Origin: Acidimicrobiales bacterium
GTDB lineage: Bacteria; Actinomycetota; Acidimicrobiia; Acidimicrobiales; DATDAH01
DNA: 64,000 nucleotides
Reading direction: 5' to 3'
Assembly: GCA_016794585.1 (NCBI GenBank)
Contig: JAEUJM010000001.1
Location: 215,061 to 279,060, forward strand
Both the position numbers and the translations under genes were made by a program. Below the pieces are notes generated by a model. The model saw nothing but the letters and a program-made list of their open reading frames with translations, was not told the DNA's origin and ran no database searches. Positions 1-64,000 of this stretch are shown here, piece after piece (position 1 is the stretch's first letter; every line of letters starts with the position of its first letter).

Positions 1-367
1 CCGTGGTGCCGTTTGGGCGCACCGGCACCTGCACCTGGACCCAGCCGTCCTGCTCGTCCTCGACCACGAACGCGAGGGGGTCGGCGGGCGCCTGCAGACC
101 CGGCCCCGGCTTCTCGACGGTCAGCGCCGGCGCCGGATCGTCGGGGGCGGAGAACACCTCGACCGAGGTCGCCGGGGTGGTGACCACCGTCGTCGTGTGG
201 TCGGGGGCGGTGGTGGTCGTCGGGGCGACCGTGGTGGTCGTCGGCGCCGCGTCCTCGCCGAGATCGGGGCGGTCGGCATGGCCGCACGACGCCGCGGTGA
301 CCGCAAAGGCGGCGGCCAGCACCACGCCGACCAGCACCTGGCGCGAGCGGTGGGGTCCCCGAGGCAC
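1..367 (-). CDS. L,D-transpeptidase-like lipoprotein (N-terminal part; cut by window edge)
   Basis: Reading leftward from GTG at 367, the protein opens with a basic stretch and a hydrophobic segment (residues about 11-26) ending in a lipobox-like VTAASC, so Cys28 would be lipidated after signal peptidase II cleavage. A Thr/Pro-rich linker (about 38-65) follows. The last visible residues, GWVQVQVPVRPNGTT, match the conserved segment just before the catalytic domain of YkuD-type L,D-transpeptidases, which cross-link peptidoglycan. The catalytic SHG..C motif would lie beyond the window, so the call rests on the pre-domain only. A TACCAT hexamer 7 nt upstream of GTG suggests a leaderless start. 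Confidence 0.6.
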   Translation of the reverse strand, partial: MPRGPHRSRQVLVGVVLAAAFAVTAASCGHADRPDLGEDAAPTTTTVAPTTTTAPDHTTTVVTTPATSVEVFSAPDDPAPALTVEKPGPGLQAPADPLAFVVEDEQDGWVQVQVPVRPNGTT

Positions 368-374
368 GGACCCG

Positions 375-380
375 ATGGTA
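375..380 (-). promoter_or_regulatory. -10 hexamer TACCAT, leaderless start of the L,D-transpeptidase gene
   Basis: TACCAT lies 7 nt before the GTG at 367. That spacing puts the transcription start at or next to the start codon. No Shine-Dalgarno sequence is visible. Confidence 0.5.
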
Positions 381-390
381 CCGAGGCGGC

Positions 391-852
391 TCAGGTGGCC
401 TCGGTCGCCAGCAGGGCCGCCAGCGACGCCCCGAGCTCCCACGCGGCGTCGAGGGCGGCCGCATCGGGGCTGCCGGTGACCTCCAGCACGGGCTGCGCCA
501 GCTTCCAGCCGAGCCCCGCGGTGATGGTGGCGACGGCCCGCACCGCGCCGGAGGTGTCGTCGTTGCCGTGGACGTACAGCCCGTAGGGGCGCCCGCCGGT
601 GGCGTCGAGGCAGGGGTAGTAGACGAGGTCGAAGAAGTGCTTGAGGGCCCCGCTCATGTACCCGAAGTTGGCCGGCGTGCCGAGGAGGTAGCCGTCGGCC
701 TCGAGCACGTCGATGGCGGTGGCGGCGAGCGCCGGCCGGACCACGAGCTCGACGCCCTCGATGTCCGGGTGGACGGCGCCGTCGCGGGCCCGCTCGAGCA
801 GTGACTGCACGGCCGGCGACGGCGTGTGGTGCACGAGGAGGAGGCGGGGCAC
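391..852 (-). CDS. Flavodoxin-fold NADPH-dependent FMN reductase-like protein
   Basis: About 153 residues. An N-terminal beta strand (PRLLLVHHTPSP) is followed by a Ser/Pro phosphate-binding loop, and near residues 67-83 the sequence GTPANFGYMSGALKHFFD is typical of NADPH-dependent FMN reductases and WrbA-like flavodoxins. Such proteins bind FMN and move electrons in the cytosol; the substrate cannot be read from sequence. The start is uncertain: GTG at 852 has GGAGG almost touching it (too close for a normal ribosome site), and an in-frame GTG at 870 would add six residues and could be leaderless. The gene is divergent from the aminotransferase gene at 892, with under 45 bp between them. Confidence 0.75.
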   Translation of the reverse strand: MPRLLLVHHTPSPAVQSLLERARDGAVHPDIEGVELVVRPALAATAIDVLEADGYLLGTPANFGYMSGALKHFFDLVYYPCLDATGGRPYGLYVHGNDDTSGAVRAVATITAGLGWKLAQPVLEVTGSPDAAALDAAWELGASLAALLATEAT

Positions 853-879
853 CCCTCCAGGGTCGCGCACGGCAGGCCG

Positions 880-885
880 TAGCCT
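880..885 (+). promoter_or_regulatory. -10 hexamer TAGCCT, leaderless start of the aminotransferase gene
   Basis: TAGCCT is followed by exactly 6 nt and then the GTG at 892, placing transcription start on the first base of the codon. No ribosome-binding site is present. Confidence 0.55.
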
Positions 886-891
886 GGTGGG

Positions 892-2586
892 GTGCCCGCC
901 GACGACCTGATCGCCGCCATCCGCGACGGGGTCATCGGCCTCGACGAGGTGGTGGACGGCCCGTTCGGGCCCAGGCCGGTGATCTACGCCGACTACACCG
1001 CCTCGGGGCGCTCGCTCTCGTTCATCGAGGATCACCTCCGCTCGGTGGTCCTGCCGCTCTACGCCAACACCCACACCGAGTCGTCGGGGACGGGCCTCCA
1101 GACCACCCGGTTCCGCGAGGAGGCGCGCGAGATCATCCGCCGCTGCGTCGGCGCCTCCGACGAGCACGCGGTGCTCTTCTGCGGCAGCGGCTCCACCTAC
1201 GCCGTCGACCGGCTCATCGGGGTGCTGGGTCTGCGCCTGCCCTGCCAGCTCGATGACCGCTACCACCTGCTCGATCACATCCCCGCCGACGAGCGCCCGG
1301 TCGTGTTCGTGGGCCCCTTCGAGCACCACTCCAACGAGCTGCCGTGGCGGGAGTCGATCGCCGACGTCGTCACCATCGACGAGGACGCCGACGGCCACGT
1401 CGACCTCGCCCACCTCGAGGCCGAGTTGGTGCGCCACGCCGATCGGCCGCTCAAGATCGGCTCGTTCTCGGCGGCCTCGAACGTCACCGGGATCATGACC
1501 GACACCGTGGCGGTGTCCACCCTGTTGCACCACCACGGGGCGCTCTCGTTCTGGGACTACGCGGCGGCTGCGCCGTACGTCGACATCGACATGGGCTCGC
1601 CCGCCGCCGGCCCCGCCTACCTCGACGCCATCTTCGTCTCGCCCCACAAGCTCATCGGCGGTCCCGGCACGCCGGGCCTGCTGGTGGCCCGCAAGGAGCT
1701 CTTCACCAACCGGGTGCCGGACGTGCCCGGCGGCGGGACCGTCCGCTTCGTCAACCCGAGCGAGCACGACTACCTCAGCGACGTCGAGCAGCGCGAGGAG
1801 GGCGGCACCCCCGCCATCGTCGACTCCATCCGGGCCGGGCTGGTGTTCCAGCTGAAGGAGGCCGTGGGGATCGACGAGATCCGCGCCCGCGAGGAGCGCT
1901 TCGTGCGCCTCGCCATCGAGTCGTGGGAGGCCAACGAGCGCATCGAGGTCCTCGGCAACCACAAGGCCGAGCGCCTCTCCATCGTCAGCTTCGTGGTGCG
2001 CCACCCCATGTCCGACGGCCAGGACGGCTACCTCCACCACAACTTCGTGGTGGCCCTCCTCAACGACCTCTTCGGCATCCAGGCCCGAGGCGGCTGCTCC
2101 TGCGCCGGTCCTTACGGCCACCGCCTCCTCGGCATCGACCTCGACCGCTCCCACGAGTTCGAGCGCGAGATCGACCGTGGCTGCGAGGGCATCAAGCCGG
2201 GTTGGACGCGGGTGAACTTCAACTACTTCATCGACGACGCCACCTTCCGGTACCTGCTCGACGCGGTCCACCTCGTCGCCGACGAGGGCGGCCACCTCCT
2301 GCCCTGGTACGCCTTCGAGCCCGACACCGGCCTCTGGCGCCACCGCAACGGGCCCACGAAGCCACCCATGAGCCTGCACGACATCTCGTACGCCGGCGGG
2401 TCGATGTCGTACCCGAGCCGGCCGCACGAGCACGCGGTGGTGGACTTCGCGGCGCTCCTCGACGAGGCGCGGGCGATCCTCCGGCGCGCCGCCGAGGACG
2501 AGCGCCCCGAGCCCCTCGCCCGTCCCGACCTCACGTCGGACTTCGAGCACCTCCGCTGGTTCCCCCTCCCCGACGAGGTCGCTTGA
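892..2586 (+). CDS. PLP-dependent aminotransferase class V (cysteine desulfurase-like)
   Basis: 564 residues, longer than a typical SufS/IscS (about 400). The N-terminal half has IYADYTASGRSLSFIED and CGSGSTYAVDRLIG, characteristic of class V folds. SPHKLIGGPGTPGLLV (about residues 250-265) holds the Lys that should form the Schiff base with PLP. Later, ARGGCSCAGPYG resembles the mobile Cys loop of cysteine desulfurases, so sulfur transfer from cysteine is possible. The roughly 100-residue C-terminal extension (FEPDTGLWRHRNGP and beyond) is not typical. No sufB/C/D or iscU lies beside it, so a dedicated Fe-S role is unproven; a family of long class V enzymes of unknown substrate fits equally well. 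Confidence 0.85.
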   Translation: MPADDLIAAIRDGVIGLDEVVDGPFGPRPVIYADYTASGRSLSFIEDHLRSVVLPLYANTHTESSGTGLQTTRFREEAREIIRRCVGASDEHAVLFCGSGSTYAVDRLIGVLGLRLPCQLDDRYHLLDHIPADERPVVFVGPFEHHSNELPWRESIADVVTIDEDADGHVDLAHLEAELVRHADRPLKIGSFSAASNVTGIMTDTVAVSTLLHHHGALSFWDYAAAAPYVDIDMGSPAAGPAYLDAIFVSPHKLIGGPGTPGLLVARKELFTNRVPDVPGGGTVRFVNPSEHDYLSDVEQREEGGTPAIVDSIRAGLVFQLKEAVGIDEIRAREERFVRLAIESWEANERIEVLGNHKAERLSIVSFVVRHPMSDGQDGYLHHNFVVALLNDLFGIQARGGCSCAGPYGHRLLGIDLDRSHEFEREIDRGCEGIKPGWTRVNFNYFIDDATFRYLLDAVHLVADEGGHLLPWYAFEPDTGLWRHRNGPTKPPMSLHDISYAGGSMSYPSRPHEHAVVDFAALLDEARAILRRAAEDERPEPLARPDLTSDFEHLRWFPLPDEVA

Positions 2587-2628
2587 AGACGTCGCGAGAC
2601 CAGATGGTGTCCCTTCGGGTGCTCGTGG

Positions 2629-3147
2629 CTACTCGGCTCGTAGGGTCCGCCGAGCGTCCTTCATCAACAGGACGAGGTGGAGGTCGTCGGTCGGGCTGGG
2701 GATGAGCTCCGGGATCAGGTGCAGGTAGAACTCGCGCGCTGCGTCGGTCTCGGCGTGGATGAGCAACCCGCGGCAGCCGATCTCGTCGCTCAGGCCCAAC
2801 AACCGGGCGATGGCGTCCACGAGGAGTCCGGCGCCCAGCCCCCTTCCCTCGTGACGAAAGTCCACCCCGAGGCGGGCGAGGAGTGCCACCGGTTGTGGGT
2901 AGCGTCCGGCGCCCCTGCGGAGTCGCTCAGGTGCTGCCTCGAGCGCGAGCTGCCCCATGCACCAGCCGTAGTACGCCACGACTTCGTGGCCGCCGGCGGG
3001 GGTGACGACGAAGACACGCGTGGTGCCGCCTGCGATGGACTGGCGGGCGTAGCGGCGCAGCCAATCGGTCTGCTCGGACGAGCCGCAGGCGAATTGCTCG
3101 ACGGCATGTGCCGGTCCGAGCGGCACCGGTGCCCGGTAACTCGTCAC
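2629..3147 (-). CDS. tacT: GNAT-family toxin of a TacAT-type toxin-antitoxin module
   Basis: About 172 residues, starting at GTG 3147, which overlaps the stop of the upstream antitoxin gene as GTGA. The acetyl-CoA pyrophosphate loop RHEGRGLGAG is at residues 98-107. AREFY places a Tyr at about 141, matching the catalytic Tyr140 of Salmonella TacT. Members acetylate the amino group of aminoacylated tRNA, block translation and induce growth arrest. The N-terminal QFACG..EQTDWLRRYA is the conserved opening of this toxin group. Pairing with a DUF1778 gene, the 4-nt overlap and the size all support the call; toxicity itself is inferred. Confidence 0.88.
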   Translation of the reverse strand: MTSYRAPVPLGPAHAVEQFACGSSEQTDWLRRYARQSIAGGTTRVFVVTPAGGHEVVAYYGWCMGQLALEAAPERLRRGAGRYPQPVALLARLGVDFRHEGRGLGAGLLVDAIARLLGLSDEIGCRGLLIHAETDAAREFYLHLIPELIPSPTDDLHLVLLMKDARRTLRAE

Positions 3148-3428
3148 CTCTCGAACGGGGAGCGACGTTCCAGGAGCTTGCGGAGTCCCGGCAGGTCGCG
3201 AGCGGGTTCGTCGTTGATGCGATCCCACTCTGCGGCCGCCTCAGGGGCCAGCTCGAAGTGGTCGCGGTCGGCGAGGACGCGTCGGGCTGCGTCGGTGAGA
3301 TTGGTCAGGACGAACGTGGTGAGGTCGGCCCCGGACTCCGCTGCGGCCCGGCTGATGAGCGTCCGCTCCTCTGCGGTGGCACGGACCTCGATGCGCTGGT
3401 CTCTCGTTCGAATGGGTGCGGCGGCCAT
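3144..3428 (-). CDS. tacA: DUF1778-family antitoxin (TacA-like)
   Basis: 94 residues from ATG 3428, with AAGGAA 6 nt upstream as ribosome-binding site. The N-terminal RIEVRATAEERTLISRAAA is a ribbon-helix-helix DNA-binding segment. The C-terminal tail (DDINDEPARDLPGLRKLLE-like region) would wrap the GNAT toxin. Antitoxins of this kind neutralise the toxin and repress their own promoter. An inverted repeat between promoter and start codon (3441-3456) is the obvious operator. The gene precedes and overlaps the toxin gene, the usual order for this module. Confidence 0.9.
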   Translation of the reverse strand: MAAAPIRTRDQRIEVRATAEERTLISRAAAESGADLTTFVLTNLTDAARRVLADRDHFELAPEAAAEWDRINDEPARDLPGLRKLLERRSPFER

Positions 3429-3440
3429 GCCCGTTCCTTT

Positions 3441-3456
3441 CTGTCTGTACGGACAG
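3441..3456 (-). promoter_or_regulatory. Inverted repeat, likely operator of the tacAT operon
   Basis: CTGTC-TGTACG-GACAG is a perfect 5-bp-arm inverted repeat between the -10 hexamer and the tacA start. It would cover the transcription start, a position suited to repression by the ribbon-helix-helix antitoxin. Confidence 0.55.
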
Positions 3457-3483
3457 CGTACGGCCACGATGCCCCGGCGGCAA
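3455..3483 (-). promoter_or_regulatory. Promoter of the tacAT operon
   Basis: On the minus strand TTGCCG (3483-3478) and TACGCT (3460-3455) are separated by 17 nt, the standard sigma-A spacing. The -10 overlaps the inverted repeat at 3441-3456. Confidence 0.5.
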
Positions 3484-3511
3484 GGAGTCGACCTCCCTCC
3501 AATCGTGCCGG

Positions 3512-4390
3512 TCAGGTGCGGGGCTCCAGGGAGGTGAGGCGCCACTCGCCCTCCTCGGAGTAGGTGATGGCGCCGACGGGGGAGTCGGAGTCGATCGAGG
3601 CGGAACGCGTGTTGCGCAGGGGCAGGCCGTCGCTGGCCCGGAACCAGAAGTCCTCGACCTGACGGCCGGACTGGGCGTCGGACATCTCGCGCACCTGGTG
3701 GTAGTGCAGGGCGGGAATCTCCTCGGCGCCGACGGTGACCGTCTCCTCGCCGACGAAGATGGTGCGCCCCGCGGACACGGTGGTGCCCGAGACCGTGTCG
3801 CTCGTGCCCCGGCACTCCTGGCGCCACCGGTCGCCGGGCGCCGCGCCGGCCCGCACCACCACGGAGTCGGGACAGCGGAACGTCGAGGTGTTGCCGACCG
3901 CGGCCACGCCCAGGTCCCAGGCCTGGAAGGTCTGCCCGCCCACCTCGACCAGCTCCAGCCCGTCCGCGCCGTGCTCCGCGCAGTAGTCCCACGCCTGCCA
4001 GTGGTCTTCGTGCAGCTCGATCCGGAAGCTCCAGCAGCCGTCGGCGTCGTGGGTGACCGTGGCCGGCAGACGCGGCCCCTGGCCGTGATCGCCGGGCAGC
4101 AGGGACAGCGACTCAGAGCCTTCGCCGGCGTAGACGTAGACGCCCTCGGCGGGCCGGGGGACCCCATCCGCGCCGCCCCCGTCGTCGGTCCCGTCGGTGC
4201 CGCCGCTGAAGTCCTCGACAGCCTCGTCGATGGACGCGGGCCCCGGCTCGCGTCGCAGGATCAGGACCGCGGCGCCGGCCACCAGCGCGGCCACCACGGC
4301 CACCGTGACGCCGAGCGCCACCCAGCGGCCCCGGTGATGGCGGCGGGCGGGTGGGTCGTCCGGCGTCAGTGGCTCAGCGGGTGGTTCCAC
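3512..4390 (-). CDS. Single-pass membrane protein of unknown function
   Basis: About 292 residues if it starts at GTG 4390, inside the 3' end of the upstream dihydroorotate-dehydrogenase-like gene (25-nt overlap). A short Pro-rich, basic cytoplasmic N-terminus is followed by one membrane helix (GVTVAVVAALVAGAAVLIL, about 27-45), an acidic Gly/Asp linker and an extracytoplasmic domain of about 200 residues rich in beta-strand patterns. Four Cys (in CWSF, DYCAE, FRCPD and QECRG) could form disulfides outside the cell. I do not recognise the family. The overlap suggests transcription with the nifJ operon, but the start is not supported by a clear ribosome-binding site. Confidence 0.6.
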   Translation of the reverse strand: MEPPAEPLTPDDPPARRHHRGRWVALGVTVAVVAALVAGAAVLILRREPGPASIDEAVEDFSGGTDGTDDGGGADGVPRPAEGVYVYAGEGSESLSLLPGDHGQGPRLPATVTHDADGCWSFRIELHEDHWQAWDYCAEHGADGLELVEVGGQTFQAWDLGVAAVGNTSTFRCPDSVVVRAGAAPGDRWRQECRGTSDTVSGTTVSAGRTIFVGEETVTVGAEEIPALHYHQVREMSDAQSGRQVEDFWFRASDGLPLRNTRSASIDSDSPVGAITYSEEGEWRLTSLEPRT

Positions 4391-5378
4391 GACTGGAGGA
4401 CCTGGCGGTAGTTGGACCGTTCGAACGCCGACGGGTCGTCGGCGTTGCGGTGGCTGACCGAGCCGCGCAGCTGGGCCACGCTCTCGTAGCCGTGGGCGTC
4501 GAGCCAGGTGAGCAGCTCGCGCAGCATCCCCTCCAGCCGCCGGGGGCCCTGACGCAGGAGGGCGGAGGTGGTCATGGCCACGTCGGCACCCACCAGCAGG
4601 GCCTTCGCCGCGTCCCGGCCCGAGTGCACGCCCGAGGTGGCGGCGAGGCTCACGCCGGCGCCGAGTTGGGGGCGCAACATGGCGATCCACCGCAGGGGCA
4701 GGCGCAGCTCGCCGGGCGCCGAGAGCTCGAGCCGGGGCACGACGTCGAGGGTCTCGAGGTCCACGTCGGGCTGGTAGAAGCGGTTGAACAGCACGAGGCC
4801 GTCGGCGCCCGCCTCGACCGCGGCGGCCGCGAAGTGGCCGAACGAGGAGTAGTAGGGGCTGAGCTTCACCGCCAGGGGCAGGGTGATGGCGTCCCGCACC
4901 CCCCGGATCAGGGCGAGGTCCCGCGCCTCGACCTCGGCGGCGTCGACGGTGGGGTCGGCCGCCACCCGGTACAGGTTCAGCTCGAGCGCGTCGGCGCCGG
5001 CGTCCTCCAGCAACTCGGCGTAGCGCACCCAACCACCACCGGTGGCGGCGTTGAGGCTGGCGATGACCGGTGCTTCCGTGAGCTCCTTGGCCTCGGCCAG
5101 GTGGTCGATGTAGCGGTCGAAGGCCGTGTCGAGGCGGGGGATGGCCGGGAAGTAGTCCGAGGCCTCGGAGAACTGGCCCGAGCCCTGCTCCAGGGCCTGG
5201 TTCAGCTCGAGCTCCTCCTCGAGCACCTCTTCCTCGAACAACGACGGCAGGACGATGGCGCCGGCGCCCGCTTCGCCGATCTGACGCAGCGTGGTGGCGT
5301 CGCCGGTGAGCGGGCTGGAGGACGCCACGATGGGCGACCGCAGGTCGAAGCCCAGGTAGCTCGTGTGCAGGTTGACCG

Positions 5379-5382
<4 letters not shown>
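4366..5382 (-). CDS. Dihydroorotate dehydrogenase-like flavoprotein
   Basis: 338 residues, a TIM-barrel of the class I dihydroorotate dehydrogenase type. SYLGFDLRSPIVASSSPLTG at the N-terminus, ASLNAATGGGWV, the AVKLSPYYSSFG strand and C-terminal ATSGVHSGRDAAKALLVGAD are FMN-binding barrel elements. Its ATG overlaps the nifJ stop as ATGA, so the two are translationally coupled. Proteins of this subgroup are repeatedly found beside nifJ and are annotated dihydroorotate dehydrogenase-like; pyrimidine synthesis is therefore not assured. An electron-transfer role with the oxidoreductase is an inference from the coupling. No other pyr gene is nearby. Confidence 0.88.
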
Positions 5383-9107
<3,725 letters not shown>

Positions 9108-9120
9108 CCCTCCGAGCATT

Positions 9121-9136
9121 TCCCACCAGGGTGGGA
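9121..9136. promoter_or_regulatory. Inverted repeat upstream of nifJ
   Basis: TCCCACC-AG-GGTGGGA is a perfect 7-bp-arm palindrome starting 13 bp upstream of the nifJ start. It could be a repressor site or a hairpin near the ribosome-binding region. It does not resemble the Rex redox-regulator consensus. Confidence 0.35.
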
Positions 9137-9230
9137 GCGGGCAGGGCCAAACGTCCCGAGGGTGGCGACAGGAGGCACAACGTGACCTTCGGCCCTTGGG
9201 CCGGGGGCCCACCGGACACATGATCGAGCC

Positions 9231-10673
9231 GTGGGGAACACCGACGACGCCGGGGTGGACGAGGGCGTGGACGAAGAATTCGAACGTCGCCTCGGGGCGT
9301 CGGACTCGGTGCTCTGGGACATCGAGAAGGACCCGGTCCTGCGCTCCACCATCACCGCGGTGGCCCTGCTCGACCGGGTCCCCGACTGGGAGCGCCTCCA
9401 GCGCCGGCTGCACCACGGGTCCCACCTCGTGCCCCGCCTCCGCCAGCGGGTGGTGGTGCCGCCGCTGCGGGTCGGCGCGCCCCGGTGGGTCGACGACCAC
9501 CGCTTCGACCTCGACTACCACCTGCGGCGGGTGCGGGCGCCGGAGGCCCCCGCCGGCGTCGACCCCCTTCGGGCGGCCCTCGACGTGGCCCAGGCTCTGT
9601 CGCTGGCCCCGTTCGACCGGGCCCGGCCCCTGTGGGAGTTCACCCTGGTCGAAGGGCTCCCTGGTGGCCGGGCGGCCTTCGTGCAGAAGGTGCACCACAC
9701 CGTCACCGACGGGGTGGGGGGCGTGCGTCTGGCGCTGATGCTGGTGGACCAGGAGGCTGACGCGCCCGAGCCCGAGCCCCCGAAGCCACGAACGGCCGAG
9801 TCGGCCGCCGGGGCAGGCGCGCTCTTCGCCGGCGCGCTCTCGGAGACGGTGCGCGACGCCGCCCGCAACGCCACCCGCGTGCCGGGCGCGGCGGCGTCGG
9901 CGATGTCCGGGTTCGCCCGCGACCCGCTGGGGTCGATGCGCGACGCCGCCCGCATGGGCGGCTCGGTCACCAAGCTGCTCCGCCCGGTCACCGAGCCCTG
10001 CTCGCCGATCATGCGCGAGCGCAGCCTCGCTCGCCGCTTCGAGGCGTTCGAGGTGCCCTTCGACGACCTGCGCGCCGCCGGCCACGCCGTGGGCGGTCAC
10101 GCCAACGACGCCTTTCTCGCCGCGGTCGTGGGTGGCCTGGCCGAGTACCACCGCCATCACGAGGCGCCGCTTCGGGAGCTGCGCTTCACCATGCCCATCA
10201 ACGTGCGCCACGAGGGCGACCCGATGGGCGGGAACCGCTTCGTCCCGGCCCGCTTCGCGGTCCCCGCCTACGTCCGCGACCCGCAGGCCCGGATGGCCGT
10301 GGTCGGCCGGGTGGCCCAGGAGTGGCGCACCGAGCCCTCGCTCGGCCTCACCGAGCCGCTCGCCACCGTGCTCGACCGCCTCCCGATCTCGGTGACCACC
10401 GCCCTGTTCGGTGGGATGCTGAAGGGGGTGGACGCCGTGGTCACCAACGTCCCGGGGGTGCCGATGCGGCACTACCTCGCCGGCGCCGAGGTGGAGCGCG
10501 AGTGGGCCTTCGCCCCGCCCAGCGGCTCGGCACTCAGCGTGGCCCTGCTGTCCCACGTCGGCGTCGGTTGCGTGGGCCTCACCATCGACACGGCTTCGGT
10601 GCCCGATCCCGAGGTCCTGTCCGACTGCGTCCGGCGCTCGTTCGACGAGACGCTGGCCGTCGGTCGTGGGTAG
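9231..10673 (+). CDS. Wax ester synthase/diacylglycerol acyltransferase (WS/DGAT), copy 1
   Basis: 480 residues. The condensing motif HHTVTDG (in VQKVHHTVTDGVGG) is the HHxxxDG active site that transfers acyl chains from acyl-CoA to long-chain alcohols or diacylglycerol. The C-terminal part has NVPGVPMRHYLAGAEV and a PLFDR-like region typical of actinobacterial family members. Length and motif order match the family. The start is GTG 9231, where CATGAT 6 nt upstream may give a leaderless transcript. Twelve bp separate it from a second WS/DGAT gene, so the pair probably forms an operon for neutral-lipid storage. Whether triacylglycerol or wax ester is made cannot be read here. Confidence 0.93.
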   Translation: MGNTDDAGVDEGVDEEFERRLGASDSVLWDIEKDPVLRSTITAVALLDRVPDWERLQRRLHHGSHLVPRLRQRVVVPPLRVGAPRWVDDHRFDLDYHLRRVRAPEAPAGVDPLRAALDVAQALSLAPFDRARPLWEFTLVEGLPGGRAAFVQKVHHTVTDGVGGVRLALMLVDQEADAPEPEPPKPRTAESAAGAGALFAGALSETVRDAARNATRVPGAAASAMSGFARDPLGSMRDAARMGGSVTKLLRPVTEPCSPIMRERSLARRFEAFEVPFDDLRAAGHAVGGHANDAFLAAVVGGLAEYHRHHEAPLRELRFTMPINVRHEGDPMGGNRFVPARFAVPAYVRDPQARMAVVGRVAQEWRTEPSLGLTEPLATVLDRLPISVTTALFGGMLKGVDAVVTNVPGVPMRHYLAGAEVEREWAFAPPSGSALSVALLSHVGVGCVGLTIDTASVPDPEVLSDCVRRSFDETLAVGRG

Positions 10674-10685
10674 GAGGGACCGGTC

Positions 10686-12089
10686 ATGGACCGCCTGAGC
10701 CCGCTCGACGCCGAGTTCCTGCACCTCGAGGACGACGTCGCCCACCTCCACATCGCCGGCCTGTCCGTGTTCGAGGGCCCGGCGCCCGAGCTCGAGGACC
10801 TGATCGGGCTGCTCGAGGCGAAGTTGCACCTCATCCCGCGCTACCGCCAACGGGTGCGCTCGGTCCCGCTCGAGCTGGGCCGGCCGATCTGGGTGGACGC
10901 CGCGGACTTCGACGTCCGCGACCACGTCGGCGAGCTGGCACTGCCCGGCCCGGGTGACGACGCCGCGCTCTGCGATCTCATGGCCGACGCCATGTCACGG
11001 CCGCTCGATCGGGAGCGCCCCCTCTGGGAGACCCACCTGGTGCGAGGCCTGGCCGACGAGCGCTGGGCCCTGATCTTCAAGGTCCACCACGCCATGGTGG
11101 ACGGCATCTCCGGGGTGGGCCTCCTCACGGTGCTGCTCGACCTCGAGCGTGACGTCGAGCTGCCCGACCCGCCTCCCTGGCAGCCGCAGCCCGAGCCGTC
11201 CGGTGTCTCCCGGGTGCTCGATGCCTGGACCGGCGCGGCCGGCGACGCGCTGCACCTGGCCGGCCAGGTCCCCGCCGCCATCGCGCGCGACCCGCTCGGC
11301 GCCCTCCGCTCGGTGACCGACACGGGGGAGGGTCTGATCGGCTTCACCCGGCACCTCGGCACCACCCCGCCGCTGTCCATAGAGGGGCCGATCGGGGCCA
11401 CCCGGTCGTGGGCCCACTCCGAGGCCTCCCTCGTCGAGGTGAAGACCATCGGCAAGGCAGTGGGCGGCACGGTCAACGACGTGGTGCTCGCAACGGTGAG
11501 CGGCGGCTACCGGGCGCTCCTGGCCGCCCGGGGCGAGGACCCCGACCGGGCCGTGGTCACCACCCTCGTGCCGGTGTCGGTGCGGACCGAGGACGCCGAG
11601 GGCGTGCCCGACAACCGGGTGTCGGCCCTGCTGCTCGACCTGCCGGTCGATCTCGCCGACCCGGTCGAGCGGGTCGAGCGGGTGTGCGCCGACATGCGCG
11701 AGCTGAAGCAGTCGCACATGGCGGACGCCGGCGAGACCGTGACCACCCTCGGCGCCCTCGCCCCGCCGATGATCCTGGGCACGGTCAGCCGCCTGGCCAC
11801 CCGGCTCATGCACCGCCTGCCGCAGCGCTCGGTCAACACCGTCACCACCAACGTGCCGGGCCCCCAGTTCCCCCTGTACTGCCTGGGTCGGGAGATGCTC
11901 GAGTACCGACCGTTCGTGCCCATCAGCCACGGCGTCCGGGTGGGCACCGCAATCCTCTCCTACAACGGCCGGCTGTCGTTCGGGGTCACCGGCGACCGGG
12001 ACACGGCCTCCGACGTCGACGTGCTCGCCGCCGCCATCGCCGACGGGGTGGGCGAGCTGGGCGAGCGGGCCAGGGACCTTCGGCCCTAG
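10686..12089 (+). CDS. Wax ester synthase/diacylglycerol acyltransferase (WS/DGAT), copy 2
   Basis: 467 residues with the classical family opening MDRLSPLDAEFLHLEDD and active-site HHAMVDG (in FKVHHAMVDGISG). VNTVTTNVPGPQFPLYCLG near the C-terminus is the conserved NVPGP region. It follows copy 1 by 12 bp, with GGAGGG upstream of the ATG. The two copies are clearly diverged (different N-termini and linkers), which suggests different acyl-acceptor preferences rather than a recent duplication. A long hairpin at 12130-12191 probably ends the operon. Confidence 0.94.
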   Translation: MDRLSPLDAEFLHLEDDVAHLHIAGLSVFEGPAPELEDLIGLLEAKLHLIPRYRQRVRSVPLELGRPIWVDAADFDVRDHVGELALPGPGDDAALCDLMADAMSRPLDRERPLWETHLVRGLADERWALIFKVHHAMVDGISGVGLLTVLLDLERDVELPDPPPWQPQPEPSGVSRVLDAWTGAAGDALHLAGQVPAAIARDPLGALRSVTDTGEGLIGFTRHLGTTPPLSIEGPIGATRSWAHSEASLVEVKTIGKAVGGTVNDVVLATVSGGYRALLAARGEDPDRAVVTTLVPVSVRTEDAEGVPDNRVSALLLDLPVDLADPVERVERVCADMRELKQSHMADAGETVTTLGALAPPMILGTVSRLATRLMHRLPQRSVNTVTTNVPGPQFPLYCLGREMLEYRPFVPISHGVRVGTAILSYNGRLSFGVTGDRDTASDVDVLAAAIADGVGELGERARDLRP

Positions 12090-12129
12090 GACGAGCCGAC
12101 CGGCCCACCCATGATGTCCGCAGGCTGGC

Positions 12130-12191
12130 GGAGGCCGACCGGACCTGGACCCGGGCGTTGGGTCCGGGTTCTGGGCGGACGGTCGGCCTCC
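12130..12191 (+). terminator. Long nested hairpin after the WS/DGAT pair, likely terminator
   Basis: Outer stem GGAGGCCGACCG / CGGTCGGCCTCC (12 bp, perfect) encloses an inner 10-bp stem ACCTGGACCC / GGGTCCGGGT with one wobble and a 7-nt loop. No T-tract follows, so it would be a GC-rich, non-canonical terminator or an mRNA-end stabiliser. Confidence 0.55.
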
Positions 12192-12219
12192 GATGGTCTG
12201 GCGACCGGCCCGAGAGGAA

Positions 12220-12239
12220 TGACAGCGGCGTAACTGTCA
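12220..12239. promoter_or_regulatory. Inverted repeat upstream of the sigma-like gene
   Basis: TGACAG-N8-CTGTCA, a perfect 6-bp-arm repeat 64 bp before the start at 12304. It is a plausible regulator site for the sigma-like gene; the identity of any regulator is unknown. Confidence 0.3.
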
Positions 12240-12303
12240 GACCCGTTTCGCACGATGTGCTCCGGCGATCGGCCCCGTGGTGGGGGCCGGGGAGGAGCAC
12301 ACG

Positions 12304-12987
12304 ATGGAAGCGAACGCACAGGAGGACCGGGCCCGGGTCGCGGCACTCATGGTCCGCATGGCCGACGGCGAGGCGGCCGCGGTGTTCGAGCTCTACGAGG
12401 CCTGCGGTGCCCGCCTCGCGGCCGTGATGCGGGCCCACCTGGGTGCGGTCGGGGTGCGGGGCGTGCCCCGAGAGGAGGTGGACGGGCTGGTCATGGACGC
12501 CTGCCTCGAGCTCTTCGCCTGTGCCGGCGCCTGGCGTCCCGACGGTGGGGCGCTGCCCTGGACCTGGGCCGCCAGCCGCCTGCGCCGCCTCGCGGCGCGC
12601 TGGGTGGGCATCCACGCCGACGAGTTGGACGAGGGGGCCCACGACGACGGTGGCGTCGCCGACGCCACCGGTCCTGCCGTCTGGTCGGGCGAGGAGGGGT
12701 CGGCCTTCGAGGTGCTGCGCGAGGCGAGTCGTCACCACGCCCTGGCCGACCTGTTGCTGGACGGCCTGGGCCGGGTGGGTTCGCCCCGCGACCAGGCCAT
12801 CGTCCTCGAGCTCCGCCTCCAGGCGGACCTGGGCGACCCGTCCCCGTCGCACACCGTGGCCGCCGGCCTCGGGGCCAGCCCCGAGGCCGTCCGCCAGGTG
12901 AGCAGCCGCATGCGGCGCCGCCTCCGCCGGCTCGCCGACTCGGACGAGCGGTTCGCCCCGTTGGCCGATCTCCCCCTCGTGGCGTGA
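12304..12987 (+). CDS. Sigma-70-family-like regulator
   Basis: 227 residues from ATG 12304, which has GGAGGAG 6 nt upstream. The N-terminal part (AVFELYEACGARLAAVMRAH and REEVDGLVMDACLELF) resembles sigma region 2 with its polymerase-core-binding helices. Residues from about 160 (SPRDQAIVLELRLQADL followed by VAAGLGASPEAVRQVSSRM) form a region-4-like helix-turn-helix for the -35 element. A low-complexity acidic stretch separates them. It is probably an extracytoplasmic-function-type or atypical sigma factor. No anti-sigma gene is obvious, but a 74-residue ORF overlaps its stop. Promoter targets are unknown. Confidence 0.7.
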   Translation: MEANAQEDRARVAALMVRMADGEAAAVFELYEACGARLAAVMRAHLGAVGVRGVPREEVDGLVMDACLELFACAGAWRPDGGALPWTWAASRLRRLAARWVGIHADELDEGAHDDGGVADATGPAVWSGEEGSAFEVLREASRHHALADLLLDGLGRVGSPRDQAIVLELRLQADLGDPSPSHTVAAGLGASPEAVRQVSSRMRRRLRRLADSDERFAPLADLPLVA

Positions 12988-13208
12988 CCGCCGACCCGGC
13001 CGGCGCCGGCGTCCGGGCCGGTGCCCGGCCTGCGCCCGCCGCCGACGAAGCCGCGGCCCGCCGCCGCCATCCGTCGGCGCGCCCGTGGCGCCCGGATCAC
13101 GACCGCCTCGCCGCCCGCCTCACCGCGCACCTCGAGGCACTCGGCTGGTCACCGACGGCGGCGCACGCTGCGGCCAGCGCGGCCCGGGAGGCCGTCCGGC
13201 GCCCCTGA
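12984..13208 (+). CDS. Small protein coupled to the sigma-like gene
   Basis: 74 residues. GTG 12984 overlaps the stop of the sigma-like gene as GTGA, so translation is probably coupled. The first half is Ala/Pro/Arg-rich and looks disordered. The second half (RLAARLTAHLEALGWSPTAA and onward) predicts two helices. I recognise no family. Its position suggests a partner or modulator of the sigma-like protein, but it could also be a fortuitous frame in GC-rich DNA; the exact 4-nt overlap argues for a real gene. Confidence 0.5.
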   Translation: MTADPAGAGVRAGARPAPAADEAAARRRHPSARPWRPDHDRLAARLTAHLEALGWSPTAAHAAASAAREAVRRP

Positions 13209-13244
13209 CCGGGTGGTTGGGCCATCGGGGCCGCACCTGGCAGG

Positions 13245-13820
13245 ATGGCCCTGGTCATGAGCTCTTCGCTGCGAGACATCCCCGGAGCTGGCTCCTCCGG
13301 TCGCCGCCGTGGCGATCGCAAGGCGAGCGGTCCTGTGCGCACGCCACACGTGCCGGTGACCCGCCCCACCGGTGGCGGGGCACCCCGCAAGCCTGGCCCC
13401 GGTCGCCGCCGCAGCTTCAGCAGCCGCAAGTCCGTCGACCGGGTGAACCTCCTGCTCGCGCTTGCGTTCGTGGGGCTGGCCGTGGTGGGCCTCGTCTGGA
13501 TCTGGAACATGAACCAGGTCTCGGTCACCGCCACCGGGGTCGATCCGGGGGCCACCATCACGCCGCAGCAGGCCGTGGGGCTGACGATCGAGATCGAGGT
13601 CTCGCCGTCGACCAATCTGGGCTCGGCGGTGCTGACTTTCGACGGCGAGGACGTCACCGACGACGGCAACGTCGAGGCCACCGACAACGGGTTCGTGTGG
13701 CACTCACCACCGGCGGTGGGCCTCGAGAACGGCGAGCACACCATCGGGCTCGAGGTGAAGCGGGTGATCCGGGGCACCCACGAGTGGGACCTGACCTTCG
13801 AGGTCCAGCCGGCCGACTGA
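13245..13820 (+). CDS. Single-pass membrane protein with Ig-like outer domain, unknown
   Basis: 191 residues from ATG 13245 (an in-frame ATG at 13257 is an alternative). A basic, Ser/Gly-rich cytoplasmic tail of about 65 residues leads to one membrane helix (VNLLLALAFVGLAVVGLVWI), then a domain of about 115 residues with alternating beta strands (TIEIEVSPSTNLGSAVLTFD, GEHTIGLEVKRVIRG) resembling a bacterial Ig-like fold. No catalytic motif is visible. It is convergent with the crotonase gene. Confidence 0.65.
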   Translation: MALVMSSSLRDIPGAGSSGRRRGDRKASGPVRTPHVPVTRPTGGGAPRKPGPGRRRSFSSRKSVDRVNLLLALAFVGLAVVGLVWIWNMNQVSVTATGVDPGATITPQQAVGLTIEIEVSPSTNLGSAVLTFDGEDVTDDGNVEATDNGFVWHSPPAVGLENGEHTIGLEVKRVIRGTHEWDLTFEVQPAD

Positions 13821-13834
13821 CCCCCCGGGGTGCT

Positions 13835-14539
13835 CTACGGCTGGGGCACCTCGATGCTGGACATGTCCTCCGCCAGCGTGGCTCGGGCGAAGTCGGCGGT
13901 GGTGGTGCGCGCCCGCTGCTTCGTCTCGGCGAAAGCACCGGTGCGCAGCTCGCCCAGGCGGGCGGCCTCGGCCGTGGCCGCGGCGACGAGCTCGCCGGCG
14001 GGCACCACCCGGTCCAGGTAGCCCACCGCGGCCGCCTCGTCGGGGCCGTAGAGCTGGGCGCCCATGGTGGCGTGGGTGAAGGCGGTGGGCAGCAGGCGAT
14101 CGCGGGCCAGCTCGACCGCGAAGATCGGCAGCTGCATGCCGATGGCGACCTCGTTGAGGCCGATCTTGAACTCGCCTTCCGCACCGATGCGGACGTCGCC
14201 GACCAGCAGGATGAGGGCGCCCGCGGCGAGGGCATGGCCGGTGCAGGCGACCACGAGGGGGCGGGGGAGCAGGTAGAGGCGCAGGAGCAGCTCGGCGCCG
14301 GCGGTGACCAGGCCCTGCATCTCCTCGGTGCCCGCAGTCATGGTGGGCAGGTGGAAGCCCGCGGAGAACCGGCCCTCGCGTCCCACCAGCACCACCGCGC
14401 GGGCTTCGGCCTCGGCCCGGTCGAGGGCGGCGTGGAGGTCGTCGACGAGCTCGTGGGAGATGGCGTTGGCCTTCCCGTCGTCGAGGCGGATCACCGCCAC
14501 GGAGCCGTCGAGTTCGTACGAGACCGCGCCTGTCGTCAT
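13835..14539 (-). CDS. Enoyl-CoA hydratase/isomerase (crotonase) family protein
   Basis: 234 residues from ATG 14539. Oxyanion-hole elements are present: FSAGFHLPTM in the first half, and ACTGHALAAGALILLVGDVR with the second backbone-NH motif. FKIGLNEVAIGMQLPIF follows. The usual catalytic Glu pair of true hydratases is not evident at the expected places, so an isomerase or other acyl-CoA reaction is possible. No beta-oxidation genes lie beside it. TAGCGT 7 nt before ATG suggests leaderless transcription. Confidence 0.85.
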   Translation of the reverse strand: MTTGAVSYELDGSVAVIRLDDGKANAISHELVDDLHAALDRAEAEARAVVLVGREGRFSAGFHLPTMTAGTEEMQGLVTAGAELLLRLYLLPRPLVVACTGHALAAGALILLVGDVRIGAEGEFKIGLNEVAIGMQLPIFAVELARDRLLPTAFTHATMGAQLYGPDEAAAVGYLDRVVPAGELVAAATAEAARLGELRTGAFAETKQRARTTTADFARATLAEDMSSIEVPQP

Positions 14540-14546
14540 GGCGGGC

Positions 14547-14552
14547 ACGCTA
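14547..14552 (-). promoter_or_regulatory. -10 hexamer TAGCGT, leaderless start of the crotonase gene
   Basis: TAGCGT lies 7 nt before ATG 14539, and no ribosome-binding site is present. Confidence 0.45.
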
Positions 14553-14601
14553 CGGGTCGCGCTCGGCGCGGTGCACGCCCGGCACCCCGGGTGGGCGAAG
14601 A

Positions 14602-14618
14602 TGAGTAGGTGCTACTCA
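14602..14618 (+). promoter_or_regulatory. 17-bp palindrome, site 1 of a recurring unknown operator
   Basis: TGAGTAGGTGCTACTCA has perfect 7-bp arms. It ends 35 bp before the ATG of the DUF2207 gene (14654). A copy differing in only one base lies, in the same orientation, exactly 35 bp before the ATG at 18766. The recurrence at identical spacing argues for a regulator site or promoter element. Confidence 0.65.
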
Positions 14619-14653
14619 GGACGGGCGGGCGCGGGCGTGGTGGGCTGTGTCCG

Positions 14654-16261
14654 ATGAAACGAGCCACCCTGTGCGCCCTGTTGTTCGTCGTCGTGGCGGC
14701 CGGCTGCGGCCTCCAGGACGGCCAGATCGCGTTCATGTCGTCCCCCCGGGGGAGCCACCTCGAGGCCCTGACCTACCGCATCACCCTCCAGCCCACCGGT
14801 GATCTGAGGGTGCGCATGGGCGCCCGCTTCCTCGACGACGAGGGCGGCATCCTGCCCGTCCCCAAGCCGCTCCTCGGCGGCGTCGAGGACCTCCGGGTGA
14901 ACGGTGCGCCGGCGCAGGGATCGTCCGAATTCGAGACGGTCAACGTCCCCGTCACCGGCGAGGAGGCGGTGGCCACCTTCACCATCACCGGAGCGGTCAA
15001 GGCCGGCGACGACATCACCACCATCAACACCCCGCTCGTGGCCGAACCCAGCGACGCCTCCCGCCAGGACCCGCCCGTCGAGGTCAGCGGGGTGCTCCTC
15101 CTGCCCGAGGGCACCCGCCCGGCGGACATCGACTTCCACTGGATCAACGGGCTCGACCAGGAGGTCTCGGTGCGGCCCGCCAAGGTGCGCTTCACCGGCG
15201 AGTCGCCCATCTGGACCTCCTCCGACCTGCTCGTGGGGCTGCCCCCGGGCCTGGCCCCCGGCCTGGCCGGCGACTTCGGGGCGGTGACGAGCGCGTCGGC
15301 CTTCCAGAACGAGGTGGCGACGGCGGACGCCAACAGCGAGTCGCTGGAGAGCACCCTCGACAGCCAGGACCTCCAGAAGCAGATGATCACCTGGGTGCTG
15401 GTGGGGGTGGGTGCGGGCGTCTGCCTGTTGATGGTGGTGCAGTGGTACCGGCTCCAGACCTCCGACCGGCGGGCCCGTGAGCGCTACCAGGCCACCTTTC
15501 CCGACCACGTGGTCGACCCGCCCGACGCCTACGACCCCGCGGTGGTGGGGTTGCTGCTGGCCGACGGCCGCAAGCTCGATCAGGACGCCGTGGCGGGCAC
15601 GGTGCTCGACCTCGCTCACCGGGGGGTGGTCACCATCGACGGCTACGGGCCGGACCGCTGGGTGCTGCGGGTGCCCTCGGCGGCCCAGGGCGCGCTGCCG
15701 GCCGAGCAGGTGGTGCTGGACGCGCTGCGGGCACAGAGCCCCACCGGCGAGATCACCGGCCCGCCGCTCTGGGCGGACAAGAGCCCGTCGTGGTGGCGCC
15801 ACTACCGGGCCGCGGTGTTCAAGCGGGCCAAGGACGAGGGCCTGGTCCGCCGGCGGTTCCGCGTCCTGTACGTGGGACCGTTCGCGGCGGGGATCGTGTG
15901 CGCCACCTGGCCGCTGTGGGCCACCCAGAGCACGATCTGGATCGTGCCGGTGGCCTCGATCGCCTTCGGCCTCGTGTTCGCCCTGCCGCTCGGTGGCGGG
16001 TTCGAGCCCACCCTGAAAGGCGTGAAGTCGGCGGGCTACTGGAGGGCCTTCGGCCGCTACACCGCCGACCAGGGGCACTGGGAGGACGTCGGCCCGGCCG
16101 GCATCGCGGTGTGGGGCCCCTACCTCGCCTATGGCACGGTGCTCGGCACCTGCGACTTCGCGACGGGCCAACTCGCGCCGCGGGGCGGCAAGGAGCGGGC
16201 CGGTCGCAGCGAGGCCCAGGACCAGGTGGATGCCGAGGAGCTCGCCGGCGGGCCCTTCTGA
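14654..16261 (+). CDS. DUF2207-domain membrane lipoprotein
   Basis: 535 residues from ATG 14654. The signal segment ends in the lipobox VVAAGC (Cys19). Residues about 40-240 form a beta-rich outer domain with a DUF2207-like pattern. A helix near 257-275 (MITWVLVGVGAGVCLLMVV) returns through the membrane. The cytoplasmic part has DPAVVGLLLADGRKLDQDAV and LDLAHRGVVTIDG, characteristic DUF2207 signatures, followed by two more helices (about 410-450). The family is widespread and of unknown biochemical function. The upstream palindrome at 14602-14618 probably controls it. An alternative start upstream is unlikely because it would spoil the signal peptide. Confidence 0.85.
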   Translation: MKRATLCALLFVVVAAGCGLQDGQIAFMSSPRGSHLEALTYRITLQPTGDLRVRMGARFLDDEGGILPVPKPLLGGVEDLRVNGAPAQGSSEFETVNVPVTGEEAVATFTITGAVKAGDDITTINTPLVAEPSDASRQDPPVEVSGVLLLPEGTRPADIDFHWINGLDQEVSVRPAKVRFTGESPIWTSSDLLVGLPPGLAPGLAGDFGAVTSASAFQNEVATADANSESLESTLDSQDLQKQMITWVLVGVGAGVCLLMVVQWYRLQTSDRRARERYQATFPDHVVDPPDAYDPAVVGLLLADGRKLDQDAVAGTVLDLAHRGVVTIDGYGPDRWVLRVPSAAQGALPAEQVVLDALRAQSPTGEITGPPLWADKSPSWWRHYRAAVFKRAKDEGLVRRRFRVLYVGPFAAGIVCATWPLWATQSTIWIVPVASIAFGLVFALPLGGGFEPTLKGVKSAGYWRAFGRYTADQGHWEDVGPAGIAVWGPYLAYGTVLGTCDFATGQLAPRGGKERAGRSEAQDQVDAEELAGGPF

Positions 16262-16285
16262 GCCGGGGTCGCGTCCGGGCGGTGG

Positions 16286-17170
16286 TCAGGCCTTGGTGCC
16301 GCGTCCCTTCCGAGGGCCGAACGCCGAGGTGAGGGCGTCGGCAGGGAAGCCCATGGGCACCTCGCCGGTGGTGGCGTAGCGGTAGAGGGCCATCTGGAAG
16401 ATGCCGCTCAGGGCCGACACGATCGTGACCACGACGGCGACCCAGAGGACGATGATCCCGATGCCGACGATCACGAGGGCGGTGGTGCCGGTGGCGGCCA
16501 GCAGGCCGCCGATGAGGGCGCCCGGGAGGATGGCGATGAACCCGAGCAGGCCGAAGCCCATCTGCGCGGCCAGGTTCTCTCCCCAGGTGGACTTGAAGAG
16601 CTGGGCCGAGCGCTTGGTGGCGTCGATCGGGCCGAGGTCCTCGACCACCAGCACCGGGATGACGAGGAAGGTGACGATGCGCCACGCCGCCCCGATGAGG
16701 TTGGCCACGATCGCCCCCACGAAGCCCGCCCGCTCCTCGATGGCCTCGAGCACCAGGCCCACCGAGCCGGTGAGCAGGGCCCACGGGAGGATGCGGTGGA
16801 GGCGGCTGGAGGCGCCGGCGAGCGAGGAGCCGAGGGTCGGATCGCCGCCCGAGAGCGACTCGTTGGCCCCGGACACCAGCGCGGTCTGGAAGAACACCGT
16901 GACGAACGTGGCCACCAGGTAGCCGACGATCCCGAGCAGGTAGACGAAGGGCGAGGCGTCGAAGCCCGTCGAGGTCGACGTCGACGACGAGCTGCTGCTC
17001 GTGTCGAACAGCTCGTCGCCGCCCACGAGCAGCACCAGGGCGAGGAACGCCGCCATCACGACGAGGTTGACGATGAACGAGAGCACGGGCAGCAGGGCCA
17101 GCTCGCGGTCCTTGCTCAGCACCCGCCCACTCGCCTTGGCCAGGTCGATGGTGCGTTGGATCCGTCCCAT
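16286..17170 (-). CDS. DUF6159-like multi-pass membrane protein
   Basis: 294 residues with five or six predicted membrane helices (LPVLSFIVNLVVMAAFLALV, VYLLGIVGYLVATFVTVFF, ALLTGSVGLVLEAI, LIGAAWRIVTFLVIPVLVVE and two C-terminal ones). A Ser/Thr run (DTSSSSSSTSTSTG) lies in the first loop. The opening GRIQRTIDLAKASGRVL and the segment VVEDLGPIDATKRSAQLFKSTWGE are recognisable from a common bacterial membrane family (DUF6159). No enzymatic motif is visible. It lies 9 bp downstream of the C26 peptidase gene on the same strand but has its own leaderless-type -10. Confidence 0.75.
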   Translation of the reverse strand: MGRIQRTIDLAKASGRVLSKDRELALLPVLSFIVNLVVMAAFLALVLLVGGDELFDTSSSSSSTSTSTGFDASPFVYLLGIVGYLVATFVTVFFQTALVSGANESLSGGDPTLGSSLAGASSRLHRILPWALLTGSVGLVLEAIEERAGFVGAIVANLIGAAWRIVTFLVIPVLVVEDLGPIDATKRSAQLFKSTWGENLAAQMGFGLLGFIAILPGALIGGLLAATGTTALVIVGIGIIVLWVAVVVTIVSALSGIFQMALYRYATTGEVPMGFPADALTSAFGPRKGRGTKA

Positions 17171-17176
17171 CGCCGG

Positions 17177-17182
17177 AGTCTA
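17177..17182 (-). promoter_or_regulatory. -10 hexamer TAGACT, leaderless start of the DUF6159-like gene
   Basis: TAGACT lies exactly 6 nt before ATG 17170. It overlaps the 3' end of the peptidase gene. Confidence 0.45.
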
Positions 17183-17908
17183 CGAAACGGGGCGCCGCCG
17201 CGACCGTTCGACGAGGTCGCCGAACAGGCCGAGCTGCTCGGGGCGGTGGCGCAGCAGCTCCGGGTGCCACTGGACCGCGAGGAAGTGGTCCGAGCCCTCG
17301 AGCTCGATGGCTTCGACCACGCCGTCGGCACTGGTGGCCACGGCCCGCACCCCCGGCCCGAGGGTGTCGATGCCCTGGTGGTGGAGCGAGTTGACCTCCG
17401 CCTCGCCGTGGCCGAGCAGCGCCGCGAGGCGGGTGCCCGGCTCGACGAGCACGGTGTGGGCGGTGTCGTAGGCCAGGTGGTCGGCCTCGTGGCCGTCGAG
17501 GTGCTGGGACAGGGTGCCCCCGAAGACGACGTTGGCGACCTGGAGACCCCGGCAGATGCCGAGGGTGGGGATCCCCCGGTCGACCACCATGCGCATCAGC
17601 TGGTGGTCCCAGGCGTCGCGCTCGGCGTCGGTGTACTTCGTGCGCTCGTCGGCGACGGCGCCGTAGGCAGCGGGATGGACGTCGCCACCACCGGTGAGCA
17701 CCACGCCGTCCACGAGGTCGAGCAGGGCGGTGAAGACCTCCTGGCCGGCGTCGGACTCGTCGTTGAGGGGGAGGAGGATGGGGAGGCCACCGGCATCGAT
17801 CACCGACCGCACGTAGTCGTGGGAGTAGGTGTCGCACCGCTCGGCGACGCCCTCGTAGTCGACGTCGCGGGGCCAGGACGTGATCCCGATGCGGGGGCGG
17901 CTGGACAT
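17180..17908 (-). CDS. Gamma-glutamyl-gamma-aminobutyrate hydrolase family peptidase (class I glutamine amidotransferase-like, C26)
   Basis: 242 residues. GICRGLQVANVVFGGTLSQHL (in part) carries the nucleophile Cys at about 118 in the GICRG elbow. His and Glu of the triad are in AVQWHPELLRH near 215-217. GVVLTGGGDVHPAAYG forms the oxyanion side. PuuD-type enzymes hydrolyse gamma-glutamyl amides in putrescine degradation, but no puu genes are near, so the substrate is open. The start is ATG 17908, with a TAGCGT hexamer 8 nt upstream. Confidence 0.9.
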   Translation of the reverse strand: MSSRPRIGITSWPRDVDYEGVAERCDTYSHDYVRSVIDAGGLPILLPLNDESDAGQEVFTALLDLVDGVVLTGGGDVHPAAYGAVADERTKYTDAERDAWDHQLMRMVVDRGIPTLGICRGLQVANVVFGGTLSQHLDGHEADHLAYDTAHTVLVEPGTRLAALLGHGEAEVNSLHHQGIDTLGPGVRAVATSADGVVEAIELEGSDHFLAVQWHPELLRHRPEQLGLFGDLVERSRRRPVS

Positions 17909-17961
17909 CGGGGCGGACGCTACCGCCCGGGATGCGTCCCCGCCCGGGCCGACGACGCGAA

Positions 17962-17999
17962 CGGACCGGCCCCGGGGCGATGTGGGGCCGGCCCGTCCG
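17962..17999 (-). terminator. GC-rich hairpin between the 18.0-kb gene and the peptidase gene
   Basis: CGGAC..GTCCG and CGGCCCC..GGGGCCG stack with a 4-nt bulge and a 10-nt loop. It lies just after the stop at 18037 on the minus strand. No T-tract follows. Confidence 0.4.
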
Positions 18000-18036
18000 C
18001 TGCGGGGCCCGGCGAGGCCCTGGCGGCTGATGCGGT

Positions 18037-18501
18037 TCAGGCGGCCAGCAGGTCGAGGACCGGCGCGTTGTACTCGGCCGTGGAGCCGGGCATCTTGCCC
18101 GACTCGATGTTGATGGCCCCCTGGCCGGCGAGCTCGACCTGGTAGGTGTTGCTCATGGCGCCGACCTTGACGGGGGTGCGATGCACGTGCACCTGGTCCC
18201 GGTCCCAGACCCGCAGGGGGGCCTTGACCTTGATGCTCGTGCCCTTGGGCTTGTAGTCGAACACGTAGACCCGGTCGGCGGTGACCGCGACCACGAAGCT
18301 CTGGGGCAGGTTGTCGGCCTTGCCCTTGTCGAACCCTCGCTTGATCAGGCCGGCGAGCGGGGAGACCTGGCCGAGGCCGAACGAGCCCATCGTCCCGGCC
18401 CGGGAGAACACGCCGACGGCGAGCAGCTCGCCCTCCACGTGGGGAGCCACCTCCATCATCCAGCGCTCGCGGTACGCCTCGTACTTGTCGGTGCGGGCCA
18501 T
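18037..18501 (-). CDS. Conserved hypothetical protein (PH-like cytosolic domain)
   Basis: 154 residues from ATG 18501. The pattern VAPHVEGELLAVGVFSRAG, then SFVVAVTADRVYVFDYKPKG, then VHVHRTPVKVGAMSNTYQVE resembles small bacterial Pleckstrin-like proteins with alternating beta strands and a final helix. No signal peptide or catalytic motif is visible. It lies 1 bp downstream of the two-helix membrane protein gene at 18503, so both are likely transcribed together from the promoter near 18800. Confidence 0.65.
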   Translation of the reverse strand: MARTDKYEAYRERWMMEVAPHVEGELLAVGVFSRAGTMGSFGLGQVSPLAGLIKRGFDKGKADNLPQSFVVAVTADRVYVFDYKPKGTSIKVKAPLRVWDRDQVHVHRTPVKVGAMSNTYQVELAGQGAINIESGKMPGSTAEYNAPVLDLLAA

Positions 18502-18502
18502 G

Positions 18503-18766
18503 TCAGTGCCTCCACTCGTTCTCGGCACGCTGCTCGCGCAGGCCGTTGACCCCGCCCCACACGAGCATGATGCCGGCGCCACCGCAGAGGTAGCCCAGTG
18601 CCCGGGCGAGGAAGAAGGGGGTGGTCATCCAGAGCGCGGCGAACACGCCGCACAGCAGGAGCAGCCCGACGCCGGCGACGAGCGCCGGTCCGGGGCGGTT
18701 GTACCAGGCCACCGAGGCGGCGGCCGGGCTGGTGGTGGCCGGGGTTGTGGTGATCGGTGTGTCCAT
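18503..18766 (-). CDS. Small two-helix membrane protein
   Basis: 87 residues from ATG 18766. An N-terminal Thr/Pro/Ala tail is followed by two membrane helices (LVAGVGLLLLCGVFAALWM and ALGYLCGGAGIMLVWGGV) and a short charged C-terminus. I recognise no family. The start at 18766 is chosen because it begins the conserved-looking MDTPITTTP tail and sits exactly 35 bp from the palindrome at 18802-18818, as the DUF2207 start does from its own site. Confidence 0.6.
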   Translation of the reverse strand: MDTPITTTPATTSPAAASVAWYNRPGPALVAGVGLLLLCGVFAALWMTTPFFLARALGYLCGGAGIMLVWGGVNGLREQRAENEWRH

Positions 18767-18801
18767 GTGCCCAGAGGACCACCGCCGACCCCCGCGGGTC
18801 A

Positions 18802-18818
18802 TGAGTAGGACCTACTCA
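18802..18818 (-). promoter_or_regulatory. 17-bp palindrome, site 2 of a recurring unknown operator
   Basis: Read toward the gene at 18766 it is TGAGTAGGTCCTACTCA, 16 of 17 bases identical to the site at 14602-14618, with the same orientation and 35-bp distance to ATG. A 10-bp half copy (CCTACTCAAC) repeats at 18841-18850, so two binding units may be present here. Confidence 0.65.
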
Positions 18819-18866
18819 ACTCGCGCGGGCGGGACGGTCACCTACTCAACGCAGCCCGTACATGCC

Positions 18867-18896
18867 TTGACGAGCATATTCCTGATAAAGCATACT
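18867..18896 (+). promoter_or_regulatory. Promoter of the arsR-SRPBCC operon
   Basis: TTGACG (18867-18872) and CATACT (18891-18896) are 18 nt apart. The -10 is 7 nt from ATG 18904, so the transcript is probably leaderless. This stretch is conspicuously AT-richer than its surroundings. Confidence 0.6.
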
Positions 18897-18900
18897 GCTT
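18888..18900 (+). promoter_or_regulatory. Inverted repeat over the arsR -10 element
   Basis: AAGCA-TAC-TGCTT is a perfect 5-bp-arm repeat that covers the -10 hexamer. It would let the ArsR-family product shut off its own operon. Confidence 0.5.
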
Positions 18901-18903
18901 GCC

Positions 18904-19224
18904 ATGGTGGCTGCGATCGAAGCGTTGGCCGAGCCCCAGCGGCGGCGCATCCTCGATGCGCTGGTCGATGGCGAGCGCGTGGTCGGCGACCTGGCGACTG
19001 AGCTCGGCCTCGCACAACCCAGCGTGTCGAAGCACCTCCGGGTGCTGAAGGAGTCGGGGCTGGTGCGGGTGCGGGCGGAGGCGCAGCGGCGCTGGTACCG
19101 GGTGGACGTGGGGCCGCTGGTCGAGCTCGACGCCTGGCTCGAGCCCTACCGTCGCATCTGGTCCGACCGGCTGGACGCCCTCGAACGCCGCCTCGACGAG
19201 ATGGACGACCCGGAGGAACCATGA
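18904..19224 (+). CDS. ArsR-family winged-helix transcriptional regulator
   Basis: 106 residues. ALAEPQRRRILDALVDGERVVGDLATELGLAQPSVSKHLRVL is a complete winged helix-turn-helix, with recognition helix SVSKHLRVLKESGL and wing VRVRAEAQRRWYRV. No metal-binding CxC motif is present, so it is the non-metal SmtB/ArsR type commonly paired with SRPBCC proteins. Its stop overlaps the ATG of the SRPBCC gene (ATGA). Autoregulation through the repeat at 18888-18900 is likely. Confidence 0.92.
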   Translation: MVAAIEALAEPQRRRILDALVDGERVVGDLATELGLAQPSVSKHLRVLKESGLVRVRAEAQRRWYRVDVGPLVELDAWLEPYRRIWSDRLDALERRLDEMDDPEEP

Positions 19225-19763
19225 CCGACCCGACTGCACCGATCGCCACCGTGCTGAACGACGAGGGCCGCCTCGGTCTGCAGTACACCCGCCGCCTCGC
19301 CCACCCGCCTGAGAAGGTGTGGCGGGCGCTCACCGAGTCCGAGCACCTGGTGCACTGGATGCCATGCGACATCGTGGGCGAGCGGCGTGCGGGGGCGACG
19401 CTCGAGCTGCCGTTCTGGCCGTCGGTCGTGGAGCAGTACCCCGACGACACCCCCCTGTTGCGGGGCGAGATCCTCGACTGGGACCCGCCCCGCCGCTTCC
19501 ATTGGACGTGGGACGGCGACGTGCTGCTCTGGGAGCTGCATCCCACCGACGGCGGCACCGTCCTCACCTTCACCACGTGGTTGGGCAGTGAGGATCCGAA
19601 GGTCGTGACCGGCGCCGGCGCCGGCTACCACGTGTGCCTCGACCTGTTGGCGGCGCTGCTCGACGGCTCGCCCGTCGAACAGGGCATCGCGTCCGCCGAC
19701 ACGACGGAGTGGGAGCGCCGCTACGGCGCCGCCGTCGAGGCGGCCGCGTCGCCGAGGCGGTGA
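19221..19763 (+). CDS. SRPBCC (AHSA1/START-like) domain protein
   Basis: 180 residues. RLAHPPEKVWRALTESEHLVHWMP is the classical AHSA1/polyketide-cyclase-like start, followed by RGEILDWDPPRRFHWTWDGD and a C-terminal helix. The fold has a hydrophobic pocket for a lipid-like or aromatic ligand. It is translationally coupled to the ArsR gene, a very common arrangement in actinobacteria, in which the regulator controls the SRPBCC protein. The ligand is unknown. Confidence 0.9.
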   Translation: MTDPTAPIATVLNDEGRLGLQYTRRLAHPPEKVWRALTESEHLVHWMPCDIVGERRAGATLELPFWPSVVEQYPDDTPLLRGEILDWDPPRRFHWTWDGDVLLWELHPTDGGTVLTFTTWLGSEDPKVVTGAGAGYHVCLDLLAALLDGSPVEQGIASADTTEWERRYGAAVEAAASPRR

Positions 19764-20104
19764 CCGCGAGCCGCGGGTCGGGCCGGCGGCAGCCTCGGAT
19801 CCGCGGATGCTCCGCGGTGAACCCTGACGGGGTGCCGCGGTACCCCGGGTGGCGACCCACCCGAAGAGGTCGCGGCGTGACCCCGGGGAGCCCCGGGGGT
19901 CGGCCGCTGTGGGGGCCGGGATTCAGGCCGGTGATCGTGTACTGAGCCTTACCGGGCGCGACCGCCCCCGCTCGGGTACGCCGGTCGCCGAGCTCGACGA
20001 GAGCGCCCAGGCGCCCCCGATGGCCGGCGCGCCGCCGTTGCGGGTGGGGTCCGTACCTCGGGCGGGTCGTCGTCGCTGTCACAGGGCCGCGGTAGGTTCG
20101 GCCC
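19764..20104. other. 341-bp intergenic region with stacked GC-rich hairpins
   Basis: No convincing gene. It holds at least three adjacent inverted repeats: GGGGT..ACCCC (19829-19846, enclosing a CCGCGG core), CGGGTGG-CGAC-CCACCCG (19846-19863) and GACCCC..GGGGTC (19879-19901), plus a CCGCGG repeat at 19801-19816. The downstream herA-like gene looks leaderless, so these hairpins are not its 5' leader. They may end the arsR-SRPBCC transcript or belong to a structured RNA. No known riboswitch was recognised. Confidence 0.5.
20093..20098 (+). promoter_or_regulatory. -10 hexamer TAGGTT, leaderless start of the herA-like operon
   Basis: TAGGTT is exactly 6 nt before GTG 20105. No Shine-Dalgarno sequence is present. 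No LexA-type (CGAACN4GTTCG) site is visible nearby. Confidence 0.55.
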
Positions 20105-21802
<1,698 letters not shown>

Positions 21803-21809
21803 GGTCGGC

Positions 21810-22949
21810 GTGAAGATCCTGCACACGTCCGACTGGCACGTCGGCAAGACCATCCGCGGCCGCAGCCGGGCCGACGAGCACGAGGCCGTCCTCGCCGAGA
21901 TCGTGGGCATCGCCGACGCGGAGGCCGTCGACCTGGTGCTCGTGGCGGGCGACCTCTTCGACAGCGCCGCCCCGCCACCCGACGCCGAGCAGATCGTGTA
22001 CCGCACCCTGCTCGAGCTGACCGGAGGCGGTGAGCGCCCCGTGGTCGTGATCGCCGGCAACCACGACAACGCCCGTCGCTTCGCCGCTGTGGCTCCCCTC
22101 CTCGCCGGGGTCGGGGTGCAAGTGGTGCCCATGCTCACCGGGCCCGAGGACGGCGGCGTCATCGACGTCGAGGCCGGCGGCCAGACGGCGCGGCTCGCGG
22201 TCGTGCCGTTCCCCAGCCAGCGCTACATCGTCACCGCGTCGGACCTCATGGACCTCGACGCCGACGAGCACGGCGGTCGCTACGCCGAGCGGGTCCGACG
22301 GGCCATCGACGTGCTCACCGCCGGGTTCGGCGACGACACCGTCAACCTCCTGGTGGCCCACCTCATGGTGGTCGGTGGCCTCGCCGGTGGCGGCGAGCGC
22401 ACCGCCCACCTCTTCGACGACTACAGCGTCCCGGCCACCGCCTTCCCGTCGAGCACCCACTACGTCGCCCTCGGCCACCTGCACCGCCAGCAGTCCCTGC
22501 CCGGCCCCTGCCCGGCCTGGTACTGCGGGTCCCCCCTCCAGCTCGACTTCGGCGAGACCCGCGACGACAAGGCGGTGCTCGTCGTCGAGGCCGCGCCGGG
22601 CCGGCCCGCCGAAGTGCGCTCGGTCCCGCTCACGGCGGGACGGCGCCTGCGCACCCTCGAGGGCAGCCTCGTCGCGCTGCAGGCCCTCGTGGGCACCACC
22701 GGCGACGACCACCTGCGCGTGCGGGTCGACGAGCCCGCTCGTCCCGGCCTCGCCGACGAGGTGCGCGCGCTGTTCCCCGACGCGGTCGAGGTGGCCGTCG
22801 TGCGCCCCGAGGTCGAGCGCCGGGAGCGGGCCGAACGGGCCGGCAAGTCGCCCCAGGAGCTGTTCGACGTCTACCTCGCCGAGCGGGACGAGTCCGACCC
22901 GGGTCTCTCGGCCCTGTTCGCCGAGCTCCTCGAGCAGGCCACCGACTGA
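21810..22949 (+). CDS. sbcD: Exonuclease SbcCD subunit D (Mre11-like)
   Basis: 379 residues from GTG 21810, 7 bp after the herA-like stop. All calcineurin-like phosphoesterase motifs are present: HTSDWHVGK, VLVAGDLFDSAAP, VIAGNHDNARRF, LVAHLMVVGG and ALGHLHRQQ, which bind two metal ions. With SbcC it cuts hairpins and protein-blocked DNA ends. The stop overlaps the sbcC ATG (TGATG), so the subunits are translationally coupled. Confidence 0.96.
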   Translation: MKILHTSDWHVGKTIRGRSRADEHEAVLAEIVGIADAEAVDLVLVAGDLFDSAAPPPDAEQIVYRTLLELTGGGERPVVVIAGNHDNARRFAAVAPLLAGVGVQVVPMLTGPEDGGVIDVEAGGQTARLAVVPFPSQRYIVTASDLMDLDADEHGGRYAERVRRAIDVLTAGFGDDTVNLLVAHLMVVGGLAGGGERTAHLFDDYSVPATAFPSSTHYVALGHLHRQQSLPGPCPAWYCGSPLQLDFGETRDDKAVLVVEAAPGRPAEVRSVPLTAGRRLRTLEGSLVALQALVGTTGDDHLRVRVDEPARPGLADEVRALFPDAVEVAVVRPEVERRERAERAGKSPQELFDVYLAERDESDPGLSALFAELLEQATD

Positions 22950-25357
22950 TGCGCCCGATCGAGCTGGAGGTCGAGGGCTTCACCGCCTTCCGCGAGCGAA
23001 CCACCGTGGACTTCCGAGACGCCGAGGTCTTCGCCCTCTCGGGCCCCACCGGCGCCGGCAAGTCCAGCGTCATCGACGCCATCACGTTCTCGCTCTACGG
23101 CTCGGTCGCCCGGTACGGCGACCGCCGCCTCGTCAGCCCGCTCATCAGCCAGGGCAAGGTCGAGGCCCGGGTGCGCCTCGACTTCGCCGTGGGCGACCAG
23201 CGCTACCGGGTGGCGCGGGTGGTGCGGGCCACCGGGGCCAAGGGCGCCACGACGAAGGAGGCGCGCCTCGAGCGCCTCGACGGGGACGGGCCCGACCGCC
23301 AGGCGGTCGAGACCCTCGCCGGCGACGCCGACGGGGTGAGCGAGGCCGTCGGCGCACTGCTGGGCCTCACCTTCGAGCACTTCAACACCTGTGTGGTGTT
23401 GCCCCAGGGCGAGTTCGCCCGGTTTCTGCACGAGAAGCCGGCCGACCGCCAGGACCTGCTGGTCGAGCTCCTCGGCCTCGGCGTGTACGACCGCATGCGC
23501 GAGCTGGCCAACCAGCGGGCCAGCAAGGCCAAGACCGAGGGCGAGCTGCTCGACCGCCAGCTCGCCGACCTGGCCGACGCCACGCCGGCGGCCCGCAAGG
23601 AGCTCGCCGGTCGGGTCAAGCTGCTCGCCAACCTCAAGAGCGCCATCGAGGAGGCCCAGCCCGAGCTCGACCGCCTCGCGGCGGAGGCCACCGCCGCCCG
23701 CGAGCAGACGTCGGTCCTCGCCGACCAGGTGGTGCTGCTCGCCGGACTGGCCGTGCCCGTCGACGTCGACGAGATGGGCGGCCGCCTCAAGGCTCTGGGC
23801 GACGAGGTCGACCGTCAGCGACGCGTGGCCGAGGCCGCCGCGCTCGTGCTCGAGCAGGCCGAGGCCGCCCACGACCCGAGCGTCGACAAGAGCACCCTCG
23901 AGGTGGCCGTGCGCGACCTCGCCGACCGCGACGCCGTGGCCGCCCGGCTGCTGGCCGGAGAGGCCAAGCAGGTCGAGGTCCGCACCGCCGAAGGCGAGGC
24001 CCGTGAGGCGGTCGCGGCCACGGCCGCGGCCCGCGACGCCGCCGAGGCCGCCCTCGACGCGGCCCAGCGGGCCGATCTCGCCCAGGCCCTCGTCCCCACC
24101 CTGGTGGTGGGCGAGCCTTGTCCGGTCTGCGAGCAGCCCGTCGGCCACCTCCCCGAGCACACCTCGCAGTCGCTGGCCGACGCCCGCGCCGAGCGCTCGG
24201 CCGCCGTCGCCGCCGCCGAGGCGGCCGTCGCCCGCCAGGCCGAGGCGCAGCGCGAGCTCGACCGTGTCGAGGCCAAGCTGGCCGGCGTCCGCGAACAGCT
24301 GGCCGAGCTCGACGAGCGGGTCCAGGGCCAGCCGCCGTTGGCCACGGTCAAGGCCCAGCTCGAGGCCCTCGTCCGCGCCGAGCGGGACGTCGTCAACGCC
24401 CGGGCGGCGGACCGGGAGGCCCGGGCCGACCTCGATCGCCTGACCGCGAGCCAGGAGCGTCTCGCCGGGCGCGAGCGGGAGCTGCGGCGCAGCTTCGACG
24501 AGCAGCGCGACGCCCTGTCCGTCCTCGGCCCGCCTGTGGCCGTTGGCGAGCGCCTCACCGACGACTGGGCCGCGCTCGTGGCCTGGGCGGACGAGCAGCG
24601 CCCGCTCCTCGAGGAGCAGGTCACCGCCGCCGAGGCCACGGCAGCCGCCGCCGACGAGGCTCGCGCCGCGCTCGTCACCAAGATCGACGACTTCTGCCAG
24701 AGCGTGGCCATCGAGCTGGCCGGCCGCGAGCCGCTCATGGTGGCGGTCGAGGAGCTCACGAAGTCCGAGGGGCAGCTCTCCGCCCTCGACCTCGCGCTCG
24801 AGCGGCGGACCACGCTCGAGGGTGAGCGCGCCGCGGCGGCCGAGGCCGAGCAGGTGGCCCGCTCGCTGGGTACCCACCTGAAGGCCGACCACTTCGAGCG
24901 CTGGATTCTCGACGAGGCCCACGAACGGCTGCTCGACGGTGCCACCCAGCAGCTCGCCGTCCTCGCCGGCGGGGCCTACTCGCTCACCGTCGACGACCGC
25001 CGGCAGTTCGCGGTCGTCGATCACGCCAACGCCGACACGGTCCGCCTGGCGCGCACCCTCTCGGGGGGCGAGACCTTCCTCGTGTCGCTCGCGCTCGCGC
25101 TGGCGCTCGCCGACCAGATCGCCGAGCTCGCCGCCGGCGGCGCCGTGCGCCTCGAGTCCATCTTCCTCGACGAGGGCTTCGGCAGCCTCGACGCCGACAC
25201 CCTCGAGACGGTCGCCACCGCCATCGAGGAGCTCGGCGCCCAGGGCCGGGTCGTCGGCGTGGTCACCCACGTGCGCGAGCTGGCCGAGCGTCTGCCCGTC
25301 CGCTTCGAGGTGCGCAAGGGTCCCGGCGGCTCCACCGTCGACCGCGTCGCGGTCTAG
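22949..25357 (+). CDS. sbcC: Exonuclease SbcCD subunit C (Rad50-like SMC ATPase)
   Basis: 802 residues, shorter than E. coli SbcC (1048) because the coiled coils are reduced. Walker A is GPTGAGKSSV (about 31-40) and the Q-loop region follows. The zinc hook CPVC has Cys391 and Cys394 between long Ala/Glu/Arg-rich coiled coils. The ABC signature is LSGGETFLVSLALALA and Walker B SIFLDEGFGSLD. The two ATPase halves join to clamp DNA while SbcD cuts. It is coupled to sbcD. Confidence 0.96.
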   Translation: MRPIELEVEGFTAFRERTTVDFRDAEVFALSGPTGAGKSSVIDAITFSLYGSVARYGDRRLVSPLISQGKVEARVRLDFAVGDQRYRVARVVRATGAKGATTKEARLERLDGDGPDRQAVETLAGDADGVSEAVGALLGLTFEHFNTCVVLPQGEFARFLHEKPADRQDLLVELLGLGVYDRMRELANQRASKAKTEGELLDRQLADLADATPAARKELAGRVKLLANLKSAIEEAQPELDRLAAEATAAREQTSVLADQVVLLAGLAVPVDVDEMGGRLKALGDEVDRQRRVAEAAALVLEQAEAAHDPSVDKSTLEVAVRDLADRDAVAARLLAGEAKQVEVRTAEGEAREAVAATAAARDAAEAALDAAQRADLAQALVPTLVVGEPCPVCEQPVGHLPEHTSQSLADARAERSAAVAAAEAAVARQAEAQRELDRVEAKLAGVREQLAELDERVQGQPPLATVKAQLEALVRAERDVVNARAADREARADLDRLTASQERLAGRERELRRSFDEQRDALSVLGPPVAVGERLTDDWAALVAWADEQRPLLEEQVTAAEATAAAADEARAALVTKIDDFCQSVAIELAGREPLMVAVEELTKSEGQLSALDLALERRTTLEGERAAAAEAEQVARSLGTHLKADHFERWILDEAHERLLDGATQQLAVLAGGAYSLTVDDRRQFAVVDHANADTVRLARTLSGGETFLVSLALALALADQIAELAAGGAVRLESIFLDEGFGSLDADTLETVATAIEELGAQGRVVGVVTHVRELAERLPVRFEVRKGPGGSTVDRVAV

Positions 25358-25369
25358 GCGAGGAGCACC

Positions 25370-26293
25370 GTGCGGTTCGCGATCGAGGGGTGGGCCCCGG
25401 AGTACGGCGCGCCCCTCGACCCAGGGGCGCTGGCCGAGCCCGCCACGCCCGCCGATCTCGGCGTGGAGGTGCCCGTCGAGGAGTGGGCGCCCCGCCCGCC
25501 GGCGCCCGACACGGCGCCGCCCGCCTCGGTGCTCTTCGTGGACGGTGTGCGCCGCATCGACGCCCGGGTGTGGGTCACCGCCGACGACGGTCGAGTGCAC
25601 CAGGGCATCTGCGCCTCCTACGCGTCGGGAGCCGTGCGCTCCGACGGGCGAGCGTCCCTCGTGCACCACCGCGTCGAGCGCGGCCTGTTCTGTCCCGCCC
25701 GGGAGGCCGAGCCGGTGGTCACCCGCCACGCCACCTTCCCGTTGCGGCCCGTCGCCGGCGACGACCTCGAGCAGCTGTCGCTCTCGCTCCAGCGCTGCAT
25801 GGGCGACCTCGAGGCAGAGGTGGCCACCGAGGTGGCCGGGGGCGCCGACCTCGTGGTGATCGACGGCCCCCTCAGGCACGGCGGCGCCCTTCCCGCCGCG
25901 GTGGGCTACATCAAGACCCACCACGTCAGCTACCTGCCGGTCGAGCTCGACCAGGTGGTCGGCGCGCTGCGCCCTGGCGAGCGCACGCCCCTCTTCGTCA
26001 CCACCAGCCTGCGTTGGTCCCGCTACTCGTGGTACCTCCGCCTCCCCGGGGCCGCGGGCCACCCATGGGCCGGGGTGGTCCGGTGCGAGGTGGCCGGCGA
26101 GGGCACTGTCGCCGACGCGGCCGCGGTGGCGGACCAGGTGGCGGCCACGCTGCCGCGCTTCGCGTCCCAGGCCCACAAGGACCCCCGCGCCCCGCAGAAC
26201 CTGCACCCCATCGCCGGCCTCGAGCGAGAGCTCCGCCGGCGCCTCGGCGACCCCGCCCTGATCTACCGCGGCCTGCGGCTCGCGGCGGGCTAG
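25370..26293 (+). CDS. NurA-like nuclease
   Basis: 307 residues from GTG 25370, 12 bp after sbcC. The pattern VLFVDGVRRIDARV places Asp58 at the end of a strand, as in motif I of NurA 5'-3' nucleases, and DLVVIDGPL gives a second Asp (165) matching the middle acidic motif. SYLPVELDQVVGAL and the closing ENLHPIAGLERELRRRLGD-like helix fit the family fold. With the HerA-like gene three positions upstream the assignment is persuasive, though similarity to archaeal NurA is low and unverified. Its stop overlaps by 4 nt the convergent MDMPI-like gene. Confidence 0.65.
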   Translation: MRFAIEGWAPEYGAPLDPGALAEPATPADLGVEVPVEEWAPRPPAPDTAPPASVLFVDGVRRIDARVWVTADDGRVHQGICASYASGAVRSDGRASLVHHRVERGLFCPAREAEPVVTRHATFPLRPVAGDDLEQLSLSLQRCMGDLEAEVATEVAGGADLVVIDGPLRHGGALPAAVGYIKTHHVSYLPVELDQVVGALRPGERTPLFVTTSLRWSRYSWYLRLPGAAGHPWAGVVRCEVAGEGTVADAAAVADQVAATLPRFASQAHKDPRAPQNLHPIAGLERELRRRLGDPALIYRGLRLAAG

Positions 26294-27192
26294 GCGGCGA
26301 ACACGCCGGCGCCGACGAGGACGTCGGCGGCGGTCCGGTCGTCGCCCTCGACCCGGTGGGCGAGCTCGGCGGGGGCGAGGCGCTGTGCGGCGAGCCGGCA
26401 GAAGTCGACCACGTCGGCGGTGATGGTGGCGTCGGGATGGCCGGCCGTCCCGCCGAGGGTGAGGGCCTGCACGAACTCGCCGCCGCCGGCGCCGGTCAGC
26501 ACGACCCGCACCGTGCGGCCGGGATCGTCGATGCCGGCCAGCAGGAGCCCGAGGGGGAGTGCGCCGACCGCGAGCGAGGACATGAAGGCCAGGTGGCGGG
26601 GCGCCGGGGCCACGAGCGGTCGGCCGGTGGCGCGTCGGATGTCGTCGCTGTGGGTCCACACCTCGAACACCCGCGCCCCGAGCACCGACCGCAGCGAGAA
26701 GTCGTAGCCGTGGAACGTCACCCGACGGTCGAGCGCAGCCTCGTCGAGTCGGGTGAGGTCGCTGAGGTGGGTGACGTCGGCGTCGACCCGGGCCCACCAC
26801 TCGGCCACCACCTCGTCGGGGGGTCGCCGGGCCTGCGCGGCGACGGTGGGCAGGGTGAGGCCGCGGTGGTCGTGGTCCAGTCCGGCCGGGGTCACGAAGG
26901 CCGTGAGCCCGGGCGGTGGGGCGATGTCCAGGACGGCGGCCGTGTAGCCCTCGATGGCCAGCAGGTGGCCGACCAGCTCGGCGACCGTGAAGCCGGCGAG
27001 GGTGGGGGCATCCCACTCGCCCGGTCCGAGCTCGAGGAGCAGGGCGGAGAGCTCGTCCATCTGGGCGCGGTAGGCCGACACCGGGAGGGGCTCGGACGAG
27101 GCCACCTCACCGGGGGCACGACGGGCGAACGCAGCCGCGAAGGTGCGGATCGCTTGCTCGGGCGGCGGCGCCGGCCCGTCGGTCAGTTCCAC
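26290..27192 (-). CDS. Maleylpyruvate isomerase-like (mycothiol-dependent, DinB fold) protein, possible anti-sigma partner
   Basis: 300 residues. GTG 27192 lies inside the end of the sigma-factor gene (10-nt overlap). After a 45-residue variable start, a four-helix DinB/MDMPI fold appears: GFTVAELVGHLLAIEGY with the first metal His, and EVWTHSDDIRRATG with the second His/Asp motif. A C-terminal SCP2-like domain (VRVVLTGAGGGEFVQALTLG) completes the actinobacterial type. In the family these enzymes use mycothiol, but genes overlapping ECF sigma factors often act as their regulators. No ZAS-type zinc motif is seen, so an anti-sigma role rests on context alone. Confidence 0.8.
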   Translation of the reverse strand: MELTDGPAPPPEQAIRTFAAAFARRAPGEVASSEPLPVSAYRAQMDELSALLLELGPGEWDAPTLAGFTVAELVGHLLAIEGYTAAVLDIAPPPGLTAFVTPAGLDHDHRGLTLPTVAAQARRPPDEVVAEWWARVDADVTHLSDLTRLDEAALDRRVTFHGYDFSLRSVLGARVFEVWTHSDDIRRATGRPLVAPAPRHLAFMSSLAVGALPLGLLLAGIDDPGRTVRVVLTGAGGGEFVQALTLGGTAGHPDATITADVVDFCRLAAQRLAPAELAHRVEGDDRTAADVLVGAGVFAA

Positions 27193-27779
27193 TGGGTGAT
27201 CCCTTCGGGTCCGAGGGCGACGGCCAGTCGCTTCATGGCCAGGCGCAACCGGGACTTGGCGGTGCCCTCGGGGATGCCGAGGGTGGCGGCGACCTCGACG
27301 TAGGTCTGGCCACCGAAGTAGGCCAGCTCGACGGCTCGCCGCTGGTCGTCGGGAAGTGCGGCGACGGCGCGACGCACCTGCTCGGCCAGCAGGCGGCCGG
27401 TTGCGGCATCGGCGGTGTCGGGCCCCGGGGGCGTGGGTGCCACGGTGGCCCGGCGGGCTTCGTAGCGCCGGGCGGTCGCCTCGCGTCGCACCCGGTCGAC
27501 CGAGCGACGGTGCGTGAGCACCCCCAGCCACGAGCGCAGCGAGCCCCGCTCGGGGTCGAAGGCGTGCGGTCGCTCCCACAGGCTGACGAACACCTCCTGG
27601 GTGACGTCGTCGGCGAGGCTGGCGCTCGCCGTCACCCGCCGGGCGAGGCCGTTGACGTAGCCCGCGAAGCGGTCGTAGATCTCGACCAGCGCGGTCTCGT
27701 CGCCGGCGATGAGCCGACCGCTGAGCCCGGCGTCCGTGTCGCCCACCGCGGGACGCGCCATCGCCGTGATCGTAGCCAT
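27183..27779 (-). CDS. ECF-type RNA polymerase sigma factor
   Basis: 198 residues from ATG 27779 (AGAGG upstream; ATG 27761 is an alternative). Region 2 is EIYDRFAGYVNGLARRVTAS followed by DDVTQEVFVSLWERP and RGSLRSWLGVLTHRRSVDR. Region 4 is LPDDQRRAVELAYFGGQTYVEVA with GIPEGTAKSRLRLAMKRL as the -35-binding helix-turn-helix. It is a SigK-like actinobacterial ECF factor. Overlap with the next gene implies coupled synthesis with the MDMPI-like protein. It is divergent from nfuA. Confidence 0.93.
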   Translation of the reverse strand: MATITAMARPAVGDTDAGLSGRLIAGDETALVEIYDRFAGYVNGLARRVTASASLADDVTQEVFVSLWERPHAFDPERGSLRSWLGVLTHRRSVDRVRREATARRYEARRATVAPTPPGPDTADAATGRLLAEQVRRAVAALPDDQRRAVELAYFGGQTYVEVAATLGIPEGTAKSRLRLAMKRLAVALGPEGITQWN

Positions 27780-27827
27780 CACCGCCTCTTCGGCTCCCAC
27801 CCCCGTGCCGGATGACCCGACCGCCCC

Positions 27828-27833
27828 TAGCCT
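27828..27833 (+). promoter_or_regulatory. -10 hexamer TAGCCT, leaderless start of nfuA
   Basis: TAGCCT lies 7 nt before ATG 27841, and no ribosome-binding site is present. Confidence 0.45.
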
Positions 27834-27840
27834 GGCGGGA

Positions 27841-28476
27841 ATGGCCGAGACCACGACTTCCACCGACACCGAGCAGGAGATCGTCCTCGCGGTGACCGAG
27901 TCCGCCCTCGAGCAGGTGCTGGCCCTGCGGGCGGCCGAGGAGGACGGCGCCACCCTCGGGCTCCGGGTCGAGATCACCGGCACCGCCGGCGTCGAGTTCA
28001 CCTACGACCTCTCGTTCGACCCGGTCGCCGACGCCGACCCCACCGCCGGCGACTCGGTGGTGCACCAGGGCGGCCTGCCCGTCATCGTCCCCGCCGGCAG
28101 CATCGAACGCCTCCGCGGCGCCACCCTCGACCTGCCCCGCAACGGCAGCGAGGGCCTCGTGATGCGCAACCCGAACCGCCCCAACCCCCTCGCCGGCATC
28201 GAGCTCGACCTGTCCGGCGACGTGCCCGAGCGCATCAACCAGCTCCTCGACCAGTCGGTCAACCCCGCCCTCGCCGCCCACGGCGGCTACGCCAAGCTCG
28301 AGGGCGTGAACGACGACGTCGCCTACGTCACCATGGGCGGCGGCTGCCAGGGCTGCGCGGTCAGCGCGGTGACCCTCCGTGAAGGCATCGAGGCGGCCAT
28401 CCTCGAGGCCATCCCCGAGATCACCCGGGTCGAGGACGCCACCGACCACACCGCCGGCGCCAACCCCTTCTACTGA
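27841..28476 (+). CDS. nfuA: NfuA-type iron-sulfur cluster carrier
   Basis: 211 residues. Residues about 15-115 form an A-type (IscA/HesB) domain without its cluster cysteines (ALEQVLALRAAEEDGATLGL, GLPVIVPAGSIERLRGATLD). The C-terminal NifU domain holds GGGCQGCAVS with the CxxC (about 172-175) that carries a 4Fe-4S cluster between monomers. This degenerate-A-type plus NifU architecture is that of NfuA, which delivers clusters to apo-enzymes. Possible clients here include NifJ, MoaA and the ferredoxin. The gene stands alone. Confidence 0.92.
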   Translation: MAETTTSTDTEQEIVLAVTESALEQVLALRAAEEDGATLGLRVEITGTAGVEFTYDLSFDPVADADPTAGDSVVHQGGLPVIVPAGSIERLRGATLDLPRNGSEGLVMRNPNRPNPLAGIELDLSGDVPERINQLLDQSVNPALAAHGGYAKLEGVNDDVAYVTMGGGCQGCAVSAVTLREGIEAAILEAIPEITRVEDATDHTAGANPFY

Positions 28477-28528
28477 TCCGCCGCCGGCCCGTGTGACGGG
28501 CGTGTGACCGAGATCTGACGCCCGCCCT

Positions 28529-28628
28529 CGACGTGACCGATGTCACGCGCTACCCTGTGGATTACTCCAAGTGGGGGCGACAGGGGGGAAGAGCCCGGGA
28601 AGCGCCGAAACGGCAGCTCCCGGGCTCT
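28529..28628 (+). ncRNA. Candidate short transcript with promoter-like start and hairpin end
   Basis: TCGACG (28529-28534) and TACCCT (28551-28556) are 16 nt apart, resembling a promoter. About 65 nt on, a perfect 11-bp stem AGAGCCCGGGA / TCCCGGGCTCT (28590-28628) closes over a GCCG-AAA-CGGC inner hairpin. No ORF explains the stretch between nfuA and dxs. The transcript is a guess from structure; it may simply be the shared terminator. Confidence 0.3.
28590..28628. terminator. Strong hairpin between nfuA and dxs (bidirectional terminator candidate)
   Basis: Eleven perfect base pairs with an inner 4-bp stem. It lies between the convergent ends of nfuA (28476) and dxs (28658), the expected place for a two-way terminator. 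No T-tract on either side. Confidence 0.6.
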
Positions 28629-28657
28629 GTCGCGTACGGGGTGCGTAGGCGAGCCCG

Positions 28658-30523
28658 TTAGCCCAGGGCGGTCAGGCAGCGCCGGACCTCGGCGGCGACG
28701 CCGGCGGCGTCGAGGCCCAGGTCGGCCAGGATGGCGTCGGGCTTGCCGTGGGCGAGGTAGGTGGCGGGCACACCCAGCACCCGCACCACCGGCGCACCGC
28801 GGCCCAGCGACCGTTCGCCCACCTGATCGGCGAGGGCCGAGCCGATGCCACCGTCGCGCAGGCCGTCCTCCACCGAGACCACCAGACGGTGGCCGGCGGC
28901 GTCGGCCACGAGCTCGGGGTCGAGGGGCTTCACCACGCGGGGGTCCCAGACCGTCGCGTCGATGCCCTCGGCCGCCAACTCCTCGGCGGCCGCCTCGCAC
29001 GCGCCGAGCATCTTGCCGACCCCGACGAGGCACACGCCCTCGCCGCTGCGCACCTTCCGGGCGTGCAGGCCGTGGCCCACCTGGTCCGGCGTGACGCTGG
29101 GGGCGGCGGTCTTGGCCCAGCGGATGACGACCGGGCCGTCGGTGATCTCGAGGGCGTCGTGCAACATGACCCCGAGCTCCTGGTAGGAGGACGGGGCGAA
29201 CATGGTCAGGCCGGGCACCTTGGTGCACAGCACCATGTCGAGGATGCCGTGGTGCGAGGGCCCGTCGTCACCGGTGATGCCGGCACGGTCGAGGCAGAAG
29301 ACCACGGGGACCCCGTGCAGGCCGACGTCGAGGTTGAGCTGGTCGAAGGCGCGCGACAAGAAGGTGGAGTAGATGGCGCACACCGGGCGCATCCCGCCCA
29401 TCGCCATGCCCGCAGCCATGGTGACGGCGTGCTGCTCGGCGATGCCGACGTCGACGCACCGGCCGGGGAAGCGCTCGCTGAACGGGAGGAGGCCGGTGGA
29501 GTCGGGCATGGCCGCGGTGATGGCCACCAGCTCGGGGCGCTCGTCGGCCTCCTTGATGAGGGCGTCGGTGAACGCCGCGGTGTAGCTGCCCGGCTTCACG
29601 CCACCGATGTCGTGGAGGTGCTTGATGGTGTCGCTCTCGGCGGGCTCGTGACCCTTGCCCTTCTGGGTGACGACGTGCACGACCACGGGGCCGTCGTCGA
29701 GCTCGGCGGCGTTGCGCAGAGCGGACTCGAGGCCCTCGATGTCGTGGCCGTCGAACGGGCCGGAATAGCGCACCCCGAGGTTCTCGAAGAAGGCGGGGGG
29801 CTCCCACATCTCGCGCACGGCCGCCTTGGTGGCTTCGACCGCTCGCTCGACGCGCTCGCCCACGAGCGGCAGGTCGTGGAGCATGCGCTCGACCTTGGCC
29901 TGGCGGCGCAGGTAGGACGGGTTGAGGCGGAGGCGGGCGAGGCTCTCGCCGAGCCGGGACACGGTGGGGGCGTACGAGCGGCCGTTGTCGTTGAGGATGA
30001 TGATGACGTTGCGGCCGCTGTGGCCCAGGTTGTTGAGGCCCTCGAAGGCCATGCCGCCGGTCATCGACCCGTCGCCGATCACGGCCACGATCTGGCGGCG
30101 ACCCTCGCCGTCGCCGTCCCCGAGGGTGCCGGCGTCGCGGGCGGCCGCGAGGCCGTGGGCGTACGACAGCACCGTGGAGGCGTGGCTGTTCTCGACCCAG
30201 TCGTGCTCGGACTCGGCCCGGCTGGGGTAGCCCGACATGCCGCCGGCCTTGCGCAGGGTGGAGAAGCCCCCCTGGCGGCCGGTGACGATCTTGTGGACAT
30301 AGGCCTGGTGGCCGGTGTCCCAGAGGATCAGGTCGTGCGGGGAGTCGAAGACCCGGTGCAGGGCCAGCGTGAGCTCGACCGCCCCGAGGTTCGAGCCCAG
30401 GTGACCACTGCCGGCGGTGTCGATGGCGTCGACGATGAAGGTGCGGATCTCCGCAGCCAACGCGTCGAGCTGTTCGTAGGAGAGCGACCGCAGGTCGGCC
30501 GGCCCCTGGATCTGTTCGAGCAT
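28658..30523 (-). CDS. dxs: 1-deoxy-D-xylulose-5-phosphate synthase
   Basis: 621 residues, the normal length. It condenses pyruvate and glyceraldehyde-3-phosphate with TPP in the first step of the MEP isoprenoid pathway. Seen: HLGSNLGAVELTLALHRVF, the GDGSMTGGMAFEGLNNLG TPP motif with downstream N-D-N, YIDVGIAEQHAVTMAAG-like DVGIAEQHAV with catalytic Glu, and DRAGITGDDGPSHHGILD. The start ATG 30523 has TAGCGT 9 nt upstream. No other MEP gene is adjacent. Confidence 0.97.
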   Translation of the reverse strand: MLEQIQGPADLRSLSYEQLDALAAEIRTFIVDAIDTAGSGHLGSNLGAVELTLALHRVFDSPHDLILWDTGHQAYVHKIVTGRQGGFSTLRKAGGMSGYPSRAESEHDWVENSHASTVLSYAHGLAAARDAGTLGDGDGEGRRQIVAVIGDGSMTGGMAFEGLNNLGHSGRNVIIILNDNGRSYAPTVSRLGESLARLRLNPSYLRRQAKVERMLHDLPLVGERVERAVEATKAAVREMWEPPAFFENLGVRYSGPFDGHDIEGLESALRNAAELDDGPVVVHVVTQKGKGHEPAESDTIKHLHDIGGVKPGSYTAAFTDALIKEADERPELVAITAAMPDSTGLLPFSERFPGRCVDVGIAEQHAVTMAAGMAMGGMRPVCAIYSTFLSRAFDQLNLDVGLHGVPVVFCLDRAGITGDDGPSHHGILDMVLCTKVPGLTMFAPSSYQELGVMLHDALEITDGPVVIRWAKTAAPSVTPDQVGHGLHARKVRSGEGVCLVGVGKMLGACEAAAEELAAEGIDATVWDPRVVKPLDPELVADAAGHRLVVSVEDGLRDGGIGSALADQVGERSLGRGAPVVRVLGVPATYLAHGKPDAILADLGLDAAGVAAEVRRCLTALG

Positions 30524-30535
30524 GTGCCCTGCACG

Positions 30536-31375
30536 CTACACGGGGCGCTCGGCATCCACGATGGCGGGGGCCGGCCGGCGCTGCTCGCGGCGCCGGTCGT
30601 TGAAGCGGGTCAGGCCCGAGCCCAGCAGGTACCCGACGGCCAGGATGAGCGCCCCGCCGACAGCGTCGAGCCAGTAGTGGTTGGCGGTGACCATGATGGC
30701 GAACAGGGTGAGCCACGGGTAGGCCGCGACCAGCACCTTGGCGACGGGCGACTTCACGTAGCGGTAGAGCACGAGGAAGCACCACATGGACCAGGCGAAG
30801 TGCAGGCTGGGCATGGCCGCGAACTGGTTGGACACCTTCTGCATGGCCCCCGAGTCGAACGACCACAGGCCGCCGAACTGGGCCAGCGAGTCCACGAAGC
30901 CGAAGTCGGCGCACGCCCCGTAGGGCCCGCAGCTGTCGAGCAGGCGCGGTGGCATGAGGGGGAAGAGGCTGAAGCCGATCAGCGCGAGGCCGGTGGTGAA
31001 GGCGAGGGTGTTGCGCCACAGCGGGTACCGGGCGGGGAAGCGGCGGTACGTGAACACCATGGCGAAGATGGTCACGAGGAAGTGGAAGGTGCCGTAGAAG
31101 ACGTTCCAGAACTGCATGAAGAGCTTGTTGGAGATGAAGAGGTCCTGGATGCCCTCCTCGTGGTACAGGCCCACGGCCCGCTCGATGGCGATGACCGTCT
31201 CGGCGTTGTTGAAGGCGTGCTCGATGCCCACGCTGGCCGACCCGAACCGGTTCCGGATGAACGAGTAGACGAAGTAGAAGCCGAGGACGTACAGGCCCTC
31301 GCGCCACCAGCGCAGGCCGATGCGGTCGCGGACGGCCTGGCTCTCGGCGGCGGAGGCGGCCGTGGTCTCGCTCAC
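30536..31375 (-). CDS. PAP2-superfamily membrane phosphatase/lipid phosphotransferase
   Basis: 279 residues; GTG 31375 overlaps the upstream flippase-like gene stop (GTGA). Six membrane helices are predicted. The catalytic motifs are MPSLHFAWSMW (SxxxH) and ANHYWLDAVGG (SRxxxxxHxxxD-like with His and Asp). The arrangement resembles the AUR1/inositol-phosphorylceramide-synthase-like branch, which cleaves or transfers phosphate groups on lipids at the outer face. Coupling to a lysyl-phosphatidylglycerol-flippase-like protein suggests joint work on a cell-envelope lipid. Confidence 0.85.
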   Translation of the reverse strand: MSETTAASAAESQAVRDRIGLRWWREGLYVLGFYFVYSFIRNRFGSASVGIEHAFNNAETVIAIERAVGLYHEEGIQDLFISNKLFMQFWNVFYGTFHFLVTIFAMVFTYRRFPARYPLWRNTLAFTTGLALIGFSLFPLMPPRLLDSCGPYGACADFGFVDSLAQFGGLWSFDSGAMQKVSNQFAAMPSLHFAWSMWCFLVLYRYVKSPVAKVLVAAYPWLTLFAIMVTANHYWLDAVGGALILAVGYLLGSGLTRFNDRRREQRRPAPAIVDAERPV

Positions 31376-32382
31376 GTGGCCGCCCCCACCCGCGCGCCGC
31401 GACGGCGGGACTTGGGGCCACCGAAGGCGAACGACGGCGCACCGGCCAGGCTGGCGACGAGCGTCAGCAGGTAGAGGAGCAGGCCGAAGGCGATGGCGCT
31501 GTGGGCGGGGACGCCGAGCGGCTGGAGGAAGAGCACGAAGGCGCCCTCGCGGATGCCGAGGCCCGAGATGCCGATGGGCAGGACCTGGGCGATGAGCACC
31601 GCGGGCAGGAACACCAGCAGCGCGGTGAAGCCGACCTCGTTGCCGATGCCGATGGCGTAGGACGCCATGAGGGCGGCGCACACGAGCACGAGCTGGTAGC
31701 CGAAGGCCGCGAGCAGGACGTGGGCGGCGGCGCCGGGCTGGCGTCGGAGGCGGTCGAGGCCGAGGTGCACCGAGCCGGCGAAGCGTCGCCAGCCGTCGCG
31801 GTCCGCGAAGCGGCCCCCCACGTGTTGGTTGCCCACGGCGACGAGGAGGATCACGAGGCCCACCAGGGTGCCCACGGCGACGGCGAGTGCCACCCTGGTG
31901 GCGGCGCCGAGGTCGCGGAGGCCGGGGTTGAGGAGCAGCCCCACCATGGTGATGACCGGCAGCACCACCCAGCCGGTGAGGCGCTCGAGCACCACCGAGG
32001 CGAAGGTGCCGGGGCTCTCGCCGTTCTCGCGGGACAGCCTCGACACGCGCACGACGTCGCCCCCGATGGTGCTGGGCAGCGCGTTCGAGACGAACTGTCC
32101 GGCGAAGTAGTACCGCACGAGGTGGGCGAGAGGGCCCTCCAGGCCGAGGGCGTGGAGCACCTGTTGCCACCGCACCGCCGACATGACGATCGAGGCGAAG
32201 GTCAAGGTGACCGCGCCCGCGAGCCAGGCGAAGGTGGCCGGGGTGGGGTCGGGGACCAGCTCGTGGAGGCTGAAGTCGGGGATGCGCGAGAAGAGGAAGG
32301 CCAACATGGCGATGCTGGCCAGGATCCGCACGGGCATCACCCAGCGGCGCTGCTTCGGTTTGGGGTCGTCCTCGTCCAACAC
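31372..32382 (-). CDS. Flippase-like domain protein (UPF0104/LPG synthase transmembrane region)
   Basis: About 336 residues from GTG 32382. Eight or so helices; diagnostic stretches are YYFAGQFVSNALPSTIGGD, RVSRLSRENGESP, and LLVFLPAVLIAQVLPIGISG, then GLGIREGAFVLFLQPLGV. These match the UPF0104 family (the membrane part of MprF), which moves lipids across the membrane. No lysyltransferase domain is attached. The start is uncertain: GTG-ATG further in would remove the acidic/basic N-terminus. Translationally coupled to the PAP2 gene. Confidence 0.85.
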   Translation of the reverse strand: MLDEDDPKPKQRRWVMPVRILASIAMLAFLFSRIPDFSLHELVPDPTPATFAWLAGAVTLTFASIVMSAVRWQQVLHALGLEGPLAHLVRYYFAGQFVSNALPSTIGGDVVRVSRLSRENGESPGTFASVVLERLTGWVVLPVITMVGLLLNPGLRDLGAATRVALAVAVGTLVGLVILLVAVGNQHVGGRFADRDGWRRFAGSVHLGLDRLRRQPGAAAHVLLAAFGYQLVLVCAALMASYAIGIGNEVGFTALLVFLPAVLIAQVLPIGISGLGIREGAFVLFLQPLGVPAHSAIAFGLLLYLLTLVASLAGAPSFAFGGPKSRRRGARVGAAT

Positions 32383-32506
32383 TTCGCCACCGGTCCTCGT
32401 CAACCCCACTGCGGTAACGCGAAAGTGTACGTCCGGGGCGGCCCCGCCGACCCTCAAGCGCGCGTGGCTCGTCGCCGATGGGGCCATGACCGGAGGAGGT
32501 CGCCGG

Positions 32507-33418
32507 ATGAGGCGCAGGACGATCGTGCTGGGACTGGGGGCGGCGTTGGCGCTGTCGGCGACCGCGTGCGGCGCCGGCGTCGAGGCCCGACCGGGCGAGG
32601 AGGCCGCGCCCGTGGCGACGACCGCGACGGCGCCACCGACCGACGACGGGTCCTCTCCCACCACCACGGGGCCCCTCCCGGCCGACCTGGGGGATGCCGA
32701 GCCCGTGGCGCTTCTGGCCGACACCGTCGAGCGCACTGGCGCAGTCGAGAGCGGCCGATACGAGCTCGTCGTCACCTACGACACGGGAGCGGTCGGCGCC
32801 GAACCGGTTGCGCCCATCCGCGCCACCGGCGAGTTCACCGATCAGGGCCGGTCGGTGCGCCTGGTGATGGACCTCGGGCCAGGGATCGCTCCGCTCGAGG
32901 AGGTCGTGGTGGACGGGATCGCCTTTGTCACGACCGACGGGGTGGGCTGTCGTCAACTTGATCTCGACGATGCGCTCGACTCGTTCGGCGGAGCGGGCGG
33001 CGGTGCCATGGATCCCAGCAGCTTCGTCGCCCAACTGCGGGCCATCGACGGGGACGTGGAGGAAGTCGGTGCCCATGACGTGCGCGGGGTGGCCACGACT
33101 CGCTACGCCGCGTCGTACACGCTTCGTGATGCCATCGGCGTGATGCCGGAGGCGCAGGCCGACGCGCTCGAGCAGATGTACGCCGAGCTACCGCGGTCAT
33201 TCCTGGAGGCGGAGCAAGCGGTCGACGTGTTCGTCGACCGCGACGGCCTCGTGCGCCGCATGCAGGTCGCCACCACCGCCATGGACGTCGACGGCATCGA
33301 GGTGCCAGCCATGACCACGATCATGGACTGGTTCGACTTCGGAGTCGACGTGACGATCACTGCGCCGGCGGAGTGCGATCCGGTCCCGACGGGGTTCCAG
33401 GTGGTTCCCGTGGACTGA
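32507..33418 (+). CDS. LppX/LprG-like lipoprotein
   Basis: 303 residues from ATG 32507, with GGAGGAGG 7 nt upstream. The signal segment RRTIVLGLGAALALSATAC ends in a lipobox (Cys19 or so). After a Thr/Pro linker, residues about 65-300 show the LolA-like half-barrel pattern (YELVVTYDTGAV, FTDQGRSVRLVMDL, DGIAFVTTDG, VDVFVDRDGLVRRM) typical of actinobacterial lipoproteins that carry triacylated lipids to the outer envelope. In this window it may serve the same lipids made by WS/DGAT or handled by the flippase-like protein; that link is speculative. Confidence 0.75.
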   Translation: MRRRTIVLGLGAALALSATACGAGVEARPGEEAAPVATTATAPPTDDGSSPTTTGPLPADLGDAEPVALLADTVERTGAVESGRYELVVTYDTGAVGAEPVAPIRATGEFTDQGRSVRLVMDLGPGIAPLEEVVVDGIAFVTTDGVGCRQLDLDDALDSFGGAGGGAMDPSSFVAQLRAIDGDVEEVGAHDVRGVATTRYAASYTLRDAIGVMPEAQADALEQMYAELPRSFLEAEQAVDVFVDRDGLVRRMQVATTAMDVDGIEVPAMTTIMDWFDFGVDVTITAPAECDPVPTGFQVVPVD

Positions 33419-33483
33419 ATCGCCCCTAGCGAACCCTCCTACACTTCCCCGCGAGCCACGATCGCTCGACCGGGAGGCTGGCT

Positions 33484-34311
33484 GTGGACGTACGCATGAT
33501 CACGGTGGGGGAGGTGACGCTCGCGGTCGCCGAGTCCGGCCAGGGCGGGCACCCGTTCCTCCTCCTGCACGGCTTCACCGGGGCCAAGGAGGACTTCACC
33601 CCCTGGCTCGACACCCTCGCCGCCCGCGGGTACCACGCGGTCGCCCCCGACCACCGGGGCCACGGCGACAGCTCCAAGCCCGCCGACGAGGCCGCCTACT
33701 CGCTCGAGCAGTTCGCCGCCGACGCGCTGGCCCTCGTCGACGCCCTGGGATGGGACCGCTTCCACCTGCTCGGCCACTCGATGGGCGGCATGATCGCCCA
33801 GCACGTGGCCCTCGCCGCCCCCGAGCGCATCGAGTCCTTGGTGCTGATGGACACCGGCCACGGCACCGTCGAGCTCGACGCCGAGCTGGCGGCGTGGGGG
33901 CTCACCCTCGTGCGCACCGAGGGCATCGACGCCCTCGCCGACGTGCTCACCCAGATCGAGGGGCCGCTCTACACCGACGCCTACCAGCGGCTGATCGACG
34001 CCAACCCCGACCACGCCGCCTTCGGCGAGCGCAAGCTGCGGGCCTCGTCCGCGGCCATGTACGCGGCCATGGGCACCGAGCTGATGTCGGACCACGACCG
34101 CCTCGACGACATCCGGTCCTTCGCCATGCCCACCCTCGTGTTGGTGGGCGAGGAGGACCTCCCCTTCATCGCCCCGTCGCAACGCCTCGCCGAGGCCATC
34201 GGCCCCGCCCGCCTCGAGGTGGTGCCCGCCGCCGGCCACTCCCCGCAGTTCGAGAACCCCGAGGTGTGGGAGAAGTTCCTCTTCGCCTTCCTCGACGAGC
34301 AGGGGGCATGA
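33484..34311 (+). CDS. Alpha/beta hydrolase
   Basis: 275 residues from GTG 33484, with GGGAGG upstream. Core motifs: FLLLHGFTGAKED (oxyanion), HRGHGDSSKP, and GHSMGGMIAQHVAL with nucleophile Ser. Acid and His are in LVLVGEEDLPF and AAGHSPQFENPE. Its stop overlaps the ATG of the acetolactate-synthase-like gene (ATGA). The substrate is unknown; coupling to a TPP enzyme hints at a shared catabolic step. Confidence 0.92.
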   Translation: MDVRMITVGEVTLAVAESGQGGHPFLLLHGFTGAKEDFTPWLDTLAARGYHAVAPDHRGHGDSSKPADEAAYSLEQFAADALALVDALGWDRFHLLGHSMGGMIAQHVALAAPERIESLVLMDTGHGTVELDAELAAWGLTLVRTEGIDALADVLTQIEGPLYTDAYQRLIDANPDHAAFGERKLRASSAAMYAAMGTELMSDHDRLDDIRSFAMPTLVLVGEEDLPFIAPSQRLAEAIGPARLEVVPAAGHSPQFENPEVWEKFLFAFLDEQGA

Positions 34312-35936
34312 AGGGCCACGGCGGCGAGCTCGCCCTCGGCGCCCTCACGCCTTACGGGGTCGACACCCTCTTCACCCTCTCCGGCGGGCACATCTTCCCG
34401 CTCTACGACGCCGCGGTGAAGGCCGGCGACGTGCGCATCCTCGACGTCCGCCACGAGCAGACGGCCACCTTCGCCGCCGAGGGTGTGGCCAAGCTCACCC
34501 GCAAGCCGGGTGTCGCCGTGCTGACCGCGGGCCCCGGTGTCACCAACGGGGTCTCGGCGGTCACCACCGCCATGTTCAACGGGTCGCCCCTCGTCGTGCT
34601 GGGCGGGCGCGCCCCCCAGGCCCGCTGGGGCGCCGGCTCGTTGCAGGAGTTCGACCACGTGCCGGTGCTGGCGCCCATCACCAAGCACGCCGCGACCATC
34701 ACCGACACCGCGTCCATGGGGCGCGACGTCCACGACGCCGTGGTCACCGCGCTCACACCGCACCAGGGTCCCGTGTTCCTCGACCTCCCCCTCGACGTCG
34801 TGTTCGGCGAGGGCGAGGGCGAGGTGCCCGACGCCGTCGTCCCGGCCGGCATCGAGCCCGATCCGGCCGACGTGGCCAAGGCCGCCGCGCTGATCGCCTC
34901 GGCCGAGCGGCCTGCGGTCATCGCCGGCAGCGACGTGTACTGGGGCGGCGCCTGGGACGCGCTGCGGGCCTTCGTCGAGGGCCTGCGGGTGCCCACCTTC
35001 GTGAACGGGCTGGGGCGGGGCTGCCTGCCGGCGGACCACGAGTTGGCCTTCAGTCGCACCCGGGGCCTGCTCAAGGCCGAGGCCGACGTCGTGGTCGTGA
35101 TCGGCACGCCGCTGGACTTCCGCATCTCGTTCGGGTCGTTCGGCGACGCCGAGGTGGTCCACGTGGTCGACTCGCCCGAGGGCCGGGCCACCCACGTGCA
35201 GGCGGCGGTGTCCCCCGCAGGCGACCTCACCACCATCCTCACCGCCTTCGCCGACTGGTCGAGCGCGGCCGGCGCCGGCGGCGTCGCGAACCACGAGCCG
35301 TGGATCGCCCGCCTGCGCGACGCCGAGGACGCCGCCCTGGCGCAGGACGCGCCGCTGCTGGCGGCCGATGTCGGGCCGATCAAGCCGACCCGCATCTACG
35401 GCGAGCTGCGCGCCCGCCTGGACCGCGACGCCGTCGTGGTCTGCGACGGCGGCGACTTCGTCTCCTACGCCGGCAAGTACATCGACTCGTACGAGCCCGG
35501 CTGCTGGATGGACCCCGGCCCCTACGGCTGTCTCGGCACCGGCATGGGCTACGCCATCGCCGCCCGAGTCACCCACCCGGACCGCCAAGTGGTCGTGTTG
35601 CTCGGCGACGGCGCGGCGGGTTTCTCGCTGATGGACGTCGACACCCTCGTGCGCCACGAGCTGCCGGTCGTCATGGTCATGGGCAACAACGGCATCTGGG
35701 GCCTCGAGAAGCACCCGATGCAGATGCTCTACGGCTACGACGTCGCCGCCGACCTCCAGCCGGGCTGTCGGTACGACCAGGTCGTCACCGCCCTCGGCGG
35801 CGCCGGCGAGGTGGTCGAGCGGGCCGAGGACATCGGGCCGGCCCTCGACCGCGCCTTCGCTGCCGGCGTGCCGTACCTGGTCAACGTGCTGACGGACCCG
35901 GCCGACCAGTACCCCCGCACCTCGAACCTGGGGTAG
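34308..35936 (+). CDS. Acetolactate synthase-like TPP-dependent enzyme
   Basis: 542 residues with the three-domain layout of acetohydroxyacid synthases and 2-hydroxyacyl-CoA lyases. The catalytic Glu is in DVRHEQTATFAAEG (about residue 49). TAGPGVTNGVSAV follows. The TPP motif is LLGDGAAGFSLMDVDTLV with NNGIWGLEKH after about 26 residues. No regulatory subunit (ilvN) is present nearby, and the protein resembles the IlvG/IlvX-like group of actinobacteria rather than the biosynthetic IlvB, so the reaction is left open. Coupled to the upstream hydrolase. Confidence 0.88.
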   Translation: MKGHGGELALGALTPYGVDTLFTLSGGHIFPLYDAAVKAGDVRILDVRHEQTATFAAEGVAKLTRKPGVAVLTAGPGVTNGVSAVTTAMFNGSPLVVLGGRAPQARWGAGSLQEFDHVPVLAPITKHAATITDTASMGRDVHDAVVTALTPHQGPVFLDLPLDVVFGEGEGEVPDAVVPAGIEPDPADVAKAAALIASAERPAVIAGSDVYWGGAWDALRAFVEGLRVPTFVNGLGRGCLPADHELAFSRTRGLLKAEADVVVVIGTPLDFRISFGSFGDAEVVHVVDSPEGRATHVQAAVSPAGDLTTILTAFADWSSAAGAGGVANHEPWIARLRDAEDAALAQDAPLLAADVGPIKPTRIYGELRARLDRDAVVVCDGGDFVSYAGKYIDSYEPGCWMDPGPYGCLGTGMGYAIAARVTHPDRQVVVLLGDGAAGFSLMDVDTLVRHELPVVMVMGNNGIWGLEKHPMQMLYGYDVAADLQPGCRYDQVVTALGGAGEVVERAEDIGPALDRAFAAGVPYLVNVLTDPADQYPRTSNLG

Positions 35937-36276
35937 CGGCGGGCGCGCTTCTGGTCTCCGCCACTTCACGCGCTGTGGCGGCGAGGTCGCAAAGGCGCGA
36001 GGACGGAGGCGAGGGCCTCGCCGGTCTCGGTCCCTGGTGCCCACCAGGTCGTGCGCTGACGAATACTCACCGTCTGCGGTCAGATCGACGCGAGATTCGA
36101 TAGTCGAGGCAATAGCGCGCGCCTAGCGCGCGCTATTGCCTCGGGTTCGGTGGCGGAGGACGTGACCGGCACGAAGGGTGAGATCGAGACACGGCCGGCC
36201 TCGCTCTTCGCGGGTTTTCGCCGCTGCACGGCTGGCTCGAGTCGGGGGAGGGCCCAAAGGGCGCGAGACTCGCCGC
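35937..36276. other. 340-bp intergenic region with three hairpins
   Basis: No gene is supported. Hairpins lie at 36008-36022 (GGCGAG/CTCGCC), 36033-36048 (CCTGGTG/CACCAGG, 2-nt loop) and 36105-36143 (18-bp stem). The third is exceptional. GAGACT 6 nt before the ATG at 36277 could be a -10 for the PHP gene. Confidence 0.6.
36105..36143. terminator. 18-bp perfect-stem hairpin
   Basis: CGAGGCAATAGCGCGCGC and its exact reverse complement are separated by CTA. It lies 168 bp after the TPP enzyme gene and 133 bp before the PHP gene. Stem strength fits a terminator, but there is no T-tract and the long perfect symmetry also fits a REP-like or mobile palindromic repeat. Confidence 0.5.
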
Positions 36277-38055
36277 ATGACGCGGGGGCGCACGACGGTC
36301 GGGCTCGTCGCGGTCCTGTGCGTCGCCGCGATGGGACGGGCCGGGGCGGAGGCGCCGGCCTGCGCCGCCGCCGGCGATCCGGTCGTGCTCACCGGCGAAC
36401 TGCCGGTGAGCGCCGCCGAGACCTACACGCTGCTCCCGGTGGACGTCGCCGAGGGGACGACCCGGGTGGAGGTGGGCTACGAGTGGGAGGACGTCGAGCC
36501 CGGCGCCGGCGGCGACACCCGGTCGGTGCTCGACCTGGGGATCTGGGACGCCGACGGCACCTCGGGTCCCGAGGCCTTCCGGGGGTGGTCGGGCAGCCGT
36601 CAGGGGCTCACCGCCCGCGGCCAGGACCCGGTCTTCATCACGGCCGCCGAGGCCGAGCGGGGGTACGTCCCCGGGCCGATCGAGCCCGGAACGTGGCACG
36701 TCGAGCTCGGCGCCGGCTTCATCGCCCCGGGTGGGGTGGCGTACGAGGTCACCGTCACCTGTACCGACGCCGACGAGGGGCCGCCCGTGGTGCGCGACCC
36801 CGTCGACCCGGAGGCGGTGATCGACGACGGGGACGCCTGGTACGCCGGCGACTTCCACCTGCACGCCTTCCACTCGAACCCGGAGGGCCCCGCCGGCCAG
36901 GAGATGGTCGACTTCGCACGGGCCGCGGGCCTCGACTTCGTCCCGGTCACCGAGTACGTCACGCCGGCGCACTGGACCGAGCTGGGCGCCACCCAGCGGG
37001 CCAACCCCGACGTGTTGCTCTGGCCCGGCCGCGAAGTCATCACCTACGGCGGCCACGCCATCGTGCTCGGTGAGACGCCGGGCGAGATCGAGTACCGGGT
37101 CGGCCACGACGGGACCACGTTGGGCGAGATCCAGCGGGGCACCTTCGCCGATGGCGCCCTGTTCGGCCTCGCGCACCCGACGATCTTCCCGGGTGAGGGC
37201 GGCGAGGAGCTGTGCCGGGGATGCGAGTTCACCCTGGAGGACCAGATCGACCTCGACCGGGTGGACACCTACGAGGTCGTGAACACCGGCGCTCTGCTCG
37301 ACGGCGACTTCGAGCCGGTGGGCCCCGGCGAGGGGGGCTTCGCCAACCCGTTCGTGCAGACGTCGGTCGATGAATGGGAGTCCTACCTGCTGGCGGGTCA
37401 CCGCATCACCGCGGTGTCGGGCTCGGACGACAAGGAGGGCGACCACTACGGCGCCACCGCTACCCAGGTCTACGCCGAGCAGCTGTCGCGGCCGGCTCTC
37501 ATCGATGCGATCGAAGCGGGCCACGCCTACGTCCAGGCCCGGGGGGTGGCCGACAGCCCCACCCTCGTGCTCACCGCCACCGCCCCGGACGGCACGACCG
37601 CCATGTTCGGCGACACCCTCGTGGCCGACACCGCCGAGGTCACGCTGACGGTCCGCAACGGCGACGGTCAGTCCCTGCGGGTGCTGCGCAACGGCGAGGA
37701 GGTCGATGTCGTGCCCATCGACGACCAGGTCTTCGACCACACCTTCACCGCCGATCGCACCGCCGACGAGGGTCCACTGGGCACCTTCTGGGGCATCGAG
37801 ACCTTCGACGCCGAGTCCCTCACGACCATCGCCAACCCGGTCTTCCTCGCCGATCGGCCGGCGAGGGTCACCGACCGCCCGGCGCCGGCCCGGGTCGCCG
37901 CGGGACCGAGCGGCATCGTCGAGCCCGCCGCGGAGCAGCCCGCCGAGGCCGGTTCGTCGACCTGGTGGATCCCGGTCGTCGTGGTGGCGGGGGTGGGGGT
38001 CCTGGTCGGTGCCGGTCTCGTCGTCCGGCGCCGGCGACGCGAGCGAACGAGCTAG
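36277..38055 (+). CDS. Secreted, membrane-anchored PHP-domain phosphoesterase
   Basis: 592 residues from ATG 36277. A signal peptide ends near residue 25 (VAAMGRAGAEA). A beta-rich N-terminal domain (about 30-165) precedes a PHP domain starting YAGDFHLHAFHSN, with further metal ligands in FVPVTEY, GREVITYGGHAI, LFGLAHPTIFP and VSGSDDKEGDH. An Ig-like domain (about 425-525) and a C-terminal helix (WWIPVVVVAGVGVLVGAGLV) with basic tail RRRRRERTS-like anchor it outside the cell. PHP proteins are metal-dependent phosphoesterases, and the substrate is unknown. It ends convergently with the thioesterase gene, sharing CTAG. Confidence 0.85.
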   Translation: MTRGRTTVGLVAVLCVAAMGRAGAEAPACAAAGDPVVLTGELPVSAAETYTLLPVDVAEGTTRVEVGYEWEDVEPGAGGDTRSVLDLGIWDADGTSGPEAFRGWSGSRQGLTARGQDPVFITAAEAERGYVPGPIEPGTWHVELGAGFIAPGGVAYEVTVTCTDADEGPPVVRDPVDPEAVIDDGDAWYAGDFHLHAFHSNPEGPAGQEMVDFARAAGLDFVPVTEYVTPAHWTELGATQRANPDVLLWPGREVITYGGHAIVLGETPGEIEYRVGHDGTTLGEIQRGTFADGALFGLAHPTIFPGEGGEELCRGCEFTLEDQIDLDRVDTYEVVNTGALLDGDFEPVGPGEGGFANPFVQTSVDEWESYLLAGHRITAVSGSDDKEGDHYGATATQVYAEQLSRPALIDAIEAGHAYVQARGVADSPTLVLTATAPDGTTAMFGDTLVADTAEVTLTVRNGDGQSLRVLRNGEEVDVVPIDDQVFDHTFTADRTADEGPLGTFWGIETFDAESLTTIANPVFLADRPARVTDRPAPARVAAGPSGIVEPAAEQPAEAGSSTWWIPVVVVAGVGVLVGAGLVVRRRRRERTS

Positions 38056-38435
38056 GAGCCGTTGGCCTTCTCGAGGAAGCGGTCGGTGTCGACGATGACC
38101 CGGGTGATCTTGCCGGCGGCGACGAGGCCGCGGGCGTCGTTGACCGACACCGTGAAGGTGACCCGCCGGCCGGCCATGCTCTCGAGCGTCGCCTCGCAGG
38201 AGACGGTCTGACCCACGGGGGTGGGGGCGAGATGGTCGAGCTGCACCCGCATGCCCACCGTCGTGGTGCCCGGGGCGAGGTCGTCCTCGACCGCCTTGAC
38301 CGAGGTCTCCTCGCACAGCGCCACCACTCGCGGGGTGGCCAGGACGGGCACCGTGCCCGATCCGATGGCGAGAGCCGTGTCGGCGTCGGTGACGGTCAGC
38401 TCCACCTCGGCGGACAGTCCCGGATGCAGAGGCAC
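38052..38435 (-). CDS. Hotdog-fold thioesterase, FlK-like
   Basis: 127 residues from GTG 38435. IGSGTVPVLATPRVVALCEETSVKAV matches (in parts) the fluoroacetyl-CoA-thioesterase-like subfamily, whose Thr, Glu and His act in hydrolysis. QLDHLAPTPVGQTVSCEATL follows. Most members hydrolyse unidentified small acyl-CoAs; fluoroacetate relevance is not implied. TATCGT 6 nt upstream suggests a leaderless transcript. Confidence 0.85.
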   Translation of the reverse strand: MPLHPGLSAEVELTVTDADTALAIGSGTVPVLATPRVVALCEETSVKAVEDDLAPGTTTVGMRVQLDHLAPTPVGQTVSCEATLESMAGRRVTFTVSVNDARGLVAAGKITRVIVDTDRFLEKANGS

Positions 38436-38440
38436 GCCGG

Positions 38441-38447
38441 TACGATA
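38441..38447. promoter_or_regulatory. Shared bidirectional -10 element TACGATA/TATCGTA
   Basis: The same 7 bp reads TACGAT toward tldD and TATCGT toward the thioesterase gene, with 6 nt between TATCGT and GTG 38435. The two transcripts would start back to back, so polymerases must compete for the site. Confidence 0.5.
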
Positions 38448-38483
38448 AGCAGCCCTTTACCGCCAGGGCCAGTGGAGGCACAC

Positions 38484-39875
38484 GTGCTCGACGAAGCAGT
38501 GATCCAACGGACGCTCGGAGCCGCGCTCCGCACGGGCGGCGAATGGGCGGAGATCTTCGTGGAGGACAAGCGCTCGTCGTCGGCGGTGCTCGACGACGGC
38601 AAGGTGGAAGAGCTCACGAGCGGGCGTGACCGCGGCGCCGGCATCCGCGTGGTCGTGGGTGAGACCACCGGGTTCGCCCACACCGCCGATCTCAGCGAGG
38701 ACGGCCTGCGCACGGCTGCCGAGGCCGCCGCGGCGGCGGCCCGGGGCGGCTCGGGCGGCACCGAGGTCGTCGACCTCACCCGCCACACCGCCCCCCGCCC
38801 CAACGACGTGTCCGTGGCGCCCGAGGACGTCGCCAAGGCCACCAAGGTCGAGCTGCTCACCCGCGCCGACCAGGTCGCCCGCTCGCAGGGCTCGGCCATC
38901 ACCCAGGTCATGGCCCGCTACGGCGACAGCCGCCGCAAGATCCTCATCGCCAACAGCGACGGACTGCTCACGGGCGACGACCAGGTGAAGACCCTCTTCT
39001 CGGTCTCCTGCGTGGCCTTCGGCGACACCGGCATGCAGACCGGCCGGGAGAGTATCGGCCACACGATCGGCTTCGAGCTCTTCGACCAGTACGACGTCGA
39101 GGACCTCGCCCGCCGCGCCGCCGAGCGGGCCCTCACCAAGCTGAACGCCAAGCCTGCCCCCAGCGGCACCCTGCCCGTCGTCATCGGCAAGGGCGGCGGC
39201 GGCGTGCTCTTCCACGAGGCCTGCGGCCACGGTCTCGAGGCCGACCTCGTGGGCAAGAGCGCCAGCGCCTTCAAGGGCAAGGTCGGCGAGCAGGTGGCCA
39301 GCCCGCTCATCACCCTGGTGGACGACGGCACCATCGCCGGCGAGTGGGGGTGCTTCGCGGTCGATGACGAGGGTCGCCCCGCCCAGCGCAACACGCTGAT
39401 CGAGGACGGCGTGCTCACCGACTACATGTGGGACTTCCTCCGGGCCCGTAAGGAGGGGCGCCTCAGCTCGGGCAACGGCCGGCGCCAGAGCTACCAGCAC
39501 CTGCCCATGGTGCGGATGACCAACACCGTCATCACCAACGGCGACACCGAGCCCGACGACATCATCGCCGGCACCGACAAGGGCGTGTACGTGGCCCAGC
39601 TCGGCGGCGGCCAGGTCAACACCGCCACCGGCGACTTCGTGTTCGGGATGACCGAGGCCTACCTGATCGAGGACGGCAAGGTCACCGACCCCATCCGCGA
39701 GGGCAACCTCATCGGCAACGGCCCCGAGGTGCTCACCCGCATCGACGCCCTCGGCAACGACTTCGCCATGGGCTCGCCGGGCATGTGCGGCAAGGACGGC
39801 CAGGGTGTGCCCGTCGGCGACGGCGTGCCCACCCTGCGGGTCACCGCCCTCACCGTCGGCGGCACCGCGGCATGA
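38484..39875 (+). CDS. tldD: TldD metalloprotease subunit
   Basis: 463 residues from GTG 38484, with GGAGG upstream. The metal site HEACGHGLEAD (HExxxH) is intact. IRVVVGETTGFAHTADLSED and GTLPVVIGKGGGGVLFHEA are conserved. TldD and TldE form a heterodimeric protease that trims unfolded leader peptides, for example in microcin and RiPP maturation and CcdA degradation. Two tldE-like genes follow, so the catalytic subunit may serve two partners. Confidence 0.95.
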   Translation: MLDEAVIQRTLGAALRTGGEWAEIFVEDKRSSSAVLDDGKVEELTSGRDRGAGIRVVVGETTGFAHTADLSEDGLRTAAEAAAAAARGGSGGTEVVDLTRHTAPRPNDVSVAPEDVAKATKVELLTRADQVARSQGSAITQVMARYGDSRRKILIANSDGLLTGDDQVKTLFSVSCVAFGDTGMQTGRESIGHTIGFELFDQYDVEDLARRAAERALTKLNAKPAPSGTLPVVIGKGGGGVLFHEACGHGLEADLVGKSASAFKGKVGEQVASPLITLVDDGTIAGEWGCFAVDDEGRPAQRNTLIEDGVLTDYMWDFLRARKEGRLSSGNGRRQSYQHLPMVRMTNTVITNGDTEPDDIIAGTDKGVYVAQLGGGQVNTATGDFVFGMTEAYLIEDGKVTDPIREGNLIGNGPEVLTRIDALGNDFAMGSPGMCGKDGQGVPVGDGVPTLRVTALTVGGTAA

Positions 39876-39960
39876 GGCCGACGGAGGGGGCCGGGGCCCG
39901 AGCGGCCCGCCGCCCGAGTGGCCGAACGGGAAGTGGGCGCAGTCGCCAGGAGCGGGACAC

Positions 39961-41319
39961 ATGACGGCCGGGGGCGGCTCCGAGCTGCTGGAGGTCGGCG
40001 ACCGGGTCGTCGCCCTCGCCCAGGGGGGCGAGCAGGTCGAGGCGGTGGTCCTGCGCTCGAGCGACACCGAGGTCCGGGTCTACGAGGGCGAGATCGAGTC
40101 CTTCTCGTCGGCCCAGTCCCAAGGCGTCGGCGTGCGGGTCATCGTCGACGGCCGCCAGGGCTTCGCCTACGCCGGAACCCTGGACGACGACGTGCTGGCG
40201 GAGACGGTGGCCGAGGCGCGGGACAACGCCGCCTTCGGCGAGCCCGACGAGTTCAACGGCCTGGCCGAGCCCGACGGGGTGGCCGTGGCCGAACTGAACC
40301 TCTACCGCGAGGGCCTGCTCTCGGTCCCGACCGACGACAAGATCTCGTTGGCCCAGCAGCTCGAGGCCGTGGTCAAGGCCGCCGACGCCCGCATCACCGG
40401 CGTCGAGTCGGCCGAGTACGTCGACTCCGTCGGCGACATGGCGGTGGTCACCAGCACCGGCATCCGCACCAGCGGGCGCGAGACGGCCTGCTACGTCGCG
40501 GCCTACGTCCTCGCCGAAGAGGACGGCGACACCCAGACGGGCTTCGGCTTCTCGGTGGGTCGCGAGCCGTCCGACCTCGACGTGGCCAAGGCCGCGGCCG
40601 ACGCCGCCGACCGGGCCACCCGCCTGCTCGGCGCCACCAAGCCCGCCAGCGGTCGGGTCACGGTCGTCTTCGACCCGTACGTCACCGCGCAGTTCCTCGC
40701 CATCCTCGGCTCCACCCTCAGCGGCGAGGCCGTGCTGAAGGGCCGGTCGCTCTTCGCCGACCGCATCGGCGAGACCGTCGGCGCCTCCCAGCTCACCCTG
40801 GTGGACGACCCCACCGATCCCCGGGCCTTCACCGCGGGCGAGACCGACGGCGAGGGCCTCGCCACCCGCCGCAACGTCCTCATCGAGGACGGCACGCTGC
40901 GCCAGTTCGTGCACAACACCTACACGGGCCGGCGCTCGGGGACGGCGTCCACGGGCTCGGCCATCCGGGGCGGCTTCAAGAGCACGCCCGGTGCCGGCTG
41001 CCAGGCCGTCTCCCTGCTCCCCGGTGACCTCAGCCAGGAGGCGCTCATCGCCCAGGTGGGCGACGGCATCCTCGTGCAGTCGGTCTCCGGCCTGCACTCG
41101 GGCGTCAACCCGGTGAGCGGTGACTTCTCCACCGGCGCCGAGGGCCTGCGCATCGCCGGCGGTGCGGTGGGCGAGCCCCTGCGCGAGTTCACCATCGCCT
41201 CCACCATCCAGAAGATGCTGGGCGACGTGGTCGCCGTCGGCGCCGACCTCGAGTGGCTGCCCATGAGCGCCGCCGGCGTCAGCCTCGTCATCGGCGACGT
41301 CACCATCTCCGGAGCGTGA
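39961..41319 (+). CDS. pmbA: TldE/PmbA-like protein, paralogue 1
   Basis: 452 residues from ATG 39961. VVLRSSDTEVRVYEGEIESFS, VVFDPYVTAQFLAILG and the conserved HNTYTGRRSGTASTGSAI define the PmbA/TldE fold. It lacks the HExxxH metal site, as expected of the non-catalytic partner of TldD. Its stop overlaps the start of the second paralogue (GTGA). Both copies share the same motif order throughout. Confidence 0.93.
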   Translation: MTAGGGSELLEVGDRVVALAQGGEQVEAVVLRSSDTEVRVYEGEIESFSSAQSQGVGVRVIVDGRQGFAYAGTLDDDVLAETVAEARDNAAFGEPDEFNGLAEPDGVAVAELNLYREGLLSVPTDDKISLAQQLEAVVKAADARITGVESAEYVDSVGDMAVVTSTGIRTSGRETACYVAAYVLAEEDGDTQTGFGFSVGREPSDLDVAKAAADAADRATRLLGATKPASGRVTVVFDPYVTAQFLAILGSTLSGEAVLKGRSLFADRIGETVGASQLTLVDDPTDPRAFTAGETDGEGLATRRNVLIEDGTLRQFVHNTYTGRRSGTASTGSAIRGGFKSTPGAGCQAVSLLPGDLSQEALIAQVGDGILVQSVSGLHSGVNPVSGDFSTGAEGLRIAGGAVGEPLREFTIASTIQKMLGDVVAVGADLEWLPMSAAGVSLVIGDVTISGA

Positions 41320-42668
41320 GGGACGAGACTGACGAACTGCTCGCGCTGGCGCGGTCGGTGGTCGACCAGGCCCAGGCCGGCGAGCAGCTCGAGTGCATCG
41401 TGGCCCGCCGCCGAGGCACCTCGGTGAAGGCCTACGGCGGCGAGGTCGAGTCGTTCACCTCCGCCGAGTCGTTCGGGCTCGGCATCCGCATCATCCGCGA
41501 CCAGCGCCAGGGCTTCGCCCATGCCGGCTCACTCGCCCCCGACGTCGTGGCCGACACACTGACCGAGGCCCGGGACAACGTGGCCTTCGGCGAGCCCGAC
41601 GAGTGGAACGGCCTGGCCGAGCCCGACGGCGTCGAGGCCGTCGAGCAGGATCTGTGGCACCCGGCGCTGTTCGACCTCGCCCCCGAGGCGAAGGTCGACC
41701 TGGCCCTCGAGCTCGAGCGCCGGGTCACGGGCCTCGACCCCCGGGTGCGCTCCGTGCGCAGCGCGGGCTACGCCGACGGGTCGGGGGCGGCGGCGGTGGC
41801 TTCCACCACCGGCGTCGCCGTGGCCGGACGCAGCACCAGCTGCAGCGTCTCCGCGTCGGCCCTGGCGACCGACGGCGACGAGACCCAGATCGGCGGCGGC
41901 GTGGACGTCGGCCGTGAGCCGGGCGAGCTCGACCTCGCCCAGGTGGCCGCCGACGCCGTCGACCGCGCCACCCGGATGCTGGGGGCCTCGCCCACCGAGT
42001 CCCAGCGCCTCACCGTGGTGTTCGACCCCCGCACCGCCGCCACCCTGCTCGCCATCGCCGGCGGCACGCTGACCGGCGAGCGGGTCCTGAAGGGCCGCTC
42101 GCCCTTCGCCGACCGGATGGGCGAGGCCATCGCCGCACCGGTGCTCACCCTGGTCGACGACCCGACCGACGCCCGGTCGATGGCCGCCGACCCCCACGAC
42201 GGCGAGGGCCTGGCCTGTCGGCGCAACGTCCTCATCGCCGCCGGTGTCCTCGACCACTTCCTGCACAACAGCTACACCGGCCGACGAGCGGGGGCGGCCT
42301 CGACCGGCTCGGGCGTGCGGGGCGCCCGCAGTACCCCGGGCGTCGGGTGCCAGGCGCTGTCGGTGCTCCCCGGCGACCGCAGCCCCGACGAGCTGATCGC
42401 CGGCATCGACCGCGGCGTCCTGGTGCAGTCTCTCAGCGGCGTGCACTCCGGGGTGAACGCCGTGAGCGGGGACTTCTCGGTGGGCGTCGAGGGCCTGCTC
42501 ATCCGCGACGGCGCGCTGGCCGAGCCGGTGCGCGAGGTGACCCTGGGCTCCACGCTCCAGCGCCTGCTGCTCGGCGTGACCGCTGTGGGCAACGACCTCG
42601 AGTGGCTCCCCGGTGGCACCGGCAGCGCCACCCTGGTCGTCGACGACGTGTCCCTCGGCGGCCGCTGA
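41316..42668 (+). CDS. TldE/PmbA-like protein, paralogue 2
   Basis: 450 residues from GTG 41316. It matches paralogue 1 along its whole length (FGEPDEWNGLAEPDGVEAV against FGEPDEFNGLAEPDGVAVA; HNSYTGRRAGAASTGSGV against HNTYTGRRSGTASTGSAI). Many substitutions separate them, so the duplication is old. No metal site. It may give TldD a second substrate specificity. Coupled to paralogue 1 by a 4-nt overlap. Confidence 0.92.
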   Translation: MRDETDELLALARSVVDQAQAGEQLECIVARRRGTSVKAYGGEVESFTSAESFGLGIRIIRDQRQGFAHAGSLAPDVVADTLTEARDNVAFGEPDEWNGLAEPDGVEAVEQDLWHPALFDLAPEAKVDLALELERRVTGLDPRVRSVRSAGYADGSGAAAVASTTGVAVAGRSTSCSVSASALATDGDETQIGGGVDVGREPGELDLAQVAADAVDRATRMLGASPTESQRLTVVFDPRTAATLLAIAGGTLTGERVLKGRSPFADRMGEAIAAPVLTLVDDPTDARSMAADPHDGEGLACRRNVLIAAGVLDHFLHNSYTGRRAGAASTGSGVRGARSTPGVGCQALSVLPGDRSPDELIAGIDRGVLVQSLSGVHSGVNAVSGDFSVGVEGLLIRDGALAEPVREVTLGSTLQRLLLGVTAVGNDLEWLPGGTGSATLVVDDVSLGGR

Positions 42669-42689
42669 ACCCGTCGATCGCCGGCACCC

Positions 42690-43307
42690 TCAGCCGGGTG
42701 CGGCCAAGGCCAGCGTCACCGTGGCCTGGGTGAGGGCGGTGGCGACCGCCGGGGCGTCGCTCACGCGCACCGCCACCGTCGTCGTGGCGTCGCCGGCATC
42801 GACCACGGTGGCGGCGTCGGCCACCACCTCGCTGGTGCCGTCGGGGGCGGTGGCGAGCACGTCGACGACGTCGCCGGTGCGCACCCGTAGTGCCGCCGGC
42901 CCCGCGGGCACGGCCATGGCCCGTGTGCCGTCGGGCAGGAGGGCGGCCACCCCGTGCACCCCGTCAGGGGCAAGCCGCTCGGCCAGGAGCACCTCACCGG
43001 GGTAGAGCGGGCCCAGGGCGGTCCGCCCGTCCGGCACCGACGAGAGTGCCCCCTCGGGAACGAAGGCCCGTGGCACCTGTTCGACGCGCACGTCGCCGGT
43101 GTCGACCGACTCGCCGGTGTCGACCGGGCCGTCGACCACGACCACGGGTCGAAGGCCGCCGTAGCGGGCCGCGGCGGCCTCAGCCCGCGCGGTCAGTCCG
43201 CCGACGAGCAGGGCCGCGGCGGCGGCCGCCAGCACGGTGGTGCACCAGTAGACGAGCGGGCGTCGGCGCAGGGCCAGGCGCGACAGGAGCAGGGACTGGT
43301 GGCGCAC
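42690..43307 (-). CDS. SAF-domain membrane protein (CpaB/RcpC-like)
   Basis: 205 residues from GTG 43307 (GAGGAGG upstream). One N-terminal membrane helix (VYWCTTVLAAAAAALLVGGL) and an extracytoplasmic SAF domain: VVVDGPVDTGESVDTGDVRV, ALGPLYPGEVLLAERL, VPAGPAALRVRTGDVVDVLA. Such proteins (CpaB, RcpC) help assemble Flp/Tad pili or flagellar P-rings. No pilus genes lie in the window, so the role is open. Confidence 0.8.
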   Translation of the reverse strand: MRHQSLLLSRLALRRRPLVYWCTTVLAAAAAALLVGGLTARAEAAAARYGGLRPVVVVDGPVDTGESVDTGDVRVEQVPRAFVPEGALSSVPDGRTALGPLYPGEVLLAERLAPDGVHGVAALLPDGTRAMAVPAGPAALRVRTGDVVDVLATAPDGTSEVVADAATVVDAGDATTTVAVRVSDAPAVATALTQATVTLALAAPG

Positions 43308-43407
43308 GGGCGCCTCCTCACGTCGGGGTCCGGAGGACCGCGGTCGGTGAGGGGAAGTGCGCAGAGATTACGGGGCCACGAGCCCGGAGACCAGGGGTCG
43401 CGGTGGG

Positions 43408-43413
43408 TACCAT
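43408..43413 (+). promoter_or_regulatory. -10 hexamer TACCAT, leaderless start of a 9-codon ORF
   Basis: TACCAT is exactly 6 nt before GTG 43420. The transcript would begin with the leader ORF, not with the DUF2510 start. Confidence 0.45.
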
Positions 43414-43419
43414 CCCGCC

Positions 43420-43449
43420 GTGCGAGCCACGACCCCGATGCACCGATGA
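43420..43449 (+). CDS. Candidate leader peptide, 9 residues (MRATTPMHR)
   Basis: GTG 43420 follows TACCAT-N6, so ribosomes would load at the transcript end. The ORF stops at TGA 43447-43449, which overlaps the ATG of the DUF2510 gene (43446). Translation of the main gene would depend on termination of this peptide. No ribosome-binding site of its own is visible for the DUF2510 gene. Confidence 0.45.
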   Translation: MRATTPMHR

Positions 43450-44237
43450 CCGCCGCAGGGTGGCACCCGGACCCCGGCGGCCGCCACCAGTTCCGCTGGT
43501 GGGACGGCGCCTCGTGGACCGATCAAGTGGCCGACGGCAACACGGTCGGCACCGACCCCTTGCCTCCTGCGCCCGGCGCCCCCGTCGTGGCGGCAGCCGC
43601 GGCCGCCGCCAAGGCCCCGACGCCGCGGTCCACACAGGCCGACGCCATCCTCGACCGCACCCACCTGCGGTTCTTCTCCGGCGGCGGGGGCAGCACCCCT
43701 CCGGACTGGTGGGCGGTCCGGGACGCCGCAGGGGAGAAGGTGGCCCGGGTCTGGCGACGCGCCAACCGGGCCACGATGTGGGGCCTGGACGACGGAGCCG
43801 TCATGGGGGCGGTCACCCGTCTCGGTCGCCGGCAACCCGGCAAGCGCAGCGGCGACGTGGCCTTCGGCCGCAACGTGATGGGGATCGATCTGACCGACCA
43901 CCTCGGCAAGGTCTGGGCCACTCGGGCGACCTTCACGGCCGCGCTCGACCTCACGTGGACCTTCGCGGTCGAGGGGGAGAAGCTGCTGAAGGTGAAGGTG
44001 GACGTGGCCAACTTCAGCGGATCGTTCCAGTCCGCCGTGCTGATCGACCGCGCCACCAAGCAGGAGATCGGGAGGATCACCGAGGAGCACGCCGAGGGCC
44101 GTTGGGGTCAGGACGACTACCGGTCGTGGTTGTGCGTCGACCGTGCGCCCGGCCTCGTCGACCCGATGCGCAGCCTCGTCCTGTCGGTGCCCCTGGCCTT
44201 GCAGACCTACCTGTTCCGGCTGGGCGACAACCGGTAG
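43446..44237 (+). CDS. DUF2510-domain protein with phospholipid-scramblase-like body
   Basis: 263 residues from ATG 43446. The N-terminal GWHPDPGGRHQFRWWDGASW is the DUF2510 motif common at the ends of actinobacterial membrane-associated proteins. An Ala/Pro linker follows, then a domain of about 190 residues (LRFFSGGGGSTPPDWWAVRD, VDVANFSGSFQSAVLIDRAT) resembling scramblase/LURP-one-like tubby folds, but the match is weak. No signal peptide is present. A leaderless mini-ORF precedes it and overlaps its start. Confidence 0.75.
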   Translation: MTAAGWHPDPGGRHQFRWWDGASWTDQVADGNTVGTDPLPPAPGAPVVAAAAAAAKAPTPRSTQADAILDRTHLRFFSGGGGSTPPDWWAVRDAAGEKVARVWRRANRATMWGLDDGAVMGAVTRLGRRQPGKRSGDVAFGRNVMGIDLTDHLGKVWATRATFTAALDLTWTFAVEGEKLLKVKVDVANFSGSFQSAVLIDRATKQEIGRITEEHAEGRWGQDDYRSWLCVDRAPGLVDPMRSLVLSVPLALQTYLFRLGDNR

Positions 44238-44241
44238 GGGA

Positions 44242-45078
44242 TCAGGGCTCGATGGCCGGGGGCCCTTCGGGCTCGATGCCGTTGGGGCCGGCGGCGCAGT
44301 CGCAGCCGATGGTGGTGGGGACCCGACCGATGGCCTCGAAGAGCAGGCCCCGCACCTTGTCGAGGTTGTCGTCGAAGAACTTGAAGATCTCCTCCTGGGT
44401 GACGGGCTCGATGCCCTCCACCCCCTCCAGGCCGGTGTCGTAGTCGGTGATGAGGGCCACGGAGGCGTAGCAGAGGCCGAGCTCGCGGGCGAGGGCGGCC
44501 TCGGGGTACTGGGTCATGTTGATGACCTCCCACCCGGCCGAGCGGAACCACCGCGACTCGGACTTGGTGGAGAAGCGGGGACCCTGGATCACCACGACGG
44601 TGCCGCCCTCGTGCATCGTGATGCCCTGGTCCCGTCCGGCCTGGAGGGCGACGGCGGCCAGCTCCGGGCAGTAGGGGTCGGCCATCGACACGTGGTTGGC
44701 CGTCGGGCCCTCGAAGAAGGTGTCGGCGCGGCCGCTCGTGCGGTCGACGAACTGGTCGGGCACGACGAACTCGCCCGGGTGGATGTGGGGCTGCAACGAC
44801 CCCGAGGCGCACGGGGCCAGGATGCGGGTGACGCCGAGCGCCCGCATCGCCCACAGGTTGGCCCGGTAGTTGATGCGATGGGGGGGGAACTGGTGGTTCG
44901 TCCCGTGGCGGGCGAGGAACGCGATGCGCCGCTCCCCGATGGTGCCGAGGTGGAACGGCGCCGACGGGCGCCCGTAGGGCGTGTCGACCTCGACCTCGGT
45001 GATGTCGTCGAGGAAGGAGTAGAACCCCGACCCCCCGAACACGCCGATCTCCGCCTGTGCTGCCGCTGTGTCGCTCAC
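44242..45078 (-). CDS. mtnP: S-methyl-5'-thioadenosine phosphorylase
   Basis: 278 residues from GTG 45078. IGVFGGSGFYSFLDD binds phosphate. FLARHGTNHQFPPHRINYRAN and ASGSLQPHIHPGEFVVPDQF are typical of the MTAP branch of purine phosphorylases, as is VVVIQGPRFSTKSES. It splits methylthioadenosine into adenine and methylthioribose-1-phosphate in methionine salvage. NMTQYPEAALARELG is the substrate-binding end. TAACCT 7 nt upstream suggests a leaderless start. Confidence 0.95.
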   Translation of the reverse strand: MSDTAAAQAEIGVFGGSGFYSFLDDITEVEVDTPYGRPSAPFHLGTIGERRIAFLARHGTNHQFPPHRINYRANLWAMRALGVTRILAPCASGSLQPHIHPGEFVVPDQFVDRTSGRADTFFEGPTANHVSMADPYCPELAAVALQAGRDQGITMHEGGTVVVIQGPRFSTKSESRWFRSAGWEVINMTQYPEAALARELGLCYASVALITDYDTGLEGVEGIEPVTQEEIFKFFDDNLDKVRGLLFEAIGRVPTTIGCDCAAGPNGIEPEGPPAIEP

Positions 45079-45085
45079 GGGCGAC

Positions 45086-45091
45086 AGGTTA
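45086..45091 (-). promoter_or_regulatory. -10 hexamer TAACCT, leaderless start of mtnP
   Basis: TAACCT lies 7 nt before GTG 45078. Confidence 0.45.
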
Positions 45092-45102
45092 GGGGACCCG
45101 GC

Positions 45103-45438
45103 TCAGTCCTTGGCCGACGAGGAGGCGGTGGGCGCCGCCTTGTCCGTCTTCGCCTCGGTCTTCTTCTCGGCCTTCGGCTCGGGCTTGGTCTCGCTCTTGG
45201 CCTCGGACTTCTCACTCGAGGAGCTGCTCGAGGACTTCGTGCCCGACTTGCCGTTGCCGCTGCGGCTGTCGGTCTTGTAGAAGCCGCTGCCCTTGAAGGC
45301 GATGCCGGGAGCGGCGAAGACCTTGCGCAGGGCCTTCTTCTTGCAGTTCGGGCACTTGGTCAGGGGATCGTCCGTGAAGGACTGGACGACCTCGAGATCC
45401 TCGCCGCACTCTCGGCAGCGGTACTGGTAGGTGGGCAT
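45103..45438 (-). CDS. FmdB-type zinc-ribbon chaperone (Rv0991c/Ruc-like)
   Basis: 111 residues from ATG 45438 (GGAGG 8 nt upstream). The N-terminal zinc ribbon has CRECG and CPNCK, and VVQSFTDDPLTKC and KGSGFYKTDSR follow. The rest is a Ser/Lys/Glu-rich disordered tail. The layout closely resembles Mycobacterium tuberculosis Rv0991c (Ruc), an HrcA-controlled, redox-regulated chaperone in which oxidation of the cysteines activates binding of unfolded protein. A CIRCE element 20 bp upstream supports this identity. Location next to the galU-moeA-sepX group is also as in mycobacteria. Confidence 0.88.
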   Translation of the reverse strand: MPTYQYRCRECGEDLEVVQSFTDDPLTKCPNCKKKALRKVFAAPGIAFKGSGFYKTDSRSGNGKSGTKSSSSSSSEKSEAKSETKPEPKAEKKTEAKTDKAAPTASSSAKD

Positions 45439-45458
45439 TCGTCGGCCTCCGCCGCGGG

Positions 45459-45485
45459 TTAGCACTCGAACCTTGCGAGTGCCAG
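45459..45485 (-). promoter_or_regulatory. CIRCE element (HrcA repressor site)
   Basis: Read on the plus strand TTAGCACTC-N9-GAGTGCCAG; the consensus is TTAGCACTC-N9-GAGTGCTAA. Nine of nine bases match in one arm and seven of nine in the other, and the spacer is exactly 9 nt. It lies 20 bp before the ATG of the FmdB-type chaperone gene. Confidence 0.88.
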
Positions 45486-45521
45486 CGTACCGGGCCGCCC
45501 GCCCGCCCCCAAAGACGGCCC

Positions 45522-45527
45522 TACGAT
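45522..45527 (+). promoter_or_regulatory. -10 hexamer TACGAT, leaderless start of plsY
   Basis: TACGAT is exactly 6 nt before GTG 45534, 36 bp beyond the CIRCE element. Confidence 0.55.
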
Positions 45528-45533
45528 GCCCGG

Positions 45534-46157
45534 GTGGACGCGTCCGCCCTGCTGGTCGTGCCCTCGTATCTGGTGGGCACGTTCCCCACCGGCCTGCTGG
45601 TCGGGCGCCGGGCGGGCCACGACCCGACCGCCGAGGGCTCGGGCAACCCCGGCGCCACCAACGTGGCGCGGGTGGCGGGCCGCAACGCCGGCGTGGTGGT
45701 GCTGCTCGTGGACCTCTTGAAAGGCGCGCTCCCGGCGGCCGTGGGCCTCGCGGTCGGCGGGACCCTCCTCGGCCTGGCCTGCGGCGCCGCCGCCGTGCTC
45801 GGCCACGTCGCCCCGGTGACCCGGCACTTCCGGGGCGGCAAGGGCGTGGCCACCGCCAGCGGGATGGTCATCGTGGTGTACCCGTTGCTGAGCCTCGCGG
45901 TCGGCGCGGTGTTCGTGACGACCGCACTAGTGGCGCGGCGGGTGTCGGTCGCGTCGATCGCCATGGCCCTCGCCCTCCCCGTCGTGCTGGCCCTCGGAGG
46001 GCGTCCACCCGCCGAGGTCGCGGTGGCCGCTGGTGTTTCGCTCTGCGTGATCGCCCGCCACCATGAGAACATCACCAGGCTCCGGCACGGCCAGGAGCCC
46101 GCGTTCCGCCTGTCCCGCGCCCCGAGCCACCCGAGCCCCCCGAGAGACGAGCCATGA
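45534..46157 (+). CDS. plsY: Acyl-phosphate:glycerol-3-phosphate acyltransferase
   Basis: 207 residues, five membrane helices. SGNPGATNVARVAGR is the phosphate-binding motif of PlsY, and GHVAPVTRHFRGGKGVATASG is the second active-site loop. ARHHENITRLRHGQE near the end is the third. It acylates glycerol-3-phosphate, the first step of membrane-lipid synthesis. Its stop overlaps the galU ATG (ATGA), so it is coupled to UDP-glucose synthesis. Confidence 0.95.
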   Translation: MDASALLVVPSYLVGTFPTGLLVGRRAGHDPTAEGSGNPGATNVARVAGRNAGVVVLLVDLLKGALPAAVGLAVGGTLLGLACGAAAVLGHVAPVTRHFRGGKGVATASGMVIVVYPLLSLAVGAVFVTTALVARRVSVASIAMALALPVVLALGGRPPAEVAVAAGVSLCVIARHHENITRLRHGQEPAFRLSRAPSHPSPPRDEP

Positions 46158-47053
46158 CCCACGCCTCCCCCACGGTCAAGAAGGCCGTGATCCCCGCCGC
46201 CGGCCTCGGCACCCGCTTCCTGCCGGCCACCAAGGCCCAGCCCAAGGAGATGCTGCCGATCATCGACCGGCCCGCCATCCAGTACGTGGTGGAGGAGGCG
46301 GTGCGGGCCGGCATCGACGACATCCTCATCATCACCGGACGGGGCAAGCGGGCCATCGAGGACCACTTCGACCGCAACTTCGAGCTGGAGTACTACCTCG
46401 AGCAGAAAGGCAAGACGGAGGACGTGGCCGACATCCGCGAGCTCGCCGAGCTGGCCGACATCCACTACGTCCGCCAGGGCGAGCCCCTCGGCCTCGGCCA
46501 CGCCGTGGCGGTGGCTCGCAAACACGTGGGGGACAACCCATTCGTCGTCATGTTGGGCGACGACATCATGGACGAGCGCTCCCAGGTCCTCGAGGGGATG
46601 ATCGGGGTCTACGAGCAGCGTCAGCGCTCGGTGGTGGCCTTGAAGGAGTTCCCCATCGAGGAGATCTCCTCGTACGGGTGTGCCCGGCCCGAGCCGGTCG
46701 AGGGCGACGACGGCCTCGTGCAGATCCTCGACATCGTCGAGAAGCCGGCCCCCGAGGTGGCCCCGTCCACCCTCGCGGTGATGGGTCGCTACGTCTTCAC
46801 CCCCGCCATCTTCGACTGCCTCGACCGGGTCGAGCCCGGCGTGGGCGGCGAGATCCAGCTGACCGACGCCATCGCCCTCCTCCTCGCCGAGGAGGACGTC
46901 TTCGGCTACGTGTTCGACGAGGGCCGCTACGACATCGGCCAGAAGCTCGACTACCTGCGGGCCACGGTCGAGCTCGCCGTCGACCGCGACGACCTCGGCG
47001 CCGACTTCCGGGCGTTCCTCGCCGACTTCGTCGAGCGCGAGAAGATCGTCTAG
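46154..47053 (+). CDS. galU: UTP-glucose-1-phosphate uridylyltransferase
   Basis: 299 residues. IPAAGLGTRFLPATKAQPKE is the nucleotide-binding signature with the conserved Arg and Lys. IIDRPAIQYVVEEAVRAGI, FVVMLGDDIMDE and DIVEKPAP follow. Product UDP-glucose feeds envelope polysaccharides and glycolipids. In many actinobacteria galU is followed by a moeA/glp gene, as here (2-bp gap). Confidence 0.96.
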   Translation: MTHASPTVKKAVIPAAGLGTRFLPATKAQPKEMLPIIDRPAIQYVVEEAVRAGIDDILIITGRGKRAIEDHFDRNFELEYYLEQKGKTEDVADIRELAELADIHYVRQGEPLGLGHAVAVARKHVGDNPFVVMLGDDIMDERSQVLEGMIGVYEQRQRSVVALKEFPIEEISSYGCARPEPVEGDDGLVQILDIVEKPAPEVAPSTLAVMGRYVFTPAIFDCLDRVEPGVGGEIQLTDAIALLLAEEDVFGYVFDEGRYDIGQKLDYLRATVELAVDRDDLGADFRAFLADFVEREKIV

Positions 47054-47055
47054 CC

Positions 47056-48284
47056 GTGCTGCCCCTCGACGAGGCCCGCGAGTTCGTGCTCGCCGGCTGC
47101 ACCGTCGGCCACCCCAAGGCGATCCCCCTCGCCGACGCCCTCGGCCTCGTCACCTCGGTCGACATCGACGCCGCCGAGGCGGTGCCTCCGTTCGACAACA
47201 CCGCCATGGACGGCTTCGCGGTCCGGGCGGCGGACACCGCGGGCGCCACGGCCGACGCCCCTGCCCGCCTGGCCGTCGTGGGCACCCTGGCCGCCGGCGC
47301 GCCCCCGGACCTCACGGTGGGCCCGGGCCAGGCGGTGCGCATCATGACCGGCGCGCCCCTCCCGGCGGGCGCCGACGCGGTCGTGATGGTCGAGCGCACG
47401 ACCCTCTCCGACGACGGCGCCACCGTGGCCGTCACCGTGGCCGTCGAGGTCGGGAACCACCTGCGGCGCGCCGGGGACGACCTCCAGGCGGGCCAGCAGG
47501 TGTTCCCCGCCGGCACCGCGCTCACGCCCGCCCACCTCGGGGTGCTCGCCAGCGTCGGGGTCCGCCGCGTCCCCGTCCACCCCCGGCCGCGGGTGGGGGT
47601 GGTGTCCACGGGCGACGAGCTCGTCGACGGCCCCGAGCCGCTCGGCCCGGGCCAGATCCGCGACTCCAACCGGCGCATGCTGCTGGCCCTGGTGGCCCGG
47701 GCGGACTGCGTGCCCGTGGACCTCGGCCGGATCGCCGACGACGAGGACGCCATCGCCGCCGCGTTCGAGGCCGGTGCCGCCGAGTGCGACGCCCTCATCT
47801 CCAGTGGCGGCGTGAGCATGGGCGACTTCGACTTCGTGAAGGTGGTCCTCGACCGCCTCGGGGACATGCGCTGGATGCAGGTGGCCATCAAGCCGGCCAA
47901 GCCGCTGGCCTTCGGCACCATCGCCGGCACACCGGTGTTCGGGCTGCCGGGCAACCCGGTGTCGTCGCTCGTGTCGTTCGAGCTGTTCGCCCGACCCGGC
48001 CTCCGCAAGATGATGGGGCACACGGAGCTCGACCGGACCCGCCTCACCGCCGTGGCCGACGACGACCTGCGCCGGCGCCCCGACGGCAAGACCCACTTCG
48101 CCCGGGTCGTCGCCACCTACGAGGACGGGGCGTTCCACGTCCGCCCGACCGGCGGCCAGGGCTCGCACCAGCTGGCGGCCACCGCGGCCGCCAACGCCCT
48201 CGCCGTGCTCCGTGACGGCGACGGGGTCGCCGCCGGTGGCAACGTCGAGATCGTGCCGCTGGGGGACCTCGGTACCCTGGGCTG

Positions 48285-48285
<1 letters not shown>
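47056..48285 (+). CDS. moeA: MoeA/gephyrin-like protein (molybdopterin molybdenumtransferase or Glp divisome scaffold)
   Basis: 409 residues from GTG 47056. VPPFDNTAMDGFAVR, VVSTGDELVDGPEP, SSGGVSMGDFDFVK and GLPGNPVSSLVSFELFARP are all conserved MoeA motifs, including the acidic MPT-binding residues. Enzymatically it would insert molybdate into adenylated molybdopterin. However galU-moeA next to a SepX/GLPR-like gene (50021) is the arrangement of Corynebacterium Glp, a MoeA-like scaffold of the divisome that binds GLPR and Wag31-linked FtsZ. Both functions are possible. The stop overlaps the moaA ATG. Confidence 0.92.
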
Positions 48286-49283
<998 letters not shown>

Positions 49284-49290
49284 CCGGCGA

Positions 49291-49806
49291 TCAGAGGCCG
49301 AGGCCGTCGTCCTCGTCGATGCCCAGCTCGGCGGCTCGTCGGTACGTGCCCGACCGTCCGCCCGTCTTCTCCCACAGGGCGATGTCGCCGATGACCATGC
49401 TGCGATCGGCCGACTTGCACATGTCGTAGATCGTGAGGGCCGCCACCGAGCAGGCGGTGAGGGCCTCCATCTCGACCCCGGTGCGGTCGACGGTCTCGAC
49501 GTGGGCCTCGACCTCGATGAAGGCGTCGGCGATCTGGAAGTTGACCAGGACCGAGCTGACCAGCAGCGGGTGGCACAGCGGGATCAGATCGGGTGCCCGC
49601 TTGGCGGCCTGGATCCCGGCCACCCGCGCCACCGAGAGCACGTCGCCCTTGCCGATGGCGCCCTTGGCCACGAGCGAGGTGGTCTCGGGGGCCATGTGCA
49701 CCCTGCCGCGGGCCACGGCCCGGCGGTGCGTCTGCTCCTTGGGGGCGACGTCGACCATGCGGGCACGGCCGAGCGGGTCCAGATGGGTGAGGCCACCGTC
49801 AGGCAT
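49291..49806 (-). CDS. moaC: Cyclic pyranopterin monophosphate synthase
   Basis: 171 residues from ATG 49806. LIPLCHPLLVSSVLV and TACSVAALTIYDMCKSADR contain the conserved substrate-binding residues and the KSADR lysine. It rearranges the MoaA product into cyclic pyranopterin monophosphate. TACACT 6 nt before the ATG suggests leaderless expression, independent of moaA, which is on the other strand. Confidence 0.96.
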   Translation of the reverse strand: MPDGGLTHLDPLGRARMVDVAPKEQTHRRAVARGRVHMAPETTSLVAKGAIGKGDVLSVARVAGIQAAKRAPDLIPLCHPLLVSSVLVNFQIADAFIEVEAHVETVDRTGVEMEALTACSVAALTIYDMCKSADRSMVIGDIALWEKTGGRSGTYRRAAELGIDEDDGLGL

Positions 49807-49812
49807 GGCGGG

Positions 49813-49818
49813 AGTGTA
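49813..49818 (-). promoter_or_regulatory. -10 hexamer TACACT, leaderless start of moaC
   Basis: TACACT lies exactly 6 nt before ATG 49806. Confidence 0.5.
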
Positions 49819-50020
49819 GTGGCGTCGTCCCCCGGGCCCCCGGGAGGCCCGTGCGGGCGGCACCTGCTCCTGCCCTCGTGACGGGGTTGCTAGTCTCCGT
49901 GTTGCATTTGTAGTAGAACTGCAATGTTCGTTGGCGGAACGCAACAGCCGCCCTGCCGGCCTCCGCAGCACCCAGCAGCATCCGCAGGACCCCTGTTCCC
50001 TCAGAAGGTGTGACTACGCG

Positions 50021-50776
50021 TTGACTCCGATCGTGCTCCTGATCCTCGTTGTGATGTGGGTGGCGGTGCTCTTGCCGCCCTACCTGCGCAACCGTGGGGG
50101 GAGCGGTTCGGGAAGTTCAGTGCATTCGTTCCGCCAGAAGCTCGACAGCCTCGAGCGCTCGGCGCCGAACGCCCGCTCGGGCGGGCACGTGTCCACCTAC
50201 CTGCCGGTCCACGGCCGCTCGGTGCAGGGACCCCAACCCCTGGACGGCCCCCTGCCCGCCGGCTCGCGCCACCCGCTCCAGGGCGGCGGCGGCCCCCGCC
50301 TGGTGCCCGCCCCCCAGGACGCCGGGCTCACCATCCTCGGTGCCAACGGCCTCCCGCTGCCCGAGCCCGAGCCCGAGGTCGAGGCCACGTACCTCCTGGC
50401 CCCGGCCCCCGATCTGCAGGTCGCGCCCGAGCCCGACGGCGAGCGTCGCCAGGGTCCGCCCGCGGCGGTCCTCTCCGCCCGTGCCGCCCGCAAGCGCCGG
50501 CGTGACGTGCTCTACACCCTGCTCGCGGCCAGCGCGGTCACGCTCCTGATGGGCCTCGTCCTCGGCACGCCCGCGCTGCTGCTCCACCTGCTCGTCGACG
50601 TGGCCCTCGGCGGCTACGTGTACCTGCTGATCACCATGCAGCGGTCCAAGGCCGAGCGCGACATCAAGGTGGCCTTCCTCCCGCACCAGAACCACGAGGC
50701 CGAGCCCTCCCGCCTCCTCGAGACCGGTGGCGGCTGGCAGCCTGGCGAGCCTCTCCTGCGCCAGAGCGCCAACTAG
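50021..50776 (+). CDS. sepX: SepX/GLPR-like divisome membrane protein
   Basis: About 251 residues from TTG 50021, chosen because it starts MTPIVLLILVVMWVAVLLPP, the expected N-terminal membrane helix with the motif VMWVAVLLPPYLRNR. AGAAGG-type sites are not optimally placed, so the start is tentative. Residues 30-150 are a Pro/Gly-rich cytoplasmic segment, and two closing helices lie near 165-212 (DVLYTLLAASAVTLLMGLVL, LLVDVALGGYVYLLI). This outline matches Streptomyces SepX and mycobacterial Rv0996 (GLPR), which bind the MoeA-like Glp in division. The nearby galU-moeA pair supports this. Confidence 0.7.
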   Translation: MTPIVLLILVVMWVAVLLPPYLRNRGGSGSGSSVHSFRQKLDSLERSAPNARSGGHVSTYLPVHGRSVQGPQPLDGPLPAGSRHPLQGGGGPRLVPAPQDAGLTILGANGLPLPEPEPEVEATYLLAPAPDLQVAPEPDGERRQGPPAAVLSARAARKRRRDVLYTLLAASAVTLLMGLVLGTPALLLHLLVDVALGGYVYLLITMQRSKAERDIKVAFLPHQNHEAEPSRLLETGGGWQPGEPLLRQSAN

Positions 50777-50791
50777 CCACCCGTCGGTCGG

Positions 50792-50797
50792 TACGCT
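50792..50797 (+). promoter_or_regulatory. -10 hexamer TACGCT, leaderless start of the amine-oxidase operon
   Basis: TACGCT is exactly 6 nt before ATG 50804. Confidence 0.55.
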
Positions 50798-50803
50798 CCC
50801 GCC

Positions 50804-51520
50804 ATGCGGCGTGGCGTGGGGTGGGGCATCGGCATCGCCGTACTCGCCCTCGGCGTGGCGGCGGCGGGGTCGACCTTCGCCGGCGCGCAGGGTGACGACA
50901 CCCGGCGCGGCACCGACCCCCTGTCGGCCGAGGAGGTCCGGGCCGCGCTCGACGACGGCGGCGTCTCCCCCGAGTCGGGGGCACCCGAGTCAGCGGGCCC
51001 GGAATCCCTCGGAGCCAACGGCCTGCCCGAGCACCTCGTGCTGCTCGTCGAGCGCCACGTCGAGGACAAAGGCGCCGATGACCTGCGCCGGGCCGACGTC
51101 TACGAGTACTCCTACGCCGACGACACGCTGACCGTCTCGCTCGTCGACCTCGCCGACGGCACCGTCGACGACACGCAGGTCGTCCAGGGCACGCAGCTGC
51201 CCCTCGTGGAGGTCGAGGCGCAGCGGGCGCTCGACCTGCTCTTCGCCGATCCCGACTTCCGCGAGCGGCTCGACGCCGAGCACCTGCGAGCCACCGGAGC
51301 CCCCCTCGTCGATCCCGCCGCCGAGCTCATCGTCGAGCCGATCGTCTTCCTGGCGGAGGCGGTTCCCACCGTCGCCCAGGGCGAGGCGGCCGAGTGTGGC
51401 ATCCACCGGTGCGCCCAGTTCCTCATCCAGACCGACGATCACGTGCTCATCAACCTGTTCCCGCTGGTCGACCTCTCCGACGGCGTGGTGCTCACCGCCG
51501 ACGGTGTGGGGGGCACGTGA
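50804..51520 (+). CDS. Secreted protein matching the N2/N3 domains of copper amine oxidase
   Basis: 238 residues from ATG 50804. A signal peptide ends near residue 28 (AAAGSTFAGAQG). DPLSAEEVRAALDDGG resembles the DPLTAEEI-type opening of the copper amine oxidase N2 domain. The alternation DVYEYSYADDTLTVSLVDLA, then VVQGTQLPLVEVEAQRALDL and LFADPDFRERLDAEHLRATG parallels the N3 domain. No catalytic residue lies here. The downstream gene, coupled by GTGA, encodes only the catalytic domain, so the two may reconstitute one enzyme. Similarity is by motif pattern and needs profile confirmation. Confidence 0.6.
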   Translation: MRRGVGWGIGIAVLALGVAAAGSTFAGAQGDDTRRGTDPLSAEEVRAALDDGGVSPESGAPESAGPESLGANGLPEHLVLLVERHVEDKGADDLRRADVYEYSYADDTLTVSLVDLADGTVDDTQVVQGTQLPLVEVEAQRALDLLFADPDFRERLDAEHLRATGAPLVDPAAELIVEPIVFLAEAVPTVAQGEAAECGIHRCAQFLIQTDDHVLINLFPLVDLSDGVVLTADGVGGT

Positions 51521-52698
51521 GCGCCCGCCGCATGCTCGGGACCGGGCTGGTCGCCGTCCTGCTCGGTGCGCTCGCGCTCGTCCCCGTCCTCGCCCCGCGG
51601 GCCGATGCCGCCGGCGAAGGCGGGTGTTCGGTGGACTTCCAGATCGACGAGACGCTGCCCAACGGCGGCTCGTGGTCCATGTGCTGGGAGAGCCGGGCCC
51701 GGGAGGGCATCGTCCTGCACGACGTCACCTACACGCCCCCAGGGGGCTCTGCCACCCTCGTGCTGGCCCAGATGAACCTCTCCCAGATCCACGTGCCCTA
51801 CGACAGCAACGTGGCCCGCTTCCACGACGTGTCCGACTTCGGCCTCGGCTTCAACTTCGACGAGCTGACCGCCGCCGAGTGCCCGAACGGGGTCCTGTTG
51901 AGCGACGGCACCCAGGACGTGCTGTGCCGGCAGGTGCTGGCGACGGGATACGCCTACAAGGCCTACGACGACCAGGCCCAGGGGGAGTCGCTGAACCTCT
52001 TCAGCGTCTCGGCCATCGGGGCCTACAACTACATCGTCCAGTGGACCTTCGATGACGACGGCACCATCCACCCGGCGGTGGGGGCCACCGGCCAGCTCCA
52101 GATGTACGGCGGCGGCCCGGCCACCGGGTGGCACGTCGGCGCCAACGGCTACGCCGTCGCCCACATGCACGACTTCTACTGGCGACTCGACTTCGACCTC
52201 GCCGGCACGGGCGCCGACCGCGTGCAGGAGCTGGCCGCCGCCCCCAGCGCGGACCGCCAGACCTTCACCAACACCCGCACGGCCTTCACCACCGAGCAGG
52301 CCCGGCGGGTGCAGCCCCGGAGCTTCCGGTCGTGGCGGGTCATCGACACCGCCACCACCAACGCCGACGGCCACCGCATCTCCTACGAGCTGCTGCCCAG
52401 CACCGACGCCATCTTCCGGGGCCCCAGCTACGAGCCCTTCACCCACAACGAGCTGTACGCCACCCGCTTCGCCGCCTGCGAGGTCTTCGCCTCGCACAAC
52501 TCGACCTCGGGAGGCTGCGGCGGCGACCTGTCGGACTTCGCCAACGGCCAGAGCCTGGGGGGCGCCGACGTGGTGCTGTGGTACGGCACCTCGTTCCACC
52601 ACCTGCCCCGTGACGAGGACGAGGACGTGATGGACGCCCACTGGAGCGGCTTCTCCCTCGTGCCCCGGGACCTCACCGCCACCTACCCGACCCCCTGA
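51517..52698 (+). CDS. Secreted copper amine oxidase-like catalytic domain
   Basis: 393 residues from GTG 51517, with a signal peptide to about residue 31. Copper amine oxidase features: RFHDVSDFGLG with the base-equivalent Asp104, SAIGAYNYIVQWTF where Tyr170 aligns with the TPQ cofactor tyrosine, HMHDFYWRLDFDL with copper ligands His216 and His218, and FHHLPRDEDEDVM with His362 near the third ligand. In E. coli the cofactor motif is NYD; here it is AYN, so the neighbouring Asn and Asp are lost and topaquinone formation is uncertain. N-terminal domains are missing and seem to be in the upstream gene. Confidence 0.78.
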   Translation: MSARRMLGTGLVAVLLGALALVPVLAPRADAAGEGGCSVDFQIDETLPNGGSWSMCWESRAREGIVLHDVTYTPPGGSATLVLAQMNLSQIHVPYDSNVARFHDVSDFGLGFNFDELTAAECPNGVLLSDGTQDVLCRQVLATGYAYKAYDDQAQGESLNLFSVSAIGAYNYIVQWTFDDDGTIHPAVGATGQLQMYGGGPATGWHVGANGYAVAHMHDFYWRLDFDLAGTGADRVQELAAAPSADRQTFTNTRTAFTTEQARRVQPRSFRSWRVIDTATTNADGHRISYELLPSTDAIFRGPSYEPFTHNELYATRFAACEVFASHNSTSGGCGGDLSDFANGQSLGGADVVLWYGTSFHHLPRDEDEDVMDAHWSGFSLVPRDLTATYPTP

Positions 52699-52711
52699 GG
52701 GGCCGGCGGGG

Positions 52712-53164
52712 TCAATACTGCATGAACACCTGGACGGTGAAGACCCGGTTGCCACGCCAGGCGACGCCCGTCCCCATGTAGTTCCAGCGGGGGTCCAAGA
52801 TGTTGGCCCGGTGGCCGGCCGAGTTCAGGTAGGCCTGGTGCACCTGCTCGATGGAGCCGCCGTAACCGACGTTCTCGGCCAGCGAGCGCCACTGGTAGCT
52901 GATGCCACTCGGCAGGTTCGAGTGCTTGAGGGTGTTCTGCGAGGCGAGGTACTCGGCCCACGCCTGGGCCTTCTGGTCGAGCTGCAGGTTGTCCCGCAGG
53001 TAGCTGCGGCCGTACTGCGCCCTGGTCTGGTTGACCAGCTGCGCCACGCGCGCCTGCTCGGACGACTGGCAGGCCGTGAGCGTCGATCCCATCAGCAGGA
53101 CCAGCAGGGTGGCGGCCGCCAAGCGCAACACCCGGGTCCCTCTCGTCTTGGTTCCCAGTTCCAT
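52712..53164 (-). CDS. CAP (SCP/PR1)-domain lipoprotein
   Basis: 150 residues from ATG 53164. A lipobox LTAC (Cys about 32) follows the signal helix. The CAP domain has ARVAQLVNQTRAQYG, LQLDQKAQAWAEYLASQN, SLAENVGYG and SAGHRANILDPRWNYMGTGV, the classical conserved boxes with His and Glu. Function of bacterial CAP proteins is mostly unknown (envelope or sterol/lipid binding). It ends 14 bp from the amine oxidase stop, convergent. Confidence 0.92.
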   Translation of the reverse strand: MELGTKTRGTRVLRLAAATLLVLLMGSTLTACQSSEQARVAQLVNQTRAQYGRSYLRDNLQLDQKAQAWAEYLASQNTLKHSNLPSGISYQWRSLAENVGYGGSIEQVHQAYLNSAGHRANILDPRWNYMGTGVAWRGNRVFTVQVFMQY

Positions 53165-53289
53165 GGGTCAGGCAACGGCCGATCAGGGCGGCGCCTTGAG
53201 CCATTCGGCCCATCCGCGCTACCCGGCGGCGCCTGCGCCCGTCGACTGCCGGGGAGCGCGGCCGCTCCGCTACGCTGGCGTCTCCCTCC

Positions 53290-53363
53290 GGGGGTGTAGC
53301 TCAGTTGGCTAGAGCGCTACGTTCGCAACGTAGAGGCCGGCGGTTCGAATCCGCTCACCTCCA
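53290..53363 (+). tRNA. tRNA-Ala(CGC)
   Basis: Seventy-four nt. Acceptor stem GGGGGTG pairs with CACCTCC, giving the G3-U70 wobble that defines alanine tRNA. TAGCTCAGTTGG is the D-arm start, CTACG-TTCGCAA-CGTAG the anticodon arm (anticodon CGC, codon GCG) and GGTTCGAATCC the T-loop. A is the discriminator base, and CCA is not encoded. Confidence 0.97.
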
Positions 53364-53441
53364 CTCGGTGTGTCAGTTCCTCGTCAGGGTGCCCCGTGAC
53401 CTACGGTGCAGCGTCCTGATGTCGTTCGCGGAGGATCGAGC

Positions 53442-53795
53442 GTGACCATGCGGGTTCGCATCGAGCGGGAAGTGTGCACCGGCGCGGGCGACTGCGCGCG
53501 AGCGGTGCCCGAGGTCTTCGTCATGGCCGACGACGGCCTGGCGATGGTGCAGGAGGGCGGCACCGCCCTCGGTGAGGATGCCGGCGGCTTCACGCACTGG
53601 GCCGAGGTGCCCGAGGGCAAGGAGGCGGCCGTCGAACAGGCTGCGGCCGCCTGCCCGGGCACGTGCATCGTCACCGAGCAGTCGGTGCCCGACCCGGAGC
53701 CCGAGCCCGAGCCCGAGCTTGAGGTCACCGGGCCCCCGCCGCGCTCGAGCATCCCCAAGCGCATCGCCTTCCGGCTGCGTCGCCTGTTCTCCTAG
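53442..53795 (+). CDS. 3Fe-4S-type ferredoxin with Pro/Glu-rich tail
   Basis: 117 residues from GTG 53442, with GGAGG 7 nt upstream. EVCTGAGDCARAVPEVFVM and AAACPGTCIV place cysteines as in single-cluster 3Fe-4S ferredoxins that feed cytochromes P450. A linker of repeated Pro-Glu (PEPEPEPELEV) and a basic C-terminus IPKRIAFRLRRLFS, possibly membrane-binding, are unusual. No P450 gene is adjacent, but NifJ in the window could be an electron source. Confidence 0.85.
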   Translation: MTMRVRIEREVCTGAGDCARAVPEVFVMADDGLAMVQEGGTALGEDAGGFTHWAEVPEGKEAAVEQAAAACPGTCIVTEQSVPDPEPEPEPELEVTGPPPRSSIPKRIAFRLRRLFS

Positions 53796-53803
53796 CGCAG
53801 CGC

Positions 53804-54088
53804 TCAGGCCGTCCCGCCCGCCGGGTCGGGGCGGATCTCGGTCAGGTACTCCCGCAGCCGATAGCCCGCCCCGAGGCGCTCCACGGTGTGCTCCATGGAC
53901 CGGGCGACCTGCTCGTCGTCCACACCCGCGGACCGGGTCAAGGGGATGGCGAGCTCGATCCAGCACTCGGTCTCACGCCCGCGGCCGGTGAGCTCGCAGG
54001 CGGCGAGGCTGGCCTTGGCCGCCATGGCCAGCAGGGCGTGCGCGTGCTCACGGGGTCCACTGAAGCGAAGCACCCGCACTGCCTGCAC
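53804..54088 (-). CDS. Small conserved-looking protein, unknown
   Basis: About 94 residues from GTG 54088, chosen because GGAGGG lies 4 nt upstream. AHALLAMAAKASLAACELTGRG and CWIELAIPLTRSAGVDD followed by MEHTVERLGAGYRLREYLTE suggest a small alpha/beta domain. I do not recognise it. It lies beyond the ferredoxin gene (convergent) and is preceded by a strong palindrome at 54107-54128. Confidence 0.5.
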   Translation of the reverse strand: MQAVRVLRFSGPREHAHALLAMAAKASLAACELTGRGRETECWIELAIPLTRSAGVDDEQVARSMEHTVERLGAGYRLREYLTEIRPDPAGGTA

Positions 54089-54106
54089 CGCACCCTCCGA
54101 CCCGCC

Positions 54107-54128
54107 GCATGTACAGGTGTGTACATGC
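54107..54128. promoter_or_regulatory. Perfect 9-bp-arm palindrome, candidate operator
   Basis: GCATGTACA-GGTG-TGTACATGC lies 18 bp upstream of the 54088 start and 109 bp before the large surface-protein gene. Symmetry and size fit a dimeric repressor site shared by two divergent genes. Confidence 0.6.
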
Positions 54129-54237
54129 ACCCGGGCGGACCCTAGCGCGGTGCCCGGGATGGTGCAGGCGGTTGTCGTCGGCGCGTCTACGATCGGCCGA
54201 CCGGTGCGACCGCGCCGAACGAGTGGGGGTGGCCACG

Positions 54238-56928
54238 GTGAAGCGCAGGACCGATGTGCACTGGGCGCTGACGGCCGTCGGGACGCTCTTCATCACCCTG
54301 CTGGCCGCGGGTGCGCCCGCAGCCGAAGCGGCGTCACCGGTCTGCTCCGTGGTCGACCAGGTGACGGTCAGCACCGGGGGATCGAACGTCAACGTGTCCT
54401 ACGACGGTGACGGGAGTCGGATGGCCTTCGTCTCCGATCGCAACTACGTCGGCACCAATGCGGACGGCAACAACGAGATCTTCGTCTACGACGTCGAGAC
54501 CACCACCTTCACCCAGGTGACCACCACGACGGGCTCCGGCGGGGTCAACGTGCCGTCGATCTCCGCCGACGGCCAGCGCGTCGCTTTCCAGTCGAGCAAG
54601 AACCTCACGGGCTCGAACAGCGACGGCAACAACGAGATCTTCCTCTGGGACGCCGTCGGTCCCTCCCTGACCCAGGTGACGACCTCACCCACCGGCCGGA
54701 CCAACGCCGCCCCCAAGTTGGCGGCCAACGGCACCCACGTGGCCTTCTCCTCCGATGCCGACCTCACGAGCGGAGGCAACTCGGACCTGAATCAGGAGAT
54801 CTTCCGGTGGGCGGTGGCCGGGGCCGCCACCACCCAGGTGACGAACACCACCGGAGGCATCAACGGGAACCCGGCCATCTCCGCGGACGGATCGATGGTC
54901 GCCTTCCGCTCGAACCGTGACATCGGCGGCGCCAACAGTGAGGGCAACAACGAGATCTTCCTGTGGAACGCGTCCGGACCGGCCACCACCGCGGTCACGA
55001 CGGCCGCGAGCGGCGCCAGCGACAGCCCGTCGCTGTCTGCCGACGGCAGCCGGATCGCCTTCCGGTCGACCGCCAACCTCGGTGGGGGAAACGCAGATGC
55101 CAACCAGGAGATCTTCCTGTGGGACGCCACCGGGCCCACCATCACCCAGGTCACCGCCACCACCGGCGGGTCGAGCGACGGGGCGTCGCTGGCGGCCGAC
55201 GGCACCCGCCTCGCCTTCAAGTCCAGCCGTGACCTCACCGGCGCCAACAGCGATCTGACCAATGAGATCTTCGCCTGGGACGAGGCGGACGGCATCACCC
55301 AGATCACCGCCACCCCCGTCGGCGGAGGCGGCAACCGGGCGCCCGCCATCGCCCGGGACGGCAGCAGCATCGCCTTCGAGTCCGACCGCGACGTCACCGG
55401 CTCGAACAGCGACCGCAACTACGAGCAGTTCCGCACGGCCTGCGGCCTCGAGGTGACCAAGTCCGCCGACCAGACCACCGCAGTCATCGGGGGCACGATC
55501 GACTACCACGTGACGGTGCACAACGGCGGGCCCTTCACCCTCACGGGCCTGTACGTCGACGACCCCGGGGCCCCGGGGTGCTCGCAGCCCCTGGCCGACC
55601 TGGCGAGCGGGCAGTCGGTCACCGTGGACTGCACCTTCGTGCCCTCCCTCGCCGATCTCGGCACCCACACCAACGTGGCCACCGCGGACGGGGACCAGAG
55701 CCCGCCCGTGGCGTCGAACCAGGTGGACGTCGCGGTCACCTACCCCGCGGACACCGGCTCGGTCGCCGGTGTGGTGACCGACGAGGTCTCGAACGCACCG
55801 CTCCCCGGCATCTGGGTGGCCGCCCTGCGGACGTCCGACTTCTCCCTCGCGGGCGGCGCGGTCGCCGACGGTGACGGTGCGTTCGCATCCGTGCTGCCAG
55901 CGGGCTCCTACTTCCTCTACCTGATCGACCCGACCGCCGCGCACGGGGCAGGCTTCCATGGCCGACCGACGCCCACGCTGGTGGTCGTCGGGGACGGTGC
56001 CCAGGAGGCGGTGGCGGCCGAGATGGCGCCGACGCGCGGGCAGATCGCCGGCACCATCACCGACCAGGTGAGCGGGGACCCGCTCGAGGGTGCGATCGCG
56101 CTGAGCATCGGCGGCCCCTCCTCGTCGCCGGAGGCGGGCGTGGTGACGGGTCCGTCGGGCGAGTTCACCCTTCCCGATCTCCCCGCCGGCAACCACTGGG
56201 TCGGCTACGTCGACCCCACCGGGGCGCACACCCCGGAGTTCCACCCGCACTCGCCCAACGTCCCGAATGCCACGCCGGTGGTGGTCGCCGGTGGGTCGAC
56301 CACGGTCGCCGACGGGTCGCTCCCGAGGCAGACCGTCACCCCCGGCGGGGAGCTGCTGACGGGCACGGTGACCGACGCCGCCACGGGGGATCCGCTGCCC
56401 GAGATCCTGGTCGTCGCCCTGCGTGCCGCGGACTACCAGTCGGTGCGCACGACCTTCACCGACGGAGCGGGCGAGTACACCCTCGACCTGGTCGCCGGGG
56501 ACTACCGGCTCGCCTTCGTGGCCCTCGACGGGCGCCACCACATGCAGTGGTACGACGGGCTGCCGAACACGGGCCTGGGTGACTCCGTCATCGTCACCGC
56601 CCCTGAGACGGCCGACGCCGCCCTCGTCCCGGCGCTCGGGTCCATGGCCGGCACCGTCACCGCGGATCCCGGGGGCGTCCCGCTCCCGGGCGCGTGGGTG
56701 GTGGCCATCGGCCCGCAGGGCATCGTCGCCGGCGCGGTGACGGGGGCGGACGGTGCCTACACCATCCACGGGCTGCCTGCAGGGGTCTACCGGGCCACCT
56801 ACCTCGACCTCACCGGCGGGCGCGCCCAGGAGTACTGGCCCGACAGCCCCACCTACGACGGGGGGTCGGACCTCGTGATCGCCGGAGGCTCGACGACCAC
56901 GGCCGACGCCGTGCTCGGCGCTCCCTGA
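54238..56928 (+). CDS. Secreted TolB-propeller/DUF11/Cna-B repeat surface protein
   Basis: 896 residues from GTG 54238, with an SD-like GGGGG upstream. The signal peptide ends near 33 (AAGAPAAEAA). Seven repeats of about 50 residues with the pattern ADGxxVAFxS, then NNEIFLWD form a TolB-like beta-propeller (about 40-400). A DUF11 domain (VTKSADQTTAVIGGTIDYHV) follows, then four Cna-B-like carboxypeptidase-regulatory domains (GTVTDAATGDPLPEI is an example). There is no sortase motif or membrane anchor, so it is likely exported and held non-covalently. Role is probably adhesion or binding of carbohydrate; this is inference. Confidence 0.9.
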   Translation: MKRRTDVHWALTAVGTLFITLLAAGAPAAEAASPVCSVVDQVTVSTGGSNVNVSYDGDGSRMAFVSDRNYVGTNADGNNEIFVYDVETTTFTQVTTTTGSGGVNVPSISADGQRVAFQSSKNLTGSNSDGNNEIFLWDAVGPSLTQVTTSPTGRTNAAPKLAANGTHVAFSSDADLTSGGNSDLNQEIFRWAVAGAATTQVTNTTGGINGNPAISADGSMVAFRSNRDIGGANSEGNNEIFLWNASGPATTAVTTAASGASDSPSLSADGSRIAFRSTANLGGGNADANQEIFLWDATGPTITQVTATTGGSSDGASLAADGTRLAFKSSRDLTGANSDLTNEIFAWDEADGITQITATPVGGGGNRAPAIARDGSSIAFESDRDVTGSNSDRNYEQFRTACGLEVTKSADQTTAVIGGTIDYHVTVHNGGPFTLTGLYVDDPGAPGCSQPLADLASGQSVTVDCTFVPSLADLGTHTNVATADGDQSPPVASNQVDVAVTYPADTGSVAGVVTDEVSNAPLPGIWVAALRTSDFSLAGGAVADGDGAFASVLPAGSYFLYLIDPTAAHGAGFHGRPTPTLVVVGDGAQEAVAAEMAPTRGQIAGTITDQVSGDPLEGAIALSIGGPSSSPEAGVVTGPSGEFTLPDLPAGNHWVGYVDPTGAHTPEFHPHSPNVPNATPVVVAGGSTTVADGSLPRQTVTPGGELLTGTVTDAATGDPLPEILVVALRAADYQSVRTTFTDGAGEYTLDLVAGDYRLAFVALDGRHHMQWYDGLPNTGLGDSVIVTAPETADAALVPALGSMAGTVTADPGGVPLPGAWVVAIGPQGIVAGAVTGADGAYTIHGLPAGVYRATYLDLTGGRAQEYWPDSPTYDGGSDLVIAGGSTTTADAVLGAP

Positions 56929-57300
56929 TCAGCTGGCGTCGAGGAAGGCGCGGTAGCGCTGGCCGACAGCCATCTGCTGGCCCATGCGCTGGATCCACAC
57001 TGTCGACGCACGGAGGAAGGCGTCGCCGTCGAACCCCATCTCCTCGGCCACCACCTTCATGCCCGCCTCGTCGGTGACACCCTTGCCCTGGGCGGCCTTG
57101 CCCACGCGGGCGTAGTCCTGGAGGCTGACGCCCTCGACCGGCTCCCAGATGGGGTCGTCGTCGGCGACGGCGGCGTTGGACGGGCCGCCGAAGTTGGCGG
57201 TGTCGATGCCCATGGCCCGCTGCTGGGCCATGACCTGCTCCGGGCTCTGCGGTGCGACCGCGCCCTGCATCGACTCACCGATCTTCTTGAAGAACCCCAT
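56929..57300 (-). CDS. Small cytosolic protein, unknown
   Basis: 123 residues from ATG 57300 (AGGAGG upstream). GFFKKIGESMQGAVAPQSPEQ opens the chain. GVSLQDYARVGKAAQGKGVTD and GQQMAVGQRYRAFLD are helical. Repeated copies in actinobacteria are of unknown function; I give no family name. It has its own promoter downstream of the kinase gene. Its stop abuts that of the surface-protein gene. Confidence 0.7.
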   Translation of the reverse strand: MGFFKKIGESMQGAVAPQSPEQVMAQQRAMGIDTANFGGPSNAAVADDDPIWEPVEGVSLQDYARVGKAAQGKGVTDEAGMKVVAEEMGFDGDAFLRASTVWIQRMGQQMAVGQRYRAFLDAS

Positions 57301-57335
57301 GACGGCCTCCTGCGGGCTGGTGGAGGGGACGGGCA

Positions 57336-57364
57336 ACGGTACCGCGCCGCACCGATCGGGTCAC
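57336..57364 (-). promoter_or_regulatory. Promoter of the 57.3-kb gene
   Basis: GTGACC (57364-57359) and TACCGT (57341-57336) are exactly 17 nt apart. The expected transcript has a leader of about 30 nt with AGGAGG. Confidence 0.55.
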
Positions 57365-58944
57365 CCGTCCTCGTCCTCCCCGCCACGCCGGTCCGGCCCG
57401 TCGTCGCGGTCCCGATCGCCGTGGCGCCCGCGCTCACGTCCCACGGGCCCGTCGACGAGCCAGCCAGTCGGGCCCTCGACCAGGGTCATGCGGTAGCGCT
57501 CGGTCCGGCCGTCGAAGCTGACCGGGACGGTCACGCCCCCTGGGCGACCCTCCACCTGGACCGGGCCGACCACCTCGATCGAGTCGAACCCCGACCAGAA
57601 CGACGACCACGACTCCCGGTCCTGCCGGCGCTGGAACTCCGGGGACGTCCGGGCCCAGGCCCCGTCGAGGTCGCCGGCATCGAGCGCGGCCAGGTAGGCC
57701 AACGCGGCGTCGCCGAGGGCGGCCTCGGCGTCGGCGGGAGCCGCCGTGGTCGGCGCCGCCGTGGTGGGCGCGGCGGTGGTGGCTGGTGCCGCCGTGGTCG
57801 GCGGTGCCGTGGCGGCGGTCGTCGCCGCGGGGAGCGCCGTGGTGGCGGTGGCCACGACGTCCGGCGAGCGTGACACGGCCGGTTCCGGGTCGTCCTCCCG
57901 GTTCAGCCCGTACGCGATCAGGAGGAGCATGGCGAGCACGGCCGCGGTGAGCACCGCCAACAGCACGAGGCGGCCGCGTCCGGCCCGGTCCCGGCCCGAC
58001 GGCGCGAGCGGGGGAGGGGACTCGGCCGCGGCGTGGCCGAGGGGGGCGGCGATCACGGCCGTCCCGGTGTCGACGACCGCCGTGGCCGGCTCGGGTGCCC
58101 TCGTCGAGGCGTGGCGCAGTCGGTCGGCGAGCTCGGAGGCGGCGGGGCGCACGGCCGGGTCCTTGGCCAGGGCCGCGCCGCAGGCGTCGGCGAGCTCGGC
58201 CGGGACGGTCGGCGCCACGGCCCGGATGTCGGGCGCGGCCTGGTGGACGTGGCCGAGGGCGACCTCCGCGGGGGTGTCGCCCCCGAAGGCCGGCTGGCCT
58301 GTGAGGGCCTCGTACAACACGGCGCCGAGCGAGTACACGTCGCTGGCCGGGGTGGCCGAGCGCCCTTGGACCCGTTCGGGCGCGAGGTAGGCGGCGGTGC
58401 CGATGATGAGGCCGGTGGCGGTGAGGGGTGCGCCGCTCCCCGAGGCGGCGATGCCGAAGTCGAGCACCTTGGCCCCGTTCGGCGTGAGCATGAGGTTGGC
58501 GGGCTTCACGTCGCGGTGCACCACCCTGCGCTCGTGAGCCGCGGCCAGAGCCTCGGCGGCCTCGGCCATGACCGCGGCGGCCTCGTCCGGGGGGAGGGCA
58601 CCGCGGCGCAAACGGTGCGCCAGGGTCTCGCCCTCGAGGAGCTCCATGACGAGGAACATGCGGTCGTCGGCCCCGCCGTAGTCGTAGACCACGGCGAGGT
58701 GCGGGTGGCTCAGCCGCGCCGCGGTCTGCGCCTCCCGCTCGAACCGGGCCGCGGCGACCGGGTCGTCGGCGTGGAGGTTCTGGAGCAGCTTCACCGCCAC
58801 CCGGCGGTGCAGGACGAGGTCCTCGGCCTCCCACACGCTGCCCATGCCGCCGGCACCGATGAGACGGTGCAGGCGATAGCGCTCCGAGAGCACGGTGTCG
58901 CGATCGGGCACGGCGACCTGCGCCCTCGCGGTCTCGCCTTCCAA
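57361..58944 (-). CDS. Membrane Ser/Thr protein kinase
   Basis: 527 residues from TTG 58944 (GGAGGAGG upstream; GTG 58911 is the alternative). The kinase domain (about 22-290) has GAGGMGSVWEAED, VAVKLL, HRDVKPANLML with the catalytic Asp, DFGIA and APERVQGRSATPASDVYSLG. A Pro/Ala-rich juxtamembrane region precedes one membrane helix (about 323-345). Outside lie a Thr/Ala/Pro linker and a domain of about 110 residues with SnoaL-like pattern, then a basic-acidic tail. It is not a PASTA kinase. It follows a STAS gene and a GAF-ANTAR gene. Confidence 0.93.
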   Translation of the reverse strand: MEGETARAQVAVPDRDTVLSERYRLHRLIGAGGMGSVWEAEDLVLHRRVAVKLLQNLHADDPVAAARFEREAQTAARLSHPHLAVVYDYGGADDRMFLVMELLEGETLAHRLRRGALPPDEAAAVMAEAAEALAAAHERRVVHRDVKPANLMLTPNGAKVLDFGIAASGSGAPLTATGLIIGTAAYLAPERVQGRSATPASDVYSLGAVLYEALTGQPAFGGDTPAEVALGHVHQAAPDIRAVAPTVPAELADACGAALAKDPAVRPAASELADRLRHASTRAPEPATAVVDTGTAVIAAPLGHAAAESPPPLAPSGRDRAGRGRLVLLAVLTAAVLAMLLLIAYGLNREDDPEPAVSRSPDVVATATTALPAATTAATAPPTTAAPATTAAPTTAAPTTAAPADAEAALGDAALAYLAALDAGDLDGAWARTSPEFQRRQDRESWSSFWSGFDSIEVVGPVQVEGRPGGVTVPVSFDGRTERYRMTLVEGPTGWLVDGPVGRERGRHGDRDRDDGPDRRGGEDEDG

Positions 58945-59005
58945 CGCCTCCTCCTCGAGTCCCTCGGGCCGTGGTCGGAGTCCTCCTACCCCGCTCCGGC
59001 CCCGC

Positions 59006-59329
59006 TCACCCCTCGGTGAAGTGCTCGGTGAGGCCACTGACCGCCAACAGGCGTCGAGCCTGCGGGCGCAGGCCACGCAGCACGAAGCTCGCGCCGCACG
59101 CCTCGGCCGAGTCCTTCGAGCGCAGGAGCAGCCGGAGACCGCTCGAGTCGATGAACAGGACGCCGCTCAGGTCGACGAGCACGACCTGCGCGGGCACCTC
59201 CTCGAGCTCGAGGCGGAGACGGGTGAAGAGGTCCTCGGCGTTGGCGTGGTCGATCTCACCGGCCAGGGCGATCTCGAGGGTGCCGTCGCGCGAGGAACTC
59301 GACCATGCACTGTGCGGCAACGCCACCAT
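59006..59329 (-). CDS. STAS-domain anti-sigma factor antagonist
   Basis: 107 residues from ATG 59329, with AGGAGG upstream. GEIDHANAEDLFTRLRLEL and VVLVDLSGVLFIDSSGLRLL form the STAS core, with Ser at the phosphorylation site (IDSSG, about 63). GLRPQARRLLAVSGL is the final helix. Such proteins are phosphorylated by HPK-type or Ser kinases and release sigma factors; the downstream Ser/Thr kinase gene is a possible modifier. Confidence 0.93.
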   Translation of the reverse strand: MVALPHSAWSSSSRDGTLEIALAGEIDHANAEDLFTRLRLELEEVPAQVVLVDLSGVLFIDSSGLRLLLRSKDSAEACGASFVLRGLRPQARRLLAVSGLTEHFTEG

Positions 59330-59408
59330 CGGCCTCGACCTCCTGAGTGTCCTGCTTCGTCCACGGGCTTGCGAACGGAGGGACAGGGGTCAGGGTCCGA
59401 CCGGGCTG

Positions 59409-59427
59409 CTCCCGACGCTATCGGGAG
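59409..59427 (-). terminator. Hairpin after the GAF-ANTAR gene
   Basis: CTCCCGA-CGCTA-TCGGGAG is a perfect 7-bp stem with a 5-nt loop, 13 nt after the stop at 59441. No T-tract follows. Confidence 0.45.
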
Positions 59428-59440
59428 ATGAACCCGGCGA

Positions 59441-60157
59441 CTACCACCCTGTGGGTGGGTCGACCCCGTCGGCCAGGAGCCCGGCGGCGACGTCGGCCAC
59501 GGCGGCCCGTTCGGAGCGGGCACGGCGTCGAAGCCGGTTGAAGGCCTCGACGGTGTCGACGCCCAGGCTGGCCATGAGGTAGCCGACCGCCCGCTCGATG
59601 ACCACACGGTTGTCCAGCGCGTACTGGAGCTGCTCGACGAGCTGGTCGCCGCGGAGGGTCCGGAGGGCCTGCTCGAGGAGTGCGCTGAAGCTGCGCGCCA
59701 GGGTGCGGGCCGCGTGGAGGTCGCTCTCGTCCCACTCGCGTGGGGCGGCGTCGTAGATGTTGAGCGAGCCCACCGGCGCGCCGCCGAGCAGCACCGGGGC
59801 GCCGACGATGCTGCGGACGCCAGCGGGCACGACCACCGCCGAGACGGTGGGCCACCGCTCGTCCAGGGCGAGATCGCCGGAGACCACGGCCTCGTTGACC
59901 ACGACGCAGTCGATGCACGGTCCGACGCCCTTCTCCTCCTGGACCTGTTCGAGGAGTCGGGCCGCTTCGTCGGTCGCGCTGACGTAGCGGAGCACGGCGC
60001 CCTCGTCGGCGAGCATGATGCCCGTCCCCGTCGCCGACATCAGCTCGGTGATGGAGGCGGCGGCGTCGGAGAGGACCGGCGACAGCTCATTGCTCTCGAG
60101 CTCGATGGCGCCGAGCGCGTCGACGGCTCGGCGGAGGCTGTCCGGGTCGACGTGCAT
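59441..60157 (-). CDS. GAF-ANTAR transcription antiterminator
   Basis: 238 residues from ATG 60157. A GAF domain (about 25-165: SVLSDAAASITELMSATG-like start, KGVGPCIDCVVVNEAVVSGD with two Cys) senses small molecules or redox state. The C-terminal ANTAR domain (DQLVEQLQYALDNRVVIERA, GYLMASLGVDTVEAFNRLRR) binds RNA dual hairpins and prevents termination. This is the actinobacterial GAF-ANTAR type. TACCGT 7 nt upstream suggests leaderless expression. Confidence 0.93.
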   Translation of the reverse strand: MHVDPDSLRRAVDALGAIELESNELSPVLSDAAASITELMSATGTGIMLADEGAVLRYVSATDEAARLLEQVQEEKGVGPCIDCVVVNEAVVSGDLALDERWPTVSAVVVPAGVRSIVGAPVLLGGAPVGSLNIYDAAPREWDESDLHAARTLARSFSALLEQALRTLRGDQLVEQLQYALDNRVVIERAVGYLMASLGVDTVEAFNRLRRRARSERAAVADVAAGLLADGVDPPTGW

Positions 60158-60164
60158 GGCCAGC

Positions 60165-60170
60165 ACGGTA
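60165..60170 (-). promoter_or_regulatory. -10 hexamer TACCGT, leaderless start of the GAF-ANTAR gene
   Basis: TACCGT lies 7 nt before ATG 60157 and only 14 bp from the divergent -10 at 60185. Confidence 0.45.
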
Positions 60171-60184
60171 CCCATCTGCTGCCG

Positions 60185-60190
60185 TACGCT
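60185..60190 (+). promoter_or_regulatory. -10 hexamer TACGCT, leaderless start of the kinase-propeller gene
   Basis: TACGCT is exactly 6 nt before GTG 60197. Confidence 0.5.
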
Positions 60191-60196
60191 GACGCC

Positions 60197-62368
60197 GTGC
60201 CACCGCCGCAGATCGGGGGCTACACCGATCTGGTGCAGGTCGCCAAGGGTGGGTTCGGGGTGGTCTACCGCGCCCGCCAAGAGCGTTTCGATCGCGTCGT
60301 AGCCGTGAAGGTCCTCTCCGTCGTCGACCTCACGGAGCGGGACCGGGAGCGCTTCGACCGCGAATGCCGCGCCATGGGCGCGCTTTCGTGGCATCCCCAC
60401 GTCGTGGCCGTGTACGACTCCGGCGTGGCCGACGACGGCCACCCCTTCCTGGCCATGGAGTACCTGTCCGGCGGCAGCATGGGCGACCGCCTGAGCATCG
60501 CCCCCTTCCCGTGGAAGGAGGCGGTGAGCGTCGGGGTGCAGGTGGCGGGTGCGCTCGGCGCCGCCCACGCGGCCGGCACGCTCCACCGGGACCTCAAGCC
60601 CGAGAACCTCCTCGTCGGTCCGTTCGGGGAGGCCAAGCTGGGCGACTTCGGCATCGCCGCGGTCGATGGCTCGTCGGGCACGACCACCGGTACGGCCTCG
60701 CTCACCGTCGCCCACGTCGCTCCCGAGCTCCTCGCCGGCGACCGTCCCGACGAGCGCTCGGACATCTACGGCCTCGCCTCGACCCTCCACACGCTGATCG
60801 TGGGCCGACCGCCCTTCGTCGAGCAGCACGGCGAGCCCGTCGCCGCCATCATCACGCGGGTCCTGCGCTCGCCGGCGCCCCCTGCGGCCGGTGCTCCCGA
60901 CGACCTCGCCGCGCTGCTGCAGCAGTGCCTCGCGAAGGATCCTGCGGCCCGCCCGCAGACGGCGGCGGCGTTCGGTCGACGCCTCCAGGAGGTCCAGGCG
61001 GCCCACGGTCTGGCGGTCACCGAGCTGCGCCTGGCCCCCCACAGCACCCCGGACGACCCGGCCCCGACGGCCGAGGGCGCGGGTGACTCCTCGCCGACGG
61101 TCATGGGCATCCCCACCGTGCCCCCGCCCGAGACGCCCGCCCCCGCGGCCCCTGCCCCGTCGGCGCCCGAGCCCGAGCCCGAGCCCGAGCTCGCACCGCC
61201 GCCGCCGGCGCCCGAACCGCCGCCGGCGGCGCCCGAACCAGAGCCTCTCGTCGAGGCTCCCGCTGCCGAGCGAACGTCGGGGCCCGAGCCCGCCGCCCGC
61301 TCCGCCCCGCCCGCGCCCCGGTCGGGCTCGCGCTCACGGGGTGTCCTGGTGGGGGCCCTGCTGGTGCTCGTCGTCCTCGTCGCGGGAGCGATCGTCGTCG
61401 GGCTGTCCCGCTCGGGCTCCGACTCGCCATCCGACGATGTCGCGGGTCCCTCGACCAGCACGCCGACCAGCACCCCGCCCAGCACCGAACGCGACGGCGG
61501 GCCGGTCCCGTTCACCGAGCCCGCGGTGGTGGCGTCGGTCGGGGTCGACCCGGACCCGGTCGGCGTCGCCGCGACCGGGACCGACCTGTGGGTCACCCAC
61601 AGCGTCGACGCCGGCGTGGTGACCCGCATCGATGCCACCACCGACCAGGTCATCGAGCGCATCCCGGTGGGACGCTCGCCCCGGGGCGTGGCGGCCACGG
61701 CCGACGCGGTCTGGGTCACGAACTTCGACGACGACACCGTGGATCGCATCGACCCCACCTCGGGTGACGTGGTCGACACCCTGGCGGCGGGGCCGTCGCC
61801 GCGTGGGGTGTCCGCCACCGACACCGCCGTGTGGGTGACGAACTTCGATGACGCCACCGTCACCCGCATCGACCCGTCGTCCGGTGCCATCGTGGCCACG
61901 GTGGACGTCGGGAGCGAGCCCCTGCGGGTCGAGGCGACCGACGAGCAGGTGTGGGTCACCAACAGCGCGGGGGACACCGTCACCCGCATCGACCCTGCCA
62001 CGGACCAGGTGGTGGCCACGGTCACCGTGGGCGCGCGACCGCACAGCGTCGTCTTCAGCGACGGGGCGGTGTGGGCCTCGAGCTTCGAGTCCGGCACCGT
62101 CTCGCGCATCGACCCCGCCACCAACGACGTCGCCGCCACCATCGACCTCGGCCCCGGCATCGGCTCGATGGTGGTGTCCGACGACGCGCTCTGGGTCACG
62201 AACACCACCGACGGCACCCTCACCCGGATCGGCCTCGCCGACGACGCCGTCCAGGCGACCATCCCGACCGCACGCGGGGCCGCCGGGATGGCGCTGGCCG
62301 ATGGGGCCGTCTGGGTCGCCAACACCGGCGCCGACGACGTGTCCAGGGTCGAGCCCGCCAGCGGCTGA
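60197..62368 (+). CDS. Ser/Thr protein kinase with external seven-bladed propeller
   Basis: 723 residues from GTG 60197. The cytoplasmic kinase domain (about 8-270) has KGGFGVVYRA, AVKVL, HRDLKPENLLV with the catalytic Asp, DFGIA and ERSDIYGLASTLH. A Pro/Glu-rich linker of about 90 residues leads to a membrane helix (VGALLVLVVLVAGAIVVGL, about 383-401). Outside, seven repeats of about 40 residues with WVTN and RIDP (for example VWVTNFDDATVTRIDP) form a YVTN/NHL-like propeller. This is a receptor kinase architecture; the ligand is unknown. It is divergent from the GAF-ANTAR gene with a 39-bp gap. Confidence 0.93.
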   Translation: MPPPQIGGYTDLVQVAKGGFGVVYRARQERFDRVVAVKVLSVVDLTERDRERFDRECRAMGALSWHPHVVAVYDSGVADDGHPFLAMEYLSGGSMGDRLSIAPFPWKEAVSVGVQVAGALGAAHAAGTLHRDLKPENLLVGPFGEAKLGDFGIAAVDGSSGTTTGTASLTVAHVAPELLAGDRPDERSDIYGLASTLHTLIVGRPPFVEQHGEPVAAIITRVLRSPAPPAAGAPDDLAALLQQCLAKDPAARPQTAAAFGRRLQEVQAAHGLAVTELRLAPHSTPDDPAPTAEGAGDSSPTVMGIPTVPPPETPAPAAPAPSAPEPEPEPELAPPPPAPEPPPAAPEPEPLVEAPAAERTSGPEPAARSAPPAPRSGSRSRGVLVGALLVLVVLVAGAIVVGLSRSGSDSPSDDVAGPSTSTPTSTPPSTERDGGPVPFTEPAVVASVGVDPDPVGVAATGTDLWVTHSVDAGVVTRIDATTDQVIERIPVGRSPRGVAATADAVWVTNFDDDTVDRIDPTSGDVVDTLAAGPSPRGVSATDTAVWVTNFDDATVTRIDPSSGAIVATVDVGSEPLRVEATDEQVWVTNSAGDTVTRIDPATDQVVATVTVGARPHSVVFSDGAVWASSFESGTVSRIDPATNDVAATIDLGPGIGSMVVSDDALWVTNTTDGTLTRIGLADDAVQATIPTARGAAGMALADGAVWVANTGADDVSRVEPASG

Positions 62369-62388
62369 GGCGGCGGGCGAGGTCTAGG

Positions 62389-63225
62389 TCAGCCGACCGC
62401 GGGGCACTGCTCGGGCTTCTCGAGCTCGGGCGGCTCCGACCACGAGCCGTGGTCCCATCCCTCGACCGGTGTGACGGGCTCGTCGAGGTGCTCATCGATC
62501 CACTGGAGCACCGGCGTGGCGAGGCGCACGACCCCGGCCGGGCACAGGTGCAGGCCGAGGTCGTCGGTGCGGCGGATGCGCACCGGCACGCCACCGGGGC
62601 CCGGGAGGGTCTCGGTGAACCCGCCGGTGGGGTCGTTCACGTAGGTGCCCGCATTGATGAAGTCCACCGCCGGGTTGCGCTCGGTCAGCGCGATCAGCTC
62701 GCGGTTCAGGCTCATCAGGTTCACCGTGCGCTGCTCCTCGCGGGCGGCGGCGGGCCCGATGAACAGCACCTCGGCACCCCCACTGGTCAGGAGCTCGACG
62801 AAGGGATCGAGCTGCTCGGTGGCGTAGGCGTCGAACCCGGCGGCGTCATGGGGGTGGAAGTCGGGGGAGAGCACCTCCCACGAGCCCACGTGCACGACGA
62901 CGAGATCGGGGTCTTGCTCCTCGATGGTGTCGGCCCAGGCCTGTCGGGCGGCCGCGTCGCCGCTGATGCGGGCCTGCGCGAGGTAGTGGGCGTCCGCCTG
63001 GTCGCCGAGGGCGGCGATCACCCCCGGGGCGAGGTTGCCCATCACGGAGTCGCCCCCGAGGACGATCCGGGGCCGGCCGGCCGTCGCGTCGGGGCCCCCG
63101 GCCGTGGTGCCGGGGCCGGCGGCCACGGTGGTCGTCGGGTCCACCGACGCCGCGTCGTCACCGCTCGAACACGCCGCTCCGGTGGCCAGCGCGAACACGA
63201 GGACGAGCCATGGCCACCGGTTCAC
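62389..63225 (-). CDS. SGNH/GDSL-type hydrolase lipoprotein
   Basis: 278 residues from GTG 63225. The lipobox ATGAAC gives Cys19. GGDSVMGNLAPGV holds nucleophile Ser of the GDS motif, VVVHVGSWEVLSPD the oxyanion block and HLCPAGVVRLA the last His block. The family hydrolyses or transfers O-acyl groups, often on envelope polysaccharide. DUF459-like proteins are related. No neighbouring acyltransferase is present. Confidence 0.87.
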   Translation of the reverse strand: MNRWPWLVLVFALATGAACSSGDDAASVDPTTTVAAGPGTTAGGPDATAGRPRIVLGGDSVMGNLAPGVIAALGDQADAHYLAQARISGDAAARQAWADTIEEQDPDLVVVHVGSWEVLSPDFHPHDAAGFDAYATEQLDPFVELLTSGGAEVLFIGPAAAREEQRTVNLMSLNRELIALTERNPAVDFINAGTYVNDPTGGFTETLPGPGGVPVRIRRTDDLGLHLCPAGVVRLATPVLQWIDEHLDEPVTPVEGWDHGSWSEPPELEKPEQCPAVG

Positions 63226-63278
63226 CCGGAGAATTTCGCAGGTGTCCGGGCCCGGCGCACGTCAGGGCCGGCGTTTTC

Positions 63279-63692
63279 TCAGTAGTCGACCGGCCGGCGT
63301 CGGCTGCGGCGAGGGCTGACCACCCCGACTTCGATCCCGCCCGTGCGCTCGCTGATGGCGTTGTAGAGCGCCGTGGTGGCGAGGGCGAGGGCCACCCCGA
63401 GGGGCACGAGGACCACGCCGGCGGCGACGGCCGTCCAGAACACCTCGTCACCGGCGAGGTCTCGCTCGCCGGGGGACCAGCCCGCGAGGGCGGCCAGGTT
63501 CCAGGCGGCGACGCCGACGAACACGGCGCCGACGTACAGGCCGAGGAACAGCGGCCAGGCCACGCGCGACACCGAGCGGTAGCTCACTCGACGAACGACG
63601 AGATCGCCGACCAGCAGACGCCGGTGCTCGTGGCCACCCCCGCCCGCCGCGGCGGGAGTGGGGGGAGCGGCCTGCACGTGGGTGGCGGTCAT
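63279..63692 (-). CDS. DUF3566 transmembrane protein
   Basis: 137 residues from ATG 63692 (GAGGAG upstream). VRRVSYRSVSRVAWPLFLGL is the DUF3566 opening. The first helix ends near 70 and the second (VAAGVVLVPLGVALALATTA) near 115, then LYNAISERTGGIEVGV. The family is often found beside gyrA in actinobacteria and is of unknown function. Here it lies instead beside an SGNH lipoprotein gene. Confidence 0.85.
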   Translation of the reverse strand: MTATHVQAAPPTPAAAGGGGHEHRRLLVGDLVVRRVSYRSVSRVAWPLFLGLYVGAVFVGVAAWNLAALAGWSPGERDLAGDEVFWTAVAAGVVLVPLGVALALATTALYNAISERTGGIEVGVVSPRRSRRRPVDY

Positions 63693-63811
63693 GGGCTCCT
63701 CAGCGGATGACAGGCGGATGCCAACACCCGCATATTCCCAAATGCCGAGCGAAAGTGACATGTACAAACCTGTCTAATACCGCGGGTACCGCGGTCGTGC
63801 TCCCGGTGGAG

Positions 63812-63827
63812 AGGGCCCGCGGGCCCT
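63812..63827. promoter_or_regulatory. 16-bp perfect palindrome before the DUF2505 gene
   Basis: AGGGCCCGCGGGCCCT is its own reverse complement and ends on the first base of the -10 hexamer. It may be an operator, though GC palindromes arise by chance in this DNA. Confidence 0.3.
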
Positions 63828-63832
63828 AGCAT
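63827..63832 (+). promoter_or_regulatory. -10 hexamer TAGCAT, leaderless start of the DUF2505-like gene
   Basis: TAGCAT is exactly 6 nt before ATG 63839. Confidence 0.5.
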
Positions 63833-63838
63833 CCGGCC

Positions 63839-64000
63839 ATGGAGATGTCCGAGGAGACGACCTACGACGCCACCATCGCCGAGGTGTTCGCGGTCGAGAC
63901 CGACGAAGCCGAGTACCTCACCCGTTTCGAGGAGGGGGGCGATCGTGACGTCGAGATGCTGGAGTGCCGACCCGACGGCGACGGATGGCTGATGCGCAAC
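63839..64000 (+). CDS. DUF2505-like (SRPBCC fold) protein, N-terminal part; cut by window edge
   Basis: Fifty-four codons are visible. ETTYDATIAEVFAVETDEAEYLT resembles (in parts) the opening of DUF2505 proteins, a START/SRPBCC-type ligand-binding family of actinobacteria. Start at ATG 63839 is preferred over ATG 63845 because of the -10 at exactly 6 nt. The rest lies outside the window. Confidence 0.6.
   Translation, partial: MEMSEETTYDATIAEVFAVETDEAEYLTRFEEGGDRDVEMLECRPDGDGWLMRN

What the first reader, a model, noticed from the sequence alone, without database searches (positions are those of the whole stretch)
50804..52698. Split copper amine oxidase with an altered cofactor motif
Two coupled secreted genes (GTGA overlap) carry N2/N3-like and catalytic copper-amine-oxidase domains separately; the family is normally one chain. 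Copper ligands (His216, His218, about His362) and the catalytic-base Asp104 are kept, but the tyrosine that becomes topaquinone sits in AYN instead of NYD. Either the cofactor forms in a new context or the protein has another function.
Basis: partly seen in the sequence, partly recalled or inferred. Interest (0 to 1): 0.75.

Follow-up and report, generated by a model that had tools for sequence, protein, structure and literature searches.

The report
Two-chain copper amine oxidase, altered motif
Two overlapping genes encode the front part and the catalytic part of a copper amine oxidase as separate proteins that are predicted to be exported, and related pairs occur in three bacterial phyla with the copper site and the cofactor tyrosine kept but the textbook cofactor motif replaced, so this is likely a working two-part enzyme.

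The parts
50804..51520 (+). Gene 1, 238 aa: N2-N3 chain of the copper amine oxidase
50804..50881 (+). Predicted export signal of gene 1 (residues 1-26; boundary by eye)
   Evidence: Hydrophobic 12-residue mean 2.6; helix 8-21 in the model
51517..51520 (+). GTGA overlap of stop and start
   Evidence: Sequence
51517..52698 (+). Gene 2, 393 aa: catalytic chain of the copper amine oxidase
51517..51609 (+). Predicted export signal of gene 2 (residues 1-31; boundary by eye)
   Evidence: Hydrophobic 12-residue mean 3.1; helix 3-21 in the model
51799..51801 (+). Tyr95, aligned with the conserved Tyr of the VPY motif
   Evidence: 121 of 121, 85 of 85
51826..51828 (+). Asp104, aligned with the catalytic base
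   Evidence: 119 of 121, 85 of 85
52021..52029 (+). Ala169-Tyr170-Asn171: cofactor tyrosine in AYN instead of NY[DE]
   Evidence: Sequence; survey
52162..52170 (+). His216 and His218, copper ligands (HxH)
   Evidence: 121 of 121
52600..52602 (+). His362, third copper ligand
   Evidence: 120 of 121, one gap; 85 of 85

Best explanation
The two overlapping genes encode a copper amine oxidase in two chains, an N2-N3 chain and a catalytic chain, which are predicted to be exported and likely assemble into an oxidase whose Tyr170 would become topaquinone despite the altered AYN motif. Shown here: the homology of both chains, the conserved gene pair, the kept copper ligands, base and tyrosine, and the lost Asn and Asp/Glu of the motif. 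Inferred: translation is coupled through GTGA; the exported chains pair as N2-N3 and the catalytic domain do in one-chain enzymes; copper on His216, His218 and His362 drives self-oxidation of Tyr170; the quinone then deaminates an extracellular primary amine (free amine or protein lysine) to an aldehyde, ammonia and H2O2, with Asp104 as base. Also inferred: residues special to this branch, such as His92 and His375, which are replaced in the degenerate copies, take over the cofactor-positioning job of the missing Asn.
For: Gene 2 is a full PF01179 domain with a high-confidence CAO fold. Gene 1 matches CAO N2-N3 by profile-profile alignment with flat controls and by fold. 71 of 80 kept loci from three phyla have gene 1 upstream on the same strand; the other nine lie in assemblies that hold another kept locus with gene 1 (record names); 5 of 5 further phylum hits have the pair. 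Active-site residues other than HxH, which was the selection rule, are kept in 85 of 85 rows; in degenerate sister copies, ligands and base are lost together and the Tyr mostly (6 of 34 keep it). Hydrophobic leaders: 117 of 120 gene-1 and 113 of 121 gene-2 proteins against 20 of 241 internal segments. AGAO N381A, with Ala at the same place, still makes topaquinone (PMC9491219 passages).
Against: No biochemical evidence. In HPAO-1 the Asn-to-Ala mutant forms only 5-10% topaquinone (PMC3382800 passage); in AGAO biogenesis is 1/180 and kcat 1/160, so AYN should work poorly in a standard site. Pfam N2/N3 models do not match gene 1. No complex was modelled. Nine kept loci lack an upstream gene 1 (for L067 the flank is short). 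The family is rare near the window: 1 of 395 genomes of its class, 6 of 396 of its phylum, own genome counted in both. Two of 121 rows show D or E at the Tyr column (not examined, perhaps misaligned).
Confidence: 0.68

Rival explanations
1. The catalytic chain binds copper but makes no topaquinone: Tyr170 stays unmodified or carries another modification, and the protein is a copper carrier, another kind of copper oxidase or a binding protein.
For: Both residues of the textbook consensus beside the Tyr are changed; the matching single mutants form topaquinone slowly or in small yield.
Against: The Asp base, the Tyr, the VPY Tyr and all three copper His are kept together in 85 of 85 rows (HxH by selection), which a copper carrier would not need; they decay together in the degenerate sisters.
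Confidence: 0.17
2. The catalytic chain works alone as a dimer, and gene 1 is a separate helper (export chaperone, inhibitor or anchor) rather than a subunit.
For: Nine of 80 kept loci have no upstream gene 1. No interaction was modelled or tested.
Against: Gene 1 is homologous to the domains that are covalently attached in one-chain CAOs and keeps its place directly upstream in 71 of 80 loci.
Confidence: 0.13
3. A sequencing error or frameshift has split one ordinary CAO gene.
For: The family is normally one chain, and the two ORFs overlap by 4 nt in different frames.
Against: The same arrangement occurs in 71 of 80 loci and 5 of 5 further genomes. Each chain has its own hydrophobic leader. 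Homologues up to 88% (gene 2) and 94% (gene 1) identical are recorded as separate proteins of matching length.
Confidence: 0.01

Closest known systems
Bacterial one-chain CAOs (Arthrobacter globiformis AGAO, E. coli amine oxidase; NCBIfam PRK11504)
   Same: Catalytic fold, three copper His, Asp base, precursor Tyr and the conserved VPY Tyr; N2-N3 fold in gene 1
   Different: Two chains instead of one; no NY[DE] consensus; extra conserved Cys37 and Cys56, His92, Trp205, Trp222 and His375; predicted export
N381A mutant of AGAO (7wir, 7wis)
   Same: Ala in the place before the cofactor Tyr; it is the best solved-sequence match of gene 2 and still forms topaquinone
   Different: A laboratory mutant of a one-chain enzyme with Asp after the Tyr; slow biogenesis and turnover
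CAO of graspetide group 41 (PMC13097080, one passage)
   Same: A CAO that co-occurs with a peptide-modification cluster, outside plain amine catabolism
   Different: Whether that CAO belongs to this branch was not tested; no recurrent ATP-grasp neighbour was recognised among the neighbour clusters seen here (judged by eye)

Membership tests
Copper amine oxidase catalytic domain (PF01179) | Profile match above the curated cut-off | tested here: met
   148 bits, cut-off 27
Copper amine oxidase catalytic domain (PF01179) | Three copper-binding His | tested here: met
   His216, His218, His362 in the window; 121, 121 and 120 of 121 homologue rows
Copper amine oxidase catalytic domain (PF01179) | Catalytic-base Asp and precursor Tyr | tested here: met
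   Asp104 and Tyr170; 119 of 121 each, 85 of 85 each
Canonical topaquinone CAO | Consensus Asn-Tyr-Asp/Glu at the cofactor Tyr (as stated in PMC3382800) | tested here: not met
   AYN in the window; Asn before the Tyr in 0 of 85 branch rows against 29 of 29 one-chain rows
Canonical topaquinone CAO | N2, N3 and catalytic domains in one chain | tested here: not met
   Two ORFs; no gene-1 match inside 121 gene-2 proteins
Canonical topaquinone CAO | Topaquinone cofactor and amine oxidase activity | not testable with these tools
   Needs purified protein
Canonical topaquinone CAO | Dimer of catalytic domains with N2-N3 attached | not testable with these tools
CAO N2/N3 domains (PF02727, PF02728) | Curated profile match | tested here: not met
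   0 families for the window protein; 1 of 65 members touches N2 at E 0.21
CAO N2/N3 domains (PF02727, PF02728) | Homology and fold of the N2-N3 region | tested here: met

The most novel reading that the evidence does not exclude
A whole branch of copper amine oxidases, spread over three phyla, has abandoned the one-chain plan and the NY[DE] cofactor signature. It builds an extracellular quinone enzyme from an N2-N3 chain and a catalytic chain, and in Thiothrix-type bacteria adds a dead CAO chain as partner. A different set of residues around the tyrosine (His92, His375, Ala or Trp before the Tyr) steers cofactor formation, helped in those bacteria by an adjacent MauG-type di-haem enzyme.
Probability: 0.3. 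Interest if true: 0.85.

Novelty: new variant of a known kind. Interest (0 to 1): 0.7.

Why it matters
Topaquinone formation is a textbook case of a protein making its own cofactor, and the Asn and Asp/Glu beside the tyrosine are described as its conserved consensus (PMC3382800). A natural branch that lacks both but keeps the other active-site residues is a ready test of what self-processing really needs. The two-chain build would let the N2-N3 part be studied and exchanged apart from the catalytic part. The degenerate chain in some lineages is a natural negative control and may be a case of a dead subunit in a quinone enzyme.

Tried and rejected
Frameshift or sequencing error: rejected by the arrangement in 71 of 80 loci. 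Pfam and single-sequence searches for gene 1 found nothing useful; a profile search of solved-structure sequences gave only weak hits, best E 0.05, to a yeast CAO. Conserved neighbours: none recognised for the Actinomycetota or Chloroflexota pairs, judged by eye from six-frame ORFs that include spurious frames. A MauG-type enzyme as a general requirement: not borne out for the window organism, whose assembly (98.41% complete) has no CCP_MauG match. Plasmid collection: 61 records match gene 2, all under 60% identity; the 30 listed lie at 24.0-27.1%; none matches gene 1. Filamentous growth: many of the named genera (Thiothrix, Leucothrix, Herpetosiphon, Streptomyces, Streptosporangium) are filamentous by recall; no background test was made, and only the best 80 of 301 relatives were kept, so this is a lead only.

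Literature: ten searches listed no paper that, by title and abstract opening, describes a two-chain CAO or a natural branch without the Asn; several lists were capped (for example 12 of 72 and 12 of 30), and the library is open-access only. Passages of four papers were read, no whole text.

Full report
Observation. Gene 1 (50804-51520, 238 aa) and gene 2 (51517-52698, 393 aa) overlap by GTGA on the + strand. Gene 1 starts 27 nt after a same-strand ORF without a Pfam match (49931-50776, start uncertain).

The pair is conserved. In a scan of named genomes 301 stretches encode relatives of gene 2, and the best 80 were kept: 41 Pseudomonadota, 31 Actinomycetota, 8 Chloroflexota. Of the 80, 71 have a gene-1 homologue upstream on the same strand, with the first matched CAO residue 12-228 nt after its end; 9 have none. 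By record names all nine lie in assemblies that hold another kept locus with gene 1. The five further hits in the phylum all have the pair. Among 121 gene-2 proteins (the window protein and the 120 listed of 414 homologues), none has a gene-1 match or more than 30 residues beyond the model at the N-terminus; 44 have C-terminal tails over 40 residues. Where a source gives a name, gene 2 is mostly 'primary-amine oxidase' and gene 1 mostly 'hypothetical protein'; two gene-1 relatives are labelled Cu2+-containing amine oxidase. The family is patchy: 1 of 395 genomes of the window's class and 6 of 396 of its phylum reach E 1e-50, the window's own genome counted in both.

The motif. In the 121 proteins His216, His218 and Tyr95 are kept in 121, His362 in 120 (one gap), Asp104 and Tyr170 in 119. 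The residue before the Tyr is A 67, Q 22, E 11, D 8, M 7, S 2, T 2, P 1, N 1; after it N 98, C 22, D 1. In 85 rows (84 from the named loci and the window) chosen for keeping HxH, Tyr95, Asp104, Tyr170, Tyr172 and His362 are 85 of 85. The residue before the Tyr is A 41, W 31, E 5, S 5, Q 2, R 1 and never N; the residue after it takes 12 types. In 29 one-chain rows of the window's order it is N in 29 before and E or D in 29 after. Eight one-chain CAOs from plasmid records (Archaea, Alphaproteobacteria, Actinomycetota) and the genome's own one-chain copy also read NY[DE]. The loss of the consensus is thus a property of the branch, while the Tyr is held.

Tree. With 147 rows (two short pieces of a broken gene left out) the branch and the one-chain rows separate with SH-aLRT 100. 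In an 80-row subset with nine further one-chain CAOs support is 100/100. One-chain sampling is narrow, the separating branch is long and flagged by the program, and the root is unknown; whether one chain or two came first is open.

The degenerate chain. In 32 loci (31 Pseudomonadota, one Caldilineaceae) the first CAO gene after gene 1 is one without HxH, and an HxH copy lies in the same locus. Over 35 such rows, of which two are pieces of one broken gene, none of the 34 with a letter keeps either His of HxH or the Asp; 6 of 34 keep the Tyr and 17 of 34 the third His. They form one clade (SH-aLRT 100; 100/99). The window genome has none: its only other PF01179 match is the one-chain CAO. His92 (83 of 85), Ala190 (85 of 85) and His375 (85 of 85) are near-fixed in HxH copies but not among the three commonest residues of the degenerate ones; Asn219 (84 of 85) is kept in 11 of 35. 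Cys37, Cys56 and Trp222 are kept in both sets. I read the first set as active-site residues special to this branch; no distances were measured. In 16 of the 24 such loci with at least 1 kb beyond the last CAO gene, a di-haem peroxidase gene follows, in 15 of them with a YtkA-like gene before it (one representative of each confirmed by Pfam as CCP_MauG and YtkA). The window genome has no CCP_MauG match.

Export. A hydrophobic N-terminal stretch occurs in 117 of 120 gene-1 and 113 of 121 gene-2 proteins, against 20 of 241 internal segments. A similar but not identical test found one ahead of N2 in 3 of 25 one-chain relatives. No dedicated signal-peptide predictor was run. One long relative carries TSP3, P-proprotein and Ig-like modules after the catalytic domain (L058). 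One-chain CAOs in 4 of 8 plasmid stretches sit beside permeases or an aldehyde dehydrogenase (one of the eight has no annotation), as fits amine catabolism. None was recognised among the window ORFs that I scanned.

Mechanism. Topaquinone forms by copper-driven self-oxidation of the Tyr. In AGAO, N381A still forms it, at 1/180 of the rate, with kcat 1/160 and a flipped cofactor (PMC9491219 passages). In HPAO-1, Asn404Ala leaves 5-10% topaquinone and a change of the residue after the Tyr (Glu406 to Gln) slows biogenesis about tenfold (PMC3382800 passages). So the window motif is compatible with the cofactor but should be poor in a standard site; a branch with these residues as its natural state has probably compensated. 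I put 0.68 on a two-chain topaquinone enzyme, 0.17 on a copper protein without topaquinone and 0.13 on a free-standing catalytic chain with a helper. The physiological role (surface protein cross-linking, or oxidation of free amines) is not resolved.

Novelty. Gene 2 is a member of PF01179, but two tested traits of canonical CAOs, the NY[DE] consensus and the single chain, are not met, so I file the pair as a new variant. Ten searches of an open-access library listed no paper on it by title and abstract opening, several lists being capped; the 2025 CAO tree paper deals with plants and animals in the passages read.

Noticed in passing
L039 4736-5896, L041 4796-5956, L063 4643-5956 and 29 further loci: A CAO-fold gene without the HxH copper ligands and Asp base follows gene 1 and accompanies an intact catalytic gene in Pseudomonadota and one Caldilineaceae; one clade, possibly a dead partner subunit.
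   Followed up: partly
L044 8735-10030, L076 8310-8822 and similar: A CCP_MauG di-haem peroxidase gene, usually after a YtkA-like gene, follows the CAO genes in 16 of 24 Gammaproteobacteria-type loci with enough downstream sequence.
   Followed up: partly
Gene-2 homologues (20-odd proteins such as those reading CIGAYCYV): A subgroup has Cys both four residues before and one after the cofactor Tyr (CxxxYC); two Cys flanking the tyrosine could allow a disulfide or a thioether there.
   Followed up: no
L049 (plasmid pTfr446 of Thiothrix fructosivorans): A complete set of N2-N3, degenerate and catalytic genes lies on a plasmid, next to a second set on the chromosome (L045).
   Followed up: no
52712-53164 (-) and 54109-56928 (+): Other probably exported proteins lie downstream: a CAP-domain protein and a 939-aa protein with PD40, DUF11 and carboxypeptidase-regulatory-like domains.
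   Followed up: no
46063-49971: Molybdenum-cofactor genes lie upstream (MoaA and MoaC by Pfam; a MoeA-like ORF by eye); no link to the amine oxidase is evident.
   Followed up: no
G000:C13:353112-354320 (L001): The same genome holds an ordinary one-chain CAO with GNYEY and no obvious hydrophobic leader.
   Followed up: partly
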